IMG/VR virus record: IMGVR_UViG_3300046780_000484
Span: 17,628 to 81,627 of that record
From: a virus
Direction: 5' to 3' (one strand)
DNA length: 64,000 bases
The translations under genes and the position numbers were made by a program. The notes beneath the pieces are model-generated. The model ran no database searches, had not been told where the DNA came from, and saw only the letters and a list, made by a program, of their open reading frames with translations. Of this stretch, positions 1 through 64,000 are shown piece by piece (positions within the stretch are counted from its first letter, which is position 1; each line of letters opens with the position of its first letter).

Positions 1-2
1 GC

Positions 3-437
3 TCGTTCACCACCATCAAGGGAGCGAAGACCCCGAACCAGGGCGGGTCCTACGCCGGCGACACGATCGAGTCCAAGGTCACCGGCACGATGAGGGGCTA
101 CGCGGACTTCTCGTTCACCGCGTCGTCGCTGCCCTCGGGGGCGCTGAACGCGGGCGTGCCGCTGACGGAGAACGACCACGGGAACGCCCCGGCTGACAGC
201 ACCTCGGCATGGTACGAACTCGCGTTCCCGTCCGGGACAACCTTCGGCGCCGCTGGCATCGGCGCGTGGTCCTGGACGTACAAGGCGGTCGTCGTGACGG
301 TCACCTCACAGCAGGTGTGCCTGCCGCCGGGTCTCTGCTGGGGCATCCCGGTCATCCGGGTCAGCTCCCAGCGGTGGACCGACGCCAGTAGCAACGGGAA
401 CGGCAACCTGGCCGGAGACGGCAACATCGCTGGATAG
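3..437 (+). CDS. Hypothetical protein, C-terminal part (5' end cut by window edge)
   Basis: The frame is already open at base 3 and gives 144 residues before the stop, so the true start lies to the left of the window. An internal ATG at 90 exists, but the codons before it continue the same Ser/Thr/Gly-rich composition, so I treat the gene as truncated by the window. The product looks beta-rich and ends in an Asn/Gly repeat (NGNGNLAGDGNIAG). No family is recognised; a secreted or virion-surface protein is possible by composition only. It converges on the next minus-strand gene across a shared hairpin. Confidence 0.6.
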   Translation, partial: SFTTIKGAKTPNQGGSYAGDTIESKVTGTMRGYADFSFTASSLPSGALNAGVPLTENDHGNAPADSTSAWYELAFPSGTTFGAAGIGAWSWTYKAVVVTVTSQQVCLPPGLCWGIPVIRVSSQRWTDASSNGNGNLAGDGNIAG

Positions 438-451
438 TCCCTCCGCGCACG

Positions 452-487
452 CCAAAAACCCCCGGCCGCCACTAAGGCGACCGGGGG
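452..487 (-). terminator. Intrinsic terminator between convergent genes
   Basis: A 12-base stem (459-470 with 476-487) and a five-base loop. Read on the minus strand it pairs fully, counting one G-U wobble, and is followed by a TTTTT run (from 458 down). On the plus strand the wobble position becomes a C-A mismatch and no U run follows. It therefore mainly ends the leftward transcript leaving the 519-1061 gene. Confidence 0.75.
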
Positions 488-518
488 CTTCCCGTTGACC
501 GAGGGCGAGCCTACACCG

Positions 519-1061
519 TCAGGCGGCAGGCGGGGCCGGGGGCTGGTCCTCGGCGGTGCCCTCGGAGATCACCAGCGACGTCGCCGCGCTCGACACGACG
601 GTGATCGTGTCCGAGGCGGTCAGCGGCGGCGTCACGGAGTTGTCGGTCACGGTCACGACGGCGGTTCCGTCGGTACCCGCCACGCACAGGCACGACTGGG
701 TGTCGGCGGACGGGACGAGGCTGATAACGCTGCCGTTGTCGACGGACCACACGAGCTGGTCCGAGACCGGCTGGCCCTTGGAGTCCTGCTCTGCCACGGA
801 CAGGGGTACCTGCTGAAGGTCGGTGAGCTGCACGATGTTTCCTTTCCGGATCGTTGGCGTGCCCGGACCCTCCGGTGCAGCCTGGTCAAACGTTGTCGGG
901 TCGGTGGTGAGGAACAGGACGGCGGGGCCTTCAAGCCACTGGTAGTAGAGCGTCGCGACGGCGGTGACGTCGGAGCCCTTGTCCGCCGGGAATCCTCCAC
1001 CCTCAGGAACGACGGTCTCGATGGCGAGTTGCAGCGCGAGGACTCTGTTCTCGGCGGTCAC
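519..1061 (-). CDS. Virion-associated protein with bacterial Ig-like (Big2-type) domain
   Basis: A 180-residue protein. Residues about 85-165 have the pattern of a bacterial Ig-like domain (VWSVDNGSV, then DGTAVVTVTD, then SDTITVV), common on phage capsids, tails and fibres. The N-terminal 80 residues resemble no family I know. It is the last gene of the leftward late programme, directly before the terminator. The start is GTG at 1061, preceded by GGGAGGT only two bases away; the site reads ATGTGACC, so an ATG-TGA start-stop overlaps the GTG. The role as a structural or adhesion accessory is inferred from the domain type. Confidence 0.65.
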   Translation of the reverse strand: MTAENRVLALQLAIETVVPEGGGFPADKGSDVTAVATLYYQWLEGPAVLFLTTDPTTFDQAAPEGPGTPTIRKGNIVQLTDLQQVPLSVAEQDSKGQPVSDQLVWSVDNGSVISLVPSADTQSCLCVAGTDGTAVVTVTDNSVTPPLTASDTITVVSSAATSLVISEGTAEDQPPAPPAA

Positions 1062-1076
1062 ATACCTCCCGGGTCG

Positions 1077-1241
1077 TTACGTGCGCTGCGGCTTGGAGCC
1101 GACCTGATTGGCGGCTGTCACGAGTTCGGAGGCGATCTCCCCGGCCTCGTCGCGGACGTGGCGGGGGAGGCGGCGGTCCTTGGCGACGGACAGGGCGCGG
1201 GCGGCCTGCTCGAGCACGCTGTCGCGGGCGGCAGCGGTCAT
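1077..1241 (-). CDS. Small hypothetical protein (54 aa)
   Basis: ATG at 1241 with GGAGG five bases upstream opens a 54-residue frame (begins MTAAARDSVLEQ) that stops 15 bases before the 519-1061 gene. It is predicted mostly alpha-helical, Ala/Arg-rich, with a basic tail. No family recognised. The good ribosome site and tight operon spacing are the main support. Confidence 0.6.
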   Translation of the reverse strand: MTAAARDSVLEQAARALSVAKDRRLPRHVRDEAGEIASELVTAANQVGSKPQRT

Positions 1242-1287
1242 GGTTGCCTCCGGGGATTGTCGGGGCGCGGCGGTATGGTGGCGGGTT

Positions 1288-1932
1288 ATGGCTGACGAGG
1301 CAGCGGACCCTGTTGCGTGGCTCCGCGCTCAGATAGAGGCGGACCTGGCGGCAGCCCGCATCATCAATGCCGGCGGCTTCTCTCCGCAGCGCTGGGACAC
1401 TGAGCCGCCGGGGCAGGTGAACCCGGACGACATCCCCCAGAGCGATGCGGTCACCGCCGCTCTCGGCTGCGACCCGGAGTACATCTGCGGCTGGGTCCAG
1501 ATCGTCGCCTACGACAAGCTGAACAACGAGCCAGACGAGGCGTACGGGCGGGACAGCGAAGCCCCGTTCGCCCTAGTGGACAACGGGCGGCGCGAGTTCG
1601 AGCACATCATCCGCCACGACCCGCGCAACGTCGTCGCTGACTGCGAGGCGAAGCTGGCCATCCTGGACGAGCACTACATCCTGCGTAGCAGCGACACTAA
1701 CGAGGCGTACGAGGAGTTCTCCGTGGTCCCGTGGGGAGTCAAGGGCGGTTCAGGCGATCAGGACTCTGGCTGCGTCACCTGCCACTACTACGGGATGGGC
1801 GGCGTGAAGGGCTACGGGATCTGCCGCACCGTCCGCCTTCTCCTCGCCGCCTATAAGCACAGAAGCGGCTACGACGAGCGGTGGGGCGCTACCCCGGCAG
1901 GTACAGGGTCAGGCCCCTCGGCACCGGCTTAG
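1288..1932 (+). CDS. DUF6221-like protein
   Basis: ATG at 1288 gives 214 residues starting MADEAADPVAWLRAQIEADL. The layout matches the DUF6221 family known from Streptomyces genomes and phages: an N-terminal WLRAQI helix, a central helix of the form CEAKLAILDEH, a Cys pair (CVTCHYYG), and a C-terminal RLLLAAYKHRSGYDERW. Function of the family is unknown. The gene runs against the surrounding leftward genes and its last 44 bases overlap the end of the amidase gene antisense. The frame is open further upstream to 1108, but that part is antisense to the 54-aa gene, so the later start is preferred. Confidence 0.75.
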   Translation: MADEAADPVAWLRAQIEADLAAARIINAGGFSPQRWDTEPPGQVNPDDIPQSDAVTAALGCDPEYICGWVQIVAYDKLNNEPDEAYGRDSEAPFALVDNGRREFEHIIRHDPRNVVADCEAKLAILDEHYILRSSDTNEAYEEFSVVPWGVKGGSGDQDSGCVTCHYYGMGGVKGYGICRTVRLLLAAYKHRSGYDERWGATPAGTGSGPSAPA

Positions 1933-2674
1933 CCGGGTCCACCGTCCCGCTGAACACGCCGTTCAGGTACACCGCCAGTTCGGCCGGAAGCGGCGACGGG
2001 GAGTGCTGAGCGGTCAGCTGGAGGATCACGGCGGCCGTGGTCTTCTGGTCGCCCGCCAGCGTTGCCAGTGATGACATGCCTGCCGTGATCCACTGCCGGG
2101 GCTGCGTCACCGTTCCTCCTTGGCGGATCGACATCGCGAGGGCGATGATCTTGGGGCGCTGGCCGGCTCGCGGGCCCGGACCAGGACACGTATGGCCGTC
2201 CGGGTTCCAGGCCGGGCCGCCCATGACGTGGGTGCCGTACCCCTTCACTGACGGGGAGTCGGTGACCTGCAGCGGGAACCCGGCGAAGCGGCTGAGCAAC
2301 TCCACTAGCTGGGCGCTGGCCGTGATCTGCGCGGCGGTCAGCGGGTTGCGCGGGTTGCCGTCGTCGGCGTGCTCGATGCCGTACCAGGCCCGGTTCGCGG
2401 CGACGGCATGCCAGGCCGCCCATCCTTTCCCGATCGGCCCGAATTGCCAGATCTCGCCGTCCTGGGCGATGCCGAAGTGGGCCGAGGCCTGCCGCGCCGG
2501 GTCGTTGAACACGCCGATCGTGCCGGGCAGGTTTCCGGCCATGGTGTGCATGACCACGCCCATCATGGCACCGGTCTCGAATGCCCCGTTGACGCACGGG
2601 AACGGCTCGTTGTACCTAATGTTCGCCGGACCCGTCACGCGCCCGTCCGCGCTTACGGTGAGCTTGCCGGTCAT
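1889..2674 (-). CDS. Endolysin, N-acetylmuramoyl-L-alanine amidase (Amidase_2/PGRP type)
   Basis: A 261-residue predicted peptidoglycan amidase that would cut the MurNAc-L-Ala bond for lysis. The zinc-binding His pattern is visible: VVMHTM near residue 42, a GIEHADDG segment near 99, and a late GYGTHVMGGPAWNPDGHTCPG segment holding the distal His and Cys. Residues about 25-185 form the catalytic domain; the tail (about 190-261) has no recognised cell-wall domain and may be a binding or oligomerisation region. No signal peptide, consistent with holin-dependent export. It lies downstream of the membrane-protein cluster at 3.4-5.2 kb and overlaps the HNH gene by ATGA. Confidence 0.88.
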   Translation of the reverse strand: MTGKLTVSADGRVTGPANIRYNEPFPCVNGAFETGAMMGVVMHTMAGNLPGTIGVFNDPARQASAHFGIAQDGEIWQFGPIGKGWAAWHAVAANRAWYGIEHADDGNPRNPLTAAQITASAQLVELLSRFAGFPLQVTDSPSVKGYGTHVMGGPAWNPDGHTCPGPGPRAGQRPKIIALAMSIRQGGTVTQPRQWITAGMSSLATLAGDQKTTAAVILQLTAQHSPSPLPAELAVYLNGVFSGTVDPAKPVPRGLTLYLPG

Positions 2675-3201
2675 GCCGCCCTCCTTCGCTTACGCGCCGC
2701 CTGCTGCATCATGTTGTGACACTGCCGACACCTGCGCTCCCTGTAGCCCTTGTGGGTTTTCCAGTAGGTGTTCTCGGGAGTGAACTCATGGCCGCGCCCG
2801 CATGTGGGCGCAAGTTGATGGCGGCTGGTGCCGTGGCGGATCTTGTCCTGCGCGTTCTCGGCGGGAGTGCCCCACGCCAGGTTGCTAAGGCGGTTGTTGT
2901 GCGGATTGCCGTCGAGATGGCGGACTTGGCAATGCGGCGCTGGACGCGGTTTGTCGAATGCTTCCAGTACCAGTTCATGCACGTAGCGCTTGGATTCGGT
3001 CGCGTTGAGGCAGAGTGTCACGCAGAAGTAGTGACCCTTTGAGCGCTCCCACGGGCGTAGCGCCCCTGCCTTGCGGCGCCACCCGCGCGCATCAAGCCGG
3101 GCAAGCACTCGGACGTTGCCGTGACTGCTGACCTCGTACACGCCCTCATAGCCGGGTACCGGCTTCCAGACTTCGAGGTCGTCAAAGCTAAGCTGTTCCA
3201 C
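2671..3201 (-). CDS. HNH homing endonuclease with NUMOD4 domain
   Basis: A 176-residue free-standing endonuclease. Residues 10-45 carry a NUMOD4 motif (VWKPVPGYEGVYEVSSHG), a DNA-binding module of homing endonucleases. Residues 75-125 carry the HNH core (HELVLEAF, then VRHLDGNPHNNRLSNLAWGT). A C-terminal CGRGH...CRQCH pair suggests a zinc finger. The start is GTG at 3201 with the leader GAGCAGAGGTCCAGC, nearly the same as the leader of the HNH gene at 53531. An extended -10 box lies at 3288-3296, about 85 bases upstream, with an inverted repeat in between. Confidence 0.88.
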   Translation of the reverse strand: MEQLSFDDLEVWKPVPGYEGVYEVSSHGNVRVLARLDARGWRRKAGALRPWERSKGHYFCVTLCLNATESKRYVHELVLEAFDKPRPAPHCQVRHLDGNPHNNRLSNLAWGTPAENAQDKIRHGTSRHQLAPTCGRGHEFTPENTYWKTHKGYRERRCRQCHNMMQQAARKRRRAA

Positions 3202-3240
3202 GCTGGACCTCTGCTCTTAGCCGGGCAGGTCTGGCGACTG

Positions 3241-3268
3241 CTCCAGCGGTGTTCCACCACCGCTGGAG
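3241..3268. repeat. Perfect 11-bp inverted repeat in the HNH 5' leader
   Basis: CTCCAGCGGTG (3241-3251) and its exact complement (3258-3268) flank a six-base loop. It lies between the 40-aa gene and the HNH start. With no T run next to it, it looks like a leader hairpin or protein-binding site rather than a classic terminator. Confidence 0.7.
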
Positions 3269-3287
3269 CGCCAGAATTCGTACGCCT

Positions 3288-3296
3288 ATTCTAGCA
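3288..3296 (-). promoter_or_regulatory. Extended -10 promoter element for the HNH gene
   Basis: On the minus strand this reads TGC-TAGAAT, an extended -10 box matching those in front of the HNH genes at 10144 and 20046. A start site would lie near 3280, giving an 80-base leader that includes the 11-bp hairpin. Confidence 0.45.
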
Positions 3297-3298
3297 GA

Positions 3299-3421
3299 TC
3301 AGACGGGCCGCGCCGCCCTCGCCGCGTAGTCCCGGTTCCACCGCTCGATGCATCCGGCACACCAGGCGGTGGCCCGTTCCAGCAGCACATAGGCACCGCA
3401 GCGGAAACAGAAGCCGGTCAC
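3299..3421 (-). CDS. Small zinc-ribbon-like protein (40 aa)
   Basis: GTG at 3421 follows AAGGAGG. The 40-residue product has two Cys pairs, CFRC and CAGC, spaced about 14 residues apart, which could bind one zinc. It starts 20 bases after the preceding membrane-protein gene, in the holin/lysis neighbourhood. No family recognised. Longer upstream reading of this frame is Arg/Pro-rich out-of-frame sequence, so the short start is chosen. Confidence 0.6.
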   Translation of the reverse strand: MTGFCFRCGAYVLLERATAWCAGCIERWNRDYAARAARPV

Positions 3422-3440
3422 GTGGCCGCCTCCTTGCTCG

Positions 3441-3839
3441 TCATGTTTCTTCCGTCTTCCCGCTCGCCGTCTTCCGCATCTCCGTGGCACCCCGCCGGGG
3501 CGCCTTCGCGTTCCTCGCGATCGCCCCGAGGGCCTTGATGTCCGCGTGGGCGGATTCGGCTGCCGTGACGGCACGCCTCACCTCATCCAGGACCGCGGCG
3601 AGGCCTCCGGGGCTGTGAGGGTCCAGCAGGCCGGCGTGGGCGTCGAGCCGGGCGCGGATCTCGTCCAGTTCGCCTCCGTGGCCGAAATGCCTCTTCCACC
3701 AGCCAGCGCAGGCACGGCCGATGTGATCCCTGAACAGGAACGCGAACAGGGCGGCGATGAGGCCGCACACGGGCATCGCGATGACGTTGCTCCAGGCCCC
3801 CCCGCCGGGCCACGCGAAGAAAAGCCAGAAGGTGCGCAC
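3441..3839 (-). CDS. Membrane protein with N-terminal TM segment(s), holin-cluster member
   Basis: 132 residues from GTG at 3839. A hydrophobic segment (about 18-38, VIAMPVCGLIAALFAFLF) is followed by a helical, charged region (about 55-110) rich in Ala, Arg and Glu and a basic tail. One or two TM segments with a soluble helical tail is a common layout for phage holin or antiholin accessories. It starts 10 bases after the next small membrane protein. Confidence 0.6.
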   Translation of the reverse strand: MRTFWLFFAWPGGGAWSNVIAMPVCGLIAALFAFLFRDHIGRACAGWWKRHFGHGGELDEIRARLDAHAGLLDPHSPGGLAAVLDEVRRAVTAAESAHADIKALGAIARNAKAPRRGATEMRKTASGKTEET

Positions 3840-3849
3840 GGGGGGCGGC

Positions 3850-4017
3850 CTAGCCTCTTCGTTCCCACGGCGGCCAGGATGCGCCGGCCAGTACGGCGCA
3901 GCACAGCCCGGCGGCGATGAGGGTGACGGGGTGCAGCCACGCCGTCGAAGGGTGGATGGCGCCGCCCGAGATCAGGAAGGCGATGAAGAACAGGGCCGCA
4001 GCGAGCCACGCGAACAT
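3850..4017 (-). CDS. Small two-TM membrane protein (55 aa), holin candidate
   Basis: ATG at 4017 opens a 55-residue frame beginning MFAWLAAALFFIAFLISG, with a second hydrophobic stretch (VTLIAAGLCCAVLAGA) and a short basic tail WERRG. Two TM helices joined by a short loop is the class II holin layout. A GTGAGGCG-type ribosome site precedes it. It lies between two other membrane-protein genes and about 1.2 kb upstream of the amidase, so a holin or antiholin role is plausible but not proven. Confidence 0.6.
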   Translation of the reverse strand: MFAWLAAALFFIAFLISGGAIHPSTAWLHPVTLIAAGLCCAVLAGASWPPWERRG

Positions 4018-4021
4018 CGCC

Positions 4022-4453
4022 TCACCCCTTTCTTCCGAGGTGCGCGCAGTCCCTCGGGTGGAAGATCGACTTCACGTAGACGCCGAAGGCGCTGATCTCC
4101 TGCTGCTGCGCCTTCGTCCTCGGCGGCGACCCGGGCGCCCGGGGAAGGGTAAGCAGGTGTGTCCAGAGCGTGACCTGCTGAGCCCTGGCGGCGTTCCCCG
4201 CCGTGCACAGGGCCAGTTCGGACTGCTTCGCCGCCGCCGCCGCCGTGTTCGCGTCGTGGGCCTGCACGGCGACGATCGCGATGGTCACGGTGAGCACCAG
4301 ATCCAGGATGATCGAGATGATCAGCCCCCAGATCATGCGCCTGTTCCGGTGCCCGTAGGCGGCGAGGCGCTGGAGTTCGGCTGTCATGTCCGTCAGGGCC
4401 CCGGTGAGGCCCTTCGCTGCCGCCAGCGCCTCGGAGTCCCCTGGCACGGTCAC
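4022..4453 (-). CDS. Single-TM phage membrane protein
   Basis: 143 residues from GTG at 4453, which overlaps the stop of the preceding gene (GTGA). An amphipathic helix (residues 5-35) precedes one TM segment (about 42-64, IWGLIISIILDLVLTVTIAIVAV). The following extracytoplasmic-looking part has two Cys residues (ALCTAGN and HPRDCAHL). Proteins of this shape occur near lysis genes of actinophages; no enzymatic motif is visible. Confidence 0.6.
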   Translation of the reverse strand: MTVPGDSEALAAAKGLTGALTDMTAELQRLAAYGHRNRRMIWGLIISIILDLVLTVTIAIVAVQAHDANTAAAAAKQSELALCTAGNAARAQQVTLWTHLLTLPRAPGSPPRTKAQQQEISAFGVYVKSIFHPRDCAHLGRKG

Positions 4454-4602
4454 GGTGCTACCAGCCTCTCGTCGTCCTCGCCGCCGGGAGGGTCCGGCCG
4501 CGTCAGGATCGCGCTGAGCGCGTCCACGTTGTCGCGGAGCTCGCCGAGGAGCGCGTCGAGCTGCGCGGCTACTCTCGCGATCTCCGTGTCCTTGGCGCTC
4601 AC
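4450..4602 (-). CDS. Small acidic hypothetical protein (50 aa)
   Basis: GTG at 4602 overlaps the stop of the upstream gene and its own stop overlaps the GTG of the next gene, so it sits in a GTGA-GTGA coupled chain. The 50-residue product is a helical, heptad-like segment (IARVAAQLDALLGELRDNV) with an acidic tail. No known family; possibly a small coiled-coil partner. Confidence 0.6.
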   Translation of the reverse strand: MSAKDTEIARVAAQLDALLGELRDNVDALSAILTRPDPPGGEDDERLVAP

Positions 4603-4856
4603 GGGTCGTCCTCGTCCCCGGTGAGGCCCGCCAGCTTGCCGAGCAGGTAGGACACCTGCTCGGCGTGGCGGAGGGCGTCGCGGGCCAGGGCGCGGATCTC
4701 GTCGGCGGTCATCTCGGTGCCCTTCGCCGCGGCTGATGTCAGCAGGGACCCGATCTCGGTGGCGCCGGGGGTGAGCGCGGCGCGTTCCCGGATGCGGGCT
4801 ACCATCTCGCGCGTCTCCTCGGAGATCCCGTCATCCCCGCCCGGTTCCTCGCTCAT
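4599..4856 (-). CDS. Hypothetical helical protein (85 aa)
   Basis: 85 residues, acidic at both ends, with two predicted helices (ETREMVARIRERAAL and ADEIRALARDALRHAEQVSYLLGKLAGL, of which the second looks amphipathic). It overlaps the TM/coiled-coil gene upstream by 26 bases and the 50-aa gene downstream by GTGA. No family recognised. Confidence 0.6.
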   Translation of the reverse strand: MSEEPGGDDGISEETREMVARIRERAALTPGATEIGSLLTSAAAKGTEMTADEIRALARDALRHAEQVSYLLGKLAGLTGDEDDP

Positions 4857-5214
4857 GGCCCTCCCGCCGGGTGACCAGTTCCTGAAGCAGCGGCAGCAGG
4901 GCCCCGGTGGTGGCGGTGAACTGGACCAGCAGCGGGACCAGCTGCACTTGCGCGATCTTCAGGGCGTCGTCGCGCTGCTCCTCGGCGCGGGTTTTCTCGG
5001 TGATCAGGCGCTCGTTCTCGGCGACGAGATCCCTGCGTGCCTGCTCCTTGGCCTCGTCGACGGCGGAGCGGGGGACGATGAACCGGAACGCGAACGCCAG
5101 CGCGATGATCCCGATCGGCCCGTAGCCCAGGATGTAGCTGACGATGCTCCCGGCCGCCGTGTCAACGGGGGAGACGTTGGCGGAGAGGGTGGCGATCAGC
5201 GCCCACGATGGCAA
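4831..5214 (-). CDS. Membrane-anchored coiled-coil protein, holin candidate
   Basis: 127 residues from TTG at 5214, with GGGGGATGAG just upstream. An N-terminal region (about 20-50) contains a TM segment (ILGYGPIGIIALAFAFRFIV), followed by a long charged coiled coil (about 52-95, EAKEQARRDLVAENERL) and a hydrophobic segment near 95-112. This layout is frequent in proteins annotated as holins in Streptomyces phages. It is the first gene of the membrane-protein group upstream of the amidase. Confidence 0.6.
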   Translation of the reverse strand: MPSWALIATLSANVSPVDTAAGSIVSYILGYGPIGIIALAFAFRFIVPRSAVDEAKEQARRDLVAENERLITEKTRAEEQRDDALKIAQVQLVPLLVQFTATTGALLPLLQELVTRREGHERGTGRG

Positions 5215-5265
5215 CTCATCCCCCTTCGCGCAGGTCAGGACACTCGGAAGGGGGAGCTGCGGGCG

Positions 5266-5454
5266 TCATAGCAGAGTCAGCTCCGATGGGCGAAAGCTAG
5301 CCGGGGGCCTCCCGTCCAGGTTCACAATCACTACCGCGTTAGAGCCCGTGCCCCGCACGAACCTGATCGAGCCGCGGCGGTGCGGTGCGGCGTTCTCCTG
5401 GACCCGGCGGCCGATCTTCCAGAGTTGCCGGAAGGTTGCCGCTGAGGTGGCCAC
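5266..5454 (-). CDS. Small basic hypothetical protein (62 aa)
   Basis: GTG at 5454 starts three bases after the stop of the large tail gene. The product is basic, with a beta-like second half (SNAVVIVNLDGRPPASF). Position directly after a tail gene suggests a minor tail or assembly role, but no family is recognised. Confidence 0.5.
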   Translation of the reverse strand: MATSAATFRQLWKIGRRVQENAAPHRRGSIRFVRGTGSNAVVIVNLDGRPPASFRPSELTLL

Positions 5455-5457
5455 GGC

Positions 5458-8400
5458 TCAGCTCCAGTACGAACTCGGCTCGAAATCTGCTTGCAGCACG
5501 ACCGACGCCTCGGCGGGTTCCCTGTCGTCGCCGAACCGGATAACCCGCTTGACGTTCGATATCCGGAAGGTTCCCGTGATCCCGCCGCCGCCGATCTGCC
5601 AGTTCTGGACGGTCACGACGTCTCCGACATTGATCCCTAGCACCAGTGGCCAGGCTGCCGGGTAGGCGGCGGCGTCGATCCGGAGGTTGTCGACGCGGAT
5701 CTGGACCTGCCCGAAGTTGGACAGGATCCAGTCGGCCTGCGACTGCTGCCCCGTCGCGGACTGGAGGTAGGAGTTGACCTGCCTGGGCTGCGCGCCGTAT
5801 TGCGCTTGTGACGCGTTCGCTGATGTCGCGTTCGAGGGGGTGATGTCGGCGAGGCTCGCCCCGTCAGGAGAAAAGGGGGTGATGAGGATGGCGTTCCATA
5901 CCCGCTGCGGGTCGGCGAGCCACCGGTAGCCTTCCCGGTAGTAGGGGTAGGCCGTCAGTGTCGCGCCCGGGGTGGGCGGGGACTGCGGGGTGATCGTCCA
6001 CACCGGGGAGGCGTACTGCGCCGCGAGGTGGGATTTCTGCCAGTACGTCAGGTTGCCGAGGTTGTCGATGAACATCAGCCCGCCATCGCTCTGGGCGATG
6101 TTCTCCAGGTTCTGCCCGGTCTGCTGCCCGCCGATGTCGGTGGCGGCCTGCACCGGCAGGGGGGCGGGGTCGATGCACCGGCCCGGGTAGGTGGCCTGGC
6201 CGTACCCCAGGATCCGCTCGAGCCGCTGGGCCACCGTGTCGCCGAGGGCGGACGCGGAAGCCGGGGGGGATGCCCCGGTCCCGCCGCTGACCTGGCACTT
6301 CCCGGCACCGGAAGCGCCCGCCCCGTAACCGGAGGAAAACGAGTCCCCCGCCCCGGCCACGACAGCGGCTAGCGTCTCGGTCCCGTGGCCGGTCGCGGTG
6401 TACACGTTGAACTGCGCCGCGGCCCCGTTCCACCCGACCCACGCCCAGGTGTTCAGGGTGTAGTTCACGGTGGTCGCCCACGCGGACGGCCCGGAGCTGA
6501 AACCTCCGACGACCGACGTGGCAACCGCCGAGTACGTGACCGTAGCGCTGCCGAAGCCGCCCGAGTACGTGCCGGTGTCGATGCTGCCGTCCGGCGCAAA
6601 GGTGGTGTTGCTGGCCGCCGACCCGGGGGACAGCGTGACAGCGACCGCCTGAGGGGCGGGCACGATCCCGAACGCGGTCATGGCGGCGCAGTAGCGGGCC
6701 AGGATCCGCCAGGCGGGCAGCCGGGACGGGTAGACGGCCAGGTGGGAGAAGGACGCGTTGCCGCCGTGGACGAGGCCGGTGCCGGCGCTGGAGCCGCCGC
6801 TGGCGCCCAGGTCGCCGTTGGCTATGAGCCAGGTCCACGCCGAGGTCATGCCCGCGGCGGTGCCGGATACGACGGCGGTGACGCCGCCGTTCACGTACAC
6901 CGTCCAGGCGGTCGCGGTCATGGTGACGGCGATGTGCCACCAGGAGTCCGACCGCATGTCGGAAGCCGTGTAGATAGAGTGGCTGGTGGGGGTCGCGCCG
7001 CTGTAGGTGATGAAGTTCAGGTGCCCGCTGAGGTCCAGCTGGAGGATGGCGACGGGGTTCGACCCGGTGGCCAGCTCCCACAGGGTCAGGGCAGTGTAAG
7101 GCTGCTGGCAGATGACGATATCGACCTGGCCGGCTCCGGTCGTGGCGGAGGCGCTGCCGCCGAAGAACTGGTAGTTGAACCATCCCTCGACCGTCACCCC
7201 CGCCGACAGCGGCGGGAAGCCCGTGTCGTTGCAGATCAGGACGAAGCCGTAGGACCCTGTGTTACCCAGCTGGCCGCTGGCCTGCCAGGACGCCGAACCA
7301 GGGTTGGACGTGACCGGGTTAGATGTCTGGTATGACGCGGGGCCGCTCTGCGGGTCGCCGTACATCCACCCGGCGTTCGCCGCGAACGCCTCCCCGGCGA
7401 TGGACGGGAGGAGGGTGGGGGCGGTGACGGCGTTGCCGTTGACGCCGTACTGGTTCTGCGCGGTCGCCCCGTTCGGGGACAGGACCACGTTGAGGACATT
7501 CGTGTTGCCCTGCGCCGAGTTCCGCAGCGACGCGGGCAGCACCCCCCCGGTAAGGGGCTGGTCGTCCATCGGCCACCACGCGTACGGGGAGTCCTGGTAC
7601 ACCTCTCCCCGGTACGGGGAGGGGCCGGAGGCGGACAGGACGGACCAGATGTCGGTCCCGGTCCCGGTGATGTACCGGCGGTAGGCGGGGTCGATCTGCT
7701 GCGGCCATTCCTGCATGTTCCGGCTGATGACGTACCAGCGGTTCACGGTAACGCCGCCGATGACGCCGAGCGCCGCGCGGATCCGGAGCGGGGTGCCGGT
7801 CACCAGGTCCGGGTAGTACGGGGATGAGGGGTTGTCGCTGGACAGGTGGGCGTCGAAGTTGTCGAGTTCCATTTCCAGGTTGGTGGCCTGGATGCTGCCG
7901 AGCTGGTACTGGATGCCGGTGGTCTCGTCCCAGGACCACAGCCGGGACGACAGGTCGGTCCAGGTGAGCTGATCCGGGGGGGTCTGGAACCCGCCGCCGA
8001 GCGCCGCCTCGAACTTCAGGTACGGCCAGGCCGGGTTGTTCGCCGCCGGGATCGGGGAGGATCCGGTGACGCGGACCTGGAGGATCACCCCGGACAGGTC
8101 CGATGCGGCCGAGGCGGTCCCGGTCACCGAGATCGACCCCGACGTGGACGGCAGGAACGCGGATGTGAGCACCGCGTCGCAGGTGTTATCCGAGCCATTG
8201 GTCACGCTCACCGCGGACAGCGCCGTCCACGAGGCGGGCGCGAACGCCTGCGTCACGGCCGTGGTGTCGCCGCAGACGCACGCGATGGTGAACGCCTGCA
8301 CGCCCGGGGCTGACAGCGACAGGCCCAGGGAGGTGGCGGCGGCACTGTAGTTCGTGCCGACCCCGGTCACCGTGTCCCACGGGCCCAGCCCGGCGATTTC

Positions 8401-9576
8401 CACGATGAGGCACGCCTGGCCCGCCTGGACGCCATCCGGGGCCACGTACACGTTGCCGGGGGCGCTGGCGAGGTTCGGGGTGTACCAGATGGAGCAGCGG
8501 GAGTCCCCTGCCTGGGACGACACGGCCCACGTGGAGGTGGTCTCGTCGCCGGGCCGCCAGAACGAGTGAATGTCGTCCGCGTCGGCGACCGTGGACGCGG
8601 GCAGCCCGTCCTGGTTCCACCCGGTCAGGCAGAACAGCCAGTTTCCCGCCGTCGGCGTGCCTGAGCCCCCGCCGACGGAACTGGCGGGGGTCAGCGACAC
8701 GACGAGGCTCTGCAGCCTGGGGGGGGTCGTGCCGAACGAGGGCGGCTGGACGAAATCGGCGGCCCACTGGTTCACGCAGGCCGGGGCCGGGAGGCCGCCT
8801 GCGGCAGACAGGGTGCCGACGCCGGTCAGGGTGGCGGTGACCGCCTGGGTGGCGCCCGCCGTCAGGGTGCCGGCGCCTGCGAGGGTGGCGTTGCCCGCGC
8901 CGGCCCGCACGGCGGACAGCGTGCCGACGCCGGCGAGGGTGGCGTCGCCCGCCGGGCCGCCCTGCGCCGTCAGGGTGCCGACCCCGGTCAGGGTGGCGGT
9001 CCCGGCGGCAGGCGCGGAGTAGATCAGGGTGATCTGCCCGCCGTTGCCGGACCCGGCGGACCCGTTCAGGGTCGAGGTGGACCCGCCGCCGCCGCCGCCC
9101 GCACCCGGGGAGCCGCCCGCCGACCCGGCGTTGCCGGGGCCGCCGCCGTTACCGCCGGCCGCCCCTCCGCCCGAGCCGGCGGTGCCGCCGGTCCCGCCGA
9201 CGCTGGTCCCGCCGGTACTGCCGGCGCCGCCGGCCCCGGAAGCCCCGCCGGAACCGCCGCCCCCGCCGCCGCCCCGGTTCCCGGTGCCGGTGGACCCGCC
9301 GCCGCCCTGCCCGCCCGCCTTGGCGATCGTGTTACTGCCAGCGGTCCCGCCGGACGAACTGGTCGCGGCGTGGGCGGTGACGGTTACGCTGTCGCCGGGG
9401 AAACTCGTGGAGGTACCGGAGTTCGCCGCCCCGATGGTGAAGTTGTAGACGTTCCCCGGGGTGACCGCGAGGGTGGTCTCCTCGGCGTAGGCACCGCCGC
9501 CGCCGCCGTCGCCGGCCCGGGAGTTGTGCAGCCCGCCCGTGCCGTTAGCGCCCGCCCCCCAGCCCTGGCAGTCCAC
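5458..9576 (-). CDS. Minor tail protein: glycine-rich domain, repeats, LamG-like domain and tail hub-like C-terminus
   Basis: At least 1372 residues. The first 170 are a glycine-rich fold typical of tail tips and fibres. Residues about 188-265 hold four copies of a 20-residue repeat built on ATLxGVGTLTA. The middle (about 520-680) resembles actinophage minor tail proteins (YRRYITGTGTDIWSVL). A LamG/concanavalin-like segment follows (about 870-960; WWHIAVTMTATAWTVYVNGG). The last 250 residues end in a compact beta region near RFGDDREPAEASVVLQADF. The GTG at 9576 cuts into the glycine-rich fold: the same frame continues upstream as TTVVFTSSGSWTAPAGVTS to 9636 without ATG, GTG or TTG, so the true N-terminus is probably longer (ATC at 9636). 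Confidence 0.8.
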   Translation of the reverse strand: MDCQGWGAGANGTGGLHNSRAGDGGGGGAYAEETTLAVTPGNVYNFTIGAANSGTSTSFPGDSVTVTAHAATSSSGGTAGSNTIAKAGGQGGGGSTGTGNRGGGGGGGSGGASGAGGAGSTGGTSVGGTGGTAGSGGGAAGGNGGGPGNAGSAGGSPGAGGGGGGSTSTLNGSAGSGNGGQITLIYSAPAAGTATLTGVGTLTAQGGPAGDATLAGVGTLSAVRAGAGNATLAGAGTLTAGATQAVTATLTGVGTLSAAGGLPAPACVNQWAADFVQPPSFGTTPPRLQSLVVSLTPASSVGGGSGTPTAGNWLFCLTGWNQDGLPASTVADADDIHSFWRPGDETTSTWAVSSQAGDSRCSIWYTPNLASAPGNVYVAPDGVQAGQACLIVEIAGLGPWDTVTGVGTNYSAAATSLGLSLSAPGVQAFTIACVCGDTTAVTQAFAPASWTALSAVSVTNGSDNTCDAVLTSAFLPSTSGSISVTGTASAASDLSGVILQVRVTGSSPIPAANNPAWPYLKFEAALGGGFQTPPDQLTWTDLSSRLWSWDETTGIQYQLGSIQATNLEMELDNFDAHLSSDNPSSPYYPDLVTGTPLRIRAALGVIGGVTVNRWYVISRNMQEWPQQIDPAYRRYITGTGTDIWSVLSASGPSPYRGEVYQDSPYAWWPMDDQPLTGGVLPASLRNSAQGNTNVLNVVLSPNGATAQNQYGVNGNAVTAPTLLPSIAGEAFAANAGWMYGDPQSGPASYQTSNPVTSNPGSASWQASGQLGNTGSYGFVLICNDTGFPPLSAGVTVEGWFNYQFFGGSASATTGAGQVDIVICQQPYTALTLWELATGSNPVAILQLDLSGHLNFITYSGATPTSHSIYTASDMRSDSWWHIAVTMTATAWTVYVNGGVTAVVSGTAAGMTSAWTWLIANGDLGASGGSSAGTGLVHGGNASFSHLAVYPSRLPAWRILARYCAAMTAFGIVPAPQAVAVTLSPGSAASNTTFAPDGSIDTGTYSGGFGSATVTYSAVATSVVGGFSSGPSAWATTVNYTLNTWAWVGWNGAAAQFNVYTATGHGTETLAAVVAGAGDSFSSGYGAGASGAGKCQVSGGTGASPPASASALGDTVAQRLERILGYGQATYPGRCIDPAPLPVQAATDIGGQQTGQNLENIAQSDGGLMFIDNLGNLTYWQKSHLAAQYASPVWTITPQSPPTPGATLTAYPYYREGYRWLADPQRVWNAILITPFSPDGASLADITPSNATSANASQAQYGAQPRQVNSYLQSATGQQSQADWILSNFGQVQIRVDNLRIDAAAYPAAWPLVLGINVGDVVTVQNWQIGGGGITGTFRISNVKRVIRFGDDREPAEASVVLQADFEPSSYWS

Positions 9577-9698
9577 GCTCGTGACGCCGGCGGGGGCGGT
9601 CCACGAGCCGCTGGAGGTGAAAACTACGGTGGTGATGAGATCACCGCCCCGCCGGCTACTTCACGCCAACTTGGATAACTGGCCGGAAACGGGGCAGG

Positions 9699-10103
9699 CT
9701 ATACGAGGCTGTACGCCGCGCCGGCTGCTGCGACCTGGAACGTATTGCCGTTCGCCACAGATACCGGCTGCCCGGTCCAGGACCCGTAAAGATGCCGCAG
9801 CGGCGTCCCCGCCGTGTCCCAGATCTCCAGGCCCACGATGCTCCAGGTACTGCCGGAGTTCGTCCACGACACCGACCCGGCGTTACTCGTGGCCCCGGCC
9901 GACGCGGCGTTCCACGTGATGGTGGACCCGCCCGTCGTGTACCCGCTGCCGCCGCCCAGTTCCGTCATGTTGGACGTCGCTGTCGGCGCGGTGGTCCCGA
10001 GGCGGATCTTGGTCGCGGCGACCGTCGTGTACGCCACGTTGCGGAGCTGGGCGTTGATGATGTTGTTCGCGTCGGTCTGATCAATCGCTCCCAACGTGGC
10101 CAC
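9699..10103 (-). CDS. Small tail or baseplate structural protein
   Basis: 134 residues, beginning MATLGAIDQTDANNIINAQL, with a beta-rich centre (KIRLGTTAPTATSNMTELGGGSGYTTGG) resembling small tail proteins found just before minor tail proteins in actinophages. It ends about 60 bases before the extended frame of the large tail gene. No enzyme motif is present. Structural role is inferred from composition and position. Confidence 0.65.
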   Translation of the reverse strand: MATLGAIDQTDANNIINAQLRNVAYTTVAATKIRLGTTAPTATSNMTELGGGSGYTTGGSTITWNAASAGATSNAGSVSWTNSGSTWSIVGLEIWDTAGTPLRHLYGSWTGQPVSVANGNTFQVAAAGAAYSLV

Positions 10104-10127
10104 CTGCCTCGCTTGCTAAAGGTTTGC

Positions 10128-10136
10128 TGATAGAAT
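10128..10136 (+). promoter_or_regulatory. Extended -10 box for leaderless HNH gene
   Basis: TGA-TAGAAT ends seven bases before the GTG at 10144, the spacing expected if transcription starts at the start codon. No good -35 is seen. There is no Shine-Dalgarno before the GTG. Confidence 0.55.
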
Positions 10137-10143
10137 TTCAAGC

Positions 10144-10896
10144 GTGACCAAAGCCATTTGCGCAGTTGACGACTGCGACAAGATAGCGATTGCGCGCGGG
10201 TGGTGCGCCAGGCACTACCAGAGCTGGAAGAAGTACAGTGACCCGGTAAAGAGCACCCTGCGGCAGGCAGATTTCACATGCTCGGCAGATGGCTGCGACA
10301 GCCCCGCGAAGACCACGGGCTTGTGCATAAAGCACTACACGCGCCAACTGCGGAACGGTGACCCGCTCGCGGTTCAGTACATCCGGGGGGACGACCGCGC
10401 CCGGTTCGAGTCCTACGTGGACCGCTCGGAAGGCCCGGACGCCTGCCATCCGTGGACCGGGGGGCAGTGCACGGGCGGTTACGGCCAGATCAGCATCAAG
10501 GGCGCACTGCAACTGGTGCACATCGCGGCCTGGGAGTTCGAGCGCGGCCCGAAGCCCCTAGGAACGGACATCGACCACGAGTGCCACAATCAAGCCATCC
10601 GCGATGGCGCCTGCAAGCCGGGAATCTGCCCGCACCGGCTCTGCTGCAACGCCGCGCACCTGATCTCAAGGACGCGGCGAGAACACGCCGATGCCACGGA
10701 GTGCTCATACCGCACGCGAGGCAGCCGCGTGAATACCGCTAAGGTGACCGAAACTCAGGTGCAGGAAATCCGCAGGCTGCTGGCAGCGGACGTCATGCCG
10801 CAGATCCGCATTGCCGAGTTGTATGACATCAGCCCGAACGCGATCTCCCGTATCAAGCTCGGGCAGACGTGGACGTGGCTTCCCCCGGAGCCGTGA
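10144..10896 (+). CDS. HNH endonuclease with zinc knuckles and C-terminal HTH
   Basis: 250 residues on the strand opposite to the tail genes. The first 80 contain two Cys/His modules (CAVDDC...CARHY and CSADGC...CIKHY), likely zinc-binding. The HNH region runs from about 105 to 190 (HPWTGG, VHIAAWEFERG, DIDHECHN, CCNAAHL), followed by a NTAKVTETQVQEIRRLLAAD helix-turn-helix typical of homing endonucleases. It sits exactly between two leftward structural genes with only one base to the next stop, as expected for a mobile free-standing endonuclease. Leaderless start at GTG 10144. Confidence 0.85.
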   Translation: MTKAICAVDDCDKIAIARGWCARHYQSWKKYSDPVKSTLRQADFTCSADGCDSPAKTTGLCIKHYTRQLRNGDPLAVQYIRGDDRARFESYVDRSEGPDACHPWTGGQCTGGYGQISIKGALQLVHIAAWEFERGPKPLGTDIDHECHNQAIRDGACKPGICPHRLCCNAAHLISRTRREHADATECSYRTRGSRVNTAKVTETQVQEIRRLLAADVMPQIRIAELYDISPNAISRIKLGQTWTWLPPEP

Positions 10897-11160
10897 TCAG
10901 CCCCCCGTCACATGCACGGGCCCCGCGGGACCCACGGTGATCGTCACCGGCCGGCCGGTCGCATCCCCGGTCTCCCGGACATGGGCGACGTGCTGCTCGT
11001 GCGTGTGGCCGCGTGTCGAGCAGCAGCCCTCGACACTGCCCCCCGGCTCCCCGTCCGGGGTTTCGCACCGCACTGCGGCGTCCAGGTCACCCGGCCCGGT
11101 CTGGTCCGTGAATCCGTACGCTCCGCAGTTGTCGCATTGCACGTGGAAGACGAGCGGCAT
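10897..11160 (-). CDS. Zinc-ribbon-like hypothetical protein (87 aa)
   Basis: ATG at 11160 with GGAGGTGCC upstream. Cys residues at CDNCGAYG, RCETPDG and GCCSTRGHTHEQH suggest a metal site; a His-rich segment follows and a beta C-terminus (VTITVGPAGPVHV). Located just downstream of the tape measure gene. No family recognised. Confidence 0.65.
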   Translation of the reverse strand: MPLVFHVQCDNCGAYGFTDQTGPGDLDAAVRCETPDGEPGGSVEGCCSTRGHTHEQHVAHVRETGDATGRPVTITVGPAGPVHVTGG

Positions 11161-11213
11161 GGCACCTCCGGGCAGGGCGTGGTGAGGGGGGCGTGGAAAC
11201 GCGGAGACAGCGG

Positions 11214-14200
11214 TCAGGCGCCCTTGCCGGATGCCTGCAGGCCCGTCTTGTTATTGCGCCTGGCCTGTCGGAGCAGGGCGGCCTGGACCTGCTCGGTGAT
11301 CTTCTTGATGTCCGCCGCGGACAGGTTCAGGCCCCCGGACCCGCCCCCGGACACGTTGATCGTCACGTGGTTAGTCGTGGCCCCCGCGGACCGCAGGTTC
11401 GGCGCGGTCATCCCGCCGTACTGGGCCATGGCCGCCTGCGCGCCGAGCGCGTTGGACGCCTTCCCCAGCTGCGCCCACAGCGAGTTGACCTGCCCCACCC
11501 CGCTGCCGGAGGTGCCGCCCCCGGTGAGGATCGACTGGGCCAGGGCGTCTCCCTGGACGGGCCCGGCGGCGATCAGCTGCGCGATGAGGCTCTTGTTCAG
11601 GTGCTGCTTCCGCAGGGTGCCGATGTCCCCGGTGAAGCTCTTGACCGAGCCCAGGTAGGACTGCATCTGGTCGGCGACGGACCCCTGGGCCGGGTCCATC
11701 CCGCTCAGGTTCAGGCCCTGCTGGGCCGCCGAAGACACCGACCTGGCGTAGGCGAGCTCCTGGGTGATCTTGCCGACCAGGGCCTGCGCGATCTTCCCCG
11801 CCCCGGCCTGCTTCAGCGCCGAGGTGATCCCGTCGATGAGCGTCCACGCGAGGTGGCCCAGGTTCCCGGACATCCTCGTCGGGTCGGGGAACCCGATCAT
11901 GTGCGGGACGATGCCGCCCGCGGCGAAATGCGTGGAGTGGCTTTGCGGGGCGCCGAACCCGGGGACCCGGTGGGCGGCCAGGATCGGGGCGATGAGCGAC
12001 ACCAGGTTCCGGGGGACGACGACCTCGCCCGGCTCGAGCATGGCGGGGATGATGTCGCCGGAGCCGCTTCCGGGGACCAGGCCGCCGGTCTGCATGCCCG
12101 GGGCCCGGACCCCGACGGGGATGCCCCGGGTCACTCCCGCCATGCCGCCGATGGTGATCATCCGGGTGGTGATCGTGACTTCCTTGCTGTGCAGCGCGGC
12201 GATCTCCGCGTTCAGCGCGGCCACCGCAGCCGCGCCCTGGACGTGTGCCGCCGCCTGGACGTTCTTGCTTTTCAGGGCGGCGATCTGGTTTTCCAGAGTC
12301 TTAAGCTGCCCCGCGCCCTGCACGTTGACCTTGGCGCTGACCTGCTTGCCCTTGAGCGCACCTAGCTGGGACTGCACTTGCGCGGTGTTCAGCTGGGCGT
12401 TGATCTTGGCGACCAGGCCGGACGGAACGTGGAGGTTCTTCAGGATGGCATCGACTGCCACGGTCATCTGGCCGGGTTTCACCCCGCCCATGGCCAGGCT
12501 GGACGTCAGGCCCTGCAGCCCGGCCGCGTTCACGCCGCCGCCCCTGGCGAGCGGGTGCGCGGCGAGGGCAAGGGCCTGCTGGGCCATCTGCGCAGTCAGC
12601 CCGGACTGAAGGGCACTCGGGCCGCCCATTCCCCCGGTGATCAGGTCTGCCGCGATAGCGGGGATGTTCGCGACGGCCTTAGTGCCCTGGGTGAGAATGG
12701 CCTGCGCCTGTGCCGGAGTACCAGCAGACCCCGTGATCGCGCGGACGAGGTTCTTGTAACTCATCCCCACGCTGATCCCCGGGATGTTCGCCTGCATGGC
12801 CTGCTGCTCGAGCATCGCCTGGGCCATGGGGGAATGCGCTGTCAGCGGCAGCATCTGCTGCAGGTCGAACGCGCTCAGCCGGGTGCCCTGCTGCCCGGTG
12901 ATCGCCCCGAGCGTCAGGTAGGTCCGCATCTGGTCCAGGTTCGCCTGCTGCGCCGCGACCATCCCCTGCGGCCCGGCGAATGTCGTCCATGCCGCAGCGC
13001 CCTGCGGGGTGAAGATGTTGGATAGCGCCTTCGCCATCGCCGGGTAGGCAGGGCCGGCAGGCATCCGGAGACCAGCCCGCGTGTGCGTCACCGGAGTGCC
13101 GCCCAGCATCCCGAACAGCGCCGCCTGGCCCGCCGGGCCGCCGGTCATGATCTGGGTCATCGCGTCCAGGCCCTGGTTGACCTGCGCCAGCGACTTCATC
13201 TGCGTGGTGGACATGATGTAGTCCGCCGCCCCGGCCATGAGCAGCCCGGATGCCGTGCCCGGCTGACCGCCGATGGTCGCGGTGCGGTACGTCTGGGCGA
13301 ACTGCCTGAGCTGCTGCTTCGCCGTCGCGTCGAGCTGGCCGCCCTTGATGTCCTTCGGCGAGATCATCGCCATGCTCATTGCCTCGAAGGCCTGAGTCAG
13401 GGTCGTGCCCTTGATCCCGATACCTTGCAGGGCCTTGATGGCTGACGGCCCGGCCGTGACCAGATCGCCTAGCTGCTGGCCGAATGACCCGAGCGCGTTC
13501 TGGTAAACCTGCGCTGCCGTCGGCCCCATGCCCGCTCCCGGGCCGAACCGGGCATATGTGGAAGACGCCTGCATCGCAGGGAAATAATTCGCGACATATC
13601 CCGCATATCCGGCAGTAGGTACCCCCGCTGCACCCTGGGCCGCCTGGTACATGGCTTTCGTGATCGGGTGCAATGCCCCGGCGCCGAACGACTGGTCGAT
13701 CCCCGCCTGGAGGCCGGCCATCTGCCGCATCGGCCCGGTGGGCATCGTCGAGGCAAGCTGGGTCATCGCGAACGCCGACAGTGCCGCAGCCAGCCCTATC
13801 GGCCCGGCCCCGGCCCCCAGGACCCCGGCCAGCCCGGCACCTTCTATTCCCGCGCCGGCGTCGGCGACCGTGCCGAGCCCCAGCCTCTCCGCCAGCCCGG
13901 CCAGCCCCCCGAACTTCGCGCCGCCCAGCCAGCCGGGAAGCTTCCCGCCGCCCAGGACCGGCCCGCCCCACCGCCAGCCCGCCTCGGCCGCCAGTCCCGC
14001 CCCGAGGAGCGGCCCCGGGATGTGCCCGGTAGCGAAGGCCGCCGCTCCGGTGATCCCCTTCAGCCCGCCGATCAGCCCGGGGCCGATCCCGGGAAGGTTC
14101 GGCGCGAGATTGAGGAGGGTGTCCCCGATGTTCGCGCCGATGTCCCCGAACGTCCGCAGGAACCCGGTACCGCCCGCCATGGCGCCGGTGACCTGCTGCA

Positions 14201-15323
14201 TGCGGTTGTGCAGGACCATGGCGGCGATGCCGCGGTCGACCATCGCGATCGTCTGCACGCCCATCCCGGTGAACGCTCCGGAACCCTGGCCTACCAGGTC
14301 ACGCAGGCCGCCGCCGATCCCGAAGACGCCACCCTGGGCTAGGTTCTGGGCGTTCTGGAGGTTACGGCTGAGTCCCAGCATGGTGCCGAACGTCTGGTTG
14401 CCGTACGCGCCGCCGAGGGCTTCCTGCGCGTTGTACATGGCGTTGCCGCGCAGGTAGAGATTCTGGCCTGCCTGGAGCCCGACAGCGCCTGCGGCCCCGG
14501 CCGCTACCGCTGCGGGGATGACCGTGGACAGGGTTTCCATGGTGAGCATGGTGATCATGTGGGCAGCCTGGAGGGTGGGCAGCGCCCCGCCGAAGATCTT
14601 GCTGGCGAGTCCGCCGGCGGCAGCGCCGGCAAGAGCGCCGCCCCCGCCACCCCCGCCGCCGCCGCCTCCTGCGGCTGCTGCGGCGAGCGCTGCGGCCCCC
14701 CATCCGCCTCCGCCGCCGCCTCCTGGCATACCGCCGCGAAGGCTTCCGCCATACAAATCCGCGAACGGGGTGAGATTTTCCGTGAGGTTATATCCGCTGC
14801 GACTTCCGCGCCCCACAGTCCCAGCAGCATCCCGGGTTGCCCTAACGAAGCGCGTCGTAGCCTCGGCAGCAGCATCATGCGCGTCTGCGTTGTCCCGCAG
14901 GGTCTGCGTCTGCGCCCTCATCCCGTCAGCGGAGTCAGCGACGTTCCGGCTGATGACCCCCAGGTGCGTTTCCATCCGCCCCATGGAGTCGGTCGCCATG
15001 TCCATGTACGTGGAGATGTCCTTGAGGTGCTGGACCATCTCCCCGTTGCCGCCGCCGACGTGGACGGTCTTGTCGCCGAGGCCGTCAAGGGCGGCCCTGA
15101 GCGCGGCAACCTTTCCCATCGCGGCGGAGGTGTCGACGTCGATCTTGATGTGCTTGTCCGGGAGGGCGGCCATCGCGGTCCCGAGCCCGGCGATCTCGCG
15201 CTTGACCTTGGCGATGTCGGCGACTAGCCCCTCGTTCGCCTTGATCATCTTGGCGACGCCGGCTATGTAGCCTGAGGCGTCTGCGACGAAGGCCTGCTCG
15301 ACTGATGGCAATCCGCCCGGCAC
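11214..15323 (-). CDS. Tail tape measure protein
   Basis: 1369 residues, the second longest gene here, placed between tail-assembly genes and minor tail proteins, the canonical tape-measure position. The N-terminal 170 residues are helical with coiled-coil character (MAALPDKHIKIDVDTSAAMG, TLRDNADAHDAAAEATT). A Gly-rich block (about 205-240) and long hydrophobic helical stretches (about 250-560) follow; the C-terminus is again helical and ends basic. It should set tail length and help DNA ejection. GTG at 15323 is preceded by GGAGGGGGTGACCT. No peptidase or lysozyme motif was recognised. Confidence 0.92.
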   Translation of the reverse strand: MPGGLPSVEQAFVADASGYIAGVAKMIKANEGLVADIAKVKREIAGLGTAMAALPDKHIKIDVDTSAAMGKVAALRAALDGLGDKTVHVGGGNGEMVQHLKDISTYMDMATDSMGRMETHLGVISRNVADSADGMRAQTQTLRDNADAHDAAAEATTRFVRATRDAAGTVGRGSRSGYNLTENLTPFADLYGGSLRGGMPGGGGGGGWGAAALAAAAAGGGGGGGGGGGALAGAAAGGLASKIFGGALPTLQAAHMITMLTMETLSTVIPAAVAAGAAGAVGLQAGQNLYLRGNAMYNAQEALGGAYGNQTFGTMLGLSRNLQNAQNLAQGGVFGIGGGLRDLVGQGSGAFTGMGVQTIAMVDRGIAAMVLHNRMQQVTGAMAGGTGFLRTFGDIGANIGDTLLNLAPNLPGIGPGLIGGLKGITGAAAFATGHIPGPLLGAGLAAEAGWRWGGPVLGGGKLPGWLGGAKFGGLAGLAERLGLGTVADAGAGIEGAGLAGVLGAGAGPIGLAAALSAFAMTQLASTMPTGPMRQMAGLQAGIDQSFGAGALHPITKAMYQAAQGAAGVPTAGYAGYVANYFPAMQASSTYARFGPGAGMGPTAAQVYQNALGSFGQQLGDLVTAGPSAIKALQGIGIKGTTLTQAFEAMSMAMISPKDIKGGQLDATAKQQLRQFAQTYRTATIGGQPGTASGLLMAGAADYIMSTTQMKSLAQVNQGLDAMTQIMTGGPAGQAALFGMLGGTPVTHTRAGLRMPAGPAYPAMAKALSNIFTPQGAAAWTTFAGPQGMVAAQQANLDQMRTYLTLGAITGQQGTRLSAFDLQQMLPLTAHSPMAQAMLEQQAMQANIPGISVGMSYKNLVRAITGSAGTPAQAQAILTQGTKAVANIPAIAADLITGGMGGPSALQSGLTAQMAQQALALAAHPLARGGGVNAAGLQGLTSSLAMGGVKPGQMTVAVDAILKNLHVPSGLVAKINAQLNTAQVQSQLGALKGKQVSAKVNVQGAGQLKTLENQIAALKSKNVQAAAHVQGAAAVAALNAEIAALHSKEVTITTRMITIGGMAGVTRGIPVGVRAPGMQTGGLVPGSGSGDIIPAMLEPGEVVVPRNLVSLIAPILAAHRVPGFGAPQSHSTHFAAGGIVPHMIGFPDPTRMSGNLGHLAWTLIDGITSALKQAGAGKIAQALVGKITQELAYARSVSSAAQQGLNLSGMDPAQGSVADQMQSYLGSVKSFTGDIGTLRKQHLNKSLIAQLIAAGPVQGDALAQSILTGGGTSGSGVGQVNSLWAQLGKASNALGAQAAMAQYGGMTAPNLRSAGATTNHVTINVSGGGSGGLNLSAADIKKITEQVQAALLRQARRNNKTGLQASGKGA

Positions 15324-15340
15324 AGGTCACCCCCTCCGCA

Positions 15341-15826
15341 TCACGGGTCGTACGGGCGGAACGCCTCGATCGCGATCCGCTGCAGTTCCCCGTCATCGAT
15401 CGCGTCCTCGGTGGTCGGCTCGAGGAACGGGTGCTTCTCCATGAGGACCGACCGGTGCCGCCAGATCCCCCCGGAGTCCTTCCAGCCCATGTGCCTGCCG
15501 GACGTGGGCCGCAGGAGGCAGGAGCCGAACTCGAAGACGTGCGCCCGCCTGTCCGTGGACCCCGCCGACGACGACGACCGCAGCCCTTCCGTCGCCGGGG
15601 TCGAGTACATGCTGTCCGCCAGCGCCCCGGATCCGTACGAGGGGGGCTCGCCCGGCCGGGCCTTGTAGTAGGTGCCGGGCGGGTTGATCCGCCGGGTCAG
15701 GGTCTCGTTCGCCGTCCGGTCCGCGATGTACCGGGCCATCGCCCCGGCGGCTGCGGGAGCGCCCAGCCTAGCCTTCGCCAGGACGGCTTCCAGGTAGGCG
15801 ACGTTCTGCTCGGGAGTGATCGCCAC
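15341..15826 (-). CDS. HK97 gp10-like tail completion/neck protein
   Basis: 161 residues. The pattern (helical N-terminus TPEQNVAYLEAVLAK, GSGALADSMYSTPA in the middle, then a beta strand and HPFLEPTTEDAIDDGELQRIA at the end) fits the HK97 gp10 family, which acts at the head-tail joint or tail terminator. It starts at GTG 15826. In most siphoviruses this gene lies before the major tail protein; here it is after the chaperones and beside an insertion island, so its position is unusual. Its first 58 bases overlap the orphan 3' fragment at 15768-16090. Confidence 0.7.
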   Translation of the reverse strand: MAITPEQNVAYLEAVLAKARLGAPAAAGAMARYIADRTANETLTRRINPPGTYYKARPGEPPSYGSGALADSMYSTPATEGLRSSSSAGSTDRRAHVFEFGSCLLRPTSGRHMGWKDSGGIWRHRSVLMEKHPFLEPTTEDAIDDGELQRIAIEAFRPYDP

Positions 15827-16090
15827 GGAGCACCCCCCGGAGCGTCCTCAGATCGCCGCCGGCCGCCTGGAGGGGCATCACCCGCGCGCTGAGGCACGGC
15901 CGGCTCCAGCCAAGCCCTACACGGCGGTAGCGGCCCTTCCAGTCGCCGCCGGGCGCGCCGAAACCGAACCGTTCTGTCGGCTGACCCTCGCACCACCACC
16001 ACACCGGCCGGCCGAGCGCCATCAGCTCAGCCGCCTCAGCCCACGTACCCCGCGCCACCCAGCCGCTCAGATGTGATCGAGAAACACGCC
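15768..16090 (-). pseudogene. Orphan 3' fragment of a gene like the one at 18321-18770
   Basis: The deduced residues WVARGTW, GRPVWWWCEGQPTERFGF and RYRRVGLGW match WVARGTY, NKPVWWFCDGDPTDRFGF and RYRRVGLGY in the intact gene at 18321-18770. The first 15 bases after the TnpB element end encode GVFLD, exactly the residues at the same point of the intact copy. Between GVFLD and WVARG there are 14 bases instead of 9, so the fragment is also frameshifted. The N-terminal half is missing. Interpreted as the severed end of the gene into which the TnpB element inserted. Confidence 0.7.
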
Positions 16091-16122
16091 TTGACATCCT
16101 CCTTGCGTAATACAAGGATTCC
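16091..16122 (-). mobile_element. Right end of the TnpB element and 3' end of its guide (omega/reRNA) scaffold
   Basis: On the minus strand this reads GGAATC, a stem CCTTG/CAAGG, then GAGGATGTCAA. This is the layout I know from right ends of IS200/IS605- and IS1341-type TnpB elements (GAATC, hairpin, GAGGATGTCAA). It begins nine bases past the tnpB stop. In such elements the guide RNA scaffold overlaps the tnpB 3' end and the guide is copied from the first flanking bases after this end. No left end could be identified with confidence. Confidence 0.7.
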
Positions 16123-16131
16123 CGGCGGCGC

Positions 16132-17415
16132 TCATGCGGCACCTGCCAGAGGTTCACGCAACCGCCTCCCGGCAAGCCGGGGACTCGGCGCTGTGCGCCT
16201 GCGCGTGCTGTTAAGGCCGGCTGCCCGCCGGGCCTTCCGCTCAATATTCAGAGCGGCATTCTTGTCCGCGTGATCGGTGTGGCCGCATGCGGTGCAGGCG
16301 AACTCCCGCCCGCAGCCGGGTCTACTTTTGGGATCCACTGTCCCGCATGCCGAGCACGTTTGAGACGTGAACGGCGCGGGAACCACCCGCAGTTCGCTCC
16401 CGAACAGGGGAGCCTTGTACTCCAACTGGCGGCGCCGTTCGTAAGGGATATTGTCCAGGATCGCCCGGTTGAGAGCCGCCTTCTGGCGGATGTTCTTACC
16501 GGGAGCGTCGGCAGTACCCTTCGCGCTTGCCGTCATCCTCATCACCCGCAAGTCCTCGATGCCGACGTAGCCGTGGTTTTTGGCGAGGTCGGTCGTGAGC
16601 TTGTGGGTGAAGTCGAGCCTGCGCCGCGCTTGCCGACCGCGCAGATCAGCGATAGCGGCGTACGTCTTGCGGAGACGACTGGAGTACCGGCCGCCGTTGT
16701 GCTTCTTTGCATAGGCGAGCTGCCGCCGCGCCCGGCGCTCCAATCCAAGCAGCCGTTTCTGCTCACCCGGCGTGAGAGTCGGAGGCATCAGCCGGGGCGC
16801 ATCCTCGTCGGAGACGTAGGCTGCGCAGGTAGTGCCGAAGTCCACCCCGCAACCCGGCTTCTCGTTTGCCGGAGCGGCCTTGCGGCCCGTTGCGACACCG
16901 ACGACGAGATGCCATATGCCCGCACCGTTCACCTTGACCGTTGCGTTCCGCAGTTCACCGCCGAGCGATCGGGACCAGCGGAACCGCACCCATCCGATCT
17001 TCGGGAGCCGGATTTCGCTCCAGTGTCGGTTCAGCCGCCGTATCTTCAGATCCTGGCCGGTGAACGGGACGGCAAGGATCTTGCTGCGCTTCTTGCGCTC
17101 GGGGGCACCCGCCAGATGTCGCGGGTTCCACCAGTTGTCGTAGGCGCGGTCAAGATGCCTGAGGATCTGGTGTGCGCTCTGGGCTGGCATGTCGGTCAGC
17201 CAGGGCAGGTCGGCGCGGGCCTGGGTTAGGTAGGCACTCTGATCGAAGGCGCGCAAGGTGCGCCGTCGCTGTTCCCAGACGAACCGGCGCTGCTCCAGCG
17301 CGAGATTCCAGACAGTGCGGCACATGTGACCCCAGGCAGTCAAGCGTTCCGCTTGATCTGGTTCTGGGTACAGGCGATACTTCCGCGCAGAGTCTGCCTT
17401 GCGAGTCTCGCTCAC
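16132..17415 (-). CDS. tnpB: TnpB RNA-guided nuclease (IS200/IS605 family)
   Basis: 427 residues, normal TnpB length. The N-terminus has the family motif (KYRLYPEPDQAERLTAWGH, then RTVWNLALEQR). RuvC-I Asp is in CGVDFGTTCAAYV (about 190), RuvC-II Glu in VGIEDLRVMRM (about 285), RuvC-III Asp in DHADKNAALNI (about 385), and the zinc finger is CSACG...CTACG. All catalytic residues look intact. No TnpA is present, so mobility would need another transposase or homing. The GTG at 17415 overlaps the stop of the DNA methyltransferase (GTGA), an unusual operon arrangement. Confidence 0.92.
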   Translation of the reverse strand: MSETRKADSARKYRLYPEPDQAERLTAWGHMCRTVWNLALEQRRFVWEQRRRTLRAFDQSAYLTQARADLPWLTDMPAQSAHQILRHLDRAYDNWWNPRHLAGAPERKKRSKILAVPFTGQDLKIRRLNRHWSEIRLPKIGWVRFRWSRSLGGELRNATVKVNGAGIWHLVVGVATGRKAAPANEKPGCGVDFGTTCAAYVSDEDAPRLMPPTLTPGEQKRLLGLERRARRQLAYAKKHNGGRYSSRLRKTYAAIADLRGRQARRRLDFTHKLTTDLAKNHGYVGIEDLRVMRMTASAKGTADAPGKNIRQKAALNRAILDNIPYERRRQLEYKAPLFGSELRVVPAPFTSQTCSACGTVDPKSRPGCGREFACTACGHTDHADKNAALNIERKARRAAGLNSTRRRTAPSPRLAGRRLREPLAGAA

Positions 17416-18149
17416 GACGTCTCATCGAGCCGGTCGAATAGGCTTCTTTGCGCGCTCATGACTCCGACCAGCAGGTAGGAGTGGGCCCGGTGTGCTCGCT
17501 GCTGGCGTTTGGTTGGCTGCGGCATCCGAGAGGTGTTGACCAAGACGAACATGTCGGCCAGGTCCACGCCCGCCGCCGCCATGATCCGGATGACGTCAAG
17601 ATGCACGAGGTGCAGCCGGTGGTTGTAGGTCATGTCCTGGCACTTGACCATCAGCCGCCCGGTGCCGGGAGCCAAGACGCGAGCGCACTCGCGAACACCG
17701 TCCCGGTACAGGTCCAGTACGTCGTTCATAGTCTGACGCCCGGTGGTGTTCAGCGCGTAACTGCGGCCAACCCCGAAGTTGCGCTCAGGCTTGCCGTGTA
17801 CCGGCTGGTAGGGCGGGTCGAACACCGCTACGTCAACGCTGCCATCGGCGTATGGCAGGTTCCGGCAGTCGGCCACGAGGTCAGCCTTCGCGGTCGGCCG
17901 GATATCGCTGCACGTCACCTCAAGCTTGGGGGCGGATCTCCAGAACACGCCCTCGCCGCAAGTCACATCGACCACCCGGTCATCCGAGGTGATCCACAGT
18001 TGGGCGACTTGCTCAATCAGCCGGTCATTGGTGCCGACAACCGCCGACGTGACCACATCGGGCGTTACTCCGGGGCAGATGACTGGCGCTCCATAGGCAA
18101 CCGGATCTGTCGGAGTATATCGCCCGCGTAGCCCGCTACCAGGTGTCAT
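17412..18149 (-). CDS. DNA methyltransferase with DPPY motif
   Basis: 245 residues from ATG 18149. The catalytic DPPY motif is in AVFDPPYQPVHG; the SAM-binding region is VVDVTCGEGVFW (motif I) followed by VTCSDI. This places it with N6-adenine or N4-cytosine amino-methyltransferases; the target site is unknown. No restriction enzyme is adjacent, but TnpB is translationally coupled downstream, so the pair may act together as modification and cleavage or simply travel together. Its promoter (TACACT at 18156-18161, six bases before ATG) is leaderless-type and overlaps that of the divergent Phd-like gene. Confidence 0.85.
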   Translation of the reverse strand: MTPGSGLRGRYTPTDPVAYGAPVICPGVTPDVVTSAVVGTNDRLIEQVAQLWITSDDRVVDVTCGEGVFWRSAPKLEVTCSDIRPTAKADLVADCRNLPYADGSVDVAVFDPPYQPVHGKPERNFGVGRSYALNTTGRQTMNDVLDLYRDGVRECARVLAPGTGRLMVKCQDMTYNHRLHLVHLDVIRIMAAAGVDLADMFVLVNTSRMPQPTKRQQRAHRAHSYLLVGVMSAQRSLFDRLDETS

Positions 18150-18165
18150 GTACGCAGTGTACCAT
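18147..18165. promoter_or_regulatory. Overlapping divergent promoters with TGTAC half-sites
   Basis: The -10 box of the methyltransferase (minus strand TGG-TACACT, 18164-18156) overlaps the -10 box of the Phd-like gene (plus strand TACCAT, 18160-18165); each lies six bases before its start codon. Two TGTAC copies (18149-18153, 18158-18162) resemble the TGTACA core bound by YefM/Phd-type repressors. Autoregulation and coupling of the two genes is inferred. Confidence 0.45.
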
Positions 18166-18171
18166 ATTGGG

Positions 18172-18366
18172 ATGGAGCCGAAGCGAATGGGCACACGCGA
18201 GTTGCGGGACAATCTCAGCGTCCGTATCGACGCCGCCTACGTCCGCCATGAACCGACGATCGTCACCAGGAACGGGCGACCAAGAGCCGTACTCATCTCG
18301 TACGAGGAATGGCTCATGTCTCAAGCAAGGGGACGGGACCAGGAGGCCTGCACCGGCCCGCCATAG
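18172..18366 (+). CDS. Phd/YefM-family antitoxin-like repressor (orphan)
   Basis: 64 residues from ATG 18172 (an in-frame ATG at 18148 is also possible). The sequence MGTRELRDNLSVRIDAAYV followed by EPTIVTRNGRPRAVLISYEEW is the classic Phd/YefM N-terminal DNA-binding fold. No toxin gene of the Doc or YoeB type is next to it. The divergent methyltransferase shares its promoter. The 3' end overlaps the end of the 18321-18770 gene antisense. It probably acts as a transcription repressor. Confidence 0.8.
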   Translation: MEPKRMGTRELRDNLSVRIDAAYVRHEPTIVTRNGRPRAVLISYEEWLMSQARGRDQEACTGPP

Positions 18367-18770
18367 CCGAGACCGACACGACGATAGCGATATCCCCAGT
18401 CCCCGCGAATGCCGTCCGGACTGAATCCGAACCTGTCCGTCGGATCGCCGTCGCAGAACCACCAGACGGGCTTGTTGTCCGACAGTAGGCCGCAAACCTC
18501 CAAGTAGGTACCCCTAGCTACCCATCGGTTCACGTCTAGGAACACGCCGTAGGCTGCCTGCCGCCTCACCTCGGGCCACAGGGCCTGCCACTCCTTCGTG
18601 TTCCGGTAGAGATCCTCCGCGACCAGCACCCTCACCGGGCAGCCAGTCAGCGTGTGGAACGGGAACTCGCGGGCCGCCTCGAGGACGGGAGTGCCATACA
18701 AGGCCATCGGGGACATCAAATAAAGAACAGGCGGCGACGAGGAAATGACAGGCCGGAAATGCGGGAGCAT
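18321..18770 (-). CDS. Rossmann-like protein, possibly nucleoside 2-deoxyribosyltransferase/DUF4406-related
   Basis: 149 residues. VLYLMSPMALYG near residue 15, a DLYRNTKEW segment, and VFLDVNRWVARGTYLEVCGLLSDNKPVWW near 76-104 together resemble the nucleoside 2-deoxyribosyltransferase-like fold (a strand with an S/G-P turn, then a xGRGTxxEV...KPV strand). The assignment is tentative; catalytic residues are not certain. The C-terminal half has a diverged partner fragment at 15768-16090. It follows the glycosyltransferase by six bases. No clear ribosome site is seen before the first ATG. Confidence 0.6.
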   Translation of the reverse strand: MLPHFRPVISSSPPVLYLMSPMALYGTPVLEAAREFPFHTLTGCPVRVLVAEDLYRNTKEWQALWPEVRRQAAYGVFLDVNRWVARGTYLEVCGLLSDNKPVWWFCDGDPTDRFGFSPDGIRGDWGYRYRRVGLGYGGPVQASWSRPLA

Positions 18771-18776
18771 GTATAA

Positions 18777-19841
18777 TTAAAGGCGTAAGGAGCGTCGCGC
18801 TGCCATGCGCGTCAGGAGTTCGTCAATGGCCGGTCCCATGTATTTCTCGGCGACATTGCCGACCTCGTACTGGCTCACCGACTCGCGGAGTTTTACCTGG
18901 TCAACGTCCTGCCGCTGCTCGTACGACTGCTCCAGCGCCGCAACCATTCCTGAAATGGAAGGGCGAATCCACCAGCCCCTGTGGACGCCATTGAAAAACG
19001 GCTCGCCGTCCACCTGGATGCCGTCCGGGTTCAGTTCCTCCATGGACGAGCAGCGGGTCGTGATGACGGGCGTCCCGCACGCTTTTGCTTCAACGATGGG
19101 CAGCCCGAATCCTTCCGCGTACGTCGCCGCCAGCAGCACGTCGCACATCCCGTACCAGTCAGCGAGATCAGCCGGCTGGATCAGCCCCGCGTTGTACCGG
19201 TACTGGTCCACTACCCGAACCCGGTCCGTGATCCCCAGCGACTCCGCCAGGAACTCCAGGTCCTGCCCCCCGTCGCAGTGCACCGCCGTGTGCAGCCACA
19301 GCAGCGAATCCGGCCGCGACCGCAGGAACTTCGCGAACGCGAGCAGCATCTCCGCCGGCGCCTTCCTGATCGCGTCGTTGTTAGCCGCGTTCACGCCGAT
19401 CACGAACGTCTCCGGGCCGAGCCCGGCCGCCTCCCGCAGCGCCGCCCGGTCCTCCGGGATGACCCACGTGTCGAACGGGATGCCGTGCGGCACGTAGAGG
19501 GCGTTGCCGAACCCGGCATCCCGGAACCGGTCCAGCCCGAACCGGGACATCGCTATCAGCGAGGCCCCGCCTGCTTCCACCACGTTCCTGTCCGCCACGG
19601 ACATCGGACGGCAGTCCGCGGGCAGCCAGTGCGCCACCGGGAGTTCCTTGAGCACGCCCGGGTCCATCACCCACACGTCGCCCAGGGTGATCACCAGATC
19701 GGGCTGGATGTGGCGGGAGTGCTGCTGGAGGGACGGGCTGCAGTACGACCCGCCGAAGCCGGGAAGGACCGGGATGCCCTCCCACTGGGTGACGGATCCC
19801 GACAGGCCCCAGTACGTAGCGATGAACACCTCGTGGCCCAA
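18777..19841 (-). CDS. GT4-type glycosyltransferase, N-terminus displaced by a frameshift
   Basis: 354 residues in the main frame. VYVPHGI-like (LYVPHGIPFD), VNAANNDAIRKAP and the late EGFGLPIVEAKACGTPVITT motif identify a GT-B, GT4-type glycosyltransferase that would use a nucleotide sugar. The conserved first 35 residues are in another frame: ATG 19938 (after GGGGAGG) reads ARILWSSCAPWSAS, then a seven-base TTTAAAG (19888-19894 on the plus strand) intervenes, and the main frame resumes as GYGQQTAIWIKRLAGLGHEV. So the gene is either inactivated, newly frameshifted, or rescued by slippage or internal initiation at TTG 19841. Confidence 0.8.
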   Translation of the reverse strand: MGHEVFIATYWGLSGSVTQWEGIPVLPGFGGSYCSPSLQQHSRHIQPDLVITLGDVWVMDPGVLKELPVAHWLPADCRPMSVADRNVVEAGGASLIAMSRFGLDRFRDAGFGNALYVPHGIPFDTWVIPEDRAALREAAGLGPETFVIGVNAANNDAIRKAPAEMLLAFAKFLRSRPDSLLWLHTAVHCDGGQDLEFLAESLGITDRVRVVDQYRYNAGLIQPADLADWYGMCDVLLAATYAEGFGLPIVEAKACGTPVITTRCSSMEELNPDGIQVDGEPFFNGVHRGWWIRPSISGMVAALEQSYEQRQDVDQVKLRESVSQYEVGNVAEKYMGPAIDELLTRMAARRSLRL

Positions 19842-19887
19842 TCCGGCAAGGCGCTTTATCCAGATTGCGGTCTGTTGTCCGTAACCG

Positions 19888-19894
19888 CTTTAAA
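19888..19894 (-). other. Seven-base frameshifting insertion in the glycosyltransferase gene
   Basis: Removing these seven bases (minus strand TTTAAAG) restores one frame from ATG 19938 through to the stop at 18777 and gives the expected APWSASGYGQQ at the join. The insertion is itself a T-TTA-AAG heptamer in the upstream frame, but a -1 slip there leads to an early stop; only +1 or -2 would reach the main frame. Confidence 0.7.
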
Positions 19895-20030
19895 CTGGCG
19901 GACCACGGAGCGCAGCTGCTCCACAAGATCCTCGCCATTAAGCACCACCTCCCCTCGTCAGGGAGACGCGATGCCACGAAATACGGGTCACTCGCCGCCC
20001 CTCTCTAGTGCCACAGAAAATGGCGCATTG

Positions 20031-20039
20031 TGTTATTAT
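20031..20039 (+). promoter_or_regulatory. Extended -10 box for leaderless AP2-HNH gene
   Basis: TGT-TATTAT ends six bases before GTG 20046 and no Shine-Dalgarno precedes the start, fitting a leaderless mRNA. No good -35 is visible. Confidence 0.55.
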
Positions 20040-20045
20040 GGATAA

Positions 20046-20837
20046 GTGAAAGAAATCCCCTTGCGTGGTCGCCACGGGCAAGGTCGCGTCATGCTTGTGG
20101 ATGACGAAGACTACGAGCTAATGTCCCGCATTAAATGGCACGCCATCGTCGATAACAACGGCTGCCTGAGCGTTCAGGCACGGATCTCTGCCCACAACTT
20201 CCTTACCGGCTACGCGCTGACCGATCACGCCAACGGGAACCCTCTGGACAACACCCGAGGGAACCTGCGCGATGCCACATCCAGGCAGAACAGCTGGAAC
20301 AGGCGACTCAGGAGCGACTCCCGAACTGGCTATAAAGGCGTCAACTCAAGGCGGGGCGGGCGAGGGTACGTCGCACGGATCCTCGTAGACGGGAAGCGTA
20401 AAACGCTGGGATGGTTTCACGATCCGATCAACGCCGCGAAGGCGTACGACGCGGCAGCCCGTGAAGCCTTCGGGGAGTTCGCCCGGCTTAATTTCCCGGA
20501 TAGCGAAGACCTTCCGGACGCCCGGGAGTCTCGGGTTTCTCGTACGCAGCGCCGCGTCCGGGAGACGATTTCCGGAATGGAGGATCAGCCCAGCGGAAAG
20601 CAGTCCAAGTACTCGGAGGCCAGCTGGAACCGGCCCTACCGCGGGGGAACGCGGGCAGGCTTCAAGGGGGTCAACTGGTCAGGCAGGAGATGGCAGGCTC
20701 GCATCATGAAAGACGGGAAGCGGCACTTCCTCGGCACCTACGACACCGCCGAGGAGGCGGCCCGAGCGTATGACGCCGCCGCTTGCACCCTGTTCGGGGG
20801 TCATGCGCGGTTGAACTTCCCAGGGGAGGCGGCGTGA
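20046..20837 (+). CDS. HNH endonuclease with two AP2 DNA-binding domains
   Basis: 263 residues. The first 95 carry an HNH-like region (KWHAIVDNNG, LTDHANGNPLDNTRGNLRDAT) and are followed by two AP2/ERF-type modules: GYKGVNSRRGGRGYVARI with AAKAYDAAAREAFG (about 95-155), and GFKGVNWSGRRWQARI with AARAYDAAACTLFG (about 203-258). HNH-AP2 proteins are mobile homing endonucleases. It is inserted head-on 15 bases from the end of the tail-chaperone frameshift product and before the glycosyltransferase. Confidence 0.9.
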   Translation: MKEIPLRGRHGQGRVMLVDDEDYELMSRIKWHAIVDNNGCLSVQARISAHNFLTGYALTDHANGNPLDNTRGNLRDATSRQNSWNRRLRSDSRTGYKGVNSRRGGRGYVARILVDGKRKTLGWFHDPINAAKAYDAAAREAFGEFARLNFPDSEDLPDARESRVSRTQRRVRETISGMEDQPSGKQSKYSEASWNRPYRGGTRAGFKGVNWSGRRWQARIMKDGKRHFLGTYDTAEEAARAYDAAACTLFGGHARLNFPGEAA

Positions 20838-20851
20838 TCGAGCTAGCCCGC

Positions 20852-21471
20852 TTAGTCGCTGCCGCCCTTGACCTTCGCCAGCGTCTCGACTGCTTCCGCC
20901 TTGGCGGCCTTGATCACCGGCAGCCAGAACAGTTCCTGCCGCCTGAGCCGGCGGACGACCTCCGGAGGCCAGCCCCGCTCGTCGGCCCACCGGTCATACA
21001 TCAGCATCTCCGGAGGGAAATCCTCAGGGAGCTGGAAAGCGGCAGGCTGATCGGGCCGGAGGTTCCGGTCGATGAAGAACTGCGCTAGCCGTCCTGCGAG
21101 CTTTTTGGGTCCTGCGACTCCAGGGCGTCGAGTTCCCTCAGCAGCGCCTTGGCCTTACCCAGCAGGGCCGCGTAGTCCCTGACCTTCATCACCCGAGAGA
21201 TCGCCACGTCAGCCGCCGCCACGCCGTTCTGGCTGGGAATCGGCGCCGGGTACGACCAGGCCGTGATGATGCGCCCCAGGAGGGCATTCGCCTGGTCGTC
21301 CTCCATCTCCTTCGGGGAGTACTCCGTTTCCCCGCCGGGGCCTGACTTGATCTTCACGGCCCGGCGGACGATGAGCAGGTCTTCGCCCATGAGGTCGTCC
21401 AGGTCGGTCAGGTCAACCCAGTTGCTGCTGGTGCCATCGGCTTGCTTCGAGGGCAACTCGAAACGCGGCAT
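20852..21471 (-). CDS. Tail assembly chaperone, -1 frameshift product (G-T type)
   Basis: Ribosomes on the 21085-21471 gene meet C-CCA-AAA at 21109-21103 in the right phase for a -1 slip. The -1 frame continues for 83 more codons (KLAGRLAQFFIDRNLRPDQ... to KVKGGSD) and stops at 20852, giving about 206 residues. This is the conserved way siphoviruses make the G-T chaperone that loads the tape measure protein. The extension contains a PPEMLMYDRWADERGW segment and a helical basic end. It has no separate start codon. Confidence 0.85.
21085..21471 (-). CDS. Tail assembly chaperone (G type)
   Basis: 128 residues directly downstream of the major tail protein, the usual place. Starts MPRFELPSKQADGTSSNWVDLTD, with a central helical domain (about 55-115). 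The frame ends shortly after the slippery heptamer, leaving the tail SSQDG in the unshifted product. The ratio of short to long product normally matters for tail assembly. Confidence 0.85.
   Translation of the reverse strand: MPRFELPSKQADGTSSNWVDLTDLDDLMGEDLLIVRRAVKIKSGPGGETEYSPKEMEDDQANALLGRIITAWSYPAPIPSQNGVAAADVAISRVMKVRDYAALLGKAKALLRELDALESQDPKSSQDG
21103..21109 (-). promoter_or_regulatory. Programmed -1 frameshift site CCCAAAA
   Basis: The zero-frame codons are GAC-CCA-AAA, matching X-XXY-YYZ. A -1 slip pairs both tRNAs again (CCC, AAA) and opens the 83-codon extension. A stimulatory structure was not modelled. Confidence 0.8.
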
Positions 21472-21488
21472 TCGCGCCTGCTTTCCTG

Positions 21489-22877
21489 CTAGATCTCCGA
21501 GAGGTGCCGCGCCGACTGGTACATGTCGAAATCGGACACCAGGGCGTATACGGCTGTATTGTTGACAAGAGTGAGCGTTCCGGGACCAAGGCCCCCAGAC
21601 CCACCCACATCGGTCGAATTCGCCACTGCCTCATATTGATTCCCGAAGCCAATGAGGCTCTTGTTGCGCATGATCTTCGACTTGGTGAAGGCCGCCTGAG
21701 TCATGGTGAACGTCAGCGTGAACGGTGTGCCGGCGTTCGCGATACCCGCGTTCGTCGTGGTGATCGACAGCGGGGCCTGGCTGTTCAGCAGCATCAGGTC
21801 CAGCGGCATTTCCGAGTTGGTCGGGTCGAAGTCGACCTGGCCGTCGGCGGTGAGCGGCCCGCGTCCGATGATGTAGGGGGTCTGGGTGCCGGCGACGATC
21901 CAGTAAACCTGCGTCTGCCGCTTAAAGCTCACTGAAAAGTTCCCGACCCCGGCATAGGTGTTGCTGCTCGAGATGGTGTTGCCGCCGATGACGACCGTGG
22001 AGTTCCAGTTCGGGATCGGCCTGCTGTTCGTGGTCACGTTCGTGACGGCAGTGCCGGCGATGACGGAGAGCCACGAGTCGCCGGAGCACTTCACGCCGAG
22101 GAGCTGCTCGGCGTTGCCGCTGAAGTCGAGGCTCTTGATCACGCTGCTCGGATATAGCCGGGCACCGAACGTGGATGTCGGAACCGTCCCGTACGTGGCG
22201 CTGGTGAACGTGTTGACCAGGTTCGTGGTGTCGCAGAACGTATGGGTAGGCGGCTGCGCCCCGTACGCCCCGCCGTAGCCGAGCGGCGAGTTGAGGGCCG
22301 CGAGCTTGTGGGTGTACGGCGTGCCGCACGTCTGGACCGTGGTGGCGGTCGGGTGGGTGAAGCGCAGCGGATAGGCGGCACCTGCGGCGCTGCTGGCGAA
22401 GGTCACCACGCTGGACGCCGTGGTCGTGCCGACGATAACCACCTCGGCGACCGAGCCGGTGCCGATCTGGATGCTCGCCCCGGCCGTGTAGGAGGCCGGG
22501 GGCACGGCGGACAGGGTGCAGGAGGTGGCGCCGACGGCCAGCGCGCCGGACACGGTAGAAGGGTTCGCCAGCGACGAGCCGGTCGTGCTCAGGTCCCCGA
22601 ACACGTTGTCAAACCAGTACCCCATCGAGTCCAGGAAGTTCGGGGCACCGAAGGAGAACGTTGCCTGCTCGACGCCGAGCGTCTTGTAGAACAGGTCCGT
22701 CATCGACCCGCGGATGGCCTTGTCGTCGAGGAAGTGAGGCATGTCCTCCGGCGAGTAGTCCGCCTGGTCCAGCGGCTGGGTGACCACGGGCACGAGGGGC
22801 GTGCCTGCGGTCAGCTCGCGCGCCATTCCGAGCCACGACAGCACACCGGGATAGACGTTGGGCGTTCCAAGCGCCAT
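21489..22877 (-). CDS. Major tail protein (tail tube)
   Basis: 462 residues, beta-rich, with a well-spaced GGAGGCC site before ATG 22877. The N-terminus (NVYPGVLSWLGMARELTAGTP) and C-terminus (VYALVSDFDMYQSARHL) resemble actinophage tube proteins. Residues about 105-175 form a Thr/Ala/Ser-rich region that could be a surface domain inserted into the tube fold. Position between the tail terminator region and the frameshifted chaperones supports the call. Confidence 0.85.
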   Translation of the reverse strand: MALGTPNVYPGVLSWLGMARELTAGTPLVPVVTQPLDQADYSPEDMPHFLDDKAIRGSMTDLFYKTLGVEQATFSFGAPNFLDSMGYWFDNVFGDLSTTGSSLANPSTVSGALAVGATSCTLSAVPPASYTAGASIQIGTGSVAEVVIVGTTTASSVVTFASSAAGAAYPLRFTHPTATTVQTCGTPYTHKLAALNSPLGYGGAYGAQPPTHTFCDTTNLVNTFTSATYGTVPTSTFGARLYPSSVIKSLDFSGNAEQLLGVKCSGDSWLSVIAGTAVTNVTTNSRPIPNWNSTVVIGGNTISSSNTYAGVGNFSVSFKRQTQVYWIVAGTQTPYIIGRGPLTADGQVDFDPTNSEMPLDLMLLNSQAPLSITTTNAGIANAGTPFTLTFTMTQAAFTKSKIMRNKSLIGFGNQYEAVANSTDVGGSGGLGPGTLTLVNNTAVYALVSDFDMYQSARHLSEI

Positions 22878-22879
22878 GG

Positions 22880-22927
22880 TCAGGCCTCCTTTTCGAACAA
22901 GATTACGAGCGAGACCTGAATGGCCAC
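22880..22927 (-). CDS. Possible 15-aa leader peptide before the major tail protein
   Basis: GTG at 22927 follows GGGAGGCGT and encodes MAIQVSLVILFEKEA; its stop is two bases before the ATG of the major tail protein and its last codons contain that gene's ribosome site. Such an arrangement can couple translation. It may also be chance; only 15 codons support it. Confidence 0.35.
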   Translation of the reverse strand: MAIQVSLVILFEKEA

Positions 22928-22967
22928 ACGCCTCCCACTAGTCCGGAGATGGAACGGGTCTGGTAAG

Positions 22968-23252
22968 TCAGAACTGCTGAGGGTCGTCCGTCTCCGGGTC
23001 CTCGTCGTGCGCCGGCTCCCCGGCTTCCTGCTCGCCGGGCACGGGTGCGCCGTCCCCCTCGGCCGGCGCACCCTCGCTGCCTGGCGTGACCGGCGTGAAC
23101 CACGGCTCCGGGACGTCAGGGACGGCCCGTCCCGACGCGGGGGCGACGTCGTAGGTTCCCCCTGGTTCGGCGCGCAGGGTCTTCCCGGTGCCGAGGTCCA
23201 GGTAGTCGGTGAAGGTCAGGGCCTCGTGGCCGTTGTATGCGGCGAGGGTCAC
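22968..23252 (-). CDS. Small structural protein, member of a three-gene family
   Basis: 94 residues from GTG 23252 (GGAGG five bases upstream). Residues 8-40 (ALTFTDYLDLGTGKTL, then AEPGGTYDVAPASG) match the gene at 28810-29076 (VLTYPQYLDLQAQHTL, then AQPGAEYDIMPASG). The C-terminus is acidic and low in complexity. Presumed head-tail accessory. Confidence 0.65.
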   Translation of the reverse strand: MTLAAYNGHEALTFTDYLDLGTGKTLRAEPGGTYDVAPASGRAVPDVPEPWFTPVTPGSEGAPAEGDGAPVPGEQEAGEPAHDEDPETDDPQQF

Positions 23253-23285
23253 GGGAGCCTCCAGGTCGGGGGAGAATGGACGTCC

Positions 23286-23423
23286 ATGAGCAGCGACGGG
23301 AGACAGCCGGAACGCGGGTGCTGGGGCTTCGAGATCGGGAGCACCGCGAACGGCGTGTGCAACCTGATCTGGCTGGCGGTCCTCGCCGGCGCGGCGATCT
23401 ACGCGATCGTCAGCCTCGCCTGA
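23286..23423 (+). CDS. Small single-TM protein (45 aa)
   Basis: ATG 23286 encodes a 45-residue protein with a polar, Cys-containing N-terminus and a C-terminal TM helix (NLIWLAVLAGAAIYAIVSLA). It is oriented against the structural genes and fills the gap between two of them. GGGGGAG lies about 14 bases upstream. Function unknown; possibly a membrane-acting moron such as a superinfection-exclusion factor. Confidence 0.5.
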   Translation: MSSDGRQPERGCWGFEIGSTANGVCNLIWLAVLAGAAIYAIVSLA

Positions 23424-23427
23424 AGCG

Positions 23428-23943
23428 TCAGGCCCTGATGAGTTCCCAGCACGTGACCTGCAGCAATGAGTCGTACCGGAGCCACCGTTCGTCCGCCGTC
23501 GCCTCGATGCCAACGCGGTATTTCATGGCCTCGCCGACGTTGTAGACGGTGCTCGTCAGGCCCGTGGCGGGGTCGGTCAGTTCCGCCGGGTTCGGCTGGG
23601 AGTACCGCAGCGCCATCATCACCGTGTCGACGATGCCGGGGAACACGGGGTCGGCCTGGCGTCCCTGGTTGGCGGAGAACCACGTGATGTAGACGTCCAT
23701 CTGGTGGAGCAGGCCCTTGGTGCCGGACGAGGTTCCGGGGCCGGTGTTGCGGGGGATGGTGCCGCCGAGCTCGGTGGACCGGTTCTCCTGGCCGTCGCTG
23801 GGCCAGATGTAGATCGCGGGGACCTTGGCCTTGACGCGGGGGTCCGGGGGGGTGATGAACGCCTCGGCCGCCGGAACGTTGTACGGCATCTCGAGGCCGT
23901 TCAGGATCGAGAGCAGAAAAGATTGGGTGACGACGAGACCCAC
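23428..23943 (-). CDS. Tail terminator/neck protein
   Basis: 171 residues, starting VVTQSFLLSILNGLEMPYNVP and ending RYDSLLQVTCWELIRA, with a central HQMDVYITWFSA strand. This shape and the position just upstream of the major tail protein fit the gpU-like tail terminator or minor neck protein class. No catalytic motif. Confidence 0.65.
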   Translation of the reverse strand: MGLVVTQSFLLSILNGLEMPYNVPAAEAFITPPDPRVKAKVPAIYIWPSDGQENRSTELGGTIPRNTGPGTSSGTKGLLHQMDVYITWFSANQGRQADPVFPGIVDTVMMALRYSQPNPAELTDPATGLTSTVYNVGEAMKYRVGIEATADERWLRYDSLLQVTCWELIRA

Positions 23944-23961
23944 CGGGGCGCCCCCCTGTCG

Positions 23962-24192
23962 TCAGTCCGTGAGCTCGACTGCGGCGGCGTTCCTCTTGCC
24001 CTTCCGCAGGATCAGGTACTTCCCGTGCAGCAGGTCCGAGCCGAAGACCAGCTCGTCCGGCGGGGTGACCTTCCGGTTGTTCAGGTAGGCCCCGCCTGCC
24101 CTGATGACCCGGTACGCCTCGCCGCGGGAGGAGGTGAGCCCGGTCATCTGGAGGAGCCGGGAGACGGTCATGGGCTCGTCCTGGCCGTCCAC
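23962..24192 (-). CDS. Stand-alone S4-like RNA-binding domain
   Basis: 76 residues from GTG 24192 (ATG 24171 also possible). RLLQMTGLTSSRGEAYRVI, RAGGAYLNNRKVTPPDE and HGKYLILRKGKRNAAAV match the S4 domain as found at the C-terminus of bacterial tyrosyl-tRNA synthetases. No synthetase catalytic part is nearby. It could bind structured RNA in a regulatory or assembly role; the family call is from motif spacing only. Confidence 0.65.
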   Translation of the reverse strand: MDGQDEPMTVSRLLQMTGLTSSRGEAYRVIRAGGAYLNNRKVTPPDELVFGSDLLHGKYLILRKGKRNAAAVELTD

Positions 24193-24196
24193 CGGG

Positions 24197-24367
24197 TCAG
24201 GCCCTGCGCGCGGTCCCGAGCGCGAACCGGTAGGCGTGGGACCGCTGCTTGCACCTCGCCGAGCAGAACCGGTGAGTCCCGGTCTTAGGGGTGAACGTGA
24301 CCCGGCAGCCAGGGTGCGCGCAGGCGACGGGTTCCCTGGCGGGTGCCTGCGGGGCGGTCCGGGTCAT
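24197..24367 (-). CDS. Small zinc-finger protein (56 aa)
   Basis: ATG 24367 gives 56 residues. CAHPGCRVTFTPKTGTHRFC followed by SARCKQRSHAYRF has the C-x4-C...C-x3-C layout of a small treble-clef or FCS-type zinc finger often written for phage and bacterial nucleic-acid binders. The start overlaps the stop of the preceding basic protein (TGATG). Upstream reading of this frame is antisense-like and was excluded. Confidence 0.65.
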   Translation of the reverse strand: MTRTAPQAPAREPVACAHPGCRVTFTPKTGTHRFCSARCKQRSHAYRFALGTARRA

Positions 24368-24927
24368 CAGCCCCCCTTGACGGTCTTCAGCGCCTTCTGG
24401 GGCTTGAACGACCTCAGTTTCTTCGGCCTGGTCTGCGACTTGAACCCGCTGGGGAGCGTGTACTGGCCGGGTGACCGTGCCGTGGTGACCGACGCGGCGG
24501 TCCTGGTGGCGACCCGGCAGTAGAACCGCTGCGCCTTCGCGTGGGACCGGGTGGTCTTCTGCGAGGCGCGTCTCGCCGCGGCGGCTTTCCGCGCGGCCCT
24601 GACCTTGGCGTAGGCGACCGCCGTGGCGTGGGCGCGGGCGCGCTTGCTGGCGATCCGGTGGTGCCGGTTCCGGGCTTTCAGCTGGGCGGCGGACAGTTTC
24701 CGTTTCGTCGTCTTCGCCGGCGCCTTGGAGGACTTCGCTGCCTTGGGCCGGGTCTTGCTCATGGCCCGCGCCTGCCTGTGCGCGTTGGCGGCTGAGGTGG
24801 CCTTGCGGGTGACGTTGGTGGTGGACTGGCGGGCGGCGTTGTGGGCGGCCTTGCGGACCGTGTGGCTGGTCTTGGCGCGGCGGGTGGCGTGGGCCTGGCG
24901 GCGGGTGGTGTGCTTCCCGCACGACAT
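24367..24927 (-). CDS. Highly basic Lys/Arg/Ala-rich protein (histone H1-like composition)
   Basis: 186 residues dominated by K, R, A, T and S (for example SKTRPKAAKSSKAPAKTTKR), with almost no hydrophobic core until the end (FYCRVATRTAASV). Such composition is seen in DNA-condensing or capsid-interior proteins. Placed among head-tail connector genes, so a DNA-packaging or virion-interior role is possible. No family assigned. Confidence 0.6.
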   Translation of the reverse strand: MSCGKHTTRRQAHATRRAKTSHTVRKAAHNAARQSTTNVTRKATSAANAHRQARAMSKTRPKAAKSSKAPAKTTKRKLSAAQLKARNRHHRIASKRARAHATAVAYAKVRAARKAAAARRASQKTTRSHAKAQRFYCRVATRTAASVTTARSPGQYTLPSGFKSQTRPKKLRSFKPQKALKTVKGG

Positions 24928-24950
24928 TGCGCGCCTCCCGTTTCCGCAGG

Positions 24951-25955
24951 TCAGACGGTACGGCGGAAAGCATGCAAAAGAAGCTCACCCTCAGCGATCA
25001 GGTCCTCTGCGCCCTTGTCGCTGGACTGCGCCGCGCCGCCTACCGCGTGGATTGTCGTGGACGTCGCGCCCCGCGTGAGGGCCTCGGCGGTGCAGAAGTA
25101 GATGCACGCCTGCTGCACCGAGGACGGCATCGTCGTGACCACCGTCCCCGCCTGATGCGGGTAGGTGATCGCCTGCGAAAGGGTGAGGTTCCCCGGCCCG
25201 GAAGCAGCCGAGGTGGCGGTGACGTGGATGGATTCCTGCTGGCCGCCGTCCTGGATCACCCCGGTAGCCCCGGTGACCGTGCCGTAGTAGTTCGTGATCC
25301 CCCACCCGGTGCAGTCGTTCACCGGCAGCGACGTCGCTCCCGCCGCGACAGCGGAGGTGAGGGAGCAGTGCGGGTACCCGTTGATGTAGGTGACCTCGGC
25401 CGCCCACCCGTTCCGGCCGAGGGACCAGTTGATGTACCCGCCGCCCACGAGGATCGCCTGGCCGCCCTCGGCCGACCCGCCCGAGGAGACCGTGTTGAGC
25501 AGGCTAAGGGGGGGCACTTCGGGCTCGAAGAACCCGGACGGCAAGGACGTCCACGTGCGGGGCCACATCCCGTTCGGGCAGGTCTTCACCCCGGTCACCT
25601 GGAGTACCGGCCACCTGGACAGGATGATGCGGGCGTTCTGCGCCCCGGTGTTCCCCCAGTACGGCGTCGGCCAGGACCCGCCCGAGGCGGGGCCGACCGT
25701 CACCCGGTAGTCGGGGCCGTGGACCAGTTCGACGTCGATCGTGGCGCGGAGAGTCTGGGCGACGTAGCCGTCCGTACGGGCCGTGGCCCTTGCTGCCATG
25801 CTCCAGATTTCAGCCATATTCTGCGCTGGTGTCGGATCTGCGGTGGGTTCGCCTATCGTGCTCCAGTCGATGCTAAACCGGTCGGGGCCGTAATCAAGGT
25901 GGTCGGACTGATGTATGGAGCCAGACCAAGAGGAAGCGGCGTCGACACAAGGCAT
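24951..25955 (-). CDS. Head-tail connector/neck structural protein
   Basis: 334 residues from ATG 25955, preceded by AAGGCGAGGTG. Residues 30-110 are mixed alpha/beta (EIWSMAARATARTDGYVA, ATIDVELVHGPDYRV); the centre has strands around ILSRWPVLQVTGV and an alternating Gly/Thr beta region. The gene order (after the SAP-domain protein, before the tail terminator) suggests a connector. The frame is open upstream to 26108, but that part overlaps the next gene out of frame. The start codon lies inside a 13-bp inverted repeat. Confidence 0.6.
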   Translation of the reverse strand: MPCVDAASSWSGSIHQSDHLDYGPDRFSIDWSTIGEPTADPTPAQNMAEIWSMAARATARTDGYVAQTLRATIDVELVHGPDYRVTVGPASGGSWPTPYWGNTGAQNARIILSRWPVLQVTGVKTCPNGMWPRTWTSLPSGFFEPEVPPLSLLNTVSSGGSAEGGQAILVGGGYINWSLGRNGWAAEVTYINGYPHCSLTSAVAAGATSLPVNDCTGWGITNYYGTVTGATGVIQDGGQQESIHVTATSAASGPGNLTLSQAITYPHQAGTVVTTMPSSVQQACIYFCTAEALTRGATSTTIHAVGGAAQSSDKGAEDLIAEGELLLHAFRRTV

Positions 25956-25984
25956 CACCTCGCCTTCATGCAGGTGATGCCTTG
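25948..25984 (-). promoter_or_regulatory. Translation-control hairpin covering the start of the connector gene
   Basis: CAAGGCATCACCT (25948-25960) and its perfect complement (25972-25984) are separated by 11 bases. On the minus-strand mRNA the 3' arm contains AGGTG-ATG-CCTTG, that is part of the ribosome site and the ATG at 25955, while the 5' arm lies in the last codons of the upstream zinc-finger gene. Translation of the upstream gene would open the hairpin, so coupling is inferred. Confidence 0.6.
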
Positions 25985-26160
25985 CGGCTGGGTTTACGAG
26001 CACACTTGGAGCAGATCCACTCGCCGTCGACCATGCTGATGTGCCGGTCGCAGCACCCTTCAAGGCAGACGGAGCACTGGGCGACCGGGGCGGACACGCG
26101 GGCGGCACGGCCGCGCTTGGGTCCCCCGCAGCGGGGGCAGAGTCCGGCCGCCCTGCTCAC
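25966..26160 (-). CDS. Small Cys-rich zinc-binding protein (64 aa)
   Basis: 64 residues from GTG 26160, just after the stop of the SAP-domain gene; GGGAGT precedes an ATGTGAGC start-stop overlap. CPRCGG, CSVCLEGC, H and CSKC form two potential zinc sites. The C-terminus is basic. No specific family. Confidence 0.65.
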   Translation of the reverse strand: MSRAAGLCPRCGGPKRGRAARVSAPVAQCSVCLEGCCDRHISMVDGEWICSKCARKPSRKASPA

Positions 26161-26167
26161 ATACTCC

Positions 26168-26824
26168 CTACGCGGCCTGGAGGCGCTGGATGAGCACGTC
26201 CTTGCTGCCCCTGTCGGGGAGCTTCGCCTCGCGGCACATCTTCCGCAGCGTCTGCGGGTGCAGGCGGCCCAGGTCCACGGCGGGCCCGGCGGCAGGCGCT
26301 TCGACGGCTGCGCGGGCGGCCATGGTGACGCCGCACTGCGGGCAGAACGCGCTCCCGGAAGGGACATCGTGGCTGTTGGCGCACACCACGGTCCCCTGCA
26401 GCACGCCCGCGGGAAGTTCCCGCTCGAGCAGCCACAGCGCCTCGGGCGGCACCTCGATGCCGGTGGAGCGGAGGGCGGCGAGGGCCTGGAGCATCTCGAT
26501 CTGCATCCGGCCCCGCTCGGACCGGACGGCGTTCGTGCGCGTCTCGTCCGGGGTGAGGGGCACCGTGTCCGGGGTGCTCGACCACATGGGGTCGGCGTCC
26601 GCGATGCGCTCCTGGTGGGTCACCTGGCCGGTCTTCGGGTTGGTCTGGTACCTGAGGATCTTCGGCTTCCGGTCGCCCCGGAGGTAAGCCTCGCAGGGCG
26701 GGCAGTCGATCTTGAAGATCTTCGCCGGGACGCCTCGGGTCACCTCGCGCTGATGCGAAGCTCCGCAGCCGTCCGGCTGGGGTATTGCGATCGAGCACAC
26801 GTCCGATCGCGAATAGAGGGTCAT
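26168..26824 (-). CDS. SAP-domain structural or DNA-binding protein
   Basis: 218 residues. The C-terminal 36 (LHPQTLRKMCREAKLPDRG then KDVLIQRLQAA) form a SAP motif, a short helix-extension-helix DNA-binding module. A Cys pair in the N-terminus (CPPCEAYLRGDRKP) and a CANSH...CPQCG module (about 145-165) suggest zinc sites. Related proteins occur near head-tail genes of Streptomyces phages. Confidence 0.7.
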   Translation of the reverse strand: MTLYSRSDVCSIAIPQPDGCGASHQREVTRGVPAKIFKIDCPPCEAYLRGDRKPKILRYQTNPKTGQVTHQERIADADPMWSSTPDTVPLTPDETRTNAVRSERGRMQIEMLQALAALRSTGIEVPPEALWLLERELPAGVLQGTVVCANSHDVPSGSAFCPQCGVTMAARAAVEAPAAGPAVDLGRLHPQTLRKMCREAKLPDRGSKDVLIQRLQAA

Positions 26825-26851
26825 GGGTTTCCTTCCTGGGATGATGCTCGG

Positions 26852-27202
26852 ATGAGCGAGCCTGATGAGGTCACCGCGCTAAGCGGCGAGATCGTGAAGC
26901 GCCCGGCCGAGGTGGCCACCACCCCGTCAGCGGCGGACACGCGGTACGAGGACGATGAGGTCGTGACCCGCGTGTTCGTCCGGGTCGAGTACGCCGGCGG
27001 CCGGATCCGCGAGTACCAGGCGCAGGAGCCGCAGGACTTCAAGATCAACAACCCGGAGTCCGCGCCGTCGATGGTGTTCAGCCGGGCAATGTCTGCGACG
27101 CGGGAGGTCCGGCTGAGCTTCAGGCCCAACCCGAGGTGGAACCTGCACATCCGCACCGAGGCGACGGCACCGGAAGACTTCCCCGGCATCACCTACGGCT
27201 GA
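26852..27202 (+). CDS. Conserved actinophage hypothetical protein
   Basis: 116 residues from ATG 26852. VFVRVEYAGGRIREYQAQEPQDF followed by NNPES resembles a small conserved protein I associate with Streptomyces phages; function unknown. Oriented against its neighbours. TGG-GATGAT ends six bases before the ATG, fitting a leaderless mRNA. The opposite strand is also open for about 120 codons but lacks a ribosome site and would overlap the SAP-gene promoter. Confidence 0.7.
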   Translation: MSEPDEVTALSGEIVKRPAEVATTPSAADTRYEDDEVVTRVFVRVEYAGGRIREYQAQEPQDFKINNPESAPSMVFSRAMSATREVRLSFRPNPRWNLHIRTEATAPEDFPGITYG

Positions 27203-27239
27203 TACGGCCATTCGGGCAGAGCCCTGGACGGTCTCCGCG

Positions 27240-28808
27240 TTACGGCAGGTTGATCCCCGCGAGCATGAACGTCGCTGACGCCGCCGAGGAGCTGATCGAC
27301 GACTTGATAGCGAACGTGACCTGCCTGACGATCCGCCCGTCCCCGCCGGACAGCAGCTGGCATGTCGCGTTGACCGACAGGCTGTTCGTCCCGTTGCTGC
27401 TGGCGGTGGTCAGCGTCTGCGTGTTCGTTGTGTTATCCGAATACGTGGTCACGCTCTGCACGGTGACCGTCTCGGTGGCCAGCCCGGAGGTCGTCCACTC
27501 CACCAGCAGCGGCGCGAAACCGGTGAACCCCGCCTCCGCCGCCAGGGTGACCACGGACCCGTAGGTGCCCAGCGTCGCCGACGGGGTGGCCGAGGCGGAC
27601 ACCTGCCGGTAGATCGTCAGGATCCCGGTCAGCTGGGACGGCTGGAACGGCGACGAGTACACCGCGGACGCCGCCCCGGTCCAGTTCGACGCGTGGTTGG
27701 CGCCGATGACGGTGACCCCGGTCGTGCCGCCTGTGAACGAGACCAGGGTGTTGCAGTTCTCCACCCGCGGGTTCAGGAACGTCAGGGACTGCTGGGTGGT
27801 GGTGATCAGGTACCCGGTGTCGAACCCCTCATAGGACGGGTTCAGGAACGTGCTGGTGGACGCCTTCGAGTCGACCCACAGGCCCGCCGACCCGGCCACG
27901 ACCGGGCTGTTGCCGTACCCGTAGCAGAACGAGTACGTGGTGTCGGTGACCCACCGGTAGATGTGCAGCGCGTAGTAAATGTTGCTCGAGGTGACGTTGG
28001 AGACGTACCCGTTCCCCGCGAACGTCCCCGCGCCGAGCGCGCCCTCATCGCCGCCGTCGATCAGCAGCCCCTCGTACAGCAGGGTGAAGTGGATGTCCTC
28101 GACGTGGAAGAACAGGCAGTTCAGGATCTTGACGCCGACCTGGGTGCCGAATCCGCCGGTTCCGTTGCCGCCGGACTGGCCGCTGATCGTGAACCCGGAG
28201 AATTTCCCCATCATGTTCGGCGGGTTCGCCCCGCCGGTCAGCGACCCGTTGAAGAAGCACCAGGTGGACACACCGCGGTGGTTGAACGTGGTGGCGTTCT
28301 TGCCGTCGCCGAAGATCGACACGTTGAGCGGGACGTTGTGGCCGCCTGTGGTCTTGTACGTGCCGGCGGGGAAGTACACCACGCCGCCCGCCGCCGGCAA
28401 GGCGGCGATCGCGGTGGTAATCGCGCTGGTCGAGTCGGCGGTGCCCGTGGGGTCGGCGCCGAACTGGGTGACGGCGTTCACCCAGTCGACCCCGCGCAGC
28501 TGGGTGAGCGCGCCGGCCGTGGCGACCTGGTACACCGTGAACCCCGCTGCATGGGCTACCGGGGTGGTCGATTCCGCGCCCCGCGTGACCGTCCACGTCG
28601 TCCCGGACACGTTCGTGACCGCGATCATCTCGGACGGGGCGGAGGGATCCGCCACGTGGAACTGGCTTACGCCCGTGACCGCCGCAGGAAACCCTGCCGG
28701 TGACACGACCGTCCACGACTCCGAGGTGCCCCCGGCGGGGGCGGTCGTGCCGCCCGAGGAAACGACGGTGGTCGCCCGGTTGGTGGTGAAAAGCTCGGTG
28801 CCGCTCAA
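27240..28808 (-). CDS. Tailspike/fibre with pectate-lyase-like beta-helix
   Basis: 522 residues. The first 95 form a virion-anchor domain nearly shared with the fibre at 48692-52303 (ATTVVSSGGTTAPAGGT, VTNVSGTTWTVTRGAESTTP). Residues about 105-400 are a right-handed beta-helix of the pectate lyase 3 type (WVNAVTQFGADPTGTADST, VVYFPAGTYKTTGGHNVP). The C-terminal 100 residues are a separate beta domain. Probable receptor-binding protein with polysaccharide-degrading potential. The start is TTG 28808 after GGGGACGTGAG. Confidence 0.85.
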   Translation of the reverse strand: MSGTELFTTNRATTVVSSGGTTAPAGGTSESWTVVSPAGFPAAVTGVSQFHVADPSAPSEMIAVTNVSGTTWTVTRGAESTTPVAHAAGFTVYQVATAGALTQLRGVDWVNAVTQFGADPTGTADSTSAITTAIAALPAAGGVVYFPAGTYKTTGGHNVPLNVSIFGDGKNATTFNHRGVSTWCFFNGSLTGGANPPNMMGKFSGFTISGQSGGNGTGGFGTQVGVKILNCLFFHVEDIHFTLLYEGLLIDGGDEGALGAGTFAGNGYVSNVTSSNIYYALHIYRWVTDTTYSFCYGYGNSPVVAGSAGLWVDSKASTSTFLNPSYEGFDTGYLITTTQQSLTFLNPRVENCNTLVSFTGGTTGVTVIGANHASNWTGAASAVYSSPFQPSQLTGILTIYRQVSASATPSATLGTYGSVVTLAAEAGFTGFAPLLVEWTTSGLATETVTVQSVTTYSDNTTNTQTLTTASSNGTNSLSVNATCQLLSGGDGRIVRQVTFAIKSSISSSAASATFMLAGINLP

Positions 28809-28809
28809 C

Positions 28810-29076
28810 TCACGTCCCCTCGGCCGTCCACCGGCCGTCAGTGGGGAGCGCGGCCACGTTCACCTGTCCGCTGGCCGGCATGATGTCGTACTCGGCACCG
28901 GGCTGGGCGACGAGCGTGTGCTGCGCCTGCAGGTCCAGGTACTGGGGATAGGTGAGCACCTCGTTGCCCGTGAAAAGGGCGAACAGGTCCGCGCTGGCGG
29001 CAAGGGTGTCCCCGGGCCATGCCGACCCGAGCTGTATGGCACCGGGCACGGCGTAGGACCCCGGGTATGCGCTCAC
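28810..29076 (-). CDS. Small structural protein of the YPGxYAVPG family
   Basis: 88 residues from GTG 29076 (GGAGG nearby). The N-terminus AYPGSYAVPG...WPGDTLA matches the 48020-48208 protein (AYPGFYAVPG...WPGDTLA); the C-terminal half matches 22968-23252. It precedes the beta-helix spike by one base. Likely a virion accessory, perhaps a fibre adaptor. Confidence 0.65.
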   Translation of the reverse strand: MSAYPGSYAVPGAIQLGSAWPGDTLAASADLFALFTGNEVLTYPQYLDLQAQHTLVAQPGAEYDIMPASGQVNVAALPTDGRWTAEGT

Positions 29077-29087
29077 AGGCCTCCCTG

Positions 29088-29429
29088 TCAGGGCGTGTAG
29101 GGGCCGTCGGGCAGGTCCCTGGGCATCTCCGCCTCGGACGCCGTGTCGTGCCCGCACTTGGGGCAGGTCAGCGACCAGCGGTTCCAGACGCGGCGGCAGG
29201 GCTTGCACCAGCGGCCGTCGTTCTTGCGGACGGTGAAGAACTTCTCTGGGCCGGCGTCCACGAGTCCGGCGGAGGCGTAGTCCTGGCCCCGCAGCTTCTG
29301 GAGCGCCCTCGCGCCGACAGGATCGGTGTCGTCGATGTTGACGAAGGACCCCGCGCCGCGCTCGGCCATGTACTTGCGGTCGCCGTCAGCGAAGCCGGCG
29401 CAGCCGGGGGGAAGTTGAACCCTAGGCAT
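29088..29429 (-). CDS. Zinc-ribbon hypothetical protein (113 aa)
   Basis: 113 residues. The second half has CKPC...CPKCGH, a zinc ribbon. The first half includes DRKYMAERGAGSFVNIDDTD and a beta-like EKFFTVRKNDGRW. It overlaps the upstream 58-aa gene by eight bases. No known family. Confidence 0.65.
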   Translation of the reverse strand: MPRVQLPPGCAGFADGDRKYMAERGAGSFVNIDDTDPVGARALQKLRGQDYASAGLVDAGPEKFFTVRKNDGRWCKPCRRVWNRWSLTCPKCGHDTASEAEMPRDLPDGPYTP

Positions 29430-29598
29430 CCGCTGCAGCCTTCTCCCGCGCCCTGATACCGAGTTCGACCTGCATGTGAAGCACTCTCAGTTCCCGGAGG
29501 ATGTCATCTCCGCACTGGCGGGTGAAGTTGTGTCCCCTGATGCGGCTCGTCAGGACTTGCAGGTCCTTCAGGAAGCGTTCCGCGTCCCGGTCATTCAT
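29422..29598 (-). CDS. Small helical protein (58 aa)
   Basis: ATG 29598 opens 58 codons: MNDRDAERFLKDLQVLTSRI, then CGDDILRELRVLHMQVELGI, ending in AREKAAADA. Amphipathic helices throughout suggest a small coiled-coil protein. It overlaps the next gene by eight bases and starts five bases after the previous stop. Found by reading the frame directly. Confidence 0.55.
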   Translation of the reverse strand: MNDRDAERFLKDLQVLTSRIRGHNFTRQCGDDILRELRVLHMQVELGIRAREKAAADA

Positions 29599-29602
29599 GA
29601 AG

Positions 29603-29875
29603 TCACCCGCCCGTACTCACGACGTAGTGGATGGCCACCGTGGTGGCCGCCGTGCCGACCGTGCCGTAGATCTGGGCGCCGCGGCTGCCGGAGAAGCACT
29701 GGAACGTAACGGGGGTCGTGGGGACCGACATGCCGCTCACCGTGCTCATGGTCGTGGACAGGCCCGCGTAGACGACCCCGGTGGGGGCGTACATCGTGAC
29801 CGCGCAGGGGCCCGGGGGGACCTGGAAGATCGCGATCGTCCCGCTGACCGCCCACTGTCCCATCTCAAGCGCCAC
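29603..29875 (-). CDS. Small beta-rich virion protein (90 aa)
   Basis: 90 residues from GTG 29875 after GAGGAGGCCGT. Alternating Val/Thr/Gly strands (AVTMYAPTGVVYAG, TVGTAATTVAIHYVV) suggest a small beta-sandwich, like the proteins at 34301, 34855 and 47671. Such proteins often decorate capsids or tails. No specific family. Confidence 0.6.
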   Translation of the reverse strand: MALEMGQWAVSGTIAIFQVPPGPCAVTMYAPTGVVYAGLSTTMSTVSGMSVPTTPVTFQCFSGSRGAQIYGTVGTAATTVAIHYVVSTGG

Positions 29876-29910
29876 ACGGCCTCCTCGGGATCGTCTGCGA
29901 TGATGGAGAG

Positions 29911-30069
29911 ATGAGCAAAAAGGACCGCGCAGATGAGGACCGCGTGCTGGCGAAGCTCAGTCCCGGCTACGTCTCCCTCGACGGCGAGGAATGGCACGAG
30001 GTACCCGAAGGCATGACCGGCCCGGAGTTCCTTCTGTCGTTGCTGAAGTCGTCAGGCAACGCGGGATAG
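29911..30069 (+). CDS. Small acidic hypothetical protein (52 aa)
   Basis: ATG 29911 with TGC-GATGAT six bases upstream, so probably leaderless (the spacer GGAGAG could also serve as a ribosome site). The 52 residues start MSKKDRADEDRVLAKLSPGY and include DGEEWHEVPEGMTGPEF. The 3' end overlaps the glycosyltransferase end antisense by 18 bases. Function unknown. Confidence 0.55.
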   Translation: MSKKDRADEDRVLAKLSPGYVSLDGEEWHEVPEGMTGPEFLLSLLKSSGNAG

Positions 30070-30756
30070 CACCCAGTCCACGTCCCGCGAGAACCGGCGG
30101 CGGAGCCGGGCCACCTCGTACGGCATCCGGTCCGCCTGCCACTCCCGGAACGCCTTCAGGTCGGTCTCGCCGTGCGCTGCCTCGGCTTCCCGGTACGTCT
30201 CGTCATGGACGGTCTCCGCGCACACCTGCCAGTGCCGGTGCTCGATCACCGCTTCGGGGCAGAACCGGATCAGCCCGGCCCGCTTCCCGAGCTCAGCCCA
30301 GGCGTTATCACAGTAGAAGTGGGCCAGGGAGGGCTCGGCGAAGTGGCCGAGTTCCCGCACCCAGTCCGACGAGATCAGCGGATGCTCGGGCACGTCGTAA
30401 CGCCGCTTCCCGTCGGGGAACACGATCCCCGTCCCGCCCAGGTCCTCCAGCGTCCCCAGCAGCAGCTCGTCCCAGCCGGGGGTGATGAACACCAGGTCGT
30501 CGGCGGCGAGGAACAGGGCGTCGTAGGCCCCGGCCAGGACGGAGGCCGCCGCGTTGACCGCGGTGATCAGGTTCCCCCGGGTCGCCGTGATCTTGTCCGC
30601 GTCGGTGATGCCCGCGTACGAGTCCTCGTCGTCGTCGTCGATGACCAGGATCAGGTCCGTGGTGTCCAGTGCTTTCGTCTCGCGGAACGAGTCGATGCAC
30701 CGCCGGGCCATCTCCGGGCGCTTTCGGGTGGGGAGCATGACGCACAGGTCTGTCAC
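30052..30756 (-). CDS. GT-A (GT2-like) glycosyltransferase
   Basis: 234 residues. MLPTRKRPEMARRCIDSF at the start is a typical GT2 entry strand and helix; LVIDDDDEDSY and FLAADDLVFI provide acidic DxD-type residues for metal and nucleotide-sugar binding; WDELLLGTLEDL follows. The C-terminus is basic. It is the last gene of the cassette that includes an epimerase, a sugar C-methyltransferase and a cupin, so it probably transfers a modified sugar to DNA, a virion protein or the host surface. The acceptor is unknown. Confidence 0.82.
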   Translation of the reverse strand: MTDLCVMLPTRKRPEMARRCIDSFRETKALDTTDLILVIDDDDEDSYAGITDADKITATRGNLITAVNAAASVLAGAYDALFLAADDLVFITPGWDELLLGTLEDLGGTGIVFPDGKRRYDVPEHPLISSDWVRELGHFAEPSLAHFYCDNAWAELGKRAGLIRFCPEAVIEHRHWQVCAETVHDETYREAEAAHGETDLKAFREWQADRMPYEVARLRRRFSRDVDWVLSRVA

Positions 30757-30983
30757 CGCTTGATGACCTTTCCCATCAGTTCATAGAGCGCGAGGAATTC
30801 TTCATCCCGCAGGGTTAGGGCGTTCTTCCACTCGCCATGCCAGCACCAGTTGATGTCCACGGCGTCGGTGCCCGAATCGCCGCAGGTGCGGCAACTCCAG
30901 TCCGCGTGGGTCGTCATGACCTGGAAGAGGCCTTCGGTAAGGTTCTGGCTGCGGACGACTTCCCCGGGGCGGTCATCACTCAT
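30753..30983 (-). CDS. Hypothetical protein of the sugar cassette (76 aa)
   Basis: 76 residues, overlapping both neighbours by ATGA. DWSCRTCGDSGTDAVDINWCWHG holds three Cys and a His that may bind metal; LRDEEFLALYELMGKVI is helical. Position between the glycosyltransferase and the cupin suggests a linked role, not identified. Confidence 0.6.
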   Translation of the reverse strand: MSDDRPGEVVRSQNLTEGLFQVMTTHADWSCRTCGDSGTDAVDINWCWHGEWKNALTLRDEEFLALYELMGKVIKR

Positions 30984-31333
30984 GTGAGGATCGGCACCTC
31001 AAGCCGCCGGGTGTCCGTCTCGTACGCCTCGCCGGAGCGCGGGCCGCGCGTGAAGACGAGGACCGTGCAGTCGGTCTCGGCCCGCCAGGCGTGCGGGATC
31101 CCCGCCGGCTCGGTGATCAGGGAACCGGGGCCGTAGGTCTTCTCGTGCACCCCGTCGTCCTCGATCCAGGCGGCGGTCAGCCGGCCTGAGCAGACGTACG
31201 TGTACTGCGTAGTCGCCAGGTGAATGTGGTTACCCCGGACCGACCCGGCCTTCGTGGAGATCTCCGTCACGGCGTCGACAGGGCCCAGCAGGTCCTGGAT
31301 GACGCCCCGGTGATCCTCGAAACGGTCAGCCAT
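30980..31333 (-). CDS. Cupin-fold protein, sugar isomerase/epimerase-like
   Basis: 117 residues. The cupin motif 1 is GSVRGNHIHLATTQYTYVCSG (G...HxH...), and motif 2 is PGSLITEPAGIPHAWRA. The opening DHRGVIQDL resembles nucleotide-sugar cupins of the WxcM/FdtA type, which isomerise or epimerise dTDP-keto sugars. That specific activity is a guess from neighbours (sugar C-methyltransferase, epimerase). It overlaps the methyltransferase by eight bases. Confidence 0.75.
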   Translation of the reverse strand: MADRFEDHRGVIQDLLGPVDAVTEISTKAGSVRGNHIHLATTQYTYVCSGRLTAAWIEDDGVHEKTYGPGSLITEPAGIPHAWRAETDCTVLVFTRGPRSGEAYETDTRRLEVPILT

Positions 31334-32480
31334 GCAGCACCTTCGGTTCCGGCAGCGGGGTGATGAAGACGCCCTGGTAGCCCTTGGCGCGGAGCGCGGG
31401 CACGATGTCTGCGGCGAGATGCCAGCTCAGTAGGAGCGCGGCGGGCGGCTGGTCGGCGATCAGCTTCGCCTCGTCCACCACCGGGATGGAAGTCCCCGGC
31501 AGGGTGAGCCCGATCTTGGCGGAGCCCGGGACCTCGCATACGCAGGCCAGGTAGCCCGCGATCCCGGCGTAGTGGATGAGGGGCGTGGCTCTCGTGGTCG
31601 CCCCGATGCCGTACACGGGGCCCTGCTGGGCGAACCCGTCCAGCATCACCCGCAGCGCCTTGGCGGCAGCCTGGGCGCGTTCCGCGACCTTTCCCGTCCG
31701 CTGCCTGAGCGCATAGACGCGGAACGACCCGCCGTGGGTGCCGATCTTCTGGACATCAGCGACGACGAGGCCGTGCATCTGCAGCAGCCGGGACATGGTG
31801 GAGATCGACCAGTAGCGGGCGTGCTCGTGGTACACGGTGTCGATCTGCAGGCCGTCCAGCACGGCGTTCACGTCATGGTTCTCGGTGACGAACACGCCGT
31901 CGTCAGCCAGCAGCCGCATGACGCCGGCCATGAAATCGTGGGCGCTGGGGACGTGAGCCAGCACGTTGCAGGCGGTGACCACCTTCGCCGGGCCGTACGT
32001 CTGCCGCAGCCGCTTCCCGGTGGCGTGGGTGAAGAACTCCTGGCAGACCTCGATGCCTTTCGCGGCGGCCTTGCCTGCCTGCCCGGTCGGTTCCACGCCG
32101 ACCACCTGCATGTCGGGCACCTCGCGGCGCACCGCATCGAGCAGCGTGCCGTCGTTGCAGCCTAGGTCCACGACGAGCTGGCCCGGCCCGGCGATCTCGC
32201 CGACTTCCCGTGCGAGGCCGGCGAAGTGGTCCCGCAGCGCCCTCGTGTTCCCGCTGCTGTACGAGTGGTCCTCGGCGAACACCTCGCGCGGCGGCGCGAT
32301 GTACGACAGCTGGACCAGCGTGCAGCTATTACAGGCGAGCAGCGCGAGGGGATATGTCTGGTCGCTGTCATACCGCTCAGGGAGGGGCTGATCGCCCATG
32401 TCCAGGACCGGCGCCAGGTCCCACGAGCCGCAGAGCCCGCAGGACGCGACCTTGCCGGGCAGCCCGGCGGGCAGGCTCAC
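31326..32480 (-). CDS. Nucleotide-sugar C-methyltransferase (TylC3/NovU-like)
   Basis: 384 residues with the three-part layout of sugar C-methyltransferases: an N-terminal zinc module (CGLCGSWDL...CNSCTLVQL, residues 14-60), a SAM-binding Rossmann centre (LVVDLGCNDGTLLDAV, about 105-200), the conserved NHDVNAVLDGLQIDTVYHEH segment with the active-site YHEH, and a C-terminal domain (VYGIGATTRATPLIHY). It would add a methyl group to C3 of a dTDP-4-keto sugar. Surprising in a phage; the cassette context supports sugar tailoring. Confidence 0.88.
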   Translation of the reverse strand: MSLPAGLPGKVASCGLCGSWDLAPVLDMGDQPLPERYDSDQTYPLALLACNSCTLVQLSYIAPPREVFAEDHSYSSGNTRALRDHFAGLAREVGEIAGPGQLVVDLGCNDGTLLDAVRREVPDMQVVGVEPTGQAGKAAAKGIEVCQEFFTHATGKRLRQTYGPAKVVTACNVLAHVPSAHDFMAGVMRLLADDGVFVTENHDVNAVLDGLQIDTVYHEHARYWSISTMSRLLQMHGLVVADVQKIGTHGGSFRVYALRQRTGKVAERAQAAAKALRVMLDGFAQQGPVYGIGATTRATPLIHYAGIAGYLACVCEVPGSAKIGLTLPGTSIPVVDEAKLIADQPPAALLLSWHLAADIVPALRAKGYQGVFITPLPEPKVLHG

Positions 32481-32812
32481 GTTCCCACCAGGATGCGCGT
32501 GTCGTTCCCGCGCTCATCCAGCCACGTGAACTCGCCCTCCCGGCCGACTGGGCGGTGCATCCGGCACCCGCAGCAGTAGGTGGCCCCGTAGAAAGACGGG
32601 TTGCGGGCGTAGGTCTCGCACAGCGCCTGACCCATCTTGGTGACCGCACCGCACTCCGGGTCGTGGTGGATGTATGAGCGGTACAGCGGCCGAACGAGGC
32701 CCTTCTTCCGGTCCTCCTCGGACAGTACGAGGTAGACGTCATGCTGGTCCCGCGGCTCCGTGTCGGCACCGTGACCGAGACGCGGGTCCTTTGGGTCGAT
32801 AGTCAGGCTCAC
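32477..32812 (-). CDS. Conserved Cys-rich actinophage protein (111 aa)
   Basis: 111 residues with ATGA overlap to the methyltransferase. RPLYRSYIHHDPECGAVT, ALCETYARNPSFY and TYCCGCRMHRPVGREGEF give five Cys and several His that could hold zinc. I recall similar small proteins in actinophage genomes, but with no known function. Confidence 0.65.
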   Translation of the reverse strand: MSLTIDPKDPRLGHGADTEPRDQHDVYLVLSEEDRKKGLVRPLYRSYIHHDPECGAVTKMGQALCETYARNPSFYGATYCCGCRMHRPVGREGEFTWLDERGNDTRILVGT

Positions 32813-32985
32813 GACTGCTCCTGGAGGCCGAAGACGCGGCCGATACCGAGGCGGACGGCAAGCTCGTAATTCCTAGCAGGCTCACCAGGTACGACGGCAC
32901 TCTCCAGGGACAGGCCGTCGCGTCGGCAGAGGGACTCAAGAATGTCCCGGATGAGGCTGTCCGCCGATTGCTCCGCCGCGCTCAC
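32809..32985 (-). CDS. Small hypothetical protein (58 aa)
   Basis: GTG 32985 overlaps the stop of the 117-aa gene (GTGA) and its own stop overlaps the next ATG. The 58 residues are helical (ADSLIRDILESLCRRDGL) with a second helix near NYELAVRLGIGRVFG. No family recognised. A longer upstream reading is Arg-rich antisense-like sequence and is rejected. Confidence 0.6.
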   Translation of the reverse strand: MSAAEQSADSLIRDILESLCRRDGLSLESAVVPGEPARNYELAVRLGIGRVFGLQEQS

Positions 32986-33335
32986 GGCGGGAACCCCAAT
33001 TTCCGCATCGTCTCGCCGGCTTCCGGCATCCTCATGTGCAGGCCATCGCGGGTGCTGCGCCAGCCGGGATGCCGCTCCTCGTAGTCGTGGTCGAGCAGTC
33101 TCGCCTCGGCTTCCAGGGCGTTCTGCCATTCCTGCTGGGTGAACACGCCCTTCTTGACGAGAAGCCCCGTCAGGGCGCTCATCTCGGCGCGCAGCAGGAT
33201 CGTGATTTCCCGGTGGTCGGTCACGGCGCGAAACTCGCCATCAGTCGCCGGCTGGGTCCCGAGTTGCCAGCTAGCGAAGAACTTCCGCCACTTGCACAGC
33301 TTCTCCAGGGCTGCGCGCAGGCTGGACTCGCTCAT
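32982..33335 (-). CDS. Hypothetical helical protein (117 aa)
   Basis: 117 residues, mostly alpha-helical (LRAALEKLCKWRKFFASW, EITILLRAEMSALTGLLV, EWQNALEAEARLLDHDYEE). It overlaps the epimerase stop by four bases and the next GTG by three. No known family. Confidence 0.65.
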   Translation of the reverse strand: MSESSLRAALEKLCKWRKFFASWQLGTQPATDGEFRAVTDHREITILLRAEMSALTGLLVKKGVFTQQEWQNALEAEARLLDHDYEERHPGWRSTRDGLHMRMPEAGETMRKLGFPP

Positions 33336-34291
33336 CCGTGAGCCCGGTACCAGGCGACGGTGCGGGCGAGGCCCTCCGCGAACGGCATCTGCGGCCCGGG
33401 GTAGCCGAGCGCGGCGATCTTGGACGTATCGGGGAGGCGCCGCGGCGGAGCGCCCTTCGGCAGGGCACCGGGCACCACCTTCACAACCCTGCCGTACTCG
33501 GCGGCAACATCATGGGCCACGCTGGCGATGGTCCGCTCGTCCATGTTCCCGACGTGGTAGACGTTCGGCCCCTCAGGAGCCTTGTCCAGCAGCAGGGTCA
33601 GCTGGTCAACGCAATCACCGACCCAGACGAAACTGCGCGTCTCAAGGCCGGTGCCCTGGATCGGGAATTCGATGACCCCCTCGGGCTGCGCCGCGGCGAG
33701 CTTGTTCATCCGCAGGCAGAACATCGGGATCACGTGGTCGGCGCCGGCGTCGGGCCCGAAGCAGTTGTGCGGCCGGGCAATAACGAGCCGGTCCAGCACC
33801 CCCGTCCGCGCCCACGCCATCGCCATCAGCTCGCAGGCGATCTTCCCGCCGCCGTAGGAATACCGGGGGTTGCGCACATCCGGCACCGTCAGCGGGACCG
33901 TCTCCGGCGTCGGCACTACCAGGGCGACCTGGTATGCCTCCGACGAGGACACCAGCAGCATGTCCCCGCAGCCGGTCTGCTCGCACGCCTTCAGGACGTT
34001 CAGCATGCCCCGCACGGCCACGTCGAGGACCTGCCGCGGCTCGGAGTAGAAGACGGCGGTGCCGTTGAGGTACGCAAGGTGCGCCACCGAGCCGCAGCCC
34101 TGCATCGCGGCCGTCACGGCGTCCGGGTCCCGGATGTCGCCTTCCATGACCTCGCAGGCCACGCCCCGCAGCCGCTCCGGATGGCCGCGGGACATGTCGT
34201 CCAGGACCCGGACCTCGTGGCCGTCCGCAGCTAGGCGGCGGACCAGGGCGCTGCCTATCACGCCCGCGCCGCCGGTTACGAGTATGCGCAT
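33332..34291 (-). CDS. NAD(P)-dependent nucleotide-sugar epimerase/dehydratase (extended SDR)
   Basis: 319 residues. The Rossmann motif is ILVTGGAGVIGSALV (GxxGxxG), the next acidic residue is in VRVLDDMSRG, and the catalytic pair is in RYSYGGGKIACE (YxxxK) after the LLVSSSEAYQ strand that supplies the Ser. This fits the UDP-glucose 4-epimerase/dTDP-glucose dehydratase class; the substrate cannot be told. It is the first gene of the sugar cassette and would supply or tailor the donor for the glycosyltransferases at 30052 and perhaps 18777. Confidence 0.88.
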   Translation of the reverse strand: MRILVTGGAGVIGSALVRRLAADGHEVRVLDDMSRGHPERLRGVACEVMEGDIRDPDAVTAAMQGCGSVAHLAYLNGTAVFYSEPRQVLDVAVRGMLNVLKACEQTGCGDMLLVSSSEAYQVALVVPTPETVPLTVPDVRNPRYSYGGGKIACELMAMAWARTGVLDRLVIARPHNCFGPDAGADHVIPMFCLRMNKLAAAQPEGVIEFPIQGTGLETRSFVWVGDCVDQLTLLLDKAPEGPNVYHVGNMDERTIASVAHDVAAEYGRVVKVVPGALPKGAPPRRLPDTSKIAALGYPGPQMPFAEGLARTVAWYRAHG

Positions 34292-34300
34292 TCGCGGCTC

Positions 34301-34822
34301 CTAAACCACGCCGCCGATGACCTGCACCTGGCCGGGCAGCGCCGTAGCCGTGTAGATCACCCCGGACCCGACGTGATCCTGCACCAGGGGGTTGGCGAAC
34401 GTGATCTGCGACGAGGCGGTGGTCGAGTTCACGACCTGCGCCTCCCAGCCGGTGCCCGTCGTGGCCCCGACGACGATCGTCGTGCCCGCCGCGAGGCCGG
34501 TCGGCACCGTGGTAGTCAGGGTGATCGCGGTCGTCCCGACCGTCACCGCCGTCGAGCTCATCGTCCCGGCCGCGGCGAGGCCGCCGACCCCCGACAGGGC
34601 GTAAACGGCGCCGGTCAGCCCGATCACCTCGACGGTCTTGCTGTTCGGCGGGATGATCAGCCCGTTGTTCTGGGTGACCTGCGACCCGCCGATGTACACC
34701 GGGTTCCGCGACGTGTTCGTGACCCGCAGGACCGACACGGCCGACGAGTTCGGCGTGAACACCCACGTCGGCGTCACGGCCGGGTTCACGTTCGACGGCG
34801 AACCCGGGGGGATGTTCGGCAT
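34301..34822 (-). CDS. Beta-rich structural protein (173 aa)
   Basis: 173 residues rich in Thr, Val, Gly and Ala. The first half (VSVLRVTNTSRNPVYIGG, IIPPNSKTVEVIG) resembles small phage decoration beta-sandwiches; the second half (AITLTTTVPTGLAAGTTI, WEAQVVNSTTASSQITF) resembles an Ig-like domain. Located between the sugar cassette and other small virion proteins. Confidence 0.65.
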   Translation of the reverse strand: MPNIPPGSPSNVNPAVTPTWVFTPNSSAVSVLRVTNTSRNPVYIGGSQVTQNNGLIIPPNSKTVEVIGLTGAVYALSGVGGLAAAGTMSSTAVTVGTTAITLTTTVPTGLAAGTTIVVGATTGTGWEAQVVNSTTASSQITFANPLVQDHVGSGVIYTATALPGQVQVIGGVV

Positions 34823-34854
34823 CGGTGCCTCCTCTCCTCGCTGTCAGGGCTTGC

Positions 34855-35160
34855 CTAGGTGTAGTTGACGAGGGACCCGTAGCCGATCGAGACCGTGGAG
34901 GACCCGGCCCCGGTGCAGGCGGTGATCGGGGTCGACGCCGGCACCTGGCACTGGGTCAGGACCACGGTCCCGCCTGTCGGGATCCCGAAGCTGGCCACTG
35001 AGGTGGCGACGTTGGAGGCTCCCATCCCGATGAAGATGGTGGCCGTCCCGGAGTTGGTGACCACCAGGTCCCGCTTGTATCCGGCAGCGGTCGTGTAGAC
35101 CGTGCCCGCGGTGGTGGTGACGGCGGTGTTGTTGACGGCCCAGGCTGCGGCGATGGCCAC
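34855..35160 (-). CDS. Small beta-sandwich virion protein (101 aa)
   Basis: 101 residues from GTG 35160, chosen because AAGGGAG lies five bases upstream. KRDLVVTNSGTATIFIGMG and PTGGTVVLTQCQVPASTPI are strand-rich and resemble the first half of the protein at 34301, suggesting a duplicated small decoration or cement family. Confidence 0.65.
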   Translation of the reverse strand: MAIAAAWAVNNTAVTTTAGTVYTTAAGYKRDLVVTNSGTATIFIGMGASNVATSVASFGIPTGGTVVLTQCQVPASTPITACTGAGSSTVSIGYGSLVNYT

Positions 35161-35228
35161 ACAGGCTCCCTTGCTGTTCGGTGAGTTGCGAGAGTTGCGC
35201 GGCAAGCGCGCCGCTATTCAGTTGTCGT

Positions 35229-35510
35229 TCAGTTGGTGAGGCCCAGGTTCGTGGTAGACCCAGCCGTACTCGTGCCGCTGGTAACCACGTAGTTCGGGTA
35301 GGTGACCGTTCCCGGGACCGTCCAGGTGTAGGGCTGCCAGTGGATGTGCATGCAGGTGCAGCCGTGGCAGTGGTGCGCGGCACGGTCGGCGCGGAGCTTC
35401 TCCACTTCGGCGCGCAGGTCACGGAGAGTGTCCGCTACCTCGCGGTCCTTCAGTTCGCGCACCGCCTCGGCCAGTTCGGCCACCTCATCGCGGATGCTCT
35501 TGTCGGACAT
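35229..35510 (-). CDS. Coiled-coil protein with His/Cys cluster (93 aa)
   Basis: 93 residues. Residues 1-45 form a heptad coiled coil (IRDEVAELAEAVRELKDRE, LRDLRAEVEKLRADRA), then an unusual metal-binding-looking cluster HHCHGCTCMHIH, then a beta Thr/Tyr-rich tail. This looks like a trimeric or dimeric virion spike with a metal-bound joint. No family recognised. Confidence 0.65.
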   Translation of the reverse strand: MSDKSIRDEVAELAEAVRELKDREVADTLRDLRAEVEKLRADRAAHHCHGCTCMHIHWQPYTWTVPGTVTYPNYVVTSGTSTAGSTTNLGLTN

Positions 35511-35538
35511 CGGACTCCTTCTCTAGCCTGGAAACCGC

Positions 35539-35573
35539 GAAGGCCCGGGTGAATAGCTCTCATCCGGGCCTTC
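35539..35573. terminator. Hairpin downstream of the LAGLIDADG gene
   Basis: A 10-bp perfect stem (GAAGGCCCGG, 35539-35548, with 35564-35573) and a 15-base loop that can pair a little further. It lies just after the stop of the homing endonuclease and before the start of the coiled-coil gene. T-richness after it is weak, so termination efficiency is uncertain. Confidence 0.55.
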
Positions 35574-35587
35574 CTGCGTGCTGACGG

Positions 35588-36718
35588 TCAGAACAGGGTG
35601 GCGGCCAGAGGCTTCCCGTGGACGGCGAGGTCAGCCAGGGCCTTTTTGCGGGCGAGGGCGACCGGAGCGTCATCGTAGAGGGCAGCAAGGAGGCGCAGGA
35701 CGCGCACGGTCCCGCCCACCTGCACGCACCACGTCGTCGTGCTCGGCTTCTTCGGGGTGGCGTGCACGTTAGTGCCGATGAGCGCGTTGACCCAGGCCTC
35801 ATATGCCTTCGCCACGGATTCGCTACCGGTCAGTTGCGTGAAGACGCCGCGCTCGTTGATGGTGATGCTGCCATCCCCGTCGACCAGTCCGCGCCAGTAG
35901 TGCGGCATCAGGACGGCAGGGCCATCCCAGGGCTCAAGCACATCCGTCTTGCGGCGAATAATGCCGTTGTTCACCAGGGCTTTAGCCAGCGGAGGCGAGC
36001 AGACGGCGAGCATTGAGACGGGAACCATCTTCCCGTAGGACTCTTCCTCGAAATCGCGGATCGGACGCCGGGCCTTCAGTGACCCGTGAAGCGTTACGAG
36101 GTGGTCCCGGTCCTTGCGGGCCAACTTGACCTGAAGACGCAAGTACTCCCGGGTCCCCCTGGTGAATCCCGTTACGCATCCGTCTGCGCCAAGGAAGCCG
36201 AGCCAGTAGGCCTTGTCGGGGGTGTCGATCTGGTCGAAGTAGCCGGGGTTGTCGCAGGCGATCCGCTCCCTGCGCCCGATGCCCAGTTCTTCCAGCACGT
36301 TGTAGACGCTGGATGAATGGCAGCCGAGCACGCGCCCGATCTCCGGGGCATCCATGCCGCTCTCGTACAGGCCGGGGACGCGTTCGCGGAGTTCATCGGC
36401 GAGCCGGTGCGGCTTCCGGTCTGGCACGCTGCCATGACGGCGCAGCACCGCTGTGATGGTGTGCTCAGTACGCCCCGACCTGCTGACGATCTCAGTAAGC
36501 GGCACGCCGTCTGCGTACAACTGGAGGATCTTCGCCTCATCCTCGGGCGAGGTCCGGGTGTTGAGTTGCCCACGGTCGGCAGCAACGCCCTCCTTGCGAA
36601 GGGCGTTGCCGACCGTGTACGCGCTGAAGCCGGTTTCATCGGCAATCTCTTGCCATTTCATCCCGGCCTGATACATGGCGGCGATACGCCGCCGGTCCTC
36701 TGGAGTAGTGCGTCTCAT
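35588..36718 (-). CDS. LAGLIDADG homing endonuclease with N-terminal HTH repeats
   Basis: 376 residues. Residues 1-150 contain three helix-turn-helix units (DRRRIAAMYQAGMKWQEIA, DEAKILQLYADGVPLTEIV, ERVPGLYESGMDAPEIGRV), each like a small resolvase-type HTH. Two LAGLIDADG helices follow: YWLGFLGADGCV (about 165) and YWRGLVDGDGSI (about 290), so it is a two-motif monomeric enzyme. It lies next to the major capsid gene, a common target region. The start ATG 36718 is leaderless-type (TGT-TAAGCT, then six bases) inside an inverted repeat. Confidence 0.9.
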   Translation of the reverse strand: MRRTTPEDRRRIAAMYQAGMKWQEIADETGFSAYTVGNALRKEGVAADRGQLNTRTSPEDEAKILQLYADGVPLTEIVSRSGRTEHTITAVLRRHGSVPDRKPHRLADELRERVPGLYESGMDAPEIGRVLGCHSSSVYNVLEELGIGRRERIACDNPGYFDQIDTPDKAYWLGFLGADGCVTGFTRGTREYLRLQVKLARKDRDHLVTLHGSLKARRPIRDFEEESYGKMVPVSMLAVCSPPLAKALVNNGIIRRKTDVLEPWDGPAVLMPHYWRGLVDGDGSITINERGVFTQLTGSESVAKAYEAWVNALIGTNVHATPKKPSTTTWCVQVGGTVRVLRLLAALYDDAPVALARKKALADLAVHGKPLAATLF

Positions 36719-36751
36719 ACCTAAAGCTTAACACGTTTCAGGTATGAGACG
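36711..36751. promoter_or_regulatory. 12-bp inverted repeat operator around the LAGLIDADG promoter and start codon
   Basis: CGTCTCATACCT (36711-36722) and its perfect complement (36740-36751) flank 17 bases that contain the -10 box TAAGCT (minus strand, 36730-36725). One arm includes the ATG. The layout suits autorepression by the HTH-bearing endonuclease; the binding itself is inferred. Confidence 0.6.
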
Positions 36752-37162
36752 TTGCGCCTAACTGTAGGGGCTGATGTCGCTCACCTGGAGACCCTGAAGG
36801 ATTCCAGAGTAGAACGGCGCATGTGCGACCAAAGACCCCAAAAGGAATATCGAGTACCTAAAGGTCGCATCTATGACAGGCCACGCGCAAGGTGTTACAT
36901 CTACCCAAAACGGACAGATGGGCGGGTCATTTCTGCCGCGCCTCTGCATCTTCGCTGGTCAATGCAGTTCGGAACGTCTCACGATCTGCCGTCGCCCGGC
37001 CCGTAATGCCTCGGGCCGACGCCGGTTACACAGATCCGGCACATACGCTCTCTGCACACCGCCAGGCATCGACGGTGCTCACGATTCCCCTGTTGCTACA
37101 GCCGGGGTTTCCTGATCAGTGCCGTTATTCGACGGAGGTCACCCTCCGAAGCCGCCTGATTA
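36752..37162. other. About 410-bp region without a convincing gene, beside the capsid gene
   Basis: Both strands carry short open frames (36752-37006 plus, 36758-36949 minus), but neither has a good ribosome site or recognisable content. The GC content appears lower than in the neighbours. Two hairpins are visible: a GGCCCG/CGGGCC stem near 37000-37020 and CGGAGG-TCAC-CCTCCG at 37133-37148, the latter 15 bases after the capsid stop and possibly a weak terminator. The region may be a relic of an earlier insertion. Confidence 0.45.
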
Positions 37163-38917
37163 CTAGTTGACGGAAACGTAGTCCTGTACGCAGGTCATCT
37201 CCCACGCGTTGTCCACGTGGCTCCACGTCTGCGGGAGCTGGTAGGACATCAGCAGCGCCGTGCCCTGGGACATCCAGGGGTGCACGGTCAGCTTCACGGT
37301 CGACCTCGTGACGGGGTTCACGAACTCCGCCACGGCAGCCCCGGCGCGAATGCCGGAGATCTGGTCCTGGGAGATGTTGAGAAGGTAGTTCAGGCCCGCG
37401 CCCTGGGTGAGCATGTCGTTCGCGAGCCGCATCAGGTCGCCGCCGTCGGCGACGATCTCGGACGGGTCAGCCCGGTACACGCCCGGGGTGACGTTGTTCA
37501 TGCCGTTGTTCTCCCACAGCCCGTCGAGCGCCGTGAAGATGGCGTTCGTGCTGAGGTGGGTCCCGACGGACTGGTTGACGTAGCCGCCCTGCCACACGTT
37601 CGCGGCCTCGAACCCGACGTTCGCGTACGGGCCGGAGCCGGTGTCGGACAGGCCGGACAGCACCGGGATGAGGCCTTCCATCCGCTGGCTGGAGCCCGTC
37701 CCCGTGTCCGTCGCCGACGCGGTGTTCGCCGTGGCGACCGCGCCCTGGATGGTGAACCGGATACCGCCCACCGAGTTCGCGGTCTGCTTGCCCGTGGTCG
37801 TGACGCCGGCCTGCACCGACGTGCCGACCTGGAGGAACCCGTTCGCCCTCGAGGCCGAGGAGTTCGTCGACACGTAGATGTTGTACTGCTGCGCCCCGGC
37901 GACCGGGGTGATCACGACGTCGACGACGTTGCCGGTGGTCAGCGGGGTGTCCGAGGTGAACGAGCTGACCGTGGTCTCGCCGAAGTAGTTCAGCGCGGTC
38001 ACCGCGACGGCGAAGTGGGTGCCGCCGCCTGTGATGGCGGTCTCGTTGGAGCCCGCCACACGCTGGGTGATGGCAGGCGCTGCGGGGGTCGCGAGGTTCT
38101 GGGACGAACCCGCGATCATCTGATATTCCTCGCCCAGCATCATCTCTTGCAGCAGCACGAGATTAGCGAGGGCGGAGATGTCCTCAAATCCCTGACCCTG
38201 GAACTGGGCCAACCAGCTGAGCGACTCACTGAGCCCAAAAAACCTGTAGGGCACGTTGAGCCGGTACTGGGTCTGGGACCCGGCGCCGGGGATGTTGAGC
38301 GGCCAGGTCGAGCCGATGCCCGTCTGGCCGGACTGGACGAGTTCCGGCAGGGAGATGTCGATGACACCCTGGCCGCCGGTCTGGCTGCCGGAGATGCCCA
38401 GGAGGCCGTAGACCTGCTTGGACAGGCCCTGGCCGGCCGGGCGGGGGAACTTGTTGCGGAAGAGCGTGTACACGGGGTACACGAGCCGCGAAGGCGCCGC
38501 GAGATCGAACGGAACGAGCCCGTACGGCGCACCCGCCGTCCCGAGGTTCTGCGCGGTGAAGTTCTTCCGCACGTCGGCGTCGGCGCGAAGCCGGTACGCC
38601 AGCGGGGCGAACTGCGGGTTCGTCGCGAACTCCGTCGCCAGGCTGCCGATCACCGTGTCCGAGTCGTGGCGGCCCTGGACCGTCGCGGCCTTGGTCCGCA
38701 GCATCAGGTCATGGCTCTTGGTGAAGATCGTCCCGCCGTCGGACGCGTCGTCCAGGGGGATGCCCTTGGTGACGTGGCCGACGCCCTTGACGGCCTTGGC
38801 CGCGGACTTGGTGATCGCTTCCTCGAAGTTCCTGCCGGACGGGGGGGCCATGCGCGGCGCTCCCCCTGCCCCCATCTGGGGGCCTGCCGCCTCATCGGCG
38901 GCGTACGTTACTGCCAC
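37163..38917 (-). CDS. Major capsid protein (HK97-like) with inserted Ig/FnIII-like domain
   Basis: 584 residues from GTG 38917 after AGGAGACAT. The N-terminal 110 residues include a helical delta-like region (DLMLRTKAATVQGRHDSDT). The HK97-like core resumes with RLVYPVYTLFRNKFPRP and LSESLSWLAQFQG, EEYQMIAGSS. Residues about 285-385 (APAITQRVAGSNETAITGGG, TTGNVVDVVITPVAGAQQYN) form a Fibronectin/Ig-like insertion probably exposed on the capsid. The end (VYRADPSEIVADGGD, SQGTALLMSYQLP) is typical of capsid proteins. Directly after the protease-scaffold. Confidence 0.88.
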   Translation of the reverse strand: MAVTYAADEAAGPQMGAGGAPRMAPPSGRNFEEAITKSAAKAVKGVGHVTKGIPLDDASDGGTIFTKSHDLMLRTKAATVQGRHDSDTVIGSLATEFATNPQFAPLAYRLRADADVRKNFTAQNLGTAGAPYGLVPFDLAAPSRLVYPVYTLFRNKFPRPAGQGLSKQVYGLLGISGSQTGGQGVIDISLPELVQSGQTGIGSTWPLNIPGAGSQTQYRLNVPYRFFGLSESLSWLAQFQGQGFEDISALANLVLLQEMMLGEEYQMIAGSSQNLATPAAPAITQRVAGSNETAITGGGTHFAVAVTALNYFGETTVSSFTSDTPLTTGNVVDVVITPVAGAQQYNIYVSTNSSASRANGFLQVGTSVQAGVTTTGKQTANSVGGIRFTIQGAVATANTASATDTGTGSSQRMEGLIPVLSGLSDTGSGPYANVGFEAANVWQGGYVNQSVGTHLSTNAIFTALDGLWENNGMNNVTPGVYRADPSEIVADGGDLMRLANDMLTQGAGLNYLLNISQDQISGIRAGAAVAEFVNPVTRSTVKLTVHPWMSQGTALLMSYQLPQTWSHVDNAWEMTCVQDYVSVN

Positions 38918-38932
38918 ATGTCTCCTAAAAGA

Positions 38933-41900
38933 TCATGGGGCTGCCTCCCGTCCCAGTGTCAACAGGGACTGACCGGCAGCCTCACGGATGCCTGGATCGG
39001 AGTGGTTGTAGTAGGTCTTCTCAAGGTTGCGCCGGATCATGTCCTGGGACCGCGCCGCGGCCTCAGCTACGTCGGGGACGGCCGCCGGCCGCCTCGACTT
39101 GATGACCTGGGGCTGGAACGCCAGGCCGCTGAACGCGGCCGTGGACGGGTCTGGCTGGTCAGCGATGGCGTCGATGACGCGCTGCTGCTCAGCAAGCTTG
39201 GTGGTGTAGGTCTCGTCCTGCTGCTGGATCTTCTCCAGGAGAGGGGCGACGGCCTTGGTCACTGCGGCCTCAATGTCAGCGGGGCCGAAAGAGGCGGCGG
39301 CGGGAGGAGCGGCCGGGGTGCCAGGCGGCAGCACGAGCACCTTGCCGCCTGCGGCCATAGCCGACTTCTCAAGGCCAGCCTGGATGCGGGCGATGTCGCC
39401 GGGGGTCGCGTCGGCGTTCGGCGCGAAGGTGATCGCAGGCTCAGCGGCCTTCTGGGCGAACTGGCGGCCGAGCTTGGCGCGGGCCTCGTCGACGGTCATC
39501 GAGCCGGACAGGACCTTCTTGCCGAGCTTCTTCCGCTGCTTCTTGAAGCCCTTGTAGATGTCGGCGTCCATGAACAGGCCGTCCCGCTCAGGCTCGGCCT
39601 TGAGGGCAGCGACGGGAGCGCCGGCCCTGGTCGGAGGATTGGCGGCGATGGCGTCCAGGTCCAGCTGAAAACCCTCGCCCTTGCCGATGCCCGCAGGCTG
39701 GGGCACGGGGTGGTTCTCGGCCTGCTGCGGACCGTCCAGGGCCATGGGGCACACCGGGGGGAACTGGCGGGACAGGTGCTCGTGCATCCGGACGAGGGCC
39801 TGCCGCTGGGCTTCCTTCTCCATCGCCGCGTAGGACAGCTGGGTGGGGACGCCCTGCTCGGACGGGTACTCGAACGACGCCTTCATGAAGCTGGGCGACG
39901 GGGACTGGTGCCCGGACGACAGCGGCGGCCGGTCGAAGCTGTGCGCGTCCGGGGCGCTGCTCGCGACCTGCGGGGAGGTGTTCGGCCCGCCGTGGTCGGT
40001 GGCGTACGCGGACCGTCCGTCCGTCAGGACCGGGCGGTTGTACGACTGCGGGGACACGCAGCCCGGCGTCGGGTACGACCCGGGGCCGGGGTTGGCGTCA
40101 CGGAACGCCTTGTGCAGCTCGAGCCGCCAGTCGTTCAGGTCGGCCGGGCTGGCGGTCTTCAGCAGCAGGGCCGCCTGCCAGGTCTCCTGCGCCTTCATGG
40201 CGGCCTCGAGCGGGCCGGCGGCGGCGGCGAGGGTCTTGCGCTGCCACGCCCCGGAGTCGATCAGGGTGCCGAGGTCGGCGTACGGGTGGTACTTCGCGAC
40301 CTGCTCGGGGTGGAACGCGGGGCAGGTCAGGTCGTGGAGGCGGCCCAGGTCCTCGTCGGCGCCGGTCGCCTTGAACCGCAGCAGCGCGGCGACTTCCGGG
40401 TCCGGGGCGAGGTCGGGCACCGCGGACTTGCCGCTGTCGCCGTCGGCCATGCCGGCGTCGGCCTCGAAGGATTCCGCCTCCGCCCCGTCCGGCTCCCGGT
40501 GCGCGGGGACGGGCTTCATCGACTCGCCGACCGCACCCGACGCGGACGCCGGAGTGGCGCCCTTGGTCGACGCCGGGCCGTCGGACTCCATCAACTCGGG
40601 GACGGGTGCGCAGGTCATGTCGTGGGTGCCGGCCACGCCTGCCGCCTGCGCGGGGGTGGTGTGGCACTTGGAGCACACGATGTCGCTGGTGCCCTCGACC
40701 CCGGTCCACAGGTGGTCGGTGACGGACTTGCACGCCTTGGAGGCGTCGTCCGAGTCATCGCTGCCGGAGTCGTCGTCAGCAGGCTTGTTGAGCCACGGGG
40801 GGAGCTTCTTCTTCTTGGCCTTGGCCTTCTTGACCGGCTTGTCCTTGGGCTCGGGCTCGGGGTCCTTGGTGACCTCAGGCTCGGCTTCGGCCTTCGCCGC
40901 CTGCTCTTGCACGGCCGCCCTGGCGGCAGCCGCCTTGTCGGCAATGACATCATCGAGCAGCGCGCGGCCGGCCTCTTCCAGGCTGCCGCCCTTGCTCACG
41001 CCGTCGCTCTCATCGAGCGGATTGGCCACACCCAGCTCCTCTGCCCTGCGGGCGATAAGGCGGCGCGCAGCCGCTGTGTCACCGTGACCCGAGCGCGCCA
41101 GCGTGGCAGCGTTCCCCAGGTCCCCGGCGTTCTCGATCGGGTACGACAGGTTCGGGAGTGCCTTGCCGTCCGCCGCCAGCCGGCGCCTCGTCGCGGTGTC
41201 GATGTCCCGCTTGTAGACCGCCGCCTCGGCGTCCGTGACGGCCTTGAGGGCGAGGTCGTCGTAGTGCTGGCCGACCGCGAGCTTGCGGCTCAGCGTGTTC
41301 AGCTTGGCGATGTCGGCGGGCGAGATGGACAGGGACAGGCTGGCGGGCAGGTCGACGTTCACCAGTTCGTCGGGGGCCGGCCACGTGTCGGTGCCGCCGC
41401 CCTTGGTCAGCAGGTTCCCGCCGGTCACCTTGGCGAGCAGCGCGGGAGGTGCCGCCTTGGCGATCTCTTCCTGCGAGCCGACCATCTCGCCGGCGAACCC
41501 GAAGTCGTCCCCGCCACCCGCCGACTTGCGGGTGATCTGGAACTTGCTGGAGAAATTGGAACCCCGGTCGACCACGCTCAGCTCGGCGATCTTGCTCAGC
41601 CCGTCCGGCCGGCCGGTGATGATGCCGCCCGTGGCCGCGCCGCGAGGGTCCAGGGCCTTGTCCGGGCCGAACTTGATGTGCGGCATCGAGATGCCCACCG
41701 AGTAGTCGTTCAGGACCCCGGTGCGGACGAAGTGCTTGGCCAGCGGGTCGCAGATCAGGCTCTTGACGTAGTGGCCGTCCGTGGTGACCTGAACGTCGTG
41801 GCCCTTGCCGACCGGCCGCTTCGGGTCGTGGCTCATGCGGACGTTGCCGCCCGTCGCGGCCCATTCCTTCAGCGCGACGGCACTCCACTGCGGGTCCACG

Positions 41901-42058
41901 ATCTGCCGGTCCGCGTCCACGGTGCCGTCCGTGGCCTTGCCGACAATCCAGATGTCAGGCGTCCCGTCGACCGGGTTGATGGAGTCGGTGTCCTCTTGCT
42001 TCTCGATCGGGAAGCTGAAGTGCAGCAGCTCCTGATCGGCATCAAGCGTTGTGGCCAC
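38933..42058 (-). CDS. Prohead protease fused to a long scaffold-like region
   Basis: 1041 residues. Residues about 30-180 are the protease part: MSHDPKRPVGKGHDV supplies a His, DYSVGISMPHI a Ser, ELSVVDRGSNFSSKF the end of the fold, like caudoviral prohead proteases. Residues about 295-345 (LSYPIENAGDLGNAATLAR, ARRLIARRAEELGV) match the DUF6582 module that often accompanies them. The middle is Ala/Pro/Lys-rich with a CSKCH zinc-like pair. The last 220 residues (AAVTKAVAPLLEKIQQQDE) form a coiled coil suited to scaffolding. GTG 42058 follows AAGGAGCCGT. Confidence 0.82.
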   Translation of the reverse strand: MATTLDADQELLHFSFPIEKQEDTDSINPVDGTPDIWIVGKATDGTVDADRQIVDPQWSAVALKEWAATGGNVRMSHDPKRPVGKGHDVQVTTDGHYVKSLICDPLAKHFVRTGVLNDYSVGISMPHIKFGPDKALDPRGAATGGIITGRPDGLSKIAELSVVDRGSNFSSKFQITRKSAGGGDDFGFAGEMVGSQEEIAKAAPPALLAKVTGGNLLTKGGGTDTWPAPDELVNVDLPASLSLSISPADIAKLNTLSRKLAVGQHYDDLALKAVTDAEAAVYKRDIDTATRRRLAADGKALPNLSYPIENAGDLGNAATLARSGHGDTAAARRLIARRAEELGVANPLDESDGVSKGGSLEEAGRALLDDVIADKAAAARAAVQEQAAKAEAEPEVTKDPEPEPKDKPVKKAKAKKKKLPPWLNKPADDDSGSDDSDDASKACKSVTDHLWTGVEGTSDIVCSKCHTTPAQAAGVAGTHDMTCAPVPELMESDGPASTKGATPASASGAVGESMKPVPAHREPDGAEAESFEADAGMADGDSGKSAVPDLAPDPEVAALLRFKATGADEDLGRLHDLTCPAFHPEQVAKYHPYADLGTLIDSGAWQRKTLAAAAGPLEAAMKAQETWQAALLLKTASPADLNDWRLELHKAFRDANPGPGSYPTPGCVSPQSYNRPVLTDGRSAYATDHGGPNTSPQVASSAPDAHSFDRPPLSSGHQSPSPSFMKASFEYPSEQGVPTQLSYAAMEKEAQRQALVRMHEHLSRQFPPVCPMALDGPQQAENHPVPQPAGIGKGEGFQLDLDAIAANPPTRAGAPVAALKAEPERDGLFMDADIYKGFKKQRKKLGKKVLSGSMTVDEARAKLGRQFAQKAAEPAITFAPNADATPGDIARIQAGLEKSAMAAGGKVLVLPPGTPAAPPAAASFGPADIEAAVTKAVAPLLEKIQQQDETYTTKLAEQQRVIDAIADQPDPSTAAFSGLAFQPQVIKSRRPAAVPDVAEAAARSQDMIRRNLEKTYYNHSDPGIREAAGQSLLTLGREAAP

Positions 42059-42122
42059 ACGGCTCCTTGCTGTCGGCGTCCATGACGGGGTGGCCGCCCG
42101 TCAGGCGTGCCACGATGAAGGA

Positions 42123-42434
42123 ATGAGCGGGTACTGGACTCCCTTGCGCGACGAGTCACGCAGGTACTGGCAGCGCGTACGCAACCAGCGCGAAGCCGAG
42201 GAGCGCAGCCGACGGGAATGGATCAGCGAGGTCAAGCAGCGCCTCGGCATCGTCTGCTGGGGCGACGAGGCACCCTCGCGGCCACTCCCCGACTGGCCGG
42301 CCCTCCCCGAAGGAACCCGGCCCGGCGACTGGAAGGTCGTCAGCGAGCAGGCCGTGGCATCCCGCGACGGCATCAACTTCTACGTGAAGCCCGAGGGGAT
42401 GCCGCTCACCGAATGGTGGGACTCAATCCCCTAG
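42123..42434 (+). CDS. Hypothetical protein (103 aa), leaderless
   Basis: 103 residues from ATG 42123. SRRYWQRVRNQREAEERSRREW is a long charged helix; EGTRPGDWKVVSEQAVASRDG and MPLTEWWDSIP follow. TGC-CACGAT ends six bases before the ATG. Oriented against its neighbours, last four bases overlapping the next minus-strand stop. No family recognised. Confidence 0.65.
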   Translation: MSGYWTPLRDESRRYWQRVRNQREAEERSRREWISEVKQRLGIVCWGDEAPSRPLPDWPALPEGTRPGDWKVVSEQAVASRDGINFYVKPEGMPLTEWWDSIP

Positions 42435-42655
42435 TCCTCGTCGCTGCTGTCGTCAGGCGGCTGCAGCGGCGTCCACAGTCGCGTCCGCGCCTGCCACCTG
42501 CTGCCGAGCCGGTCATCCCCGAGGGCCATCACGTAGCCCCGGGGGGTCATCACTGCCCCGCCTGCCAGGTCCACGGTGACCCCGGCGTTCTCCAGGGCGT
42601 TCAGGGCGTCAGCGACGGCGGACAGGAGGCGGGCGGGGTCAGATATCAGGCTCAT
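42431..42655 (-). CDS. Small hypothetical protein (74 aa)
   Basis: 74 residues. ARLLSAVADALNALENAGV then VDLAGGAVMTPRGYVMAL, and an acidic tail PPDDSSDED. Overlaps the start region of the previous gene's end by 17 bases. Similar small proteins appear near portals of actinophages; role unknown. Confidence 0.6.
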   Translation of the reverse strand: MSLISDPARLLSAVADALNALENAGVTVDLAGGAVMTPRGYVMALGDDRLGSRWQARTRLWTPLQPPDDSSDED

Positions 42656-42830
42656 CGCCTGCTGCCGCCAGGTAGTCGGCCAGGAGCCCTTCCGGCTCGC
42701 TTTCCCCTGCGAAGGTGACCGCGAACCGGAACTCCGCTCCCCGGCCGGCCAGGTTGGCGTTCAGCTCGTCCACGATCTGCCGGGCCACGGCCAGCTGCTC
42801 CCGCTCGTATTCGGTGACGGAGAGCTTCAC
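42639..42830 (-). CDS. Small hypothetical protein (63 aa)
   Basis: 63 residues from GTG 42830. An N-terminal helix (YEREQLAVARQIVDELNANL) and strand (AEFRFAVTFAGESEPEG). Linked by GTGA overlap to a 23-aa upstream micro-ORF. No family. Confidence 0.6.
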   Translation of the reverse strand: MKLSVTEYEREQLAVARQIVDELNANLAGRGAEFRFAVTFAGESEPEGLLADYLAAAGDEPDI

Positions 42831-42898
42831 GCGCTCGCGGGCCGGAGGCGGAGCCGCTTCCTGGCGCGCTGCTCGTCCCGCAGCGGCCAGCCGGTCAC
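42827..42898 (-). CDS. Arg-rich micro-ORF (23 aa) joining two coupled genes
   Basis: GTG 42898 overlaps the stop of the upstream gene and its stop overlaps the GTG of the downstream gene. The product has eight Arg among 23 residues (MTGWPLRDEQRARKRLRLRP). Exact fit between two genes suggests it is translated, as a coupler if nothing else. Confidence 0.4.
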   Translation of the reverse strand: MTGWPLRDEQRARKRLRLRPASA

Positions 42899-43053
42899 AG
42901 CACTGCGCCGGTCTCAGCGTCCCGGTTCAGGAATACGACCGGGCTCCCGTCATTCGCGACGAACGCTATCCAGCTCGCGTCTGCCGGTTCGATCCACCCC
43001 TGGTGTCCGGTGCTCTCGGGGTGGCCGTACCTGCCTACGGTGATGTTGCCCAC
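42895..43053 (-). CDS. Small beta-rich hypothetical protein (52 aa)
   Basis: GTG 43053 follows AGGAGGTGAGAGCC. The 52 residues begin MGNITVGRYGHPESTGHQGW and contain WIAFVANDGSPVVFLNRD. Directly downstream of the portal polyprotein. Function unknown. Confidence 0.6.
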   Translation of the reverse strand: MGNITVGRYGHPESTGHQGWIEPADASWIAFVANDGSPVVFLNRDAETGAVL

Positions 43054-43184
43054 GGCTCTCACCTCCTCTCGGTGCATGCCTGGCCAGCATCGAAACGCGA
43101 CCTGCGGAAACGTGGAGTCTTTGCAGGTCAGATGAGCTGGCCAACTAATGCTGCGGTGCCATCGGGGCACTTCGTAAAGCTATT

Positions 43185-46100
43185 CTACTTACCCTCTTCC
43201 ATCTGCGCGTGCTGTGCGGGCCAGTAGCCGAGCGCCCTGTGGTGCATGAGATTTGCGTAGCCCTTGGCCTGCTCGTCGGTCATGTGGGCGTGCTCTTTCA
43301 GCAGCGCGACCGCGCGCATGAAGTCGCCGTCGGTACCCCAGGCAATTTCGTCGGCGTAGGCGAAGTCCGTCGGGCCGCCGTGGGCTTCGTGCGTCCAGTA
43401 CTCGCGTAGCGTCTCGGCGTCACCCTTGTTCGCGGGGTCGTCGCCCTGATGCAACTGACTGCTGTGCGTCTGCAGCGCTTGGGGCATCCACCGGGCCGGG
43501 ACCGTCCCCACGTAGGCGAGGACCGGCTTGCCGAGCTTGAAGTGCCGCGCCATTCCCCGGTGATGGCCGTCGATGATGATCTCCCGGCCGTCGGGGTGGT
43601 TCGCCTGGTGGACGAGGACCGACGGGTTGGTGTGCGCCCCGCCCCTCGCGATGTCCTTGGCGAACCGCTGTACCGCTTCCGGCTGGTGGCTGGCGGCCCA
43701 CGAGTCGATGTCGTCGTCGTCGACGCGCGACCAGGGAACGTTGACGGGCCCGACCCATGTCGAATGCTTGACCCATTCCAGCGCGGAGTCCGGGAAATTG
43801 CCCTCTAGCTGGGCATATACGTGCCGCCATTCCACCGGGTTCGCGTCGGTGACGTGCTGCGCGCCCTTGGGGAGGTCGTGGACGACGTTGCTGCCGGCCT
43901 CCGGGGACCATTCCTCCACCGTCTCGGCCGGGTCGAACGCCTCAGGCTCGGCGGTGTGCGGCTTGTACGGCTCCGGGGTTCGTGCCGGAACGGAGCCGAC
44001 TACCGGGTGCCCGGAGTCGTTCGCGGACTTCACCCCGGACGGCGGCACCCCGGTACGGCCGCCGACGGGAGAGGCGGCAGGGGTGAGCGTGTTCTGCGGC
44101 GCAGGCCACATCTCGTCGTGCGCGTACCCCTGGTTCGGGAACGCCACGGCGGGAGGGTTTGGCTTGCGCCCGCGCGAGGGCATCTCCCCGTCATCCCCGC
44201 CGCGGGGCTCGAGCGTGTCGTGCGGCTCCGGCTCGGCCATGTCGTCGGACCAGCGCGGCGGTTCCCCGCCCGCGCTTCCGGCATCGCCTGGAACGGCCCC
44301 AGGGCCCGCGTCAGGCCATTCCGAGCCGTCCGCCCTGTGCGGATAGGGCCAGCGGCTGCCGACCGCCTGGAGCGCCTGCGAGGCCGGGGTGAGGGTGAGG
44401 ACTTCCCCGTTCGCGTTCACCATGCGCTGGAGGGCCTTGGTGACGTGCTCCCGCAGGGTGATGCCGTGCTCCCAGTCCTCGCGGAACTTCGGGGCCAGGT
44501 CCAGGGCGGCGATCTCCTTGCGGCGGAACCACGCCGCGCCCCGCGTCTCGTCCGGGGTGGCCCCGTCGAGGGTGGGGTGGAAGTACGCGGTGTCGCACAG
44601 CCACAGGTACACCTGCGTCTTGCCGTCGTCCTCCACATGGTGGAAGGTCCCCGCGATCCGCAGTTCAGGGAACTGGCCGATCTCCTCGGCCGTCTCCCGG
44701 AGCACAGCGGTCCACGAGTCCTCACCCACGTGCGGCTTCCCGCCCGGCATGCCCCAGGTGCCGTCGGGGCGCTGCTGGAGCAGGAACCGCCACTTGCCGT
44801 CCTCGTCGCGGGCGCGCAGCAGCAGCCAGACGAGGCGCGTCTCGTCGTCTACGGCGGCGGATTTACCCAGGTGCGCCAGCGGCGGCTCAGCTTCCACGCC
44901 TGCTGGCGCAGGTACGCATCGGCAAGCCGGATGGACCAGCCCCAGTACGCCCCCCGCCGAGAAGACGGCATCGAGCGGGATTTCTCCGTCATCGGCGGCG
45001 TCCTTGCACAAGTCACAGGCGTTAGGCGACAGCAGCAGGTGCTTGAACTGCACCCCGTGGTCGCGGTAGCACTGGATGGCCGCGCTGTTGACCGCCCTGG
45101 CCACTTCGGTCCGGGCGATGAGTTCCGCGCGGACGCTGTTGTTCCCCAGCCCGGTGCGGGCGACCTGCTGGAGCCAGTGCTCCCCCTCGGAGCCGATGAA
45201 CCCGGCCAGCGCCTCAGGGTCCTCCCCCTTGGCGCTGAAGTCCGCGGGAGCGCCCGTGACGAGGGACTTGGCCGCCGCGTAGCCGAGGTGCCACGCTTCG
45301 GTCCACAGGGGCGCCAGGACGCCGGAGAAGACGTCCCGCACCTCGTCGGAGATCAGGTCCCGCAGGGTGGCGTTGCTGACGTACATGCCCCCGGTGGCGG
45401 CCTTGCGGCGCAGGTCCGAGCCTTTGGCCTCGGCGTCGTGGAACGCCTGCCCGATGAGGTTCTTGTACGCGCCGACCAGGCCGAGGTCGCGCTCCCAGCC
45501 GGGCCAGTGCGCGGCGGCCTTCGTCACCTCGCCTGCCGGCGGGTATGAATCAGGGACGGGCCGGGGGCTGCCGCAAGCGACCGGCCCGTCGTCGTCAGCC
45601 TTGAGGCAGATGTCCCCGGCGCGTTCCACAGCCGTGTCGATCAGCACGCCCCTGGCGATGTCCTCGGCGATCATCCCGAGGGCGCGTTCCGGGATGTGCT
45701 CCGTCACCCACGTGCTGATCTGCCGGCCCTTGCGCAGGTGCCGGGCCAGCGCGCCGAGCTCGGAGTCGACGGCCTTCTTGCGGCTGCCGGCGACGGACGA
45801 CCGTGACGGGGTGCCCCCCGTGCGCGGGCCGGGCGACTGGATCGCTCCGGCGGCTGCGGAGTGGGCGGGGGTGACAGACTCCCGGTGCGGCGACACTGGT
45901 GCGGGATGCGAGCCGTTCGGCCGGGTCTGGCCGCCGCGGCGGACGGCCGGCTGGCTGTTCCGGGTCCGCGACGACGTGGTGCGCTGCCCGGAGTTCGTCC
46001 CCTGGCCCCCGGCGCCGCCGCCCTGCATGTTCGCGATGAGCTGCGGGGCCATCGAGAACGGGATCGGCCCCTGCGCCGTGAACACGACCGGCTCGCCCGT

Positions 46101-47657
46101 CTCCTGCAGGCCCCACGGGGGCATGTCCAGCCGGTCCCGCACCTCGTCGATCGAGGAGATGCCGTTCTGCACCTGCTCGACGCCCAGCTGCGTGATCGCG
46201 GCCTTGTCCTCGTCGTCCTGCAGGCCCTCGAAGGAGAACTTCATGTCGTGCTGGCCGCAGATGTCCTGCAGGACGTAGTTGGCGATGCCGCACAGGGTCA
46301 TCAGCAGCGGCTTGGTGGACTTGCGGGACTTCGGGTCCCGGGAGGCCTGCGCGCCGAGCTTGATGCCCGACGCGGACGGGCCCTGCTGGGTGGCGCCGAT
46401 GTCCGGGACGATCCCCAGTTCGGTCGGCATCACGTCGAGCTGCATGAGGACCTGGTTCATCACCAGGTAGTCGAACGAATCCGAAAGATCTACCGGACGC
46501 TGCGGGTCAACCTTGCTGCCAGGCGGAAGTACTATCACTTTAAGGTGATATGCAGGGTCTCCAGCGATTCCATTCAATGCGTCCTGCAGTTCTTTTATCT
46601 GCGTCGGCGTCATGTTCGGGTCGCCGGGCGAGATGTACACCGCCGGGATGGTGCCCTCGGTGAAGTACTGGAGCTGGAACTCCTGCTTCTGCAGGCCCGA
46701 GATGATCGGCAGCAGCGCCTGCTCAATCGGCGGGAACCCGTAGGGGCTTTCCCGGCGCGGGACGAGCGGCAGGTACAGCATCGTGTCGGCGCGGAACTGG
46801 TTGACTTCCGCGCCGGCGAGCCCGTAGTCGTCGATGTCGGCGCCGGAGATGACCGTCTGGAAGTCGCTGCGGGGCACGCCGAAAAGGAACTGCTGGTACG
46901 CCGGGGCCGGGGGGCGGGGCTTGCCGCCGTGCATGTTCAGCAGCGGCCGGATCGTGGGCCCGCTGATCAGGCTGAGGCTGTCCAGGTCGCTGCCGAGCAG
47001 GCCCCGGCCGAGTCCCTTGCCGTACTTGGGCCGGAAGATCAGCGCCAGGGCGTCAAAGACGAAGATCTCTTCGAGCAGCGCCTTGAGGAACGAGCCGAAG
47101 TCGAAGTAGTCCGGGTCCGGGTGCCGGAAGAACTTCGTCGCCTCCGCTGCGCGCTCCCCGAAGTCCCGCATCGCCTTGTGGTCGCCCTGGTAGGCCTTGG
47201 CCGCCTTGGTGGTGAGCTCGATGGACCACTCGAGCCCGGCGATCTCCTCCTTGCGGAGCTCGATGGCGCGGCGGGCGACGTTGTATTTACTGGCGATGGT
47301 CTGGAGCTGGGCGAAGCTGGCGAGCTTGAGGCCTTCGGCGCCGGGCTGGGTGGGGAGGTTCCACCCGACGGGGTACTGCCAGTAGCGCGGGTCGGGGAAG
47401 CCGCCGGGGGCCGCGGGCTCGTCGACGGGGACGGGTTGGATCGGCGACATGGGGCCGAACGCGCCGTCGGTGAACGTCCTGGACGGCCGGGGCAGGAACG
47501 GGCCGTAGCCGTTCTGGCCGGCGCCCGGGTTCCCGTACATCGCGTTGGCGGCGACCTGGTTCATGCCGCCCCAGCCGCCCGACTGCGGCGCGGGGGTGTA
47601 GCGAGCGCCGCCGGGGACTGCCTTCATCGCAGCGAGGACGCCCGAGGTGCGGCTCAT
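43185..47657 (-). CDS. Portal-MuF-NUDIX-ParB-like polyprotein
   Basis: 1490 residues. Residues about 60-560: portal protein (RRAIELRKEEIAGLEWSI, FVFDALALIFR, LQLDVMPTELGIVPDIG). About 650-860: Mu F/SPP1 gp7-type head-morphogenesis domain (LIARTEVARAVNSAAIQCY, SPNACDLCKDAADDGE, HPACRC). About 890-1020: NUDIX hydrolase with intact box GGKPHVGEDSWTAVLRETAEEIG. After a Pro-rich linker, about 1260-1400: ParB/sulfiredoxin-like nuclease domain (VNVPWSRVDDDDIDSW, IIIDGHHRGMARHFKLG). Portal-MuF fusions are known; adding a NUDIX and a ParB-like domain is unusual. The extra domains may be injected or act in the capsid. A reading error joining genes is unlikely because the frame is continuous. Confidence 0.88.
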   Translation of the reverse strand: MSRTSGVLAAMKAVPGGARYTPAPQSGGWGGMNQVAANAMYGNPGAGQNGYGPFLPRPSRTFTDGAFGPMSPIQPVPVDEPAAPGGFPDPRYWQYPVGWNLPTQPGAEGLKLASFAQLQTIASKYNVARRAIELRKEEIAGLEWSIELTTKAAKAYQGDHKAMRDFGERAAEATKFFRHPDPDYFDFGSFLKALLEEIFVFDALALIFRPKYGKGLGRGLLGSDLDSLSLISGPTIRPLLNMHGGKPRPPAPAYQQFLFGVPRSDFQTVISGADIDDYGLAGAEVNQFRADTMLYLPLVPRRESPYGFPPIEQALLPIISGLQKQEFQLQYFTEGTIPAVYISPGDPNMTPTQIKELQDALNGIAGDPAYHLKVIVLPPGSKVDPQRPVDLSDSFDYLVMNQVLMQLDVMPTELGIVPDIGATQQGPSASGIKLGAQASRDPKSRKSTKPLLMTLCGIANYVLQDICGQHDMKFSFEGLQDDEDKAAITQLGVEQVQNGISSIDEVRDRLDMPPWGLQETGEPVVFTAQGPIPFSMAPQLIANMQGGGAGGQGTNSGQRTTSSRTRNSQPAVRRGGQTRPNGSHPAPVSPHRESVTPAHSAAAGAIQSPGPRTGGTPSRSSVAGSRKKAVDSELGALARHLRKGRQISTWVTEHIPERALGMIAEDIARGVLIDTAVERAGDICLKADDDGPVACGSPRPVPDSYPPAGEVTKAAAHWPGWERDLGLVGAYKNLIGQAFHDAEAKGSDLRRKAATGGMYVSNATLRDLISDEVRDVFSGVLAPLWTEAWHLGYAAAKSLVTGAPADFSAKGEDPEALAGFIGSEGEHWLQQVARTGLGNNSVRAELIARTEVARAVNSAAIQCYRDHGVQFKHLLLSPNACDLCKDAADDGEIPLDAVFSAGGVLGLVHPACRCVPAPAGVEAEPPLAHLGKSAAVDDETRLVWLLLRARDEDGKWRFLLQQRPDGTWGMPGGKPHVGEDSWTAVLRETAEEIGQFPELRIAGTFHHVEDDGKTQVYLWLCDTAYFHPTLDGATPDETRGAAWFRRKEIAALDLAPKFREDWEHGITLREHVTKALQRMVNANGEVLTLTPASQALQAVGSRWPYPHRADGSEWPDAGPGAVPGDAGSAGGEPPRWSDDMAEPEPHDTLEPRGGDDGEMPSRGRKPNPPAVAFPNQGYAHDEMWPAPQNTLTPAASPVGGRTGVPPSGVKSANDSGHPVVGSVPARTPEPYKPHTAEPEAFDPAETVEEWSPEAGSNVVHDLPKGAQHVTDANPVEWRHVYAQLEGNFPDSALEWVKHSTWVGPVNVPWSRVDDDDIDSWAASHQPEAVQRFAKDIARGGAHTNPSVLVHQANHPDGREIIIDGHHRGMARHFKLGKPVLAYVGTVPARWMPQALQTHSSQLHQGDDPANKGDAETLREYWTHEAHGGPTDFAYADEIAWGTDGDFMRAVALLKEHAHMTDEQAKGYANLMHHRALGYWPAQHAQMEEGK

Positions 47658-47670
47658 GCTGACCCCCGCC

Positions 47671-48006
47671 TCACTGGATCTGGAGGTAGCCCACGATGTC
47701 GAACGGGATCTCCGGTGAGTCGGTCGTCTTCTGGTACACCACGTATGTCCCGATCCCGAGGGTGATCGTGCCGCCGGGCCCGACGAGGCACTTGGCGTTG
47801 TACGGGTAGAGAAGGCTGGACGGGTTCGCGTCCCAGGAGCCGGTCACCAGGTCGGAGACCTGCGGGACCTGCGTGGCTGTGGGCATGAACGCGAACTGCA
47901 CCGCGTCGCCCGTCGGGTTGTAGGAGACGCCTGCCTTGGTGGCGGCCACCGGGACGATGTAGTACTTCAGCGACAGGTGAGACATGCCGATGATGGTGAG
48001 CCCCAC
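47671..48006 (-). CDS. Small beta-rich structural protein (111 aa)
   Basis: 111 residues. SLKYYIVPVAATKAGVSYNP, FAFMPTATQVPQVSDLV and GPGGTITLGIGTYVVYQK indicate a small all-beta protein, similar in style to the decoration-like proteins at 29603 and 34855. It follows a YPGxYAVPG family member by 13 bases. Likely capsid decoration or stopper; not assigned. Confidence 0.6.
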   Translation of the reverse strand: MGLTIIGMSHLSLKYYIVPVAATKAGVSYNPTGDAVQFAFMPTATQVPQVSDLVTGSWDANPSSLLYPYNAKCLVGPGGTITLGIGTYVVYQKTTDSPEIPFDIVGYLQIQ

Positions 48007-48019
48007 ACGCCTCCCGGCT

Positions 48020-48208
48020 TCAGGACAGGTAGGGGTCTCCCGTCGCCCACTCGAAGTACGGGGTTCCCGTCTCCCACTCGAAGTACGGCGTGCCGTAGGT
48101 GAACACGACCGCCGGCGCGATGACGGCCGGGGCCAGGGTGTCGCCGGGCCAGATCGCGCCGGGCCACATCGATCCCGGCACGGCGTAGAAGCCGGGATAT
48201 GCGGTCAC
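48020..48208 (-). CDS. Small YPGxYAVPG-family protein with tandem GTPYFEW repeats
   Basis: 62 residues, GTG 48208 after AAGGAGGGCGGCCCC. The N-terminus AYPGFYAVPG...IWPGDTLA matches the 28810-29076 protein. The C-terminus has GTPYFEWETGTPYFEWATGDPY, a seven-residue unit repeated twice and then degenerating. Probably a virion peptide linked to the adjacent fibre. Confidence 0.6.
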   Translation of the reverse strand: MTAYPGFYAVPGSMWPGAIWPGDTLAPAVIAPAVVFTYGTPYFEWETGTPYFEWATGDPYLS

Positions 48209-48312
48209 CGGGGCCGCCCTCCTTCTTGCGGGGGCAGCGCGGCAAGCCTGAAGGCCGCCGGGCGCGGAGGCGTGACCACGGTCAGCGGGCAGCCGTCACG
48301 GCAACTCGACGA

Positions 48313-48660
48313 CTAGCTTGGCGTTACATTTGCGGACGTCTCGCTGAATTCCGTTGCCGTGAGCGATGAGTACGCATAGCCCGTGAGCGTTGACCAGTCG
48401 TAACCCTCGGCCCATGTTTTTACAGCCTCCAACAGAGAGGCGACTGCCGAGGAGCCACCTTCATAGAAGGCTGGCCCGATGTCCATTATGTCAGGGTTGG
48501 CGAAGGAAGGCGCCTGGTAACAGGGATAGCTGTTAGCCGCCGGGAAGCCCGAGAAGTTGCCGATCCAGAAAGCAACATTCTCGTTAGCGCCGTCTAGCGA
48601 GACCTCCACCAGGTACAACGGATATTCCGAATACTGGTTAGTGAAGCTAATGCCAGCCAT
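48313..48660 (-). CDS. Hypothetical protein downstream of the fibre gene (115 aa)
   Basis: 115 residues, aromatic- and Ser-rich (SEYPLYLVEVSLDG, ENVAFWIGNFSGFPAANSY), ending in a helical AVASLLEAVKTWAEGYDW region. The base composition is visibly less GC-rich than in its neighbours, suggesting recent acquisition. It follows the long fibre gene and could be a fibre chaperone or tip; no family recognised. Confidence 0.6.
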   Translation of the reverse strand: MAGISFTNQYSEYPLYLVEVSLDGANENVAFWIGNFSGFPAANSYPCYQAPSFANPDIMDIGPAFYEGGSSAVASLLEAVKTWAEGYDWSTLTGYAYSSLTATEFSETSANVTPS

Positions 48661-48691
48661 CCCAGTCCCCTTTCAGCGCTCGCCGGGCATG

Positions 48692-51600
48692 CTAAGGCAG
48701 TTCAACGAAGCTCATGCTCACATTCTGGATCTGAGCAGTATCGGCAGCGTTGTTGGTGGCGGCAGCTATGTCGAACCAGTACGCCGTACTCGGTGTGAGG
48801 GTGAGCAGCGCGGTGAACGCGAACGCGGTGCTGTTGTTCGTCCCGGTGTTGTTGCCCCGGATCTGCGGGTCGCCGACTGCGCCGAACCTGGTCCCGCTGA
48901 CTGCCGCGCCGTTGACCGGTGCCGTGCCGGTGCCGTAACGGGCGCCGACCGTCATGAACGTCAGGGTGGTGTTGATGAACCCGTACCCGGTGACGTTGAC
49001 CAGGACGAGCCCCGATCCGGTCGGCGTGTAGGCGCACGTCGACCCGAGGCCCATCATGACCAGGGTCGTGCTCGCGGTCGCTGTCGGGTTAGCCGGGGTG
49101 AACCCGGCCGGGGCCGCCTGCCCCCACGAGTGGACGTGGTTAGCGGGAGCGCATTTAGTGCTGCTCCCGGCGACAGCCGACGTGCCGATGGGCTGGATGT
49201 CGCCGGCGGTGCCGGTAAGGATAATGGCACCCTGCGTGGACGTCGTGGCTGCCGGCAGGTCCCCGGCGGCGATGGTGCCCCACGCCGGGGCCTGGGCCGC
49301 CGCGCCGGTCCCCGTCGAGGTGAGGAAGTTCTTCGTCGCCGAGGTGGGCCCCGCTAGCCGGGAGGCGGTGGACGCGCCGGACTCGTACTCGATGTCCCCC
49401 GTGGTGGTCATCGGGGACAGGGCGTTGTACGCGGCGGCTGCCGACACCTGCCCCGTGCCGCCCGACCCGACCGCCAGGGTGGCGGACAGCCCCGCCGCGG
49501 TTCCGCTGGTGTTCTGGTTCAGGGTGGGCACGTCCCCGGCCTGGATCACGGCCAGGGTCGCGTTGGCGCCGTCTGACCGCAGGACCTTCCCGCTTGACTG
49601 CGTGCCCGTCAGGGCGTTTATCGCGGCCTGCTGGGTCGTCTGCCCGGTCCCGCCGGCGGTGATCGCGATGGCGTTGCCGGGCGTGAGGTTGCCGGAGTCG
49701 CTGAGCTGCAGCTTCGTCGAGCCCTCGGGGTTCTTGAACTGCAGCGTCCCGGTCGCCGACGTGTCCATCTGCATGGACCAGGCCTTGCCGTCCATGGCGC
49801 GGGAGATCTGCAGGGCGGCGGTGTTCGCGTTACCCAGCAGCAGCAGCGGGCTCCGCGCCTGCCCGGGTGATGCCTGCGCCAGCGCGGCGAGGGTCTCGGC
49901 GTTGTCGGCGAGCGCCCCGGCGTAGTACCGCTGGGTGAACCGGGAGCTGGTCACGGACTGCAGGACGACGACGCCGCCGGTGGCCAGCGTGCCGGACCCG
50001 CCCGTGCAGCCGGTGAACGTGGTCACGCTCCCGGCGGTGGACTGCCCGGTGTAGGTGACCGACTGCGGTCCGCTCGCGGTGGTGGCCACCATCAGGGACC
50101 CGGCCGCGGGGAGCGTCCCGGTCATGTTGTCGACGGCGATGGAGGCCTGCGGCAGCGTCAGGGCGTTCATCGTCGAGTCGAGCGTCCCGGCGGCCTTGCT
50201 GTTGTAGACGAACCCGCCCTTGGACTGGGTGAACCGGGTCTCTACGAAGTTGAGCTGGGTGTTCACCCCGTCGAGGAGGACGCCGAGGCCGTTCCACTTG
50301 CCCTGCCCGACGGTGATGTCAGCGCAGTTGGTGAGTTTCAGCGACCACATGCCCGCCTCGCCGACAGGGGCGGAGGAGGCCCAGTAGTTATCGCCGAACG
50401 CGGCGACGACCGCGTTGTTCAGGCTGACCCCGGCGCCGTTCCCGGCGTTGTCGAATGAGCCGTCGATCTCGTGCATGTCGGTGAACATGAACAGGTTCTT
50501 GGCGGGGCTGAACTGGGAGAAGTCGACGTTGAGGCCGTTGAGGACATAGGCGGCGATGCCGGGGGTGCGCAGGGAGTGGCCGCCGATGATCTGGAAGTCG
50601 TTCCCGGCCCTGATCGTGTAGAAGGCGTTCGCGGTGATGCCGAGCGCGCCGGCGGTCAGGTAGTTGTACGGGTAGATCAGCTCGAACTGGATGGGGTCGC
50701 CGTACGTCTGCCCGGGGCCGACGGTGTTCCCCGCGTTGGCGGTGTCCCACGGCGCGTCAGCGCTGTAGGAGGTGAGCCACTTCCAGTAGGAGTCGGAGGC
50801 GTTGAAGCATTCGGGCTGGAAGAACCGCAGGTTGTTGGCCCAGCCGGTGACCCGGCCGCACGCCCCGCCGCGGACCTTGACTTTCGTCTCGAGGAACTGC
50901 TGGATCCGGTCGTAGTAGATCCCCACGGCGCCCGTGGCGGTGGGCACGTCGGCCAGGTCGATGTACAGGTTCTCGATCTCGCCGAACGAGAACTGGGTCG
51001 CCGTGCCGCCAGGCGCGTACTTCGTGGAAGCGTCGATGACCGGCTTCTGCGGGAACGCGGTAGAGGCGAGCAGGTGCGCGCCGACGTCGCCGCGGTCCGC
51101 CCACCCGGCCAGCTTGACCGGCACCGGGCTGGAGGCGGTGGCCCCGTACAGCTTGAGGCTGCCGGTGACCAGGTAGGCGGCGTAGGAGTTCGGCACGGCC
51201 AGGACGCAGGTGCCGCCTACGGGGGTCGCGTTGATGGCCGCCTGGAGGTTCGCGGTCTGGTCGGCGCCGTAGATGGACGCGCGGGCGTTGCTGACCGTCG
51301 TCGAGGCGGTCGCGGCGAGGGTGACGGTGGTGGAGTTCACGAACGCGGAGATCGTCGTGGTGAGCATCGCCCCGGCGGCGCCGGCTCCGGTGACGTTGAC
51401 CGTCTTGCCGGCGCTGGCCGAGGTGAATCCCGCGGTTGCCGAGGTGAGCGTCGCGCTGGTCGCGGTCATGGCCGCGTCGCCGACGACCAGGCTGTCCGGT
51501 TTCGCGCCGTAGTTGACCGCGTACACGACCGGCATGTACCGGGTGTCAAGCTGGGACAGGGCCAGGTCGTCGGCGTAGACGTACCAGATGCCGCCGGCCG

Positions 51601-52303
51601 CCTTGTACTGCAGCAGCATGCCCTGGGCTAGCAGGGTCAGTGTCGCGGTGGTGCCGCCGCCCGTCTTGTTGAACACGTCCGACCCGGCGCAGGCGACCGT
51701 GACCGTGTTCGTCCCGCCCTGGATGACCTGCTTAACGCCGACCACGGCCAGGTCCGCCGGGGCGTTCGGGAGCGTGACGGTGAATCCGCCGGATGTCGTG
51801 TCGCACGGCACGAAATCCCCGGCCGCCGCGCTGTACGTCGTGGTCTTGACCGCGACCGGGGTGAGCAGGCCGGCGAAGTTCCGGGTCGTGCTGCCCGTGC
51901 CGCCCTGGTTCACCGGCAGCGCCGCGCTCAGGTGCGTGGAGGTCACCGTCGGCGCGGCCCCGGTGCCGCCGAGGTCCCCGTTGCCCGCCTGGGCGAACGC
52001 GCCCAGCCCCGCGGTGGTCACGACCTGGTAGACAGTGAACCCGGCTGCGTGCGTGACCGGGGTGGTCGATTCCGCGCCCCGCGTGACCGTCCAGGTCGTG
52101 CCGGACACGTTGGTGACCGCGACGATCTCAGTGGGGGCAGCGGGGTCGGCCACGTGGAACTGAGAGACACCCGTCGACGCTGCCCCGAACATCGCCGACG
52201 AGGCGACCGTCCAGGTTTCCTGCGTGCCGCCCGCCGGGGCTGTGGTTCCCCCCGAGGAGACCGTGGTGGTGGCCCGGTCGGAGGCGAAAAGCTCGACTGC
52301 CAC
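48692..52303 (-). CDS. Long tail fibre/spike with anchor domain shared with the 27240 spike
   Basis: 1203 residues. The first 95 (ATTTVSSGGTTAPAGGT, VTNVSGTTWTVTRGAESTTP) are nearly the same as in the 27240-28808 spike and probably dock both to one virion site. Residues about 105-250 hold a GGTGAAPTVTSTHLSAALPV linker and strand repeats, about 255-720 a beta-helix-like body, and the last 330 residues a fibre shaft with GGTGQTT/GGTGQVS repeats and an HVHSWGQ motif before a beta tip. Probable receptor-binding protein. Confidence 0.82.
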   Translation of the reverse strand: MAVELFASDRATTTVSSGGTTAPAGGTQETWTVASSAMFGAASTGVSQFHVADPAAPTEIVAVTNVSGTTWTVTRGAESTTPVTHAAGFTVYQVVTTAGLGAFAQAGNGDLGGTGAAPTVTSTHLSAALPVNQGGTGSTTRNFAGLLTPVAVKTTTYSAAAGDFVPCDTTSGGFTVTLPNAPADLAVVGVKQVIQGGTNTVTVACAGSDVFNKTGGGTTATLTLLAQGMLLQYKAAGGIWYVYADDLALSQLDTRYMPVVYAVNYGAKPDSLVVGDAAMTATSATLTSATAGFTSASAGKTVNVTGAGAAGAMLTTTISAFVNSTTVTLAATASTTVSNARASIYGADQTANLQAAINATPVGGTCVLAVPNSYAAYLVTGSLKLYGATASSPVPVKLAGWADRGDVGAHLLASTAFPQKPVIDASTKYAPGGTATQFSFGEIENLYIDLADVPTATGAVGIYYDRIQQFLETKVKVRGGACGRVTGWANNLRFFQPECFNASDSYWKWLTSYSADAPWDTANAGNTVGPGQTYGDPIQFELIYPYNYLTAGALGITANAFYTIRAGNDFQIIGGHSLRTPGIAAYVLNGLNVDFSQFSPAKNLFMFTDMHEIDGSFDNAGNGAGVSLNNAVVAAFGDNYWASSAPVGEAGMWSLKLTNCADITVGQGKWNGLGVLLDGVNTQLNFVETRFTQSKGGFVYNSKAAGTLDSTMNALTLPQASIAVDNMTGTLPAAGSLMVATTASGPQSVTYTGQSTAGSVTTFTGCTGGSGTLATGGVVVLQSVTSSRFTQRYYAGALADNAETLAALAQASPGQARSPLLLLGNANTAALQISRAMDGKAWSMQMDTSATGTLQFKNPEGSTKLQLSDSGNLTPGNAIAITAGGTGQTTQQAAINALTGTQSSGKVLRSDGANATLAVIQAGDVPTLNQNTSGTAAGLSATLAVGSGGTGQVSAAAAYNALSPMTTTGDIEYESGASTASRLAGPTSATKNFLTSTGTGAAAQAPAWGTIAAGDLPAATTSTQGAIILTGTAGDIQPIGTSAVAGSSTKCAPANHVHSWGQAAPAGFTPANPTATASTTLVMMGLGSTCAYTPTGSGLVLVNVTGYGFINTTLTFMTVGARYGTGTAPVNGAAVSGTRFGAVGDPQIRGNNTGTNNSTAFAFTALLTLTPSTAYWFDIAAATNNAADTAQIQNVSMSFVELP

Positions 52304-52353
52304 CCGGTCCCCCTAGTCCCCTGATTTGCGCCGGGCAGGACGGGGGGAGCCGG

Positions 52354-52566
52354 TCAGGCTTCCGGCGGATCCGGCTGCTGCTGGGCCGGCTGGCTCATGC
52401 TGATCGTCACCACGAAGCTGATGTACCGGGCGGTCAGTTCCAGGGCCTGCGCCTCCGTGAAGCCGGCCGCGAGGTGGCTGGCGAAGAAGGAGAAGTCGTT
52501 CGCGGCGAGCGGTCCCCAGTCGGGCAGGCCGTCGCGGAACGGGTCGGCGGGCATCTCATCGCCCAT
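52354..52566 (-). CDS. Small hypothetical protein (70 aa)
   Basis: 70 residues. DGL...WGPLAANDFSFFASHLAAG then FTEAQALELTARYISFVVTI, a helical pair typical of small phage proteins between the terminase and the portal. Overlaps the CTG-started gene by 11 bases. No family assigned. Confidence 0.65.
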   Translation of the reverse strand: MGDEMPADPFRDGLPDWGPLAANDFSFFASHLAAGFTEAQALELTARYISFVVTISMSQPAQQQPDPPEA

Positions 52567-52789
52567 CCGCGCTCCCGTCCTCGGGATCGTAGGCGTCCTC
52601 GGGGAAGACGACGCCCGTCTGGTCCCATTTGCGCCAGTAGGTAACGGCGATGACGTTGCCGTTGGGGTGCTTCTCGATCCTGCGGACGCGGGGGCAGGCG
52701 CGCTGGTGGAGACCGCCGCAATGCTCGCAGGCAGTCCCGGCCTCGAACAGCAGGCGGGCGTCGGCCTTCTCAGCCTTGGTCAGGCTCAG
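52556..52789 (-). CDS. Conserved Cys-rich protein (77 aa) with likely CTG start
   Basis: The frame reads LSLTKAEKADARLLFEAGTA, CEHCGGLHQRACPRV, KHPNGNVIAVTYWRKW, VVFPEDAYDPED, which looks like a conserved actinophage zinc protein. No ATG, GTG or TTG exists at its start. CTG 52789 lies five bases after GGGAGG and overlaps the upstream TGA (CTGA), the same geometry as the GTGA and ATGA junctions elsewhere here. CTG initiation is therefore the best explanation. Confidence 0.65.
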   Translation of the reverse strand: MSLTKAEKADARLLFEAGTACEHCGGLHQRACPRVRRIEKHPNGNVIAVTYWRKWDQTGVVFPEDAYDPEDGSADGR

Positions 52790-52872
52790 AATTTCCTCCC
52801 CGCCAGCCAGTCCCGCCCGGTGTACGAGTGCCAGCCCTGCCCCGCGGACATGGAGAGGGCCTTGGCCATGTA
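52786..52872 (-). pseudogene. Orphan terminase-like C-terminal fragment
   Basis: About 28 codons, YMAKALSMSAGQGWHSYTG then RDWLAGRKF, closely resemble the end of the large terminase at 53665 (YLAKALTLSAGGGNGRFAYSG then MDPFRGRRL). It lies on the far side of the HNH gene and keeps the coupling to the next gene (stop overlapping CTG). Interpreted as the original 3' end of the terminase, cut off by the HNH insertion. ATG 52869 may still be translated. Confidence 0.65.
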
Positions 52873-52877
52873 CCGCC

Positions 52878-53531
52878 TCAGGCGCTTCTCTTGAAGAGGC
52901 TCGAAGGTGTCAGTTCGGGACGGAACCAGTGGTACTCGGTCAGTTGCGCGATCCACGCCATGAACTCGTCGTAGGACTTGGCCCACTTGGCGCGATTGCA
53001 GAACGTGCAGCACGGGAGCGTGTTGTCCGGCGTGTAGCCGAGGGCGTTATCTTTCCGGTCGAGACCGGTATAGATAAAGTCTCCGTTCTCGTGCACCACG
53101 CCTACGCTTCTCACGGTGCTCGGCGGCGTGCCGCAGTAATGACAGGGCTGCGAGGTCAGCCGGTCGAAGTCCTCGCCGGTCAACTCCCAGGCGAGACCCC
53201 GGTGCTTGGCGCCACCTTGATAGTTCTTGAGCACAGCGTTCCTGGCTGCCCCGTTAGGGGTGGCCAGCCGGGGTAGCTTATTCCCGCAACCGCACCCCGT
53301 GCGGCTACCGCCGAGCACCTCATTAATGTTGCAGACAAACTCGTTTCCGCACTCGCAGAGGAGACGGACGGCCCGGTAAGTCCTGCGGCGATTCGCACCC
53401 GGCCGGGAAGGGATTCGGAGGTCGGTTTCAATGACGATGCTTCGGCCGATGCGCTGGCCTACCTCGACGAATCGCCTCGGCGGCTTGCCGGGGAGTTGGC
53501 GGGGGCCATCAGGGAACTTACGCTTGGTCAT
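52878..53531 (-). CDS. HNH endonuclease inserted at the terminase 3' end
   Basis: 217 residues from ATG 53531 (leader TGAGCAGGTCCAGC, nearly the same as that of the HNH gene at 3201). CECGNEFVCNINEV...GCGCG is a zinc-finger-like module at about 65-90. The HNH core is LTSQPCHYCGTPP, FIYTGLDRKDNALGYTPDN, PCCTFCNRAKWAKSYDEF, with zinc Cys pairs. Free-standing HNH genes beside terminases are common. It separates the complete terminase from an orphan terminase-like tail. Confidence 0.88.
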   Translation of the reverse strand: MTKRKFPDGPRQLPGKPPRRFVEVGQRIGRSIVIETDLRIPSRPGANRRRTYRAVRLLCECGNEFVCNINEVLGGSRTGCGCGNKLPRLATPNGAARNAVLKNYQGGAKHRGLAWELTGEDFDRLTSQPCHYCGTPPSTVRSVGVVHENGDFIYTGLDRKDNALGYTPDNTLPCCTFCNRAKWAKSYDEFMAWIAQLTEYHWFRPELTPSSLFKRSA

Positions 53532-53664
53532 GCTGGACCTGCTCAATCAGGTTCGGCGAAGCCCTGGCGGGTGGTGACACACCTGCCGGGGCGCTTATGT
53601 AGAACAGTCTAGCGTATTTTACCTGCTCACGTGGCCAAAGTGACACCCGTGTCGGCTAGGGCCG

Positions 53665-55410
53665 TCACAACCGCCGCCCCCGGAACGGGTCCATCCCGGA
53701 GTATGCAAACCGGCCATTCCCCCCGCCTGCGGACAGGGTGAGCGCTTTCGCCAAATATTGCTCAGGGTTCATCGAACAGTGCGGACACGACGGCTCACGG
53801 GGCGGGTACGTCTTCCCGCACTCCTCGTTCGTGCAGGTCTTCAGGTACGCCACCGACCACGGGACCTGCGCGGGCCTGCCCCCGGCGTGCTTGGCGGGCA
53901 TCGGGGTGACCTCCGCGCCGCAGTTGGCGCACCGCTGGTCCTTGTCCTCGTTGACCCGCGCCCCGCACTTGGTGCAGTCACGGAACCCGTAGACGATGCC
54001 CCAGTCGCCCTGATTGCCGCCGGCGAGGTGGATCATGGCCCAGACAAACGCGTCCGCACGGTCATCGTGCATGCGCGAGCGGTCGTCTTCGATAGTCATC
54101 GCCGACAACTGCTCTTCCAGCTTGCCGAAGCTGTCCCCGACCATGTGCACCCGGCCCTGCATGAACAGGCTGGAAGGCCCCTGCGCCCGCGCGACCTTGC
54201 CCTTCATGCCCGAGACCGGCCGGATCGGGATGTTCGGGTCGACCGTGGCCAGCAGCGACCGGATGAAGTCGCCTGCCACGTTCACTTCCGCCACCACGCA
54301 GTCCGCGGCGTTGCGGTAGAACGCCTCGGCGATGACGCGCATCTGCTGCTCCGGGTCGAACCGGCCCGAGCAGTCCTCGAGGCAGTAGTAGTCCCCGTCC
54401 GCACCCTCCGCCAGGACGGCGATACCGGACTCGTCGCTGCGGGCACTGGACGTGGTAGCCGGGTCATAGCCGACGACGACGCGCCGCCACTGCGGCAGGT
54501 GATCCATCCCGGGGAACACGCGGGTCTCGTTGAACTTCTCCAGCGGGAACAGGCACCCGTCGACCTCGGCCAGCAGCTCGCCTTCGAGTTCCTGCCTGAG
54601 CATGGACGTTCCGGCGTACTTGCGCTCGAGGGTCTTGCGCTGCCTCGCGGCATAGTGCGGGTTCTCGGCGGTACGCCCGCGGGTGACGTGGACGCCGGTC
54701 TCGGCTTCGTTGTCGCCGTCGGCCAGCAGGTCGCGCAGCAGGCGGACCCGCTTAGGCGTGGTGGTGATCAGCAGCCGGGGGTTGTCTCCCTTGCGGAGCG
54801 CCGGCTGCAACCCCTCGTGGTAGAACTGGAAATACCTGATCATCGCCAGTTCGTCGAACCAGGCGTACGCCAGGTTCTCGCCGCGGATCGAGTCGGGCTT
54901 CTCGGCGCTGAAGCCCCGGATCTTGCTTCCGTTCTCGAACGTGAGCTCAAGCCGGTTCTTGTTGTAGTCGGTGATACTGACGCCGTTCACGCGCGCCACG
55001 GCCTCGACGCCGGATTCCCCTTCGATGCAGATGGAGCGGACGGCTTTGTCGGTGGGGGCGCAGATGCCGACGTAGATGCCGGGCTTGGACAGGGCCATCT
55101 CTATGACCCAGTTTGCCCCGCAGAGCGTTTTTCCCCACCCGCGCCCGGTAAGCAGCATCCAGGTGGACCAGTCCGGGTTCCCGTCGCAGCCGCACCTGTT
55201 GCCTTGCAGGTCAGCGTCAGCGTGACGGGGGTGGTCCGGGGGAAGCTGGGACGGCCGGGGCCCGGAGTCTTCCTCCAGCGTCTCCGGCTTGTCCCACCAG
55301 CGGAGCTTCGGGAAATACAGAGCGTGATAATCGCTCAACCAGCGCTCTTGCACGGCCCTCGGCCAGGCCTCGAACCCGTCCGGGAAATCGAGGCCGCCGG
55401 GGGTGCTCAC
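53665..55410 (-). CDS. Large terminase subunit
   Basis: 581 residues. Walker A is LLTGRGWGKTLCGAN (about 87), Walker B AYAWFDELAMI (about 180), motif III near LLITTTPK. The RuvC-like nuclease has VVVGYDPATTSS, CVVAEVNVAGDF and MHDDRADAFVWAM acidic residues. It packages DNA into the prohead. Residues about 500-555 form two zinc ribbons (CTKCGARVNEDKDQRCANCG and CTNEECGKTYPP...CPHC), uncommon for terminases. The GTG start at 55410 overlaps the stop of a 31-aa gene. Confidence 0.95.
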   Translation of the reverse strand: MSTPGGLDFPDGFEAWPRAVQERWLSDYHALYFPKLRWWDKPETLEEDSGPRPSQLPPDHPRHADADLQGNRCGCDGNPDWSTWMLLTGRGWGKTLCGANWVIEMALSKPGIYVGICAPTDKAVRSICIEGESGVEAVARVNGVSITDYNKNRLELTFENGSKIRGFSAEKPDSIRGENLAYAWFDELAMIRYFQFYHEGLQPALRKGDNPRLLITTTPKRVRLLRDLLADGDNEAETGVHVTRGRTAENPHYAARQRKTLERKYAGTSMLRQELEGELLAEVDGCLFPLEKFNETRVFPGMDHLPQWRRVVVGYDPATTSSARSDESGIAVLAEGADGDYYCLEDCSGRFDPEQQMRVIAEAFYRNAADCVVAEVNVAGDFIRSLLATVDPNIPIRPVSGMKGKVARAQGPSSLFMQGRVHMVGDSFGKLEEQLSAMTIEDDRSRMHDDRADAFVWAMIHLAGGNQGDWGIVYGFRDCTKCGARVNEDKDQRCANCGAEVTPMPAKHAGGRPAQVPWSVAYLKTCTNEECGKTYPPREPSCPHCSMNPEQYLAKALTLSAGGGNGRFAYSGMDPFRGRRL

Positions 55411-55502
55411 GCCGCCTCCGTGCCGTCCTCGTCAGGCTCGTCTTCGCAGATGCACTCGGCGACAGGCTTCCTGCAGAACCCGCAGACGCGGATGCGGGCC
55501 AC
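55407..55502 (-). CDS. Zinc-binding micro-protein (31 aa) coupled to terminase
   Basis: GTG 55502 after GGGAGGTGCC; 31 residues MARIRVCGFCRKPVAECICE then an acidic tail. Two Cys pairs (CGFC, CIC) could bind one zinc. Its TGA overlaps the terminase GTG, so it also couples translation. Confidence 0.55.
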   Translation of the reverse strand: MARIRVCGFCRKPVAECICEDEPDEDGTEAA

Positions 55503-55522
55503 GGCACCTCCCGCACCAGGAG

Positions 55523-55669
55523 TCAGGCTCTCAGGACAGGCTCCCAGCGGGCATCCGGCAGCCACCCGAGCACCGCGACGGCCATCAGCACGTCCCGGTT
55601 CGTGGGCACCGTGGCCGCTACGAGGTCAGGGTGCGGGTCGGGGCCGCCGATGAGGTCGGACAGGAGCAC
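55523..55669 (-). CDS. Small hypothetical protein (48 aa)
   Basis: GTG 55669 encodes 48 residues, MLLSDLIGGPDPHPDLVAAT then NRDVLMAVAVLGWLPDARWEP. Between the HTH protein and the zinc micro-protein. The content looks protein-like, but no family is known and the ribosome site is weak. Confidence 0.45.
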   Translation of the reverse strand: MLLSDLIGGPDPHPDLVAATVPTNRDVLMAVAVLGWLPDARWEPVLRA

Positions 55670-55685
55670 GGGACGATGCTAGCGG

Positions 55686-55940
55686 TCAGGCGGCGGCGGG
55701 AAAGACCTCGCGCCGCCCGCGCCTGCGGGTGTGCCACTCGGCTTTCTGCACCTCGATCACCGAGTACAGCGGGTGGCGTCCCTCGCGCTTCGCCACGGGC
55801 AGGTACAGCCGCTGGCTGCCGTCGCGGGTCTTGTACCCGCGCTTCGACCACGCCGTCACCGCATCAGGGGTGACGCCGCAGAGCGCGGCGGCCTGGTCCC
55901 GGTCGATGAGGCCGTCGCCCCTGGTGATCCGCAACCTCAC
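55686..55940 (-). CDS. Helix-turn-helix protein upstream of terminase, small-terminase candidate
   Basis: 84 residues from GTG 55940. LIDRDQAAALCGVTPDAVTAWSKRG is an excisionase/MerR-like helix-turn-helix, followed by a wing (RLYLPVAKREGRHPLYSVIEV) and basic tail. In many actinophages such a protein precedes terL and may recognise the packaging site or regulate late genes. It is the first gene after the terminator at 55951-55992. Confidence 0.7.
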   Translation of the reverse strand: MRLRITRGDGLIDRDQAAALCGVTPDAVTAWSKRGYKTRDGSQRLYLPVAKREGRHPLYSVIEVQKAEWHTRRRGRREVFPAAA

Positions 55941-55950
55941 CTCCGGGCAT

Positions 55951-55992
55951 AAAAAAAGCGTCCCGGCCAGGGATTACCTCCCGGCTCGGGAC
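55951..55992 (-). terminator. Intrinsic terminator between the 56052 gene and the terminase operon
   Basis: On the minus strand GTCCCG (55992-55987) pairs with CGGGAC (55965-55960), with extra pairing inside, and is followed by TTTTTTT (55957-55951). It should end leftward transcripts from 56-57 kb before the late operon. Confidence 0.75.
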
Positions 55993-56051
55993 ACACTTAT
56001 AGCGCAGTTCCCAACCTACTGCGAGTTTGCCTCCCTGTCCACGCCCGCCAC

Positions 56052-57062
56052 TCACGCCACGGCGGGAAGTTCTTCCAGTTCCTCGGGGGTGCGGGCCCGG
56101 TGCCGCTCGTACGCGGCGCACAGGGCGACCCATTCGCGGTACTCGGTCTCGGTCATCTTGTCGCCGCACCGGGTGCAGGCGGACCACCAGGCGGGCTCGT
56201 CCTCCCGTGACGGCAGTTCGGCGCGGACCAGGGCACGCCAGCCGCAGCCGCCTTCCGGGTCCCGGCACGGCACCCCGGACAGTTCCTCCGGCCTCTGGCG
56301 CGTCTCCCCCAGGACCGCGCGGGCGAGGTACTGCAGGGCGAGGATCTCCGTCCCCGCGTCGGCGCCGTCGAGCACCGCGACGATCCCGGCCATCCCGGCG
56401 AGGCGGGACACGTGAATGGTCCCGTCGAGCAGGTGGTCCCATAGCGACCCTTCCGCGATGCGGCGGGCCTCCATCAGGTCCATGGTGCGGTCGACCGGCT
56501 CAGGCTGCAGGGCGAGCAGGACGGACAGGTTCAGGCCCAGCATCTTCGCCGAGTCGCGCACGGCGACGAGGCCGCGCCGCTTCCGCGAGTCCTCCGTATC
56601 CCGGACCGCCAGGTCGCGGACCGCCGCGACGCGCTCCTCCCAGCAGGACAGGATCTCGCGGGTGAACCGGGTCAGGGAGTCGATGTCGAGCCGCAGCGGG
56701 ATGCGGGGGCCGAACGGGACGCGGATCACCTGGCCCTCGCGGGACGGGTTGCCGATCTCGGCGAGCAGGTGGGCGTACTGGCCGGGCATCCCGTACAGCG
56801 CGGCGGCTATGGCCGCCTGGTCGCCGGGGCAGAACGCCTGGTAGCCGAGGGCGGGCTCCTTGCGGGTCGTGCCGTTGTCCAGGGTGATGACCGTGCTCCT
56901 GGCGCACCATTCGCCGCGGGCGCAGGGCCGCTGCCCTTCGGTGGTGCCGGACGGGACGAGCGCGGCAGGGTGCCTGCGGCCGGGATGTCGCTCGTCTCGC
57001 AGGCGCAGGGATTCGGCGGAGCGGAAGTCGTAACCGGGGTTGAACTTGCGCGGCATGGGCAA
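56052..57062 (-). CDS. Conserved hypothetical phage protein (336 aa)
   Basis: 336 residues. Arg-rich start, then CARGEWCARSTVITLDNGT, GYQAFCPGDQAAIAAALYG, a helical body (LTRFTREILSCWEERVAAV, LGLNLSVLLALQPEPVDRT) and a C-terminal zinc-like part (GVPCRDPEGGCGW, WWSACTRCGDKMTE). It resembles proteins I associate with the left of the terminase in Streptomyces phages; function unknown. Possibly a packaging or regulatory factor. Confidence 0.65.
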   Translation of the reverse strand: MPMPRKFNPGYDFRSAESLRLRDERHPGRRHPAALVPSGTTEGQRPCARGEWCARSTVITLDNGTTRKEPALGYQAFCPGDQAAIAAALYGMPGQYAHLLAEIGNPSREGQVIRVPFGPRIPLRLDIDSLTRFTREILSCWEERVAAVRDLAVRDTEDSRKRRGLVAVRDSAKMLGLNLSVLLALQPEPVDRTMDLMEARRIAEGSLWDHLLDGTIHVSRLAGMAGIVAVLDGADAGTEILALQYLARAVLGETRQRPEELSGVPCRDPEGGCGWRALVRAELPSREDEPAWWSACTRCGDKMTETEYREWVALCAAYERHRARTPEELEELPAVA

Positions 57063-57118
57063 AGTGTGGAGGAGAGTGGCGCGTGATGCAAAGCAGGGCG
57101 CGCTACGGTAGCTCGCGG

Positions 57119-57207
57119 GAAGCCGGCAGCCATGCTGGTGTCGGCAAGCGGCGGCCTAGGCGTCGCGCCCTAACGGGTACGCGGGTTCGATTCCCGCCCG
57201 GCTTCCC
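57119..57207 (+). tRNA. tRNA-like gene, long variable arm, apparent CUA anticodon
   Basis: The T arm is clear (GCGGG-TTCGATT-CCCGC, 57182-57198). AAGCCGG/CCGGCTT (57121-57127 with 57199-57205) form the acceptor, extended by flanks to a 13-bp helix (57115-57127 with 57199-57211). The D stem is GCC/GGC with GG in the loop. The anticodon arm CGGCG/CGTCG (one G-U) closes a seven-base loop GCCTAGG whose centre is CTA; base 33 is C instead of U. CCC-TAAC-GGG is a class II variable arm. CCA is not encoded. The identity is uncertain: an amber-reading tRNA, a Leu/Ser-derived or a degenerate tRNA. Confidence 0.55.
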
Positions 57208-57227
57208 GCGCTAGCATGAGCGGAATC

Positions 57228-57401
57228 ATGAAGGTCTACGTCTGGAATGAGCGTAACTCGGGCAAGCCGGCCGAGCCCATGGACCTGGAGGCCGCCCCCC
57301 GTGAAGGCGATACGGTCGCGCTTCGCGGGGCGGCCTGCGCGCGGGTGAAAAGGGTCCACTGGGATCTGGTAACCGGCATCGTGCACGTCTACGTGACCTA
57401 G
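57228..57401 (+). CDS. Small hypothetical protein (57 aa)
   Basis: 57 residues from ATG 57228 (GAGCGGA upstream; ATG 57216 also in frame). VYVWNERNSGKPAEP and ALRGAACARVKRVHWDLVTGIVHVYV suggest a small beta protein. It follows the tRNA-like gene and overlaps the next minus-strand stop by four bases. Confidence 0.55.
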   Translation: MKVYVWNERNSGKPAEPMDLEAAPREGDTVALRGAACARVKRVHWDLVTGIVHVYVT

Positions 57402-57652
57402 CCGATCGTGGCCCCGGACCGTGAATCTCGCTCGAGCTTCCCGCAGGAGGGGCAGTACGTCACCGCTTCGTCTGCGTACGCGTCCCCTTGGGGATACTCC
57501 ACACGCCACCCGATGCTCTCCACGTGCCTCAAGACGACCCTCAGCCGGTCATCGCGGGTACTGTCCTCCGCCACGATGAAGTCGCCCTCGAAACAGGTGC
57601 CGCAGTCTGGGTCGTCACATCTGACGCCCAACCGCCATGGCGTTCCTTGCAT
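57398..57652 (-). CDS. Zinc-binding hypothetical protein (84 aa)
   Basis: ATG 57652 is chosen because GAAGGAGG lies 10 bases upstream. VRCDDPDCGTCFEGDF and YCPSCGKLERD give Cys pairs for zinc; a helical RLRVVLRHVESIGWRV lies between. No family recognised. Confidence 0.6.
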   Translation of the reverse strand: MQGTPWRLGVRCDDPDCGTCFEGDFIVAEDSTRDDRLRVVLRHVESIGWRVEYPQGDAYADEAVTYCPSCGKLERDSRSGATIG

Positions 57653-57701
57653 GATCGCGCCTCCTTCTTTCCGGTGCCCACATGGCGGTGGGCCGTTCAG
57701 G

Positions 57702-57773
57702 CTAGCTAAGAAAAAGCCCGCCTGACCCCTTGCCGCCATACCGCTTGTACCGCAGGGCGACTTCGCCGCTCAC
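57702..57773 (-). CDS. Possible 23-aa micro-ORF coupled to the preceding gene
   Basis: GTG 57773 overlaps the stop of the 57770-58090 gene (GTGA). The product is MSGEVALRYKRYGGKGSGG plus LFLS. A GGCTTTTTCTT tract at its end may mark weak termination. Support is limited to the junction geometry. Confidence 0.3.
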   Translation of the reverse strand: MSGEVALRYKRYGGKGSGGLFLS

Positions 57774-58090
57774 GGCTTCACCGCCGGGGACCTGGACGGG
57801 ACAGCGCCGGGAGAAGCGGGCTGCGCGGGGGATGCGGCCCGGCCCGGCCTGATGCGCCGGTCGGCGAGGGCCTGCTTCGCGACCTTCTGCAGCGGTGCCC
57901 GCACCCACGCCTCCAGCGCCATCTCCAGCCCGTCATTCATGGTCGGCAGGCCGACGGCCTCGACCCTGGCCGCGACGGCGGCCATGAGGTCGTCGCGGGC
58001 CCGCAACGTCTGGACATGCCTGTCGCCGGGCCTGCACTGCGAGCGGGGCTGGTGGTGCTGGGAGCAGTAGCGCTCGCCGTTCGCGGTCAT
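57770..58090 (-). CDS. Helical hypothetical protein (106 aa)
   Basis: 106 residues from ATG 58090, which overlaps the stop of the membrane-protein gene. CSQHHQPRSQCRPGDRH near the start may bind metal; RARDDLMAAVAARVEAVGLPTMNDGLEMALEAW is helical. The C-terminus is Pro/Arg-rich. No family. Confidence 0.6.
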   Translation of the reverse strand: MTANGERYCSQHHQPRSQCRPGDRHVQTLRARDDLMAAVAARVEAVGLPTMNDGLEMALEAWVRAPLQKVAKQALADRRIRPGRAASPAQPASPGAVPSRSPAVKP

Positions 58091-58395
58091 CGGGAGGTTC
58101 CGTTCCGTGAGGCGCGGATGCTGCCGGCCATCATGGCGGCGAGGATCAAGGCGGCGCCGATGCCGTAGGCGATCCACGTGGCGGTGTCGGGATGCTGCTT
58201 CCCGTCAGCCCCGGTGACGTGCCAGATCCGCAGCGGGGCCGCCGCAATCCAGCAGATGCCCGCGACGACGGGGATCGCGACCCAGATCCATGCGCCGCTC
58301 TGGAGCGGCCGGCTCCGGCACTGGACGCACCGCGGGCACGGGCAGTTATACACGTGGCTGCGCGGCGGGTAACGGTAAACAGGCTGGTTGCTCAT
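58087..58395 (-). CDS. Two-TM membrane protein with Cys-rich N-terminus
   Basis: 102 residues from ATG 58395. CPCPRCVQC near residues 18-26 is a likely zinc site facing the cytoplasm; two TM segments follow (IWVAIPVVAGICWIAAA and IAYGIGAALILAAMMAG). TGC-TACACT ends six bases before the ATG, so the mRNA is probably leaderless. Divergent from the 58484 gene. May act in host takeover or exclusion; unknown. Confidence 0.65.
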   Translation of the reverse strand: MSNQPVYRYPPRSHVYNCPCPRCVQCRSRPLQSGAWIWVAIPVVAGICWIAAAPLRIWHVTGADGKQHPDTATWIAYGIGAALILAAMMAGSIRASRNGTSR

Positions 58396-58401
58396 ACCGG
58401 G

Positions 58402-58477
58402 AGTGTAGCACGTCTTGAGGGACGTAGTGTAATACGGGTCCCGTACGGGGGAAGATTTTCTGCCCGGACGGTAGAAT
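58402..58477. promoter_or_regulatory. Divergent promoter region
   Basis: The minus-strand -10 TACACT (58407-58402) serves the 58395 gene; the plus-strand -10 TAGAAT (58472-58477) serves the 58484 gene. Both end six bases before a start codon. In between, GACGTAGTGTAATAC recurs almost unchanged (GACGTGGTGTAATAC) in the promoter at 60357-60385. Confidence 0.5.
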
Positions 58478-58483
58478 GGGGGT

Positions 58484-58732
58484 GTGACGTTCATTCCCGG
58501 AGCGCGCGAGATCCCGGACCCCGTGGCCGAGATGAACCGCCTCGCCGGCCTGCGGGACAAGCCGCAGCCGATGACGGAAGAGGACTGCACCCGCCATGGC
58601 GGCCACTGCTTCGAGGGCACTGGCGAGGCTCTCCAGTCGAGCCCTCCGCAGTACCCCGAGGTCTGCAAGCACTGCCAGAAGCGCAGGGTCGCCGTCCCGA
58701 GAGAACCGTTCGAGTACCGGGACGCTCCCTGA
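58484..58732 (+). CDS. Small zinc-finger-like protein (82 aa)
   Basis: 82 residues from GTG 58484, leaderless-type. CTRHGGHCFEGTGEAL and VCKHCQKRRV give Cys/His pairs consistent with a zinc fold. It opens a four-gene plus-strand operon (58484, 58732, 58998, 59404) with TGATG and GTGA junctions. Function unknown. Confidence 0.65.
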   Translation: MTFIPGAREIPDPVAEMNRLAGLRDKPQPMTEEDCTRHGGHCFEGTGEALQSSPPQYPEVCKHCQKRRVAVPREPFEYRDAP

Positions 58733-59001
58733 TGGCGCACATCCTGCCCGGCCCCGACCTGTACGCCTGGTGCGAGCACGGCACCCCGCTCGGGCACTCA
58801 TGCCAGTTCTGCCGACGCGCAGAGCCAGCGCCGCCGCCAGGCCGCGGTTCCGCTTCGCCGCCTCCGGCACCATCTGGCTGGTCATGCCCTGGCTGCGGCC
58901 ACTCCTACGCCCCGTGGGTACCCGAATGCCACCACTGCCCGCAGCCGCCCGCGTTCATCACCGGGGACAACGACCCCGGCCCGATCGAGGTGGGCAGGTG
59001 A
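58732..59001 (+). CDS. Double zinc-ribbon protein (89 aa)
   Basis: 89 residues, ATG overlapping the previous stop (TGATG). CEHGTPLGHSCQFC and CPGCGHSYAPWVPECHHC are two Cys-based zinc modules separated by a Pro-rich linker. No specific family; likely nucleic-acid or protein binding. Confidence 0.65.
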   Translation: MAHILPGPDLYAWCEHGTPLGHSCQFCRRAEPAPPPGRGSASPPPAPSGWSCPGCGHSYAPWVPECHHCPQPPAFITGDNDPGPIEVGR

Positions 59002-59426
59002 CAGCGATCCACCTGCGCGGCCTCGCGGAACGGGCTGACTGCGCCGAGCAGCCTCTCGGGCCCGGCGTGATCGTTCCGGAGACGGTCAGCGTCTACCTTG
59101 AGTTCGACCTTCGCAACGGCCCGGTCGGAACCGCCAAACTGCGCCGCGACGAGCAGGGCATCTGGGCTGACGTCACCCTCGAGCCCGACGCGCGCACCAG
59201 AAGCGCAGACCTGATGCGGCACGTCATCGGCAAAGGCGAACTCCGCAAATTGTGGCCCGCGTTCGCGATCAGCATCGCCCGCACGGTCGTCATCAAGAGC
59301 GAGGACCACCCGGCGGGCGTGATCACGGCTGGCGAAGTCGGGAACATATCCCTCTGCCGGGCCAACCGCGACCCTGATCTGCCGGGCTACGAGGTGGTGG
59401 ACGATGCTGCCGACCCCGCAGCCTGA
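58998..59426 (+). CDS. Conserved hypothetical protein (142 aa)
   Basis: 142 residues from GTG 58998, overlapping the previous stop (GTGA). SVYLEFDLRNGPVGTAKL, RRDEQGIWADVTLEPDART, LRKLWPAFAISIARTVVI are alternating strands; reminiscent of a small beta-barrel or protease-prohead-like fold, but no catalytic residues can be assigned. Part of the right-end operon. Confidence 0.6.
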   Translation: MTAIHLRGLAERADCAEQPLGPGVIVPETVSVYLEFDLRNGPVGTAKLRRDEQGIWADVTLEPDARTRSADLMRHVIGKGELRKLWPAFAISIARTVVIKSEDHPAGVITAGEVGNISLCRANRDPDLPGYEVVDDAADPAA

Positions 59427-59667
59427 GCAGGACGCCTCCCTCGCTGCCGCCTACAGCACCGCCCGCCGGGTGGATGACCCCGGCCCCCGGTACCGGCCGA
59501 CGCCGTACGGATGGGAGCCGACCGGCGCCTTCAAGCCGGCCGCGCCCATCCCGCCGGACCCCGCGGAACTCCTCCTCCGCCTGATCCAGGAAACCACCGA
59601 CCTCGGAGTACCCCCGAAGCGGGCCCTCAAATGGTGGACGTACATCCTCGCCAGCCTGCGGGCGTGA
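59404..59667 (+). CDS. Hypothetical protein (87 aa)
   Basis: 87 residues. A Pro-rich first half (DPGPRYRPTPYGWEPTG) and a helical second half (AELLLRLIQETTDLGVPPKR, ALKWWTYILASL). Overlaps the preceding gene by 23 bases. Last gene of the operon begun at 58484. Confidence 0.6.
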   Translation: MLPTPQPEQDASLAAAYSTARRVDDPGPRYRPTPYGWEPTGAFKPAAPIPPDPAELLLRLIQETTDLGVPPKRALKWWTYILASLRA

Positions 59668-59668
59668 C

Positions 59669-59881
59669 CTACAGCGTCACCTTCAGCAGCATCCGCTCCA
59701 GTGCAGCCACCTCGCCGGTCTCGATGAACCTCTCGCGGGCGGCCTCATACGACAGGCCGCAAGCACAACGCACCGCCTGGCCCGTATGCGGCCCCTCATG
59801 ACCCGACTCCTCCATGCACCAGCGGTCATCACCGCACGGCGCAGGACACCGGTCCCCGTGGCTGCAAACCATCCGCGTCAT
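59669..59881 (-). CDS. Cys-rich hypothetical protein (70 aa)
   Basis: 70 residues from ATG 59881 (another ATG nine bases later). CSHGDRCPAPCGDDRWC, HEGPH and CACGLSYEAARERFIETG give a metal-binding first half and a helical second half. Converges with the 59404 gene with one base between stops. Confidence 0.6.
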   Translation of the reverse strand: MTRMVCSHGDRCPAPCGDDRWCMEESGHEGPHTGQAVRCACGLSYEAARERFIETGEVAALERMLLKVTL

Positions 59882-59959
59882 GACCGCCAAGCTAGCCCAC
59901 CTGCTGTGATACGGCCTCGCGTCCGCGCGTAGACCTCCTCAGAAATCCCAGGCACGGGG

Positions 59960-60117
59960 CGTGACCAGGGCATGTGCGCAGGGTAACCAGGCTCACTTCA
60001 GCCGAAAATCTTGACTGGTGCGAGAGATGGCTTAGGCGCGCTCTGTGACTAGTAGGCACGGAGAGTAACCGGGTTCACTCTGGCCGAAATCTTTGCCAAA
60101 TACGAGAGGGGGCTTGG
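59960..60117. repeat. Two tandem imperfect copies of a ~75-bp noncoding repeat
   Basis: Copy 1 (about 59960-60034) and copy 2 (about 60043-60117) share the ordered blocks GTGAC, AG, GTAACC, TCACT, GCCGAAA, CTT, CGAGAG and GGCTT at the same spacing. The region lies between a minus-strand gene and the TTGACA promoter and has no protein-like frame. Iterons of an origin, a regulator-binding array or paired RNA elements are possible. Confidence 0.6.
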
Positions 60118-60356
60118 CGGTACCCCGAATCGTCCCTTTCGTCCCGCGAATCATCCTTGTACCCTGGTGTCCGTTTCCGGTGCGAGCCGGGCCCGCGGCT
60201 CTGTGCGTGCCCGTGCTGCGTCCCCTCCCCTCGCTGCGCTCTGTCCCTCCCGAGCTGTGTGCGTGCGTCTGGTGTCCGTACGGGGGGCATGTGTGCGCTG
60301 TCCTCCCCCGCGTGCGTGCGCATGGGTGCGCGTGCTGAGTTCGTGCGCCGTTCCCC
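60118..60356. other. Noncoding, GT/C-rich spacer before the right-end promoter
   Basis: About 240 bases with long runs of TGCGTGCGT-like sequence and no ribosome site next to a start codon. Together with the repeats it makes a 475-base gap without a gene (59882-60356). Reading frames crossing it are biased in composition and unlike proteins. Confidence 0.5.
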
Positions 60357-60385
60357 TTGACACGCCATGTGGGACGTGGTGTAAT
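60357..60385 (+). promoter_or_regulatory. Consensus promoter TTGACA-N17-TGTAAT, leaderless
   Basis: -35 TTGACA at 60357-60362, spacer of 17, -10 TGTAAT at 60380-60385, with TG one base before the -10, then six bases to ATG 60392. It should strongly drive the right-end small-gene train, including the ribozymes. Confidence 0.85.
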
Positions 60386-60391
60386 ACACGT

Positions 60392-60619
60392 ATGGCACGG
60401 AGCAAGAGCACGACCACCCGGCACACCTGCGGCGGTCCCGCGTTCGGACGCAAGACCCCCGGATGCCCGCGCTGTGACGAGCTCATCGGTGGCGCAGCCC
60501 CGGTGAAGTGGGCGGGTAGCCAGCGACGGCAGGATGACGAGCGCCTCGCAGCTGAGATCCGCGCGCATGACTGCACCCGCAGCCGCTGCGCCATTGTGTG
60601 CACGTTCGGCGACTGGTGA
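60392..60619 (+). CDS. Conserved Cys-rich actinophage protein (75 aa)
   Basis: 75 residues. TCGGPAFGRKTPGCPRCDEL, VKWAG and HDCTRSRCAIVCTFGDW give Cys/His pairs suited to zinc; I recall very similar small proteins in many actinophages. First gene after the consensus promoter. No Shine-Dalgarno, in line with leaderless translation. Function unknown, presumably early host takeover. Confidence 0.75.
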   Translation: MARSKSTTTRHTCGGPAFGRKTPGCPRCDELIGGAAPVKWAGSQRRQDDERLAAEIRAHDCTRSRCAIVCTFGDW

Positions 60620-60632
60620 GAGAGGACACGTC

Positions 60633-60848
60633 ATGCAGGACATCAACGGACGCGAAGTCACGATCAAGGCGGCGAGCGGGTACCACGGCTACGGCAGTCG
60701 CCCGTTCAGCATCACGGCAGAGACGCGGCAGGGACGGCGCGGATTCCGCGCAACGTGGCTGCCCACGAACAACAGCGCGCGATTCGCCACGATGCGGCAG
60801 GCAACCGCGTTCATAAAGGCCCACGAGCGCATCGCCTACGGCGCCTGA
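60633..60848 (+). CDS. Small hypothetical protein (71 aa)
   Basis: ATG 60633 is preceded by GAGAGGACACGTC, the first of the repeated GAGAGGAC ribosome sites. INGREVTIKAASGYHGYGSR, PFSITAETRQGRRGFRATWL are strands; a helix ATMRQATAFIKAHERI ends it. No family. Confidence 0.65.
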   Translation: MQDINGREVTIKAASGYHGYGSRPFSITAETRQGRRGFRATWLPTNNSARFATMRQATAFIKAHERIAYGA

Positions 60849-60849
60849 C

Positions 60850-60987
60850 GTGAGCGACTACCAGCCGCGCCACGCGCGCCCGCTACCCGCCATATTCCGC
60901 GGCCTGGCCGACCGGATCGAGCCGGCAGGGAACCCCCGATACCGGGGACGCCACGCTGTTATTGAAGACACGCAACGAGAGGACTGA
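60850..60987 (+). CDS. Small basic protein (45 aa)
   Basis: GTG 60850, one base after the previous stop, opens 45 codons (MSDYQPRHARPLPAIFRGLA...). The product is Arg-rich. The next gene's ribosome site, GAGAGGAC, is inside its last codons. Moderate support. Confidence 0.45.
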   Translation: MSDYQPRHARPLPAIFRGLADRIEPAGNPRYRGRHAVIEDTQRED

Positions 60988-60992
60988 CAGAC

Positions 60993-61148
60993 ATGGACTA
61001 CCCCGCGAACTACGCGAACGGCCGCTGCCCCGAGTGCGGTCGGCCGATGACCTACATTGCCGACAGCAGCGGTCACCAGCCCGGCACGTGGCTTCACGAC
61101 AAGACGGCCGACAGGGACGCCTGCCAGTCCGGTGACGGCCGGTACTGA
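60993..61148 (+). CDS. Small zinc-binding protein (51 aa)
   Basis: ATG 60993 after GAGAGGACTGACAGAC. CPECGRPMTYIADSSGH with a later DACQSGDG suggest a zinc site. It ends eight bases before the first hammerhead ribozyme, which would cut the mRNA after this gene. Confidence 0.6.
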   Translation: MDYPANYANGRCPECGRPMTYIADSSGHQPGTWLHDKTADRDACQSGDGRY

Positions 61149-61156
61149 GCAGCCTA

Positions 61157-61214
61157 GGACGAAACGCGCGCTCATCACCGCGCGTCGGCCCGTGAAACGG
61201 GCCCTGATGAGTCC
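61157..61214 (+). ncRNA. Type II hammerhead ribozyme, copy 1
   Basis: All catalytic-core elements are present in circularly permuted order: stem II strand GGAC (61157), GAAA (61161), stem III CGCGCG/CGCGCG (61165-61170, 61179-61184), UC with cleavage after C61186, stem I GGCCCG/CGGGCC (61187-61192, 61198-61203), CUGAUGA (61204-61210), stem II strand GUCC (61211-61214). A15.1-U16.1, G10.1-C11.1 and G1.1-C2.1 pairs all fit. Stems I and III are closed, stem II open, hence type II. It lies between two small genes. Confidence 0.95.
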
Positions 61215-61234
61215 AGGCGAGAGGACTGAGGGAT

Positions 61235-61405
61235 ATGACGCGCAAGCAGCGTAACGAGCGGGAGCACGAGCGGCGGGAAGAGGAGCGCAAACGCGCCGGC
61301 GCGTGGGGCACGGCTGGCGAGCACGGCATGCGGTGCGCGCACTGCGGCCACGGTCCTCACGGTGACCGGTGCCCCAACTGCGAATGCGCCGACTTCGACT
61401 TCTAG
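61235..61405 (+). CDS. Small charged zinc-finger protein (56 aa)
   Basis: ATG 61235, preceded by GAGAGGACTGAGGGAT. The first 22 residues are extremely charged (RKQRNEREHERREEERKR); CAHCGHGPHGDRCPNCECAD follows, a CxxC-CxxC zinc ribbon. Flanked by hammerhead ribozymes on both sides; the G of its TAG stop is the first base of the second ribozyme. Confidence 0.7.
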   Translation: MTRKQRNEREHERREEERKRAGAWGTAGEHGMRCAHCGHGPHGDRCPNCECADFDF

Positions 61406-61462
61406 GACGAAACGCGCGGATGTCACCGCGCGTCGGCCCGTGAAACGGGCCCTGATGAGTCC
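61405..61462 (+). ncRNA. Type II hammerhead ribozyme, copy 2
   Basis: The same core as copy 1: GGAC 61405-61408, GAAA 61409-61412, stem III 61413-61418 with 61427-61432, UC with cleavage after C61434, stem I 61435-61440 with 61446-61451, CUGAUGA 61452-61458, GUCC 61459-61462. The stems and core equal copy 1; only the stem III loop differs (GATGTCAC instead of CTCATCAC), which argues for conserved function or recent duplication. Confidence 0.95.
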
Positions 61463-61482
61463 AGGCGAGAGGACGAGAGAAC

Positions 61483-62094
61483 ATGACGATTACGGCAGAG
61501 CGGCCGGCGCAGACGGCGAACGCAGCCAAGCGCGGGGATCTCGTGGTGTTCGAGGAGCATCACCGCGATTACGTGCTTCACGGCGAGAACCGCGAGTACA
61601 GCACGTTTACGGTAGGCGTCGTCACCAGCGTTACCCGTGACGGTCATGTCAAGATGTACCGCCGCGCCGGCAACTTCGACCAGGGCAAAGACTGGCGCGG
61701 CGAGCCTGACCGCGGCGAATCGGTTCCGTCGCGGATGGTCCGCTCGTACCTGATGAGCTCCAAGAGCATCGACGTGGCGGGGGCGCTCGCTACCGCCGCG
61801 TGCCACGTCTGGGTGACGGACACGGCGCACGAGGACAGCGCGAAGGCGTATGACTCGCTCGCGGAGGTCAAGGCCGCGCTGAAGCCTCACCTGCTCAGCG
61901 CGGCCAGCTGGCGGGAACTGCGCGACGCTGCGGCCGTCTGGGAGAAGTCGCGCCGTGAGGACTCGCCGATGCTCACCGCCGCGCTGGCGGTTGCGTACGA
62001 CGACCGTCCCAGGTACCTCGAGATGTCAGCCGCCTACCACGCGGCAGTCACCGCGGCCAATGAGGCTTACCGCACCGTGTACGCGAACGCCTAG
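61483..62094 (+). CDS. Hypothetical protein (203 aa)
   Basis: ATG 61483 after GAGAGGACGAGAGAAC. The first third is beta-like (RGDLVVFEEHHRDYVLHG, FTVGVVTSVTRDGHVKMYR), similar in style to the 62200 gene; the rest is helical (VAGALATAACHVWV, AEVKAALKPHLLSAASWRE). No family recognised. Directly downstream of ribozyme copy 2, so its mRNA would have a ribozyme-made 5' end. Confidence 0.7.
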   Translation: MTITAERPAQTANAAKRGDLVVFEEHHRDYVLHGENREYSTFTVGVVTSVTRDGHVKMYRRAGNFDQGKDWRGEPDRGESVPSRMVRSYLMSSKSIDVAGALATAACHVWVTDTAHEDSAKAYDSLAEVKAALKPHLLSAASWRELRDAAAVWEKSRREDSPMLTAALAVAYDDRPRYLEMSAAYHAAVTAANEAYRTVYANA

Positions 62095-62107
62095 CACGAC
62101 GCAGGCT

Positions 62108-62170
62108 CACGGGTTACGGCCCGTGGCTTGCCCTGGGTGCCCGGAAATGGCCGGGCACCTTGGGTGGGCA
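62108..62170 (+). ncRNA. Strongly structured intergenic RNA (two hairpins)
   Basis: Hairpin 1: CACGGG/CCCGTG (62108-62113, 62120-62125). Hairpin 2: perfect 9-bp stem GGTGCCCGG/CCGGGCACC (62136-62144, 62151-62159) with outer TGCCC/GGGCA (62129-62133, 62166-62170). It occupies the whole gap between two genes, just before a ribosome site. Could be a terminator-antiterminator, RNase site or unclassified structured RNA. Confidence 0.55.
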
Positions 62171-62199
62171 GGGAAAAGACGCAGCAACGAGGAGGAGAC

Positions 62200-62508
62200 A
62201 TGGAGACGGTAGCCAGGCACAAGAAAGGCGACCTGCTGAGCACGCTGGCCGCTGGTGACCGCATGTGCTGGCACGCCGGCGCGGGCTACAGCGCCTGGGG
62301 CACCGTGACCGAGGTCAAGGAGCTGCACTACGTGGCCGGCGTCAACGGCCCGGTGTTCCACGGGATCACGGTCCTGCTCGACGTGCCGCACTTCCCGACA
62401 TTCGACAAGTGGGGATGGCCGGTTGACGAGCCGCGCACCGTCACCCGCCGGTTTGACCGCTGGGGCAGCGACATCGAGTACGCCTACACGCCGGGCGTCG
62501 CGCCGTAG
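62200..62508 (+). CDS. Hypothetical protein (102 aa)
   Basis: ATG 62200 after GAGGAGGAGAC. HKKGDLLSTLAAGDRMCWHA, SAWGTVTEVKELHYVAGV, VFHGITVLLDVPHFPTF, a small beta-barrel-like protein with aromatic residues. The start matches the first third of the 61483 protein in style. Function unknown. Confidence 0.65.
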   Translation: METVARHKKGDLLSTLAAGDRMCWHAGAGYSAWGTVTEVKELHYVAGVNGPVFHGITVLLDVPHFPTFDKWGWPVDEPRTVTRRFDRWGSDIEYAYTPGVAP

Positions 62509-62614
62509 CCGCATCACGGCGCGGCAGCAAAAGAAAGAAAAGACTCAACTCTTCAATTGTGCCCAACGTACACATCTTACCAGGTCAGACCACCTAAGCG
62601 AGAGGACACGCACC

Positions 62615-62923
62615 ATGCGCAGAACCGTATCCGTCACCCTGGCCGCGCTCCTGGCCGCCGGCGCCATCCTGGCCGCTACCCTCCCCGCGTCGGCTCAGCC
62701 GGCCGTGAACTGGCACCAGCGGACCTGTACCGCGTTCCGCGCCTGGGACGCGCACCGCACCCCGGGCAGGCTCACGGCGCTCGTGATCGACTCCACGCAC
62801 CTCGGCCGGAGCTACCTCAAGGCTGACGTGGGCTCGCTGTACGCGGACGCCAGCTCGCCCAGCCCGAAGGCGGCCAAGTACCTGGCGAACGACGCCGGCT
62901 ACGTCCGGCAGGACTGCGCGTAG
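62615..62923 (+). CDS. Small secreted protein with Sec signal peptide
   Basis: 102 residues from ATG 62615 (GAGAGGACACGCACC upstream). RRTVSVTLAALLAAGAILAA then LPASAQPA is a clear signal peptide with an ASA-Q cleavage site. The mature part (about 73 residues) is helical, with two Cys (TCTAFRAW and RQDCA) that may form a disulfide. A phage-made secreted protein could act on the host envelope or colony surroundings. Confidence 0.75.
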   Translation: MRRTVSVTLAALLAAGAILAATLPASAQPAVNWHQRTCTAFRAWDAHRTPGRLTALVIDSTHLGRSYLKADVGSLYADASSPSPKAAKYLANDAGYVRQDCA

Positions 62924-62967
62924 GCGCAGCGGTCACAGACAGCAGCAACGAGAGAGGACACGCCGAG

Positions 62968-63144
62968 ATGTTGCCCAAGCCGAGCGCGCAGGATCTTGCC
63001 GAAGCGCGGAAGTCGAAGCCGGTTCACCAGCCGGCGACCGCCGAGTACCGCGAGTCATGGTCGGTCCTGAACCCTCGCGGCAGTGAGGTCTGCTACGGGA
63101 GCTACGAGGAGGCGCTAGCCGCCGCGCAGACCGGAATCTACTAG
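62968..63144 (+). CDS. Small hypothetical protein (58 aa)
   Basis: ATG 62968 after GAGAGAGGACACGCCGAG. HQPATAEYRESWSVLNPRG then SEVCYGSYEEALAAAQTG resembles the small WxV...A-x-x-A fold of some phage proteins. Last gene before a hairpin terminator. Confidence 0.6.
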   Translation: MLPKPSAQDLAEARKSKPVHQPATAEYRESWSVLNPRGSEVCYGSYEEALAAAQTGIY

Positions 63145-63159
63145 CCGCCACGTCGCCGA

Positions 63160-63189
63160 GAGGCCCGTCCCGATCCCGGGGCGGGCCTC
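63160..63189. terminator. Hairpin between convergent genes
   Basis: Perfect 8-bp stem GAGGCCCG/CGGGCCTC (63160-63167, 63182-63189) 15 bases after the stop of the 62968 gene and 20 bases from the end of the convergent RHH gene. A short TT follows, so strength is uncertain. Confidence 0.6.
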
Positions 63190-63208
63190 TTCGCATGCCC
63201 GGGGACAG

Positions 63209-63460
63209 CTACGGGTCCTCCAGGTACGCCTCACGCTCGTACTCGCGCGCCCCGTAGCTAGCCGGCGCACCATCGGCAGCGGCAGAGAGGCCAGACAGCT
63301 CCTCGCGGATGATCTCGCGGACAGCATGCCGCATCGTGATCTCATCGACCGGGCCGCCAGCCGCCAGGCCCCGCCGGATCACCTCGGCGAGAGGCAGTCT
63401 TGACGCGCGCCACATGGCGTTGAGCTCGTCGGTCAGGTAAACGCTGGTACGCAGGCCCAT
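63209..63460 (-). CDS. Ribbon-helix-helix DNA-binding protein
   Basis: 83 residues from ATG 63460, with TACGAT seven bases upstream (leaderless-type). GLRTSVYLTDELNAMWRASRLPLAEVIRRGL is a strand-helix-helix of the RHH/CopG class, a dimeric repressor fold; the rest (about 35-83) is helical and acidic. Probably an autoregulated repressor acting near the right-end gene train. Confidence 0.8.
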   Translation of the reverse strand: MGLRTSVYLTDELNAMWRASRLPLAEVIRRGLAAGGPVDEITMRHAVREIIREELSGLSAAADGAPASYGAREYEREAYLEDP

Positions 63461-63493
63461 AACCACAATCGTACTACAGCCCATGTCACACAC

Positions 63494-63887
63494 TTACCAC
63501 ACGCGCGGGGCTCAACTACGGCTGCGCGCGACTACTGCGGAGACGGGAGGCGCCTCAATCCGATCCGCTCTGGAGTGCTGCTTTGCCGTGGCGTCGATGC
63601 TGTGTCCGGGCTGGTCGTTTGTGCTGCCCGGCCTGGTCGTGCGTGTCGTCTGGGCTGGTCGCGCCGGTTGCTGGCCTGCGTGGTCGTGTCGTGGCCGCGG
63701 TTGTTCGGGGCCTGTGGCGTGCCGTGGTGGGCGTTGAGCGGTTGGGGGACGGTGGGGCGGGGTTCGGGCTGGTGTCTGCTGTGAGCTTGGCGTCTGGGCG
63801 CTCTCAGGGCTCCGGGATCGTGAGCTCGCTTGCGGCTTGCGGGTGCTTGTGTTCTTGGCGGCGAGGAGGAGAGGCGGCCGACGTTGG
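63494..63887. other. Strand-asymmetric GT-rich region without a convincing gene
   Basis: About 390 bases in which the plus strand is rich in G and T and the minus strand in A and C. CTGGTCG/TGGTCGTG units recur (for example near 63620, 63640, 63655 and 63683). Open frames here are low-complexity and lack ribosome sites. Confidence 0.5.
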
Positions 63888-64000
63888 CTAGGTCGCTTGA
63901 CCCGGGGTTTCGCTTGGGTGGTCGCCCCATATGGCTGGGTCCGGTGTCCAGTCTTGGCGGGTTTCGTCCCAGAGCATGCCGGCGGCTTTGAGGCGGAGTT
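63888..64000 (-). CDS. C-terminal end of a gene cut by the window edge
   Basis: The minus-strand frame enters from base 63998 and reads LRLKAAGMLWDETRQDWTP then DPAIWGDHPSETPGQAT before a TAG at 63888. The content looks like real protein (helical start, Trp/Asp-rich end). Too short to assign. Confidence 0.5.
   Translation of the reverse strand, partial: LRLKAAGMLWDETRQDWTPDPAIWGDHPSETPGQAT

What the first reader, a model, noticed from the sequence alone, without database searches (positions are those of the whole stretch)
61157..61462. Two near-identical type II hammerhead ribozymes flank a small phage gene
Both copies show every catalytic element (CUGAUGA, GAAA, UC cleavage site, three stems with correct closing pairs) in the type II permutation. 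They sit exactly at gene junctions; the second begins on the last base of a stop codon. Self-cleavage at C61186 and C61434 would cut the polycistronic transcript from the 60357 promoter into single-gene pieces with defined ends, ahead of GAGAGGAC ribosome sites. The GUCC strand could also pair with that GGAC after cleavage, hinting at translation control. Type II hammerheads are known from bacterial and phage sequence surveys; a tandem pair around a 56-aa zinc-ribbon gene looks unusual.
Basis: partly seen in the sequence, partly recalled or inferred. Interest (0 to 1): 0.93.

Follow-up and report, generated by a model that had tools for sequence, protein, structure and literature searches.

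The report
Paired self-cutting RNAs between phage genes
Two nearly identical self-cutting RNA elements (type II hammerhead ribozymes) sit at the two ends of a small gene in an actinomycete-like phage and probably chop its multi-gene message into single-gene pieces; this is a published kind of arrangement, but a survey here shows that it is common and very regular in phages, and that the standard RNA-family database misses most examples.

Summary
Window 61157-61214 and 61405-61462 (+) are complete type II hammerheads: full core, GUC cleavage triplet, three stems, predicted cuts after C61186 and C61434. The pattern is absent from 100 shuffles. Rfam Hammerhead_II matches at 30.4 and 33.3 bits (E 4e-4 and 7e-5 in 701 nt), below its gathering score of 37.

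Pattern scans of viral contigs brought in relatives: 296 type II hammerheads in 175 loci, with none in reversed-sequence controls. They show strong covariation. 225 of 241 lie after the stop codon of a same-strand gene. In 39% the stop abuts stem II or shares its first G (2.6% at control AGGAC sites). The next start codon lies a median 22 nt downstream. 58 of 159 locus-strands carry two or more.

Both window copies belong to the commonest subclass here (UNANR stem-I loop, A/A flanking stem II, no pseudoknot signal). Rfam at its gathering score finds about 3 of 49 in 13 loci.

Best explanation: co-transcriptional self-cleavage into single-gene mRNAs whose ends are closed hairpins. Perreault 2011 already proposed processing by clustered prophage hammerheads, so this is a new member of a known kind. 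Activity was not measured.

The parts
61157..61214 (+). Type II hammerhead ribozyme, copy 1 (stem II GGAC/GUCC 61157-61160 with 61211-61214; stem III 61164-61185; stem I 61187-61203; core CUGAUGA 61204-61210)
61186..61187 (+). Predicted self-cleavage site of copy 1 (after C17 = C61186)
   Evidence: position of the GUC triplet before stem I; inferred from hammerhead chemistry, not measured
61405..61462 (+). Type II hammerhead ribozyme, copy 2
61434..61435 (+). Predicted self-cleavage site of copy 2 (after C17 = C61434)
   Evidence: inferred, not measured
61154..61226 (+). Duplicated junction cassette, copy 1: (C)UAG + ribozyme + GAGAGGAC ribosome site
   Evidence: ungapped alignment with 61402-61474, differing in four bases at the tip of stem III
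61402..61474 (+). Duplicated junction cassette, copy 2
60993..61148 (+). Upstream gene, 51 aa, with a CPECG motif; stop TGA 61146-61148 followed in frame by TAG 61155-61157
   Evidence: Pfam zinc-ribbon matches only below the cut-off
61235..61405 (+). 56-aa gene between the two ribozymes, with two CxxC motifs (zinc-ribbon-like); stop TAG shares G61405 with stem II of copy 2
   Evidence: no PHROG match, Pfam zinc ribbon below the cut-off
61483..62094 (+). Downstream gene, 203 aa, no recognised family
60392..60619 (+). First small gene of the rightward operon, 75 aa; homologues in actinomycete plasmids (51-66% identity)
60633..60848 (+). Second small gene of the rightward operon, 71 aa

Best explanation
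Both elements are genuine type II hammerhead ribozymes placed as punctuation between genes of a rightward operon of small phage genes. As the operon is transcribed, each RNA folds and cuts itself after C61186 and C61434, beyond the stop codon of the gene before it and ahead of the ribosome site of the gene after it. No reading frame is broken. The 56-aa gene is released as a 248-nt mRNA (61187-61434). Because the permutation is type II, each product ends in a closed hairpin: the upstream mRNA ends in stem III with a 2',3'-cyclic phosphate, and the downstream mRNA begins with a 5'-OH on the stem I hairpin. The 4-bp stem II lets the halves part. Likely effects are separate control of message level, slower decay and protection of both ends. 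Shown: sequence, fold, family match, placement and covariation in relatives. Inferred: cleavage in the cell, end protection, and the effect on expression.
For: Complete core and stems in both copies. Whole-model Rfam matches. 296 relatives by structure descriptor with 0 in reversed-sequence controls. Covariation in 67 thinned sequences: all 15 pairs at least 98% paired, 13 with changes on both sides, and G12 A13 A14 plus all of CUGANGA except N7 invariant (part of this is fixed by the search pattern). Upstream stop codon at or before stem II in 225/241, within -12..+2 in 78% against 6% in controls, exactly abutting or sharing a base in 93/241 against 2.6% at other AGGAC sites; next start a median 22 nt after stem II. 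Never on both strands of one locus, cut-to-cut spacing median 632 nt, about one small gene. UUCG or GNRA caps on stem III in 84/248, as expected if stem III must be a stable 3' end. Published precedent: three tandem arrangements cleaved in vitro, and the ribozymes of one (Agrobacterium ardA) also cleaved when expressed in E. coli (PMC3088659).
Against: No cleavage data for these copies. Both score below Rfam's gathering threshold and lack the loop I/3'-tail pseudoknot that is usual in published type II hammerheads; the UNANR loop with A/A flank is taken to replace it, on statistics only. The same gene family in Streptomyces and Pseudonocardia plasmids shows no ribozyme nearby, so the ribozymes are not needed for that gene. 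No homologue of the two genes immediately downstream of the ribozymes was found, so conservation at this exact locus could not be tested.
Confidence: 0.82

Rival explanations
1. The excised 248-nt unit between the two cuts is joined end to end into a circular mRNA (by reverse hammerhead ligation or a host RtcB-type ligase), or the outer halves are joined and the 56-aa gene is spliced out. The two nearly identical ribozymes make either exchange sterically possible, because the unit's own 5' part (stem I, CUGAUGA, GUCC) and 3' part (GGAC, GAAA, stem III) can rebuild the active site.
For: The copies are interchangeable except at the stem III tip. In other systems flanking hammerheads yield circles (retrozymes, viroid-like RNAs; own knowledge).
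Against: Perreault et al. looked for spliced or circular products of tandem hammerheads and found none (PMC3088659). In the computed fold of the 248-nt unit GUCC pairs with the nearby GGAC of the ribosome site instead of with the 3' GGAC. Ribozymes within one locus are usually not near-identical (mean identity 0.80 within, 0.68 between loci).
Confidence: 0.07
2. A translation switch: before cleavage GUCC is held in stem II; after cleavage it pairs with GGAC of the downstream GAGAGGAC ribosome site and lowers translation.
For: The computed folds of both 3' products contain that hairpin.
Against: Not conserved: 19/248 leaders carry a perfect complement, equal to shuffles; the GAGAGGAC site stands before genes without ribozymes at 60620, 60977, 62600 and 62952.
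Confidence: 0.06
3. Decayed or dormant ribozymes: a duplicated junction cassette that keeps the sequence but no longer matters to the phage.
For: Homologous operons in plasmids lack them; the two copies could be a recent duplication.
Against: Every catalytic position is intact in both copies; the four differences all lie at the stem III tip and leave the stem paired; placement matches the strict rule seen in relatives.
Confidence: 0.05

Closest known systems
Type II hammerhead ribozyme (Rfam RF02276; Perreault et al. 2011, PMC3088659)
   Same: Same core, same permutation (stem II open, stems I and III closed), GUC cleavage triplet, presence in phage and prophage DNA.
   Different: Published consensus has a Watson-Crick pseudoknot between loop I and the 3' tail; the window copies and 201/248 relatives here have a short stem I arm (17-18 nt) with no pseudoknot signal, and those of the 17-nt class, window included, a UNANR loop. 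Rfam at its gathering score reports about 3 of 49 such ribozymes in 13 loci and neither window copy.
Clustered hammerheads flanking prophage genes (Clostridium scindens, Azorhizobium caulinodans, Agrobacterium ardA region; PMC3088659, Figure 3)
   Same: Several hammerheads around single small genes on one transcript; processing into operon- or gene-length mRNAs was proposed there.
   Different: Different phage and genes.
Halovirus HF1/HF2 hammerhead variant upstream of a helicase gene (PMC3088659)
   Same: Phage ribozyme just ahead of a start codon (13 nt), with a mapped 5' mRNA end within three nt of the cut site.
   Different: Single copy at the head of a transcript, core variant.
HDV-like theta ribozymes of gut phages (PMC10879173)
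   Same: Small self-cleaving RNAs encoded by phages.
   Different: Another ribozyme fold, linked to tRNA-based recoding by its authors (title and abstract only read here); no tRNA gene in this window.

Membership tests
Type II hammerhead ribozyme (RF02276) | Invariant core CUGANGA and GAA with A15.1-U16.1 and H17 | tested here: met
   Both copies: CUGAUGA, GAAA, GUC
Type II hammerhead ribozyme (RF02276) | Three stems, with stem II open and stems I and III closed by loops | tested here: met
   Stem II 4 bp, stem III 7-8 bp, stem I 6-7 bp; computed minimum-energy fold agrees
Type II hammerhead ribozyme (RF02276) | Covariance model score at or above gathering (37 bits) | tested here: not met
   30.4 and 33.3 bits, whole model, E 4e-4 and 7e-5. 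The same threshold misses about 46 of 49 descriptor-verified relatives in 13 loci, so this is a limit of the model more than of the sequences
Type II hammerhead ribozyme (RF02276) | Loop I / 3'-tail pseudoknot (common, not obligatory) | tested here: not met
   At most 2 bp possible in the window copies; the 17-nt and 18-nt stem I classes show no pseudoknot signal above shuffles, longer-loop relatives do (77% against 55%)
Type II hammerhead ribozyme (RF02276) | Alternative stem I/II contact: conserved U and A in loop I and purines flanking stem II | tested here: met
   UGAAA fits UNANR (U in 136/138 of the 17-nt class); A61156/A61215 fit the A/A flank (156/248). Its role as a tertiary contact is inferred
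Type II hammerhead ribozyme (RF02276) | Structure conserved by compensatory change | tested here: met
   13 of 15 pairs with changes on both sides in 67 thinned relatives
Type II hammerhead ribozyme (RF02276) | Self-cleavage activity | not testable with these tools
   Needs a cleavage assay
Clustered gene-flanking phage hammerheads (Perreault 2011) | Two or more hammerheads on one strand flanking a gene in phage or prophage DNA | tested here: met
   Two copies 248 nt apart around a 56-aa gene; the record encodes a terminase large subunit
Clustered gene-flanking phage hammerheads (Perreault 2011) | Cleavage products of the expected size | not testable with these tools
   Needs in vitro transcription or RNA-seq end mapping

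The most novel reading that the evidence does not exclude
A widespread phage strategy of hammerhead punctuation, in which the stop codon is built into the ribozyme: the UAG, UAA or UGA supplies the conserved A (and in UAG the first G) of stem II, so a terminating ribosome covers stem II and the GAAA strand and delays folding. Cleavage would then be gated by translation termination of the upstream gene, and operons of some phages would be cut at gene after gene into single-gene mRNAs, much as tRNAs punctuate mitochondrial transcripts. The subclass that does this is largely missed by the current Rfam threshold.
Probability: 0.22. Interest if true: 0.75.

Novelty: new member of a known kind. Interest (0 to 1): 0.47.

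Why it matters
What bacterial and phage hammerheads do was still described as an open question in a 2017 review (PMC6155905). Two near-identical copies around one 56-aa gene, plus hundreds of relatives placed to the base at stop codons, make the mRNA-punctuation idea directly testable with a short construct. The survey also shows that the commonest phage subclass found here escapes Rfam's gathering threshold, so published counts of phage hammerheads that rest on that threshold are probably too low.

Tried and rejected
GUCC/GGAC translation switch: not above shuffles in relatives. Loop I/3'-tail pseudoknot for the window copies: absent. Further hammerheads in the window: a relaxed type II descriptor and a simple type I/III scan found only the two copies; a pattern search of the whole 81.6-kb record also gave only these two. 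Homologous loci: no relatives of the 203-aa or 56-aa proteins in viral contigs, none of the 203-aa protein in the phage collection, and no DNA match of the locus in the phage collection. Plasmids sharing gene 1 (L177-L180) carry no type II hammerhead in the stretches fetched. tblastx of the region against actinomycete genome loci gave only scattered high-GC noise. A narrow pattern found nothing in bacterial genomes; a wider one found 20 stretches, several without plausible stems. A hit of the ribozyme to Burkholderia phage KL1 covers only 24 nt at E = 7, chance.

Full report
Observation. The two elements are at the stated coordinates. Each reads GGAC-GAA-stem III-C^-stem I-CUGAUGA-GUCC. Stem III is 7 bp in copy 1 and 8 bp in copy 2; stem I is GGCCCG(UGAAA)CGGGCC; stem II is GGAC/GUCC with A61156 and A61215 (copy 1) as flanking A/A. 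Cleavage is predicted after C61186 and C61434. Both minimum-energy folds are the hammerhead. Two exact pattern matches in the window stand against a mean of 0.00 in shuffles. Rfam at the gathering score lists nothing in the window, but in a narrow search Hammerhead_II (RF02276) matches both copies over the whole model at 30.4 and 33.3 bits, the best two hits, against a threshold of 37.

Setting. The window is the right-hand part of an 81,627-base virus record, 68% G+C, with a terminase large subunit at 53665-55410 (-). Gene order by eye: a rightward run of small genes at 60392, 60633, (60850), 60993, 61235 and 61483, each short, many with the same GAGAGGAC ribosome site (60620, 60977, 61219, 61467, 62600, 62952). 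Gene 1 has homologues of 51-66% identity in plasmids of Streptomyces chartreusis, S. europaeiscabiei, S. pseudovenezuelae and Pseudonocardia, which points to an actinomycete host; no ribozyme lies near it there. The 51-aa and 56-aa proteins have CxxC motifs, but family matches are below cut-offs.

The cassette. Aligned without gaps, the two copies agree from CUAGG to GAGAGGAC except for four bases at the tip of stem III. In copy 2 the UAG stop of the 56-aa gene shares its G with stem II. In copy 1 the same UAG is in frame with the 51-aa gene but is preceded by a UGA three codons earlier. The junction unit therefore looks like a duplicated block of stop codon, ribozyme and ribosome site.

Relatives. 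A structure descriptor run on all fetched loci (1.63 Mb) found 296 type II hammerheads and none in reversed sequence. Positions written in the patterns (GAC/GTC, GAAAC, GTC, CUGAUGAG) are conserved partly by selection of the data; the stems' outer pairs, the loops, the flanks and the placement are not.

Structure of the class. In 67 thinned sequences with a 17-nt stem I arm all 15 pairs are at least 98% paired and 13 show changes on both sides. 201 of 248 have a 17- or 18-nt stem I arm. In the 17-nt class the loop is U-N-A-N-R (U in 136/138, A in 104/138), and A/A flanks stem II in 156/248. These two classes show no loop I/3'-tail pseudoknot above shuffles; the longer-loop minority does. The window copies (UGAAA, A/A) belong to the first kind. 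Published type II hammerheads mostly use the pseudoknot (PMC3088659), and a review says type II contacts are usually Watson-Crick (PMC6155905), so this subclass is a variant. In 13 loci with 49 descriptor hits Rfam at the gathering score reported three hammerheads.

Placement. In 241 cases with enough upstream sequence, the stop of a same-strand ORF lies at or before stem II in 225; within -12..+2 in 78% against 6% for random positions; exactly at -1 (UAA or UGA then GGAC) in 44 and at 0 (UAG sharing the G) in 49, against 2.6% together at other AGGAC sites in the same DNA. The next start codon lies a median 22 nt after stem II (10-90%: 8-33). No locus has ribozymes on both strands, 58 of 159 locus-strands have two or more (up to eight in one locus), and cut-to-cut spacing has a median of 632 nt. 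In L109 seven ribozymes follow one small gene after another.

Mechanism. Cuts that nearly always fall after a stop and before a ribosome site separate genes without breaking a frame. In the type II permutation both products end in a closed hairpin: stem III, capped by UUCG or GNRA in 84/248, as the 3' end, and stem I as the 5' end with a 5'-OH. From general knowledge of bacterial RNA decay, both ends should resist exonucleases and 5'-end-dependent decay; this step is inference. The idea that a terminating ribosome gates the ribozyme is a further inference from the stop-codon register.

Rivals. Circularisation or splicing of the 248-nt unit is possible in principle but was not seen for published tandem hammerheads. 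The GUCC/GGAC translation switch is not conserved. Decay of the ribozymes is unlikely, since every core base is intact in both copies.

Known or new. Perreault et al. (PMC3088659) reported type II hammerheads, clusters that flank prophage genes, the processing hypothesis, and cleavage of three tandem sets in vitro, one of them also on expression in E. coli. The window is a new member of that kind. What the survey adds is the precise stop-codon junction, the predominance of a pseudoknot-free subclass, and its low visibility to Rfam. I cannot exclude that later subscription-journal work covers part of this; the literature searches here reach open papers only.

Noticed in passing
L126, L128, L140: 6.65 kb are 100% identical between Phycicoccus jejuensis and Streptomyces iakyrus assemblies, and the Eggerthellaceae MAG shows an identical ribozyme and flanks; probably a contaminating phage. 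It carries three type II hammerheads, each sharing the G of a UAG stop.
   Followed up: partly
L134, L136, L141, L123: Actinomycete genomes (Kutzneria, Lentzea, Sciscionella) and a Melainabacteria MAG hold hammerhead-like matches; L136, L141 and L123 are alike (CUGGACGAAACGCC...) with a longer stem I loop, and L136 and L134 lie just ahead of likely start codons.
   Followed up: no
60620, 60977, 61219, 61467, 62600, 62952: The same GAGAGGAC ribosome-site block recurs ahead of most small genes of the rightward operon, with or without a ribozyme.
   Followed up: partly
60001-60040 and 60082-60120: An imperfect direct repeat (GCCGAAAtCTT...GCGAGAG/ACGAGAG...GGCTTGGCG) lies upstream of the operon start; possible operator or origin elements.
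   Followed up: no
L109 7300-11800 and L159: Seven hammerheads each, following one small gene after another: good candidates for a test of whole-operon punctuation.
   Followed up: partly
L177, L178 around 4400-6200: In the Streptomyces plasmids a GntR-family regulator gene lies divergently upstream of the homologue of the window's first operon gene.
   Followed up: no
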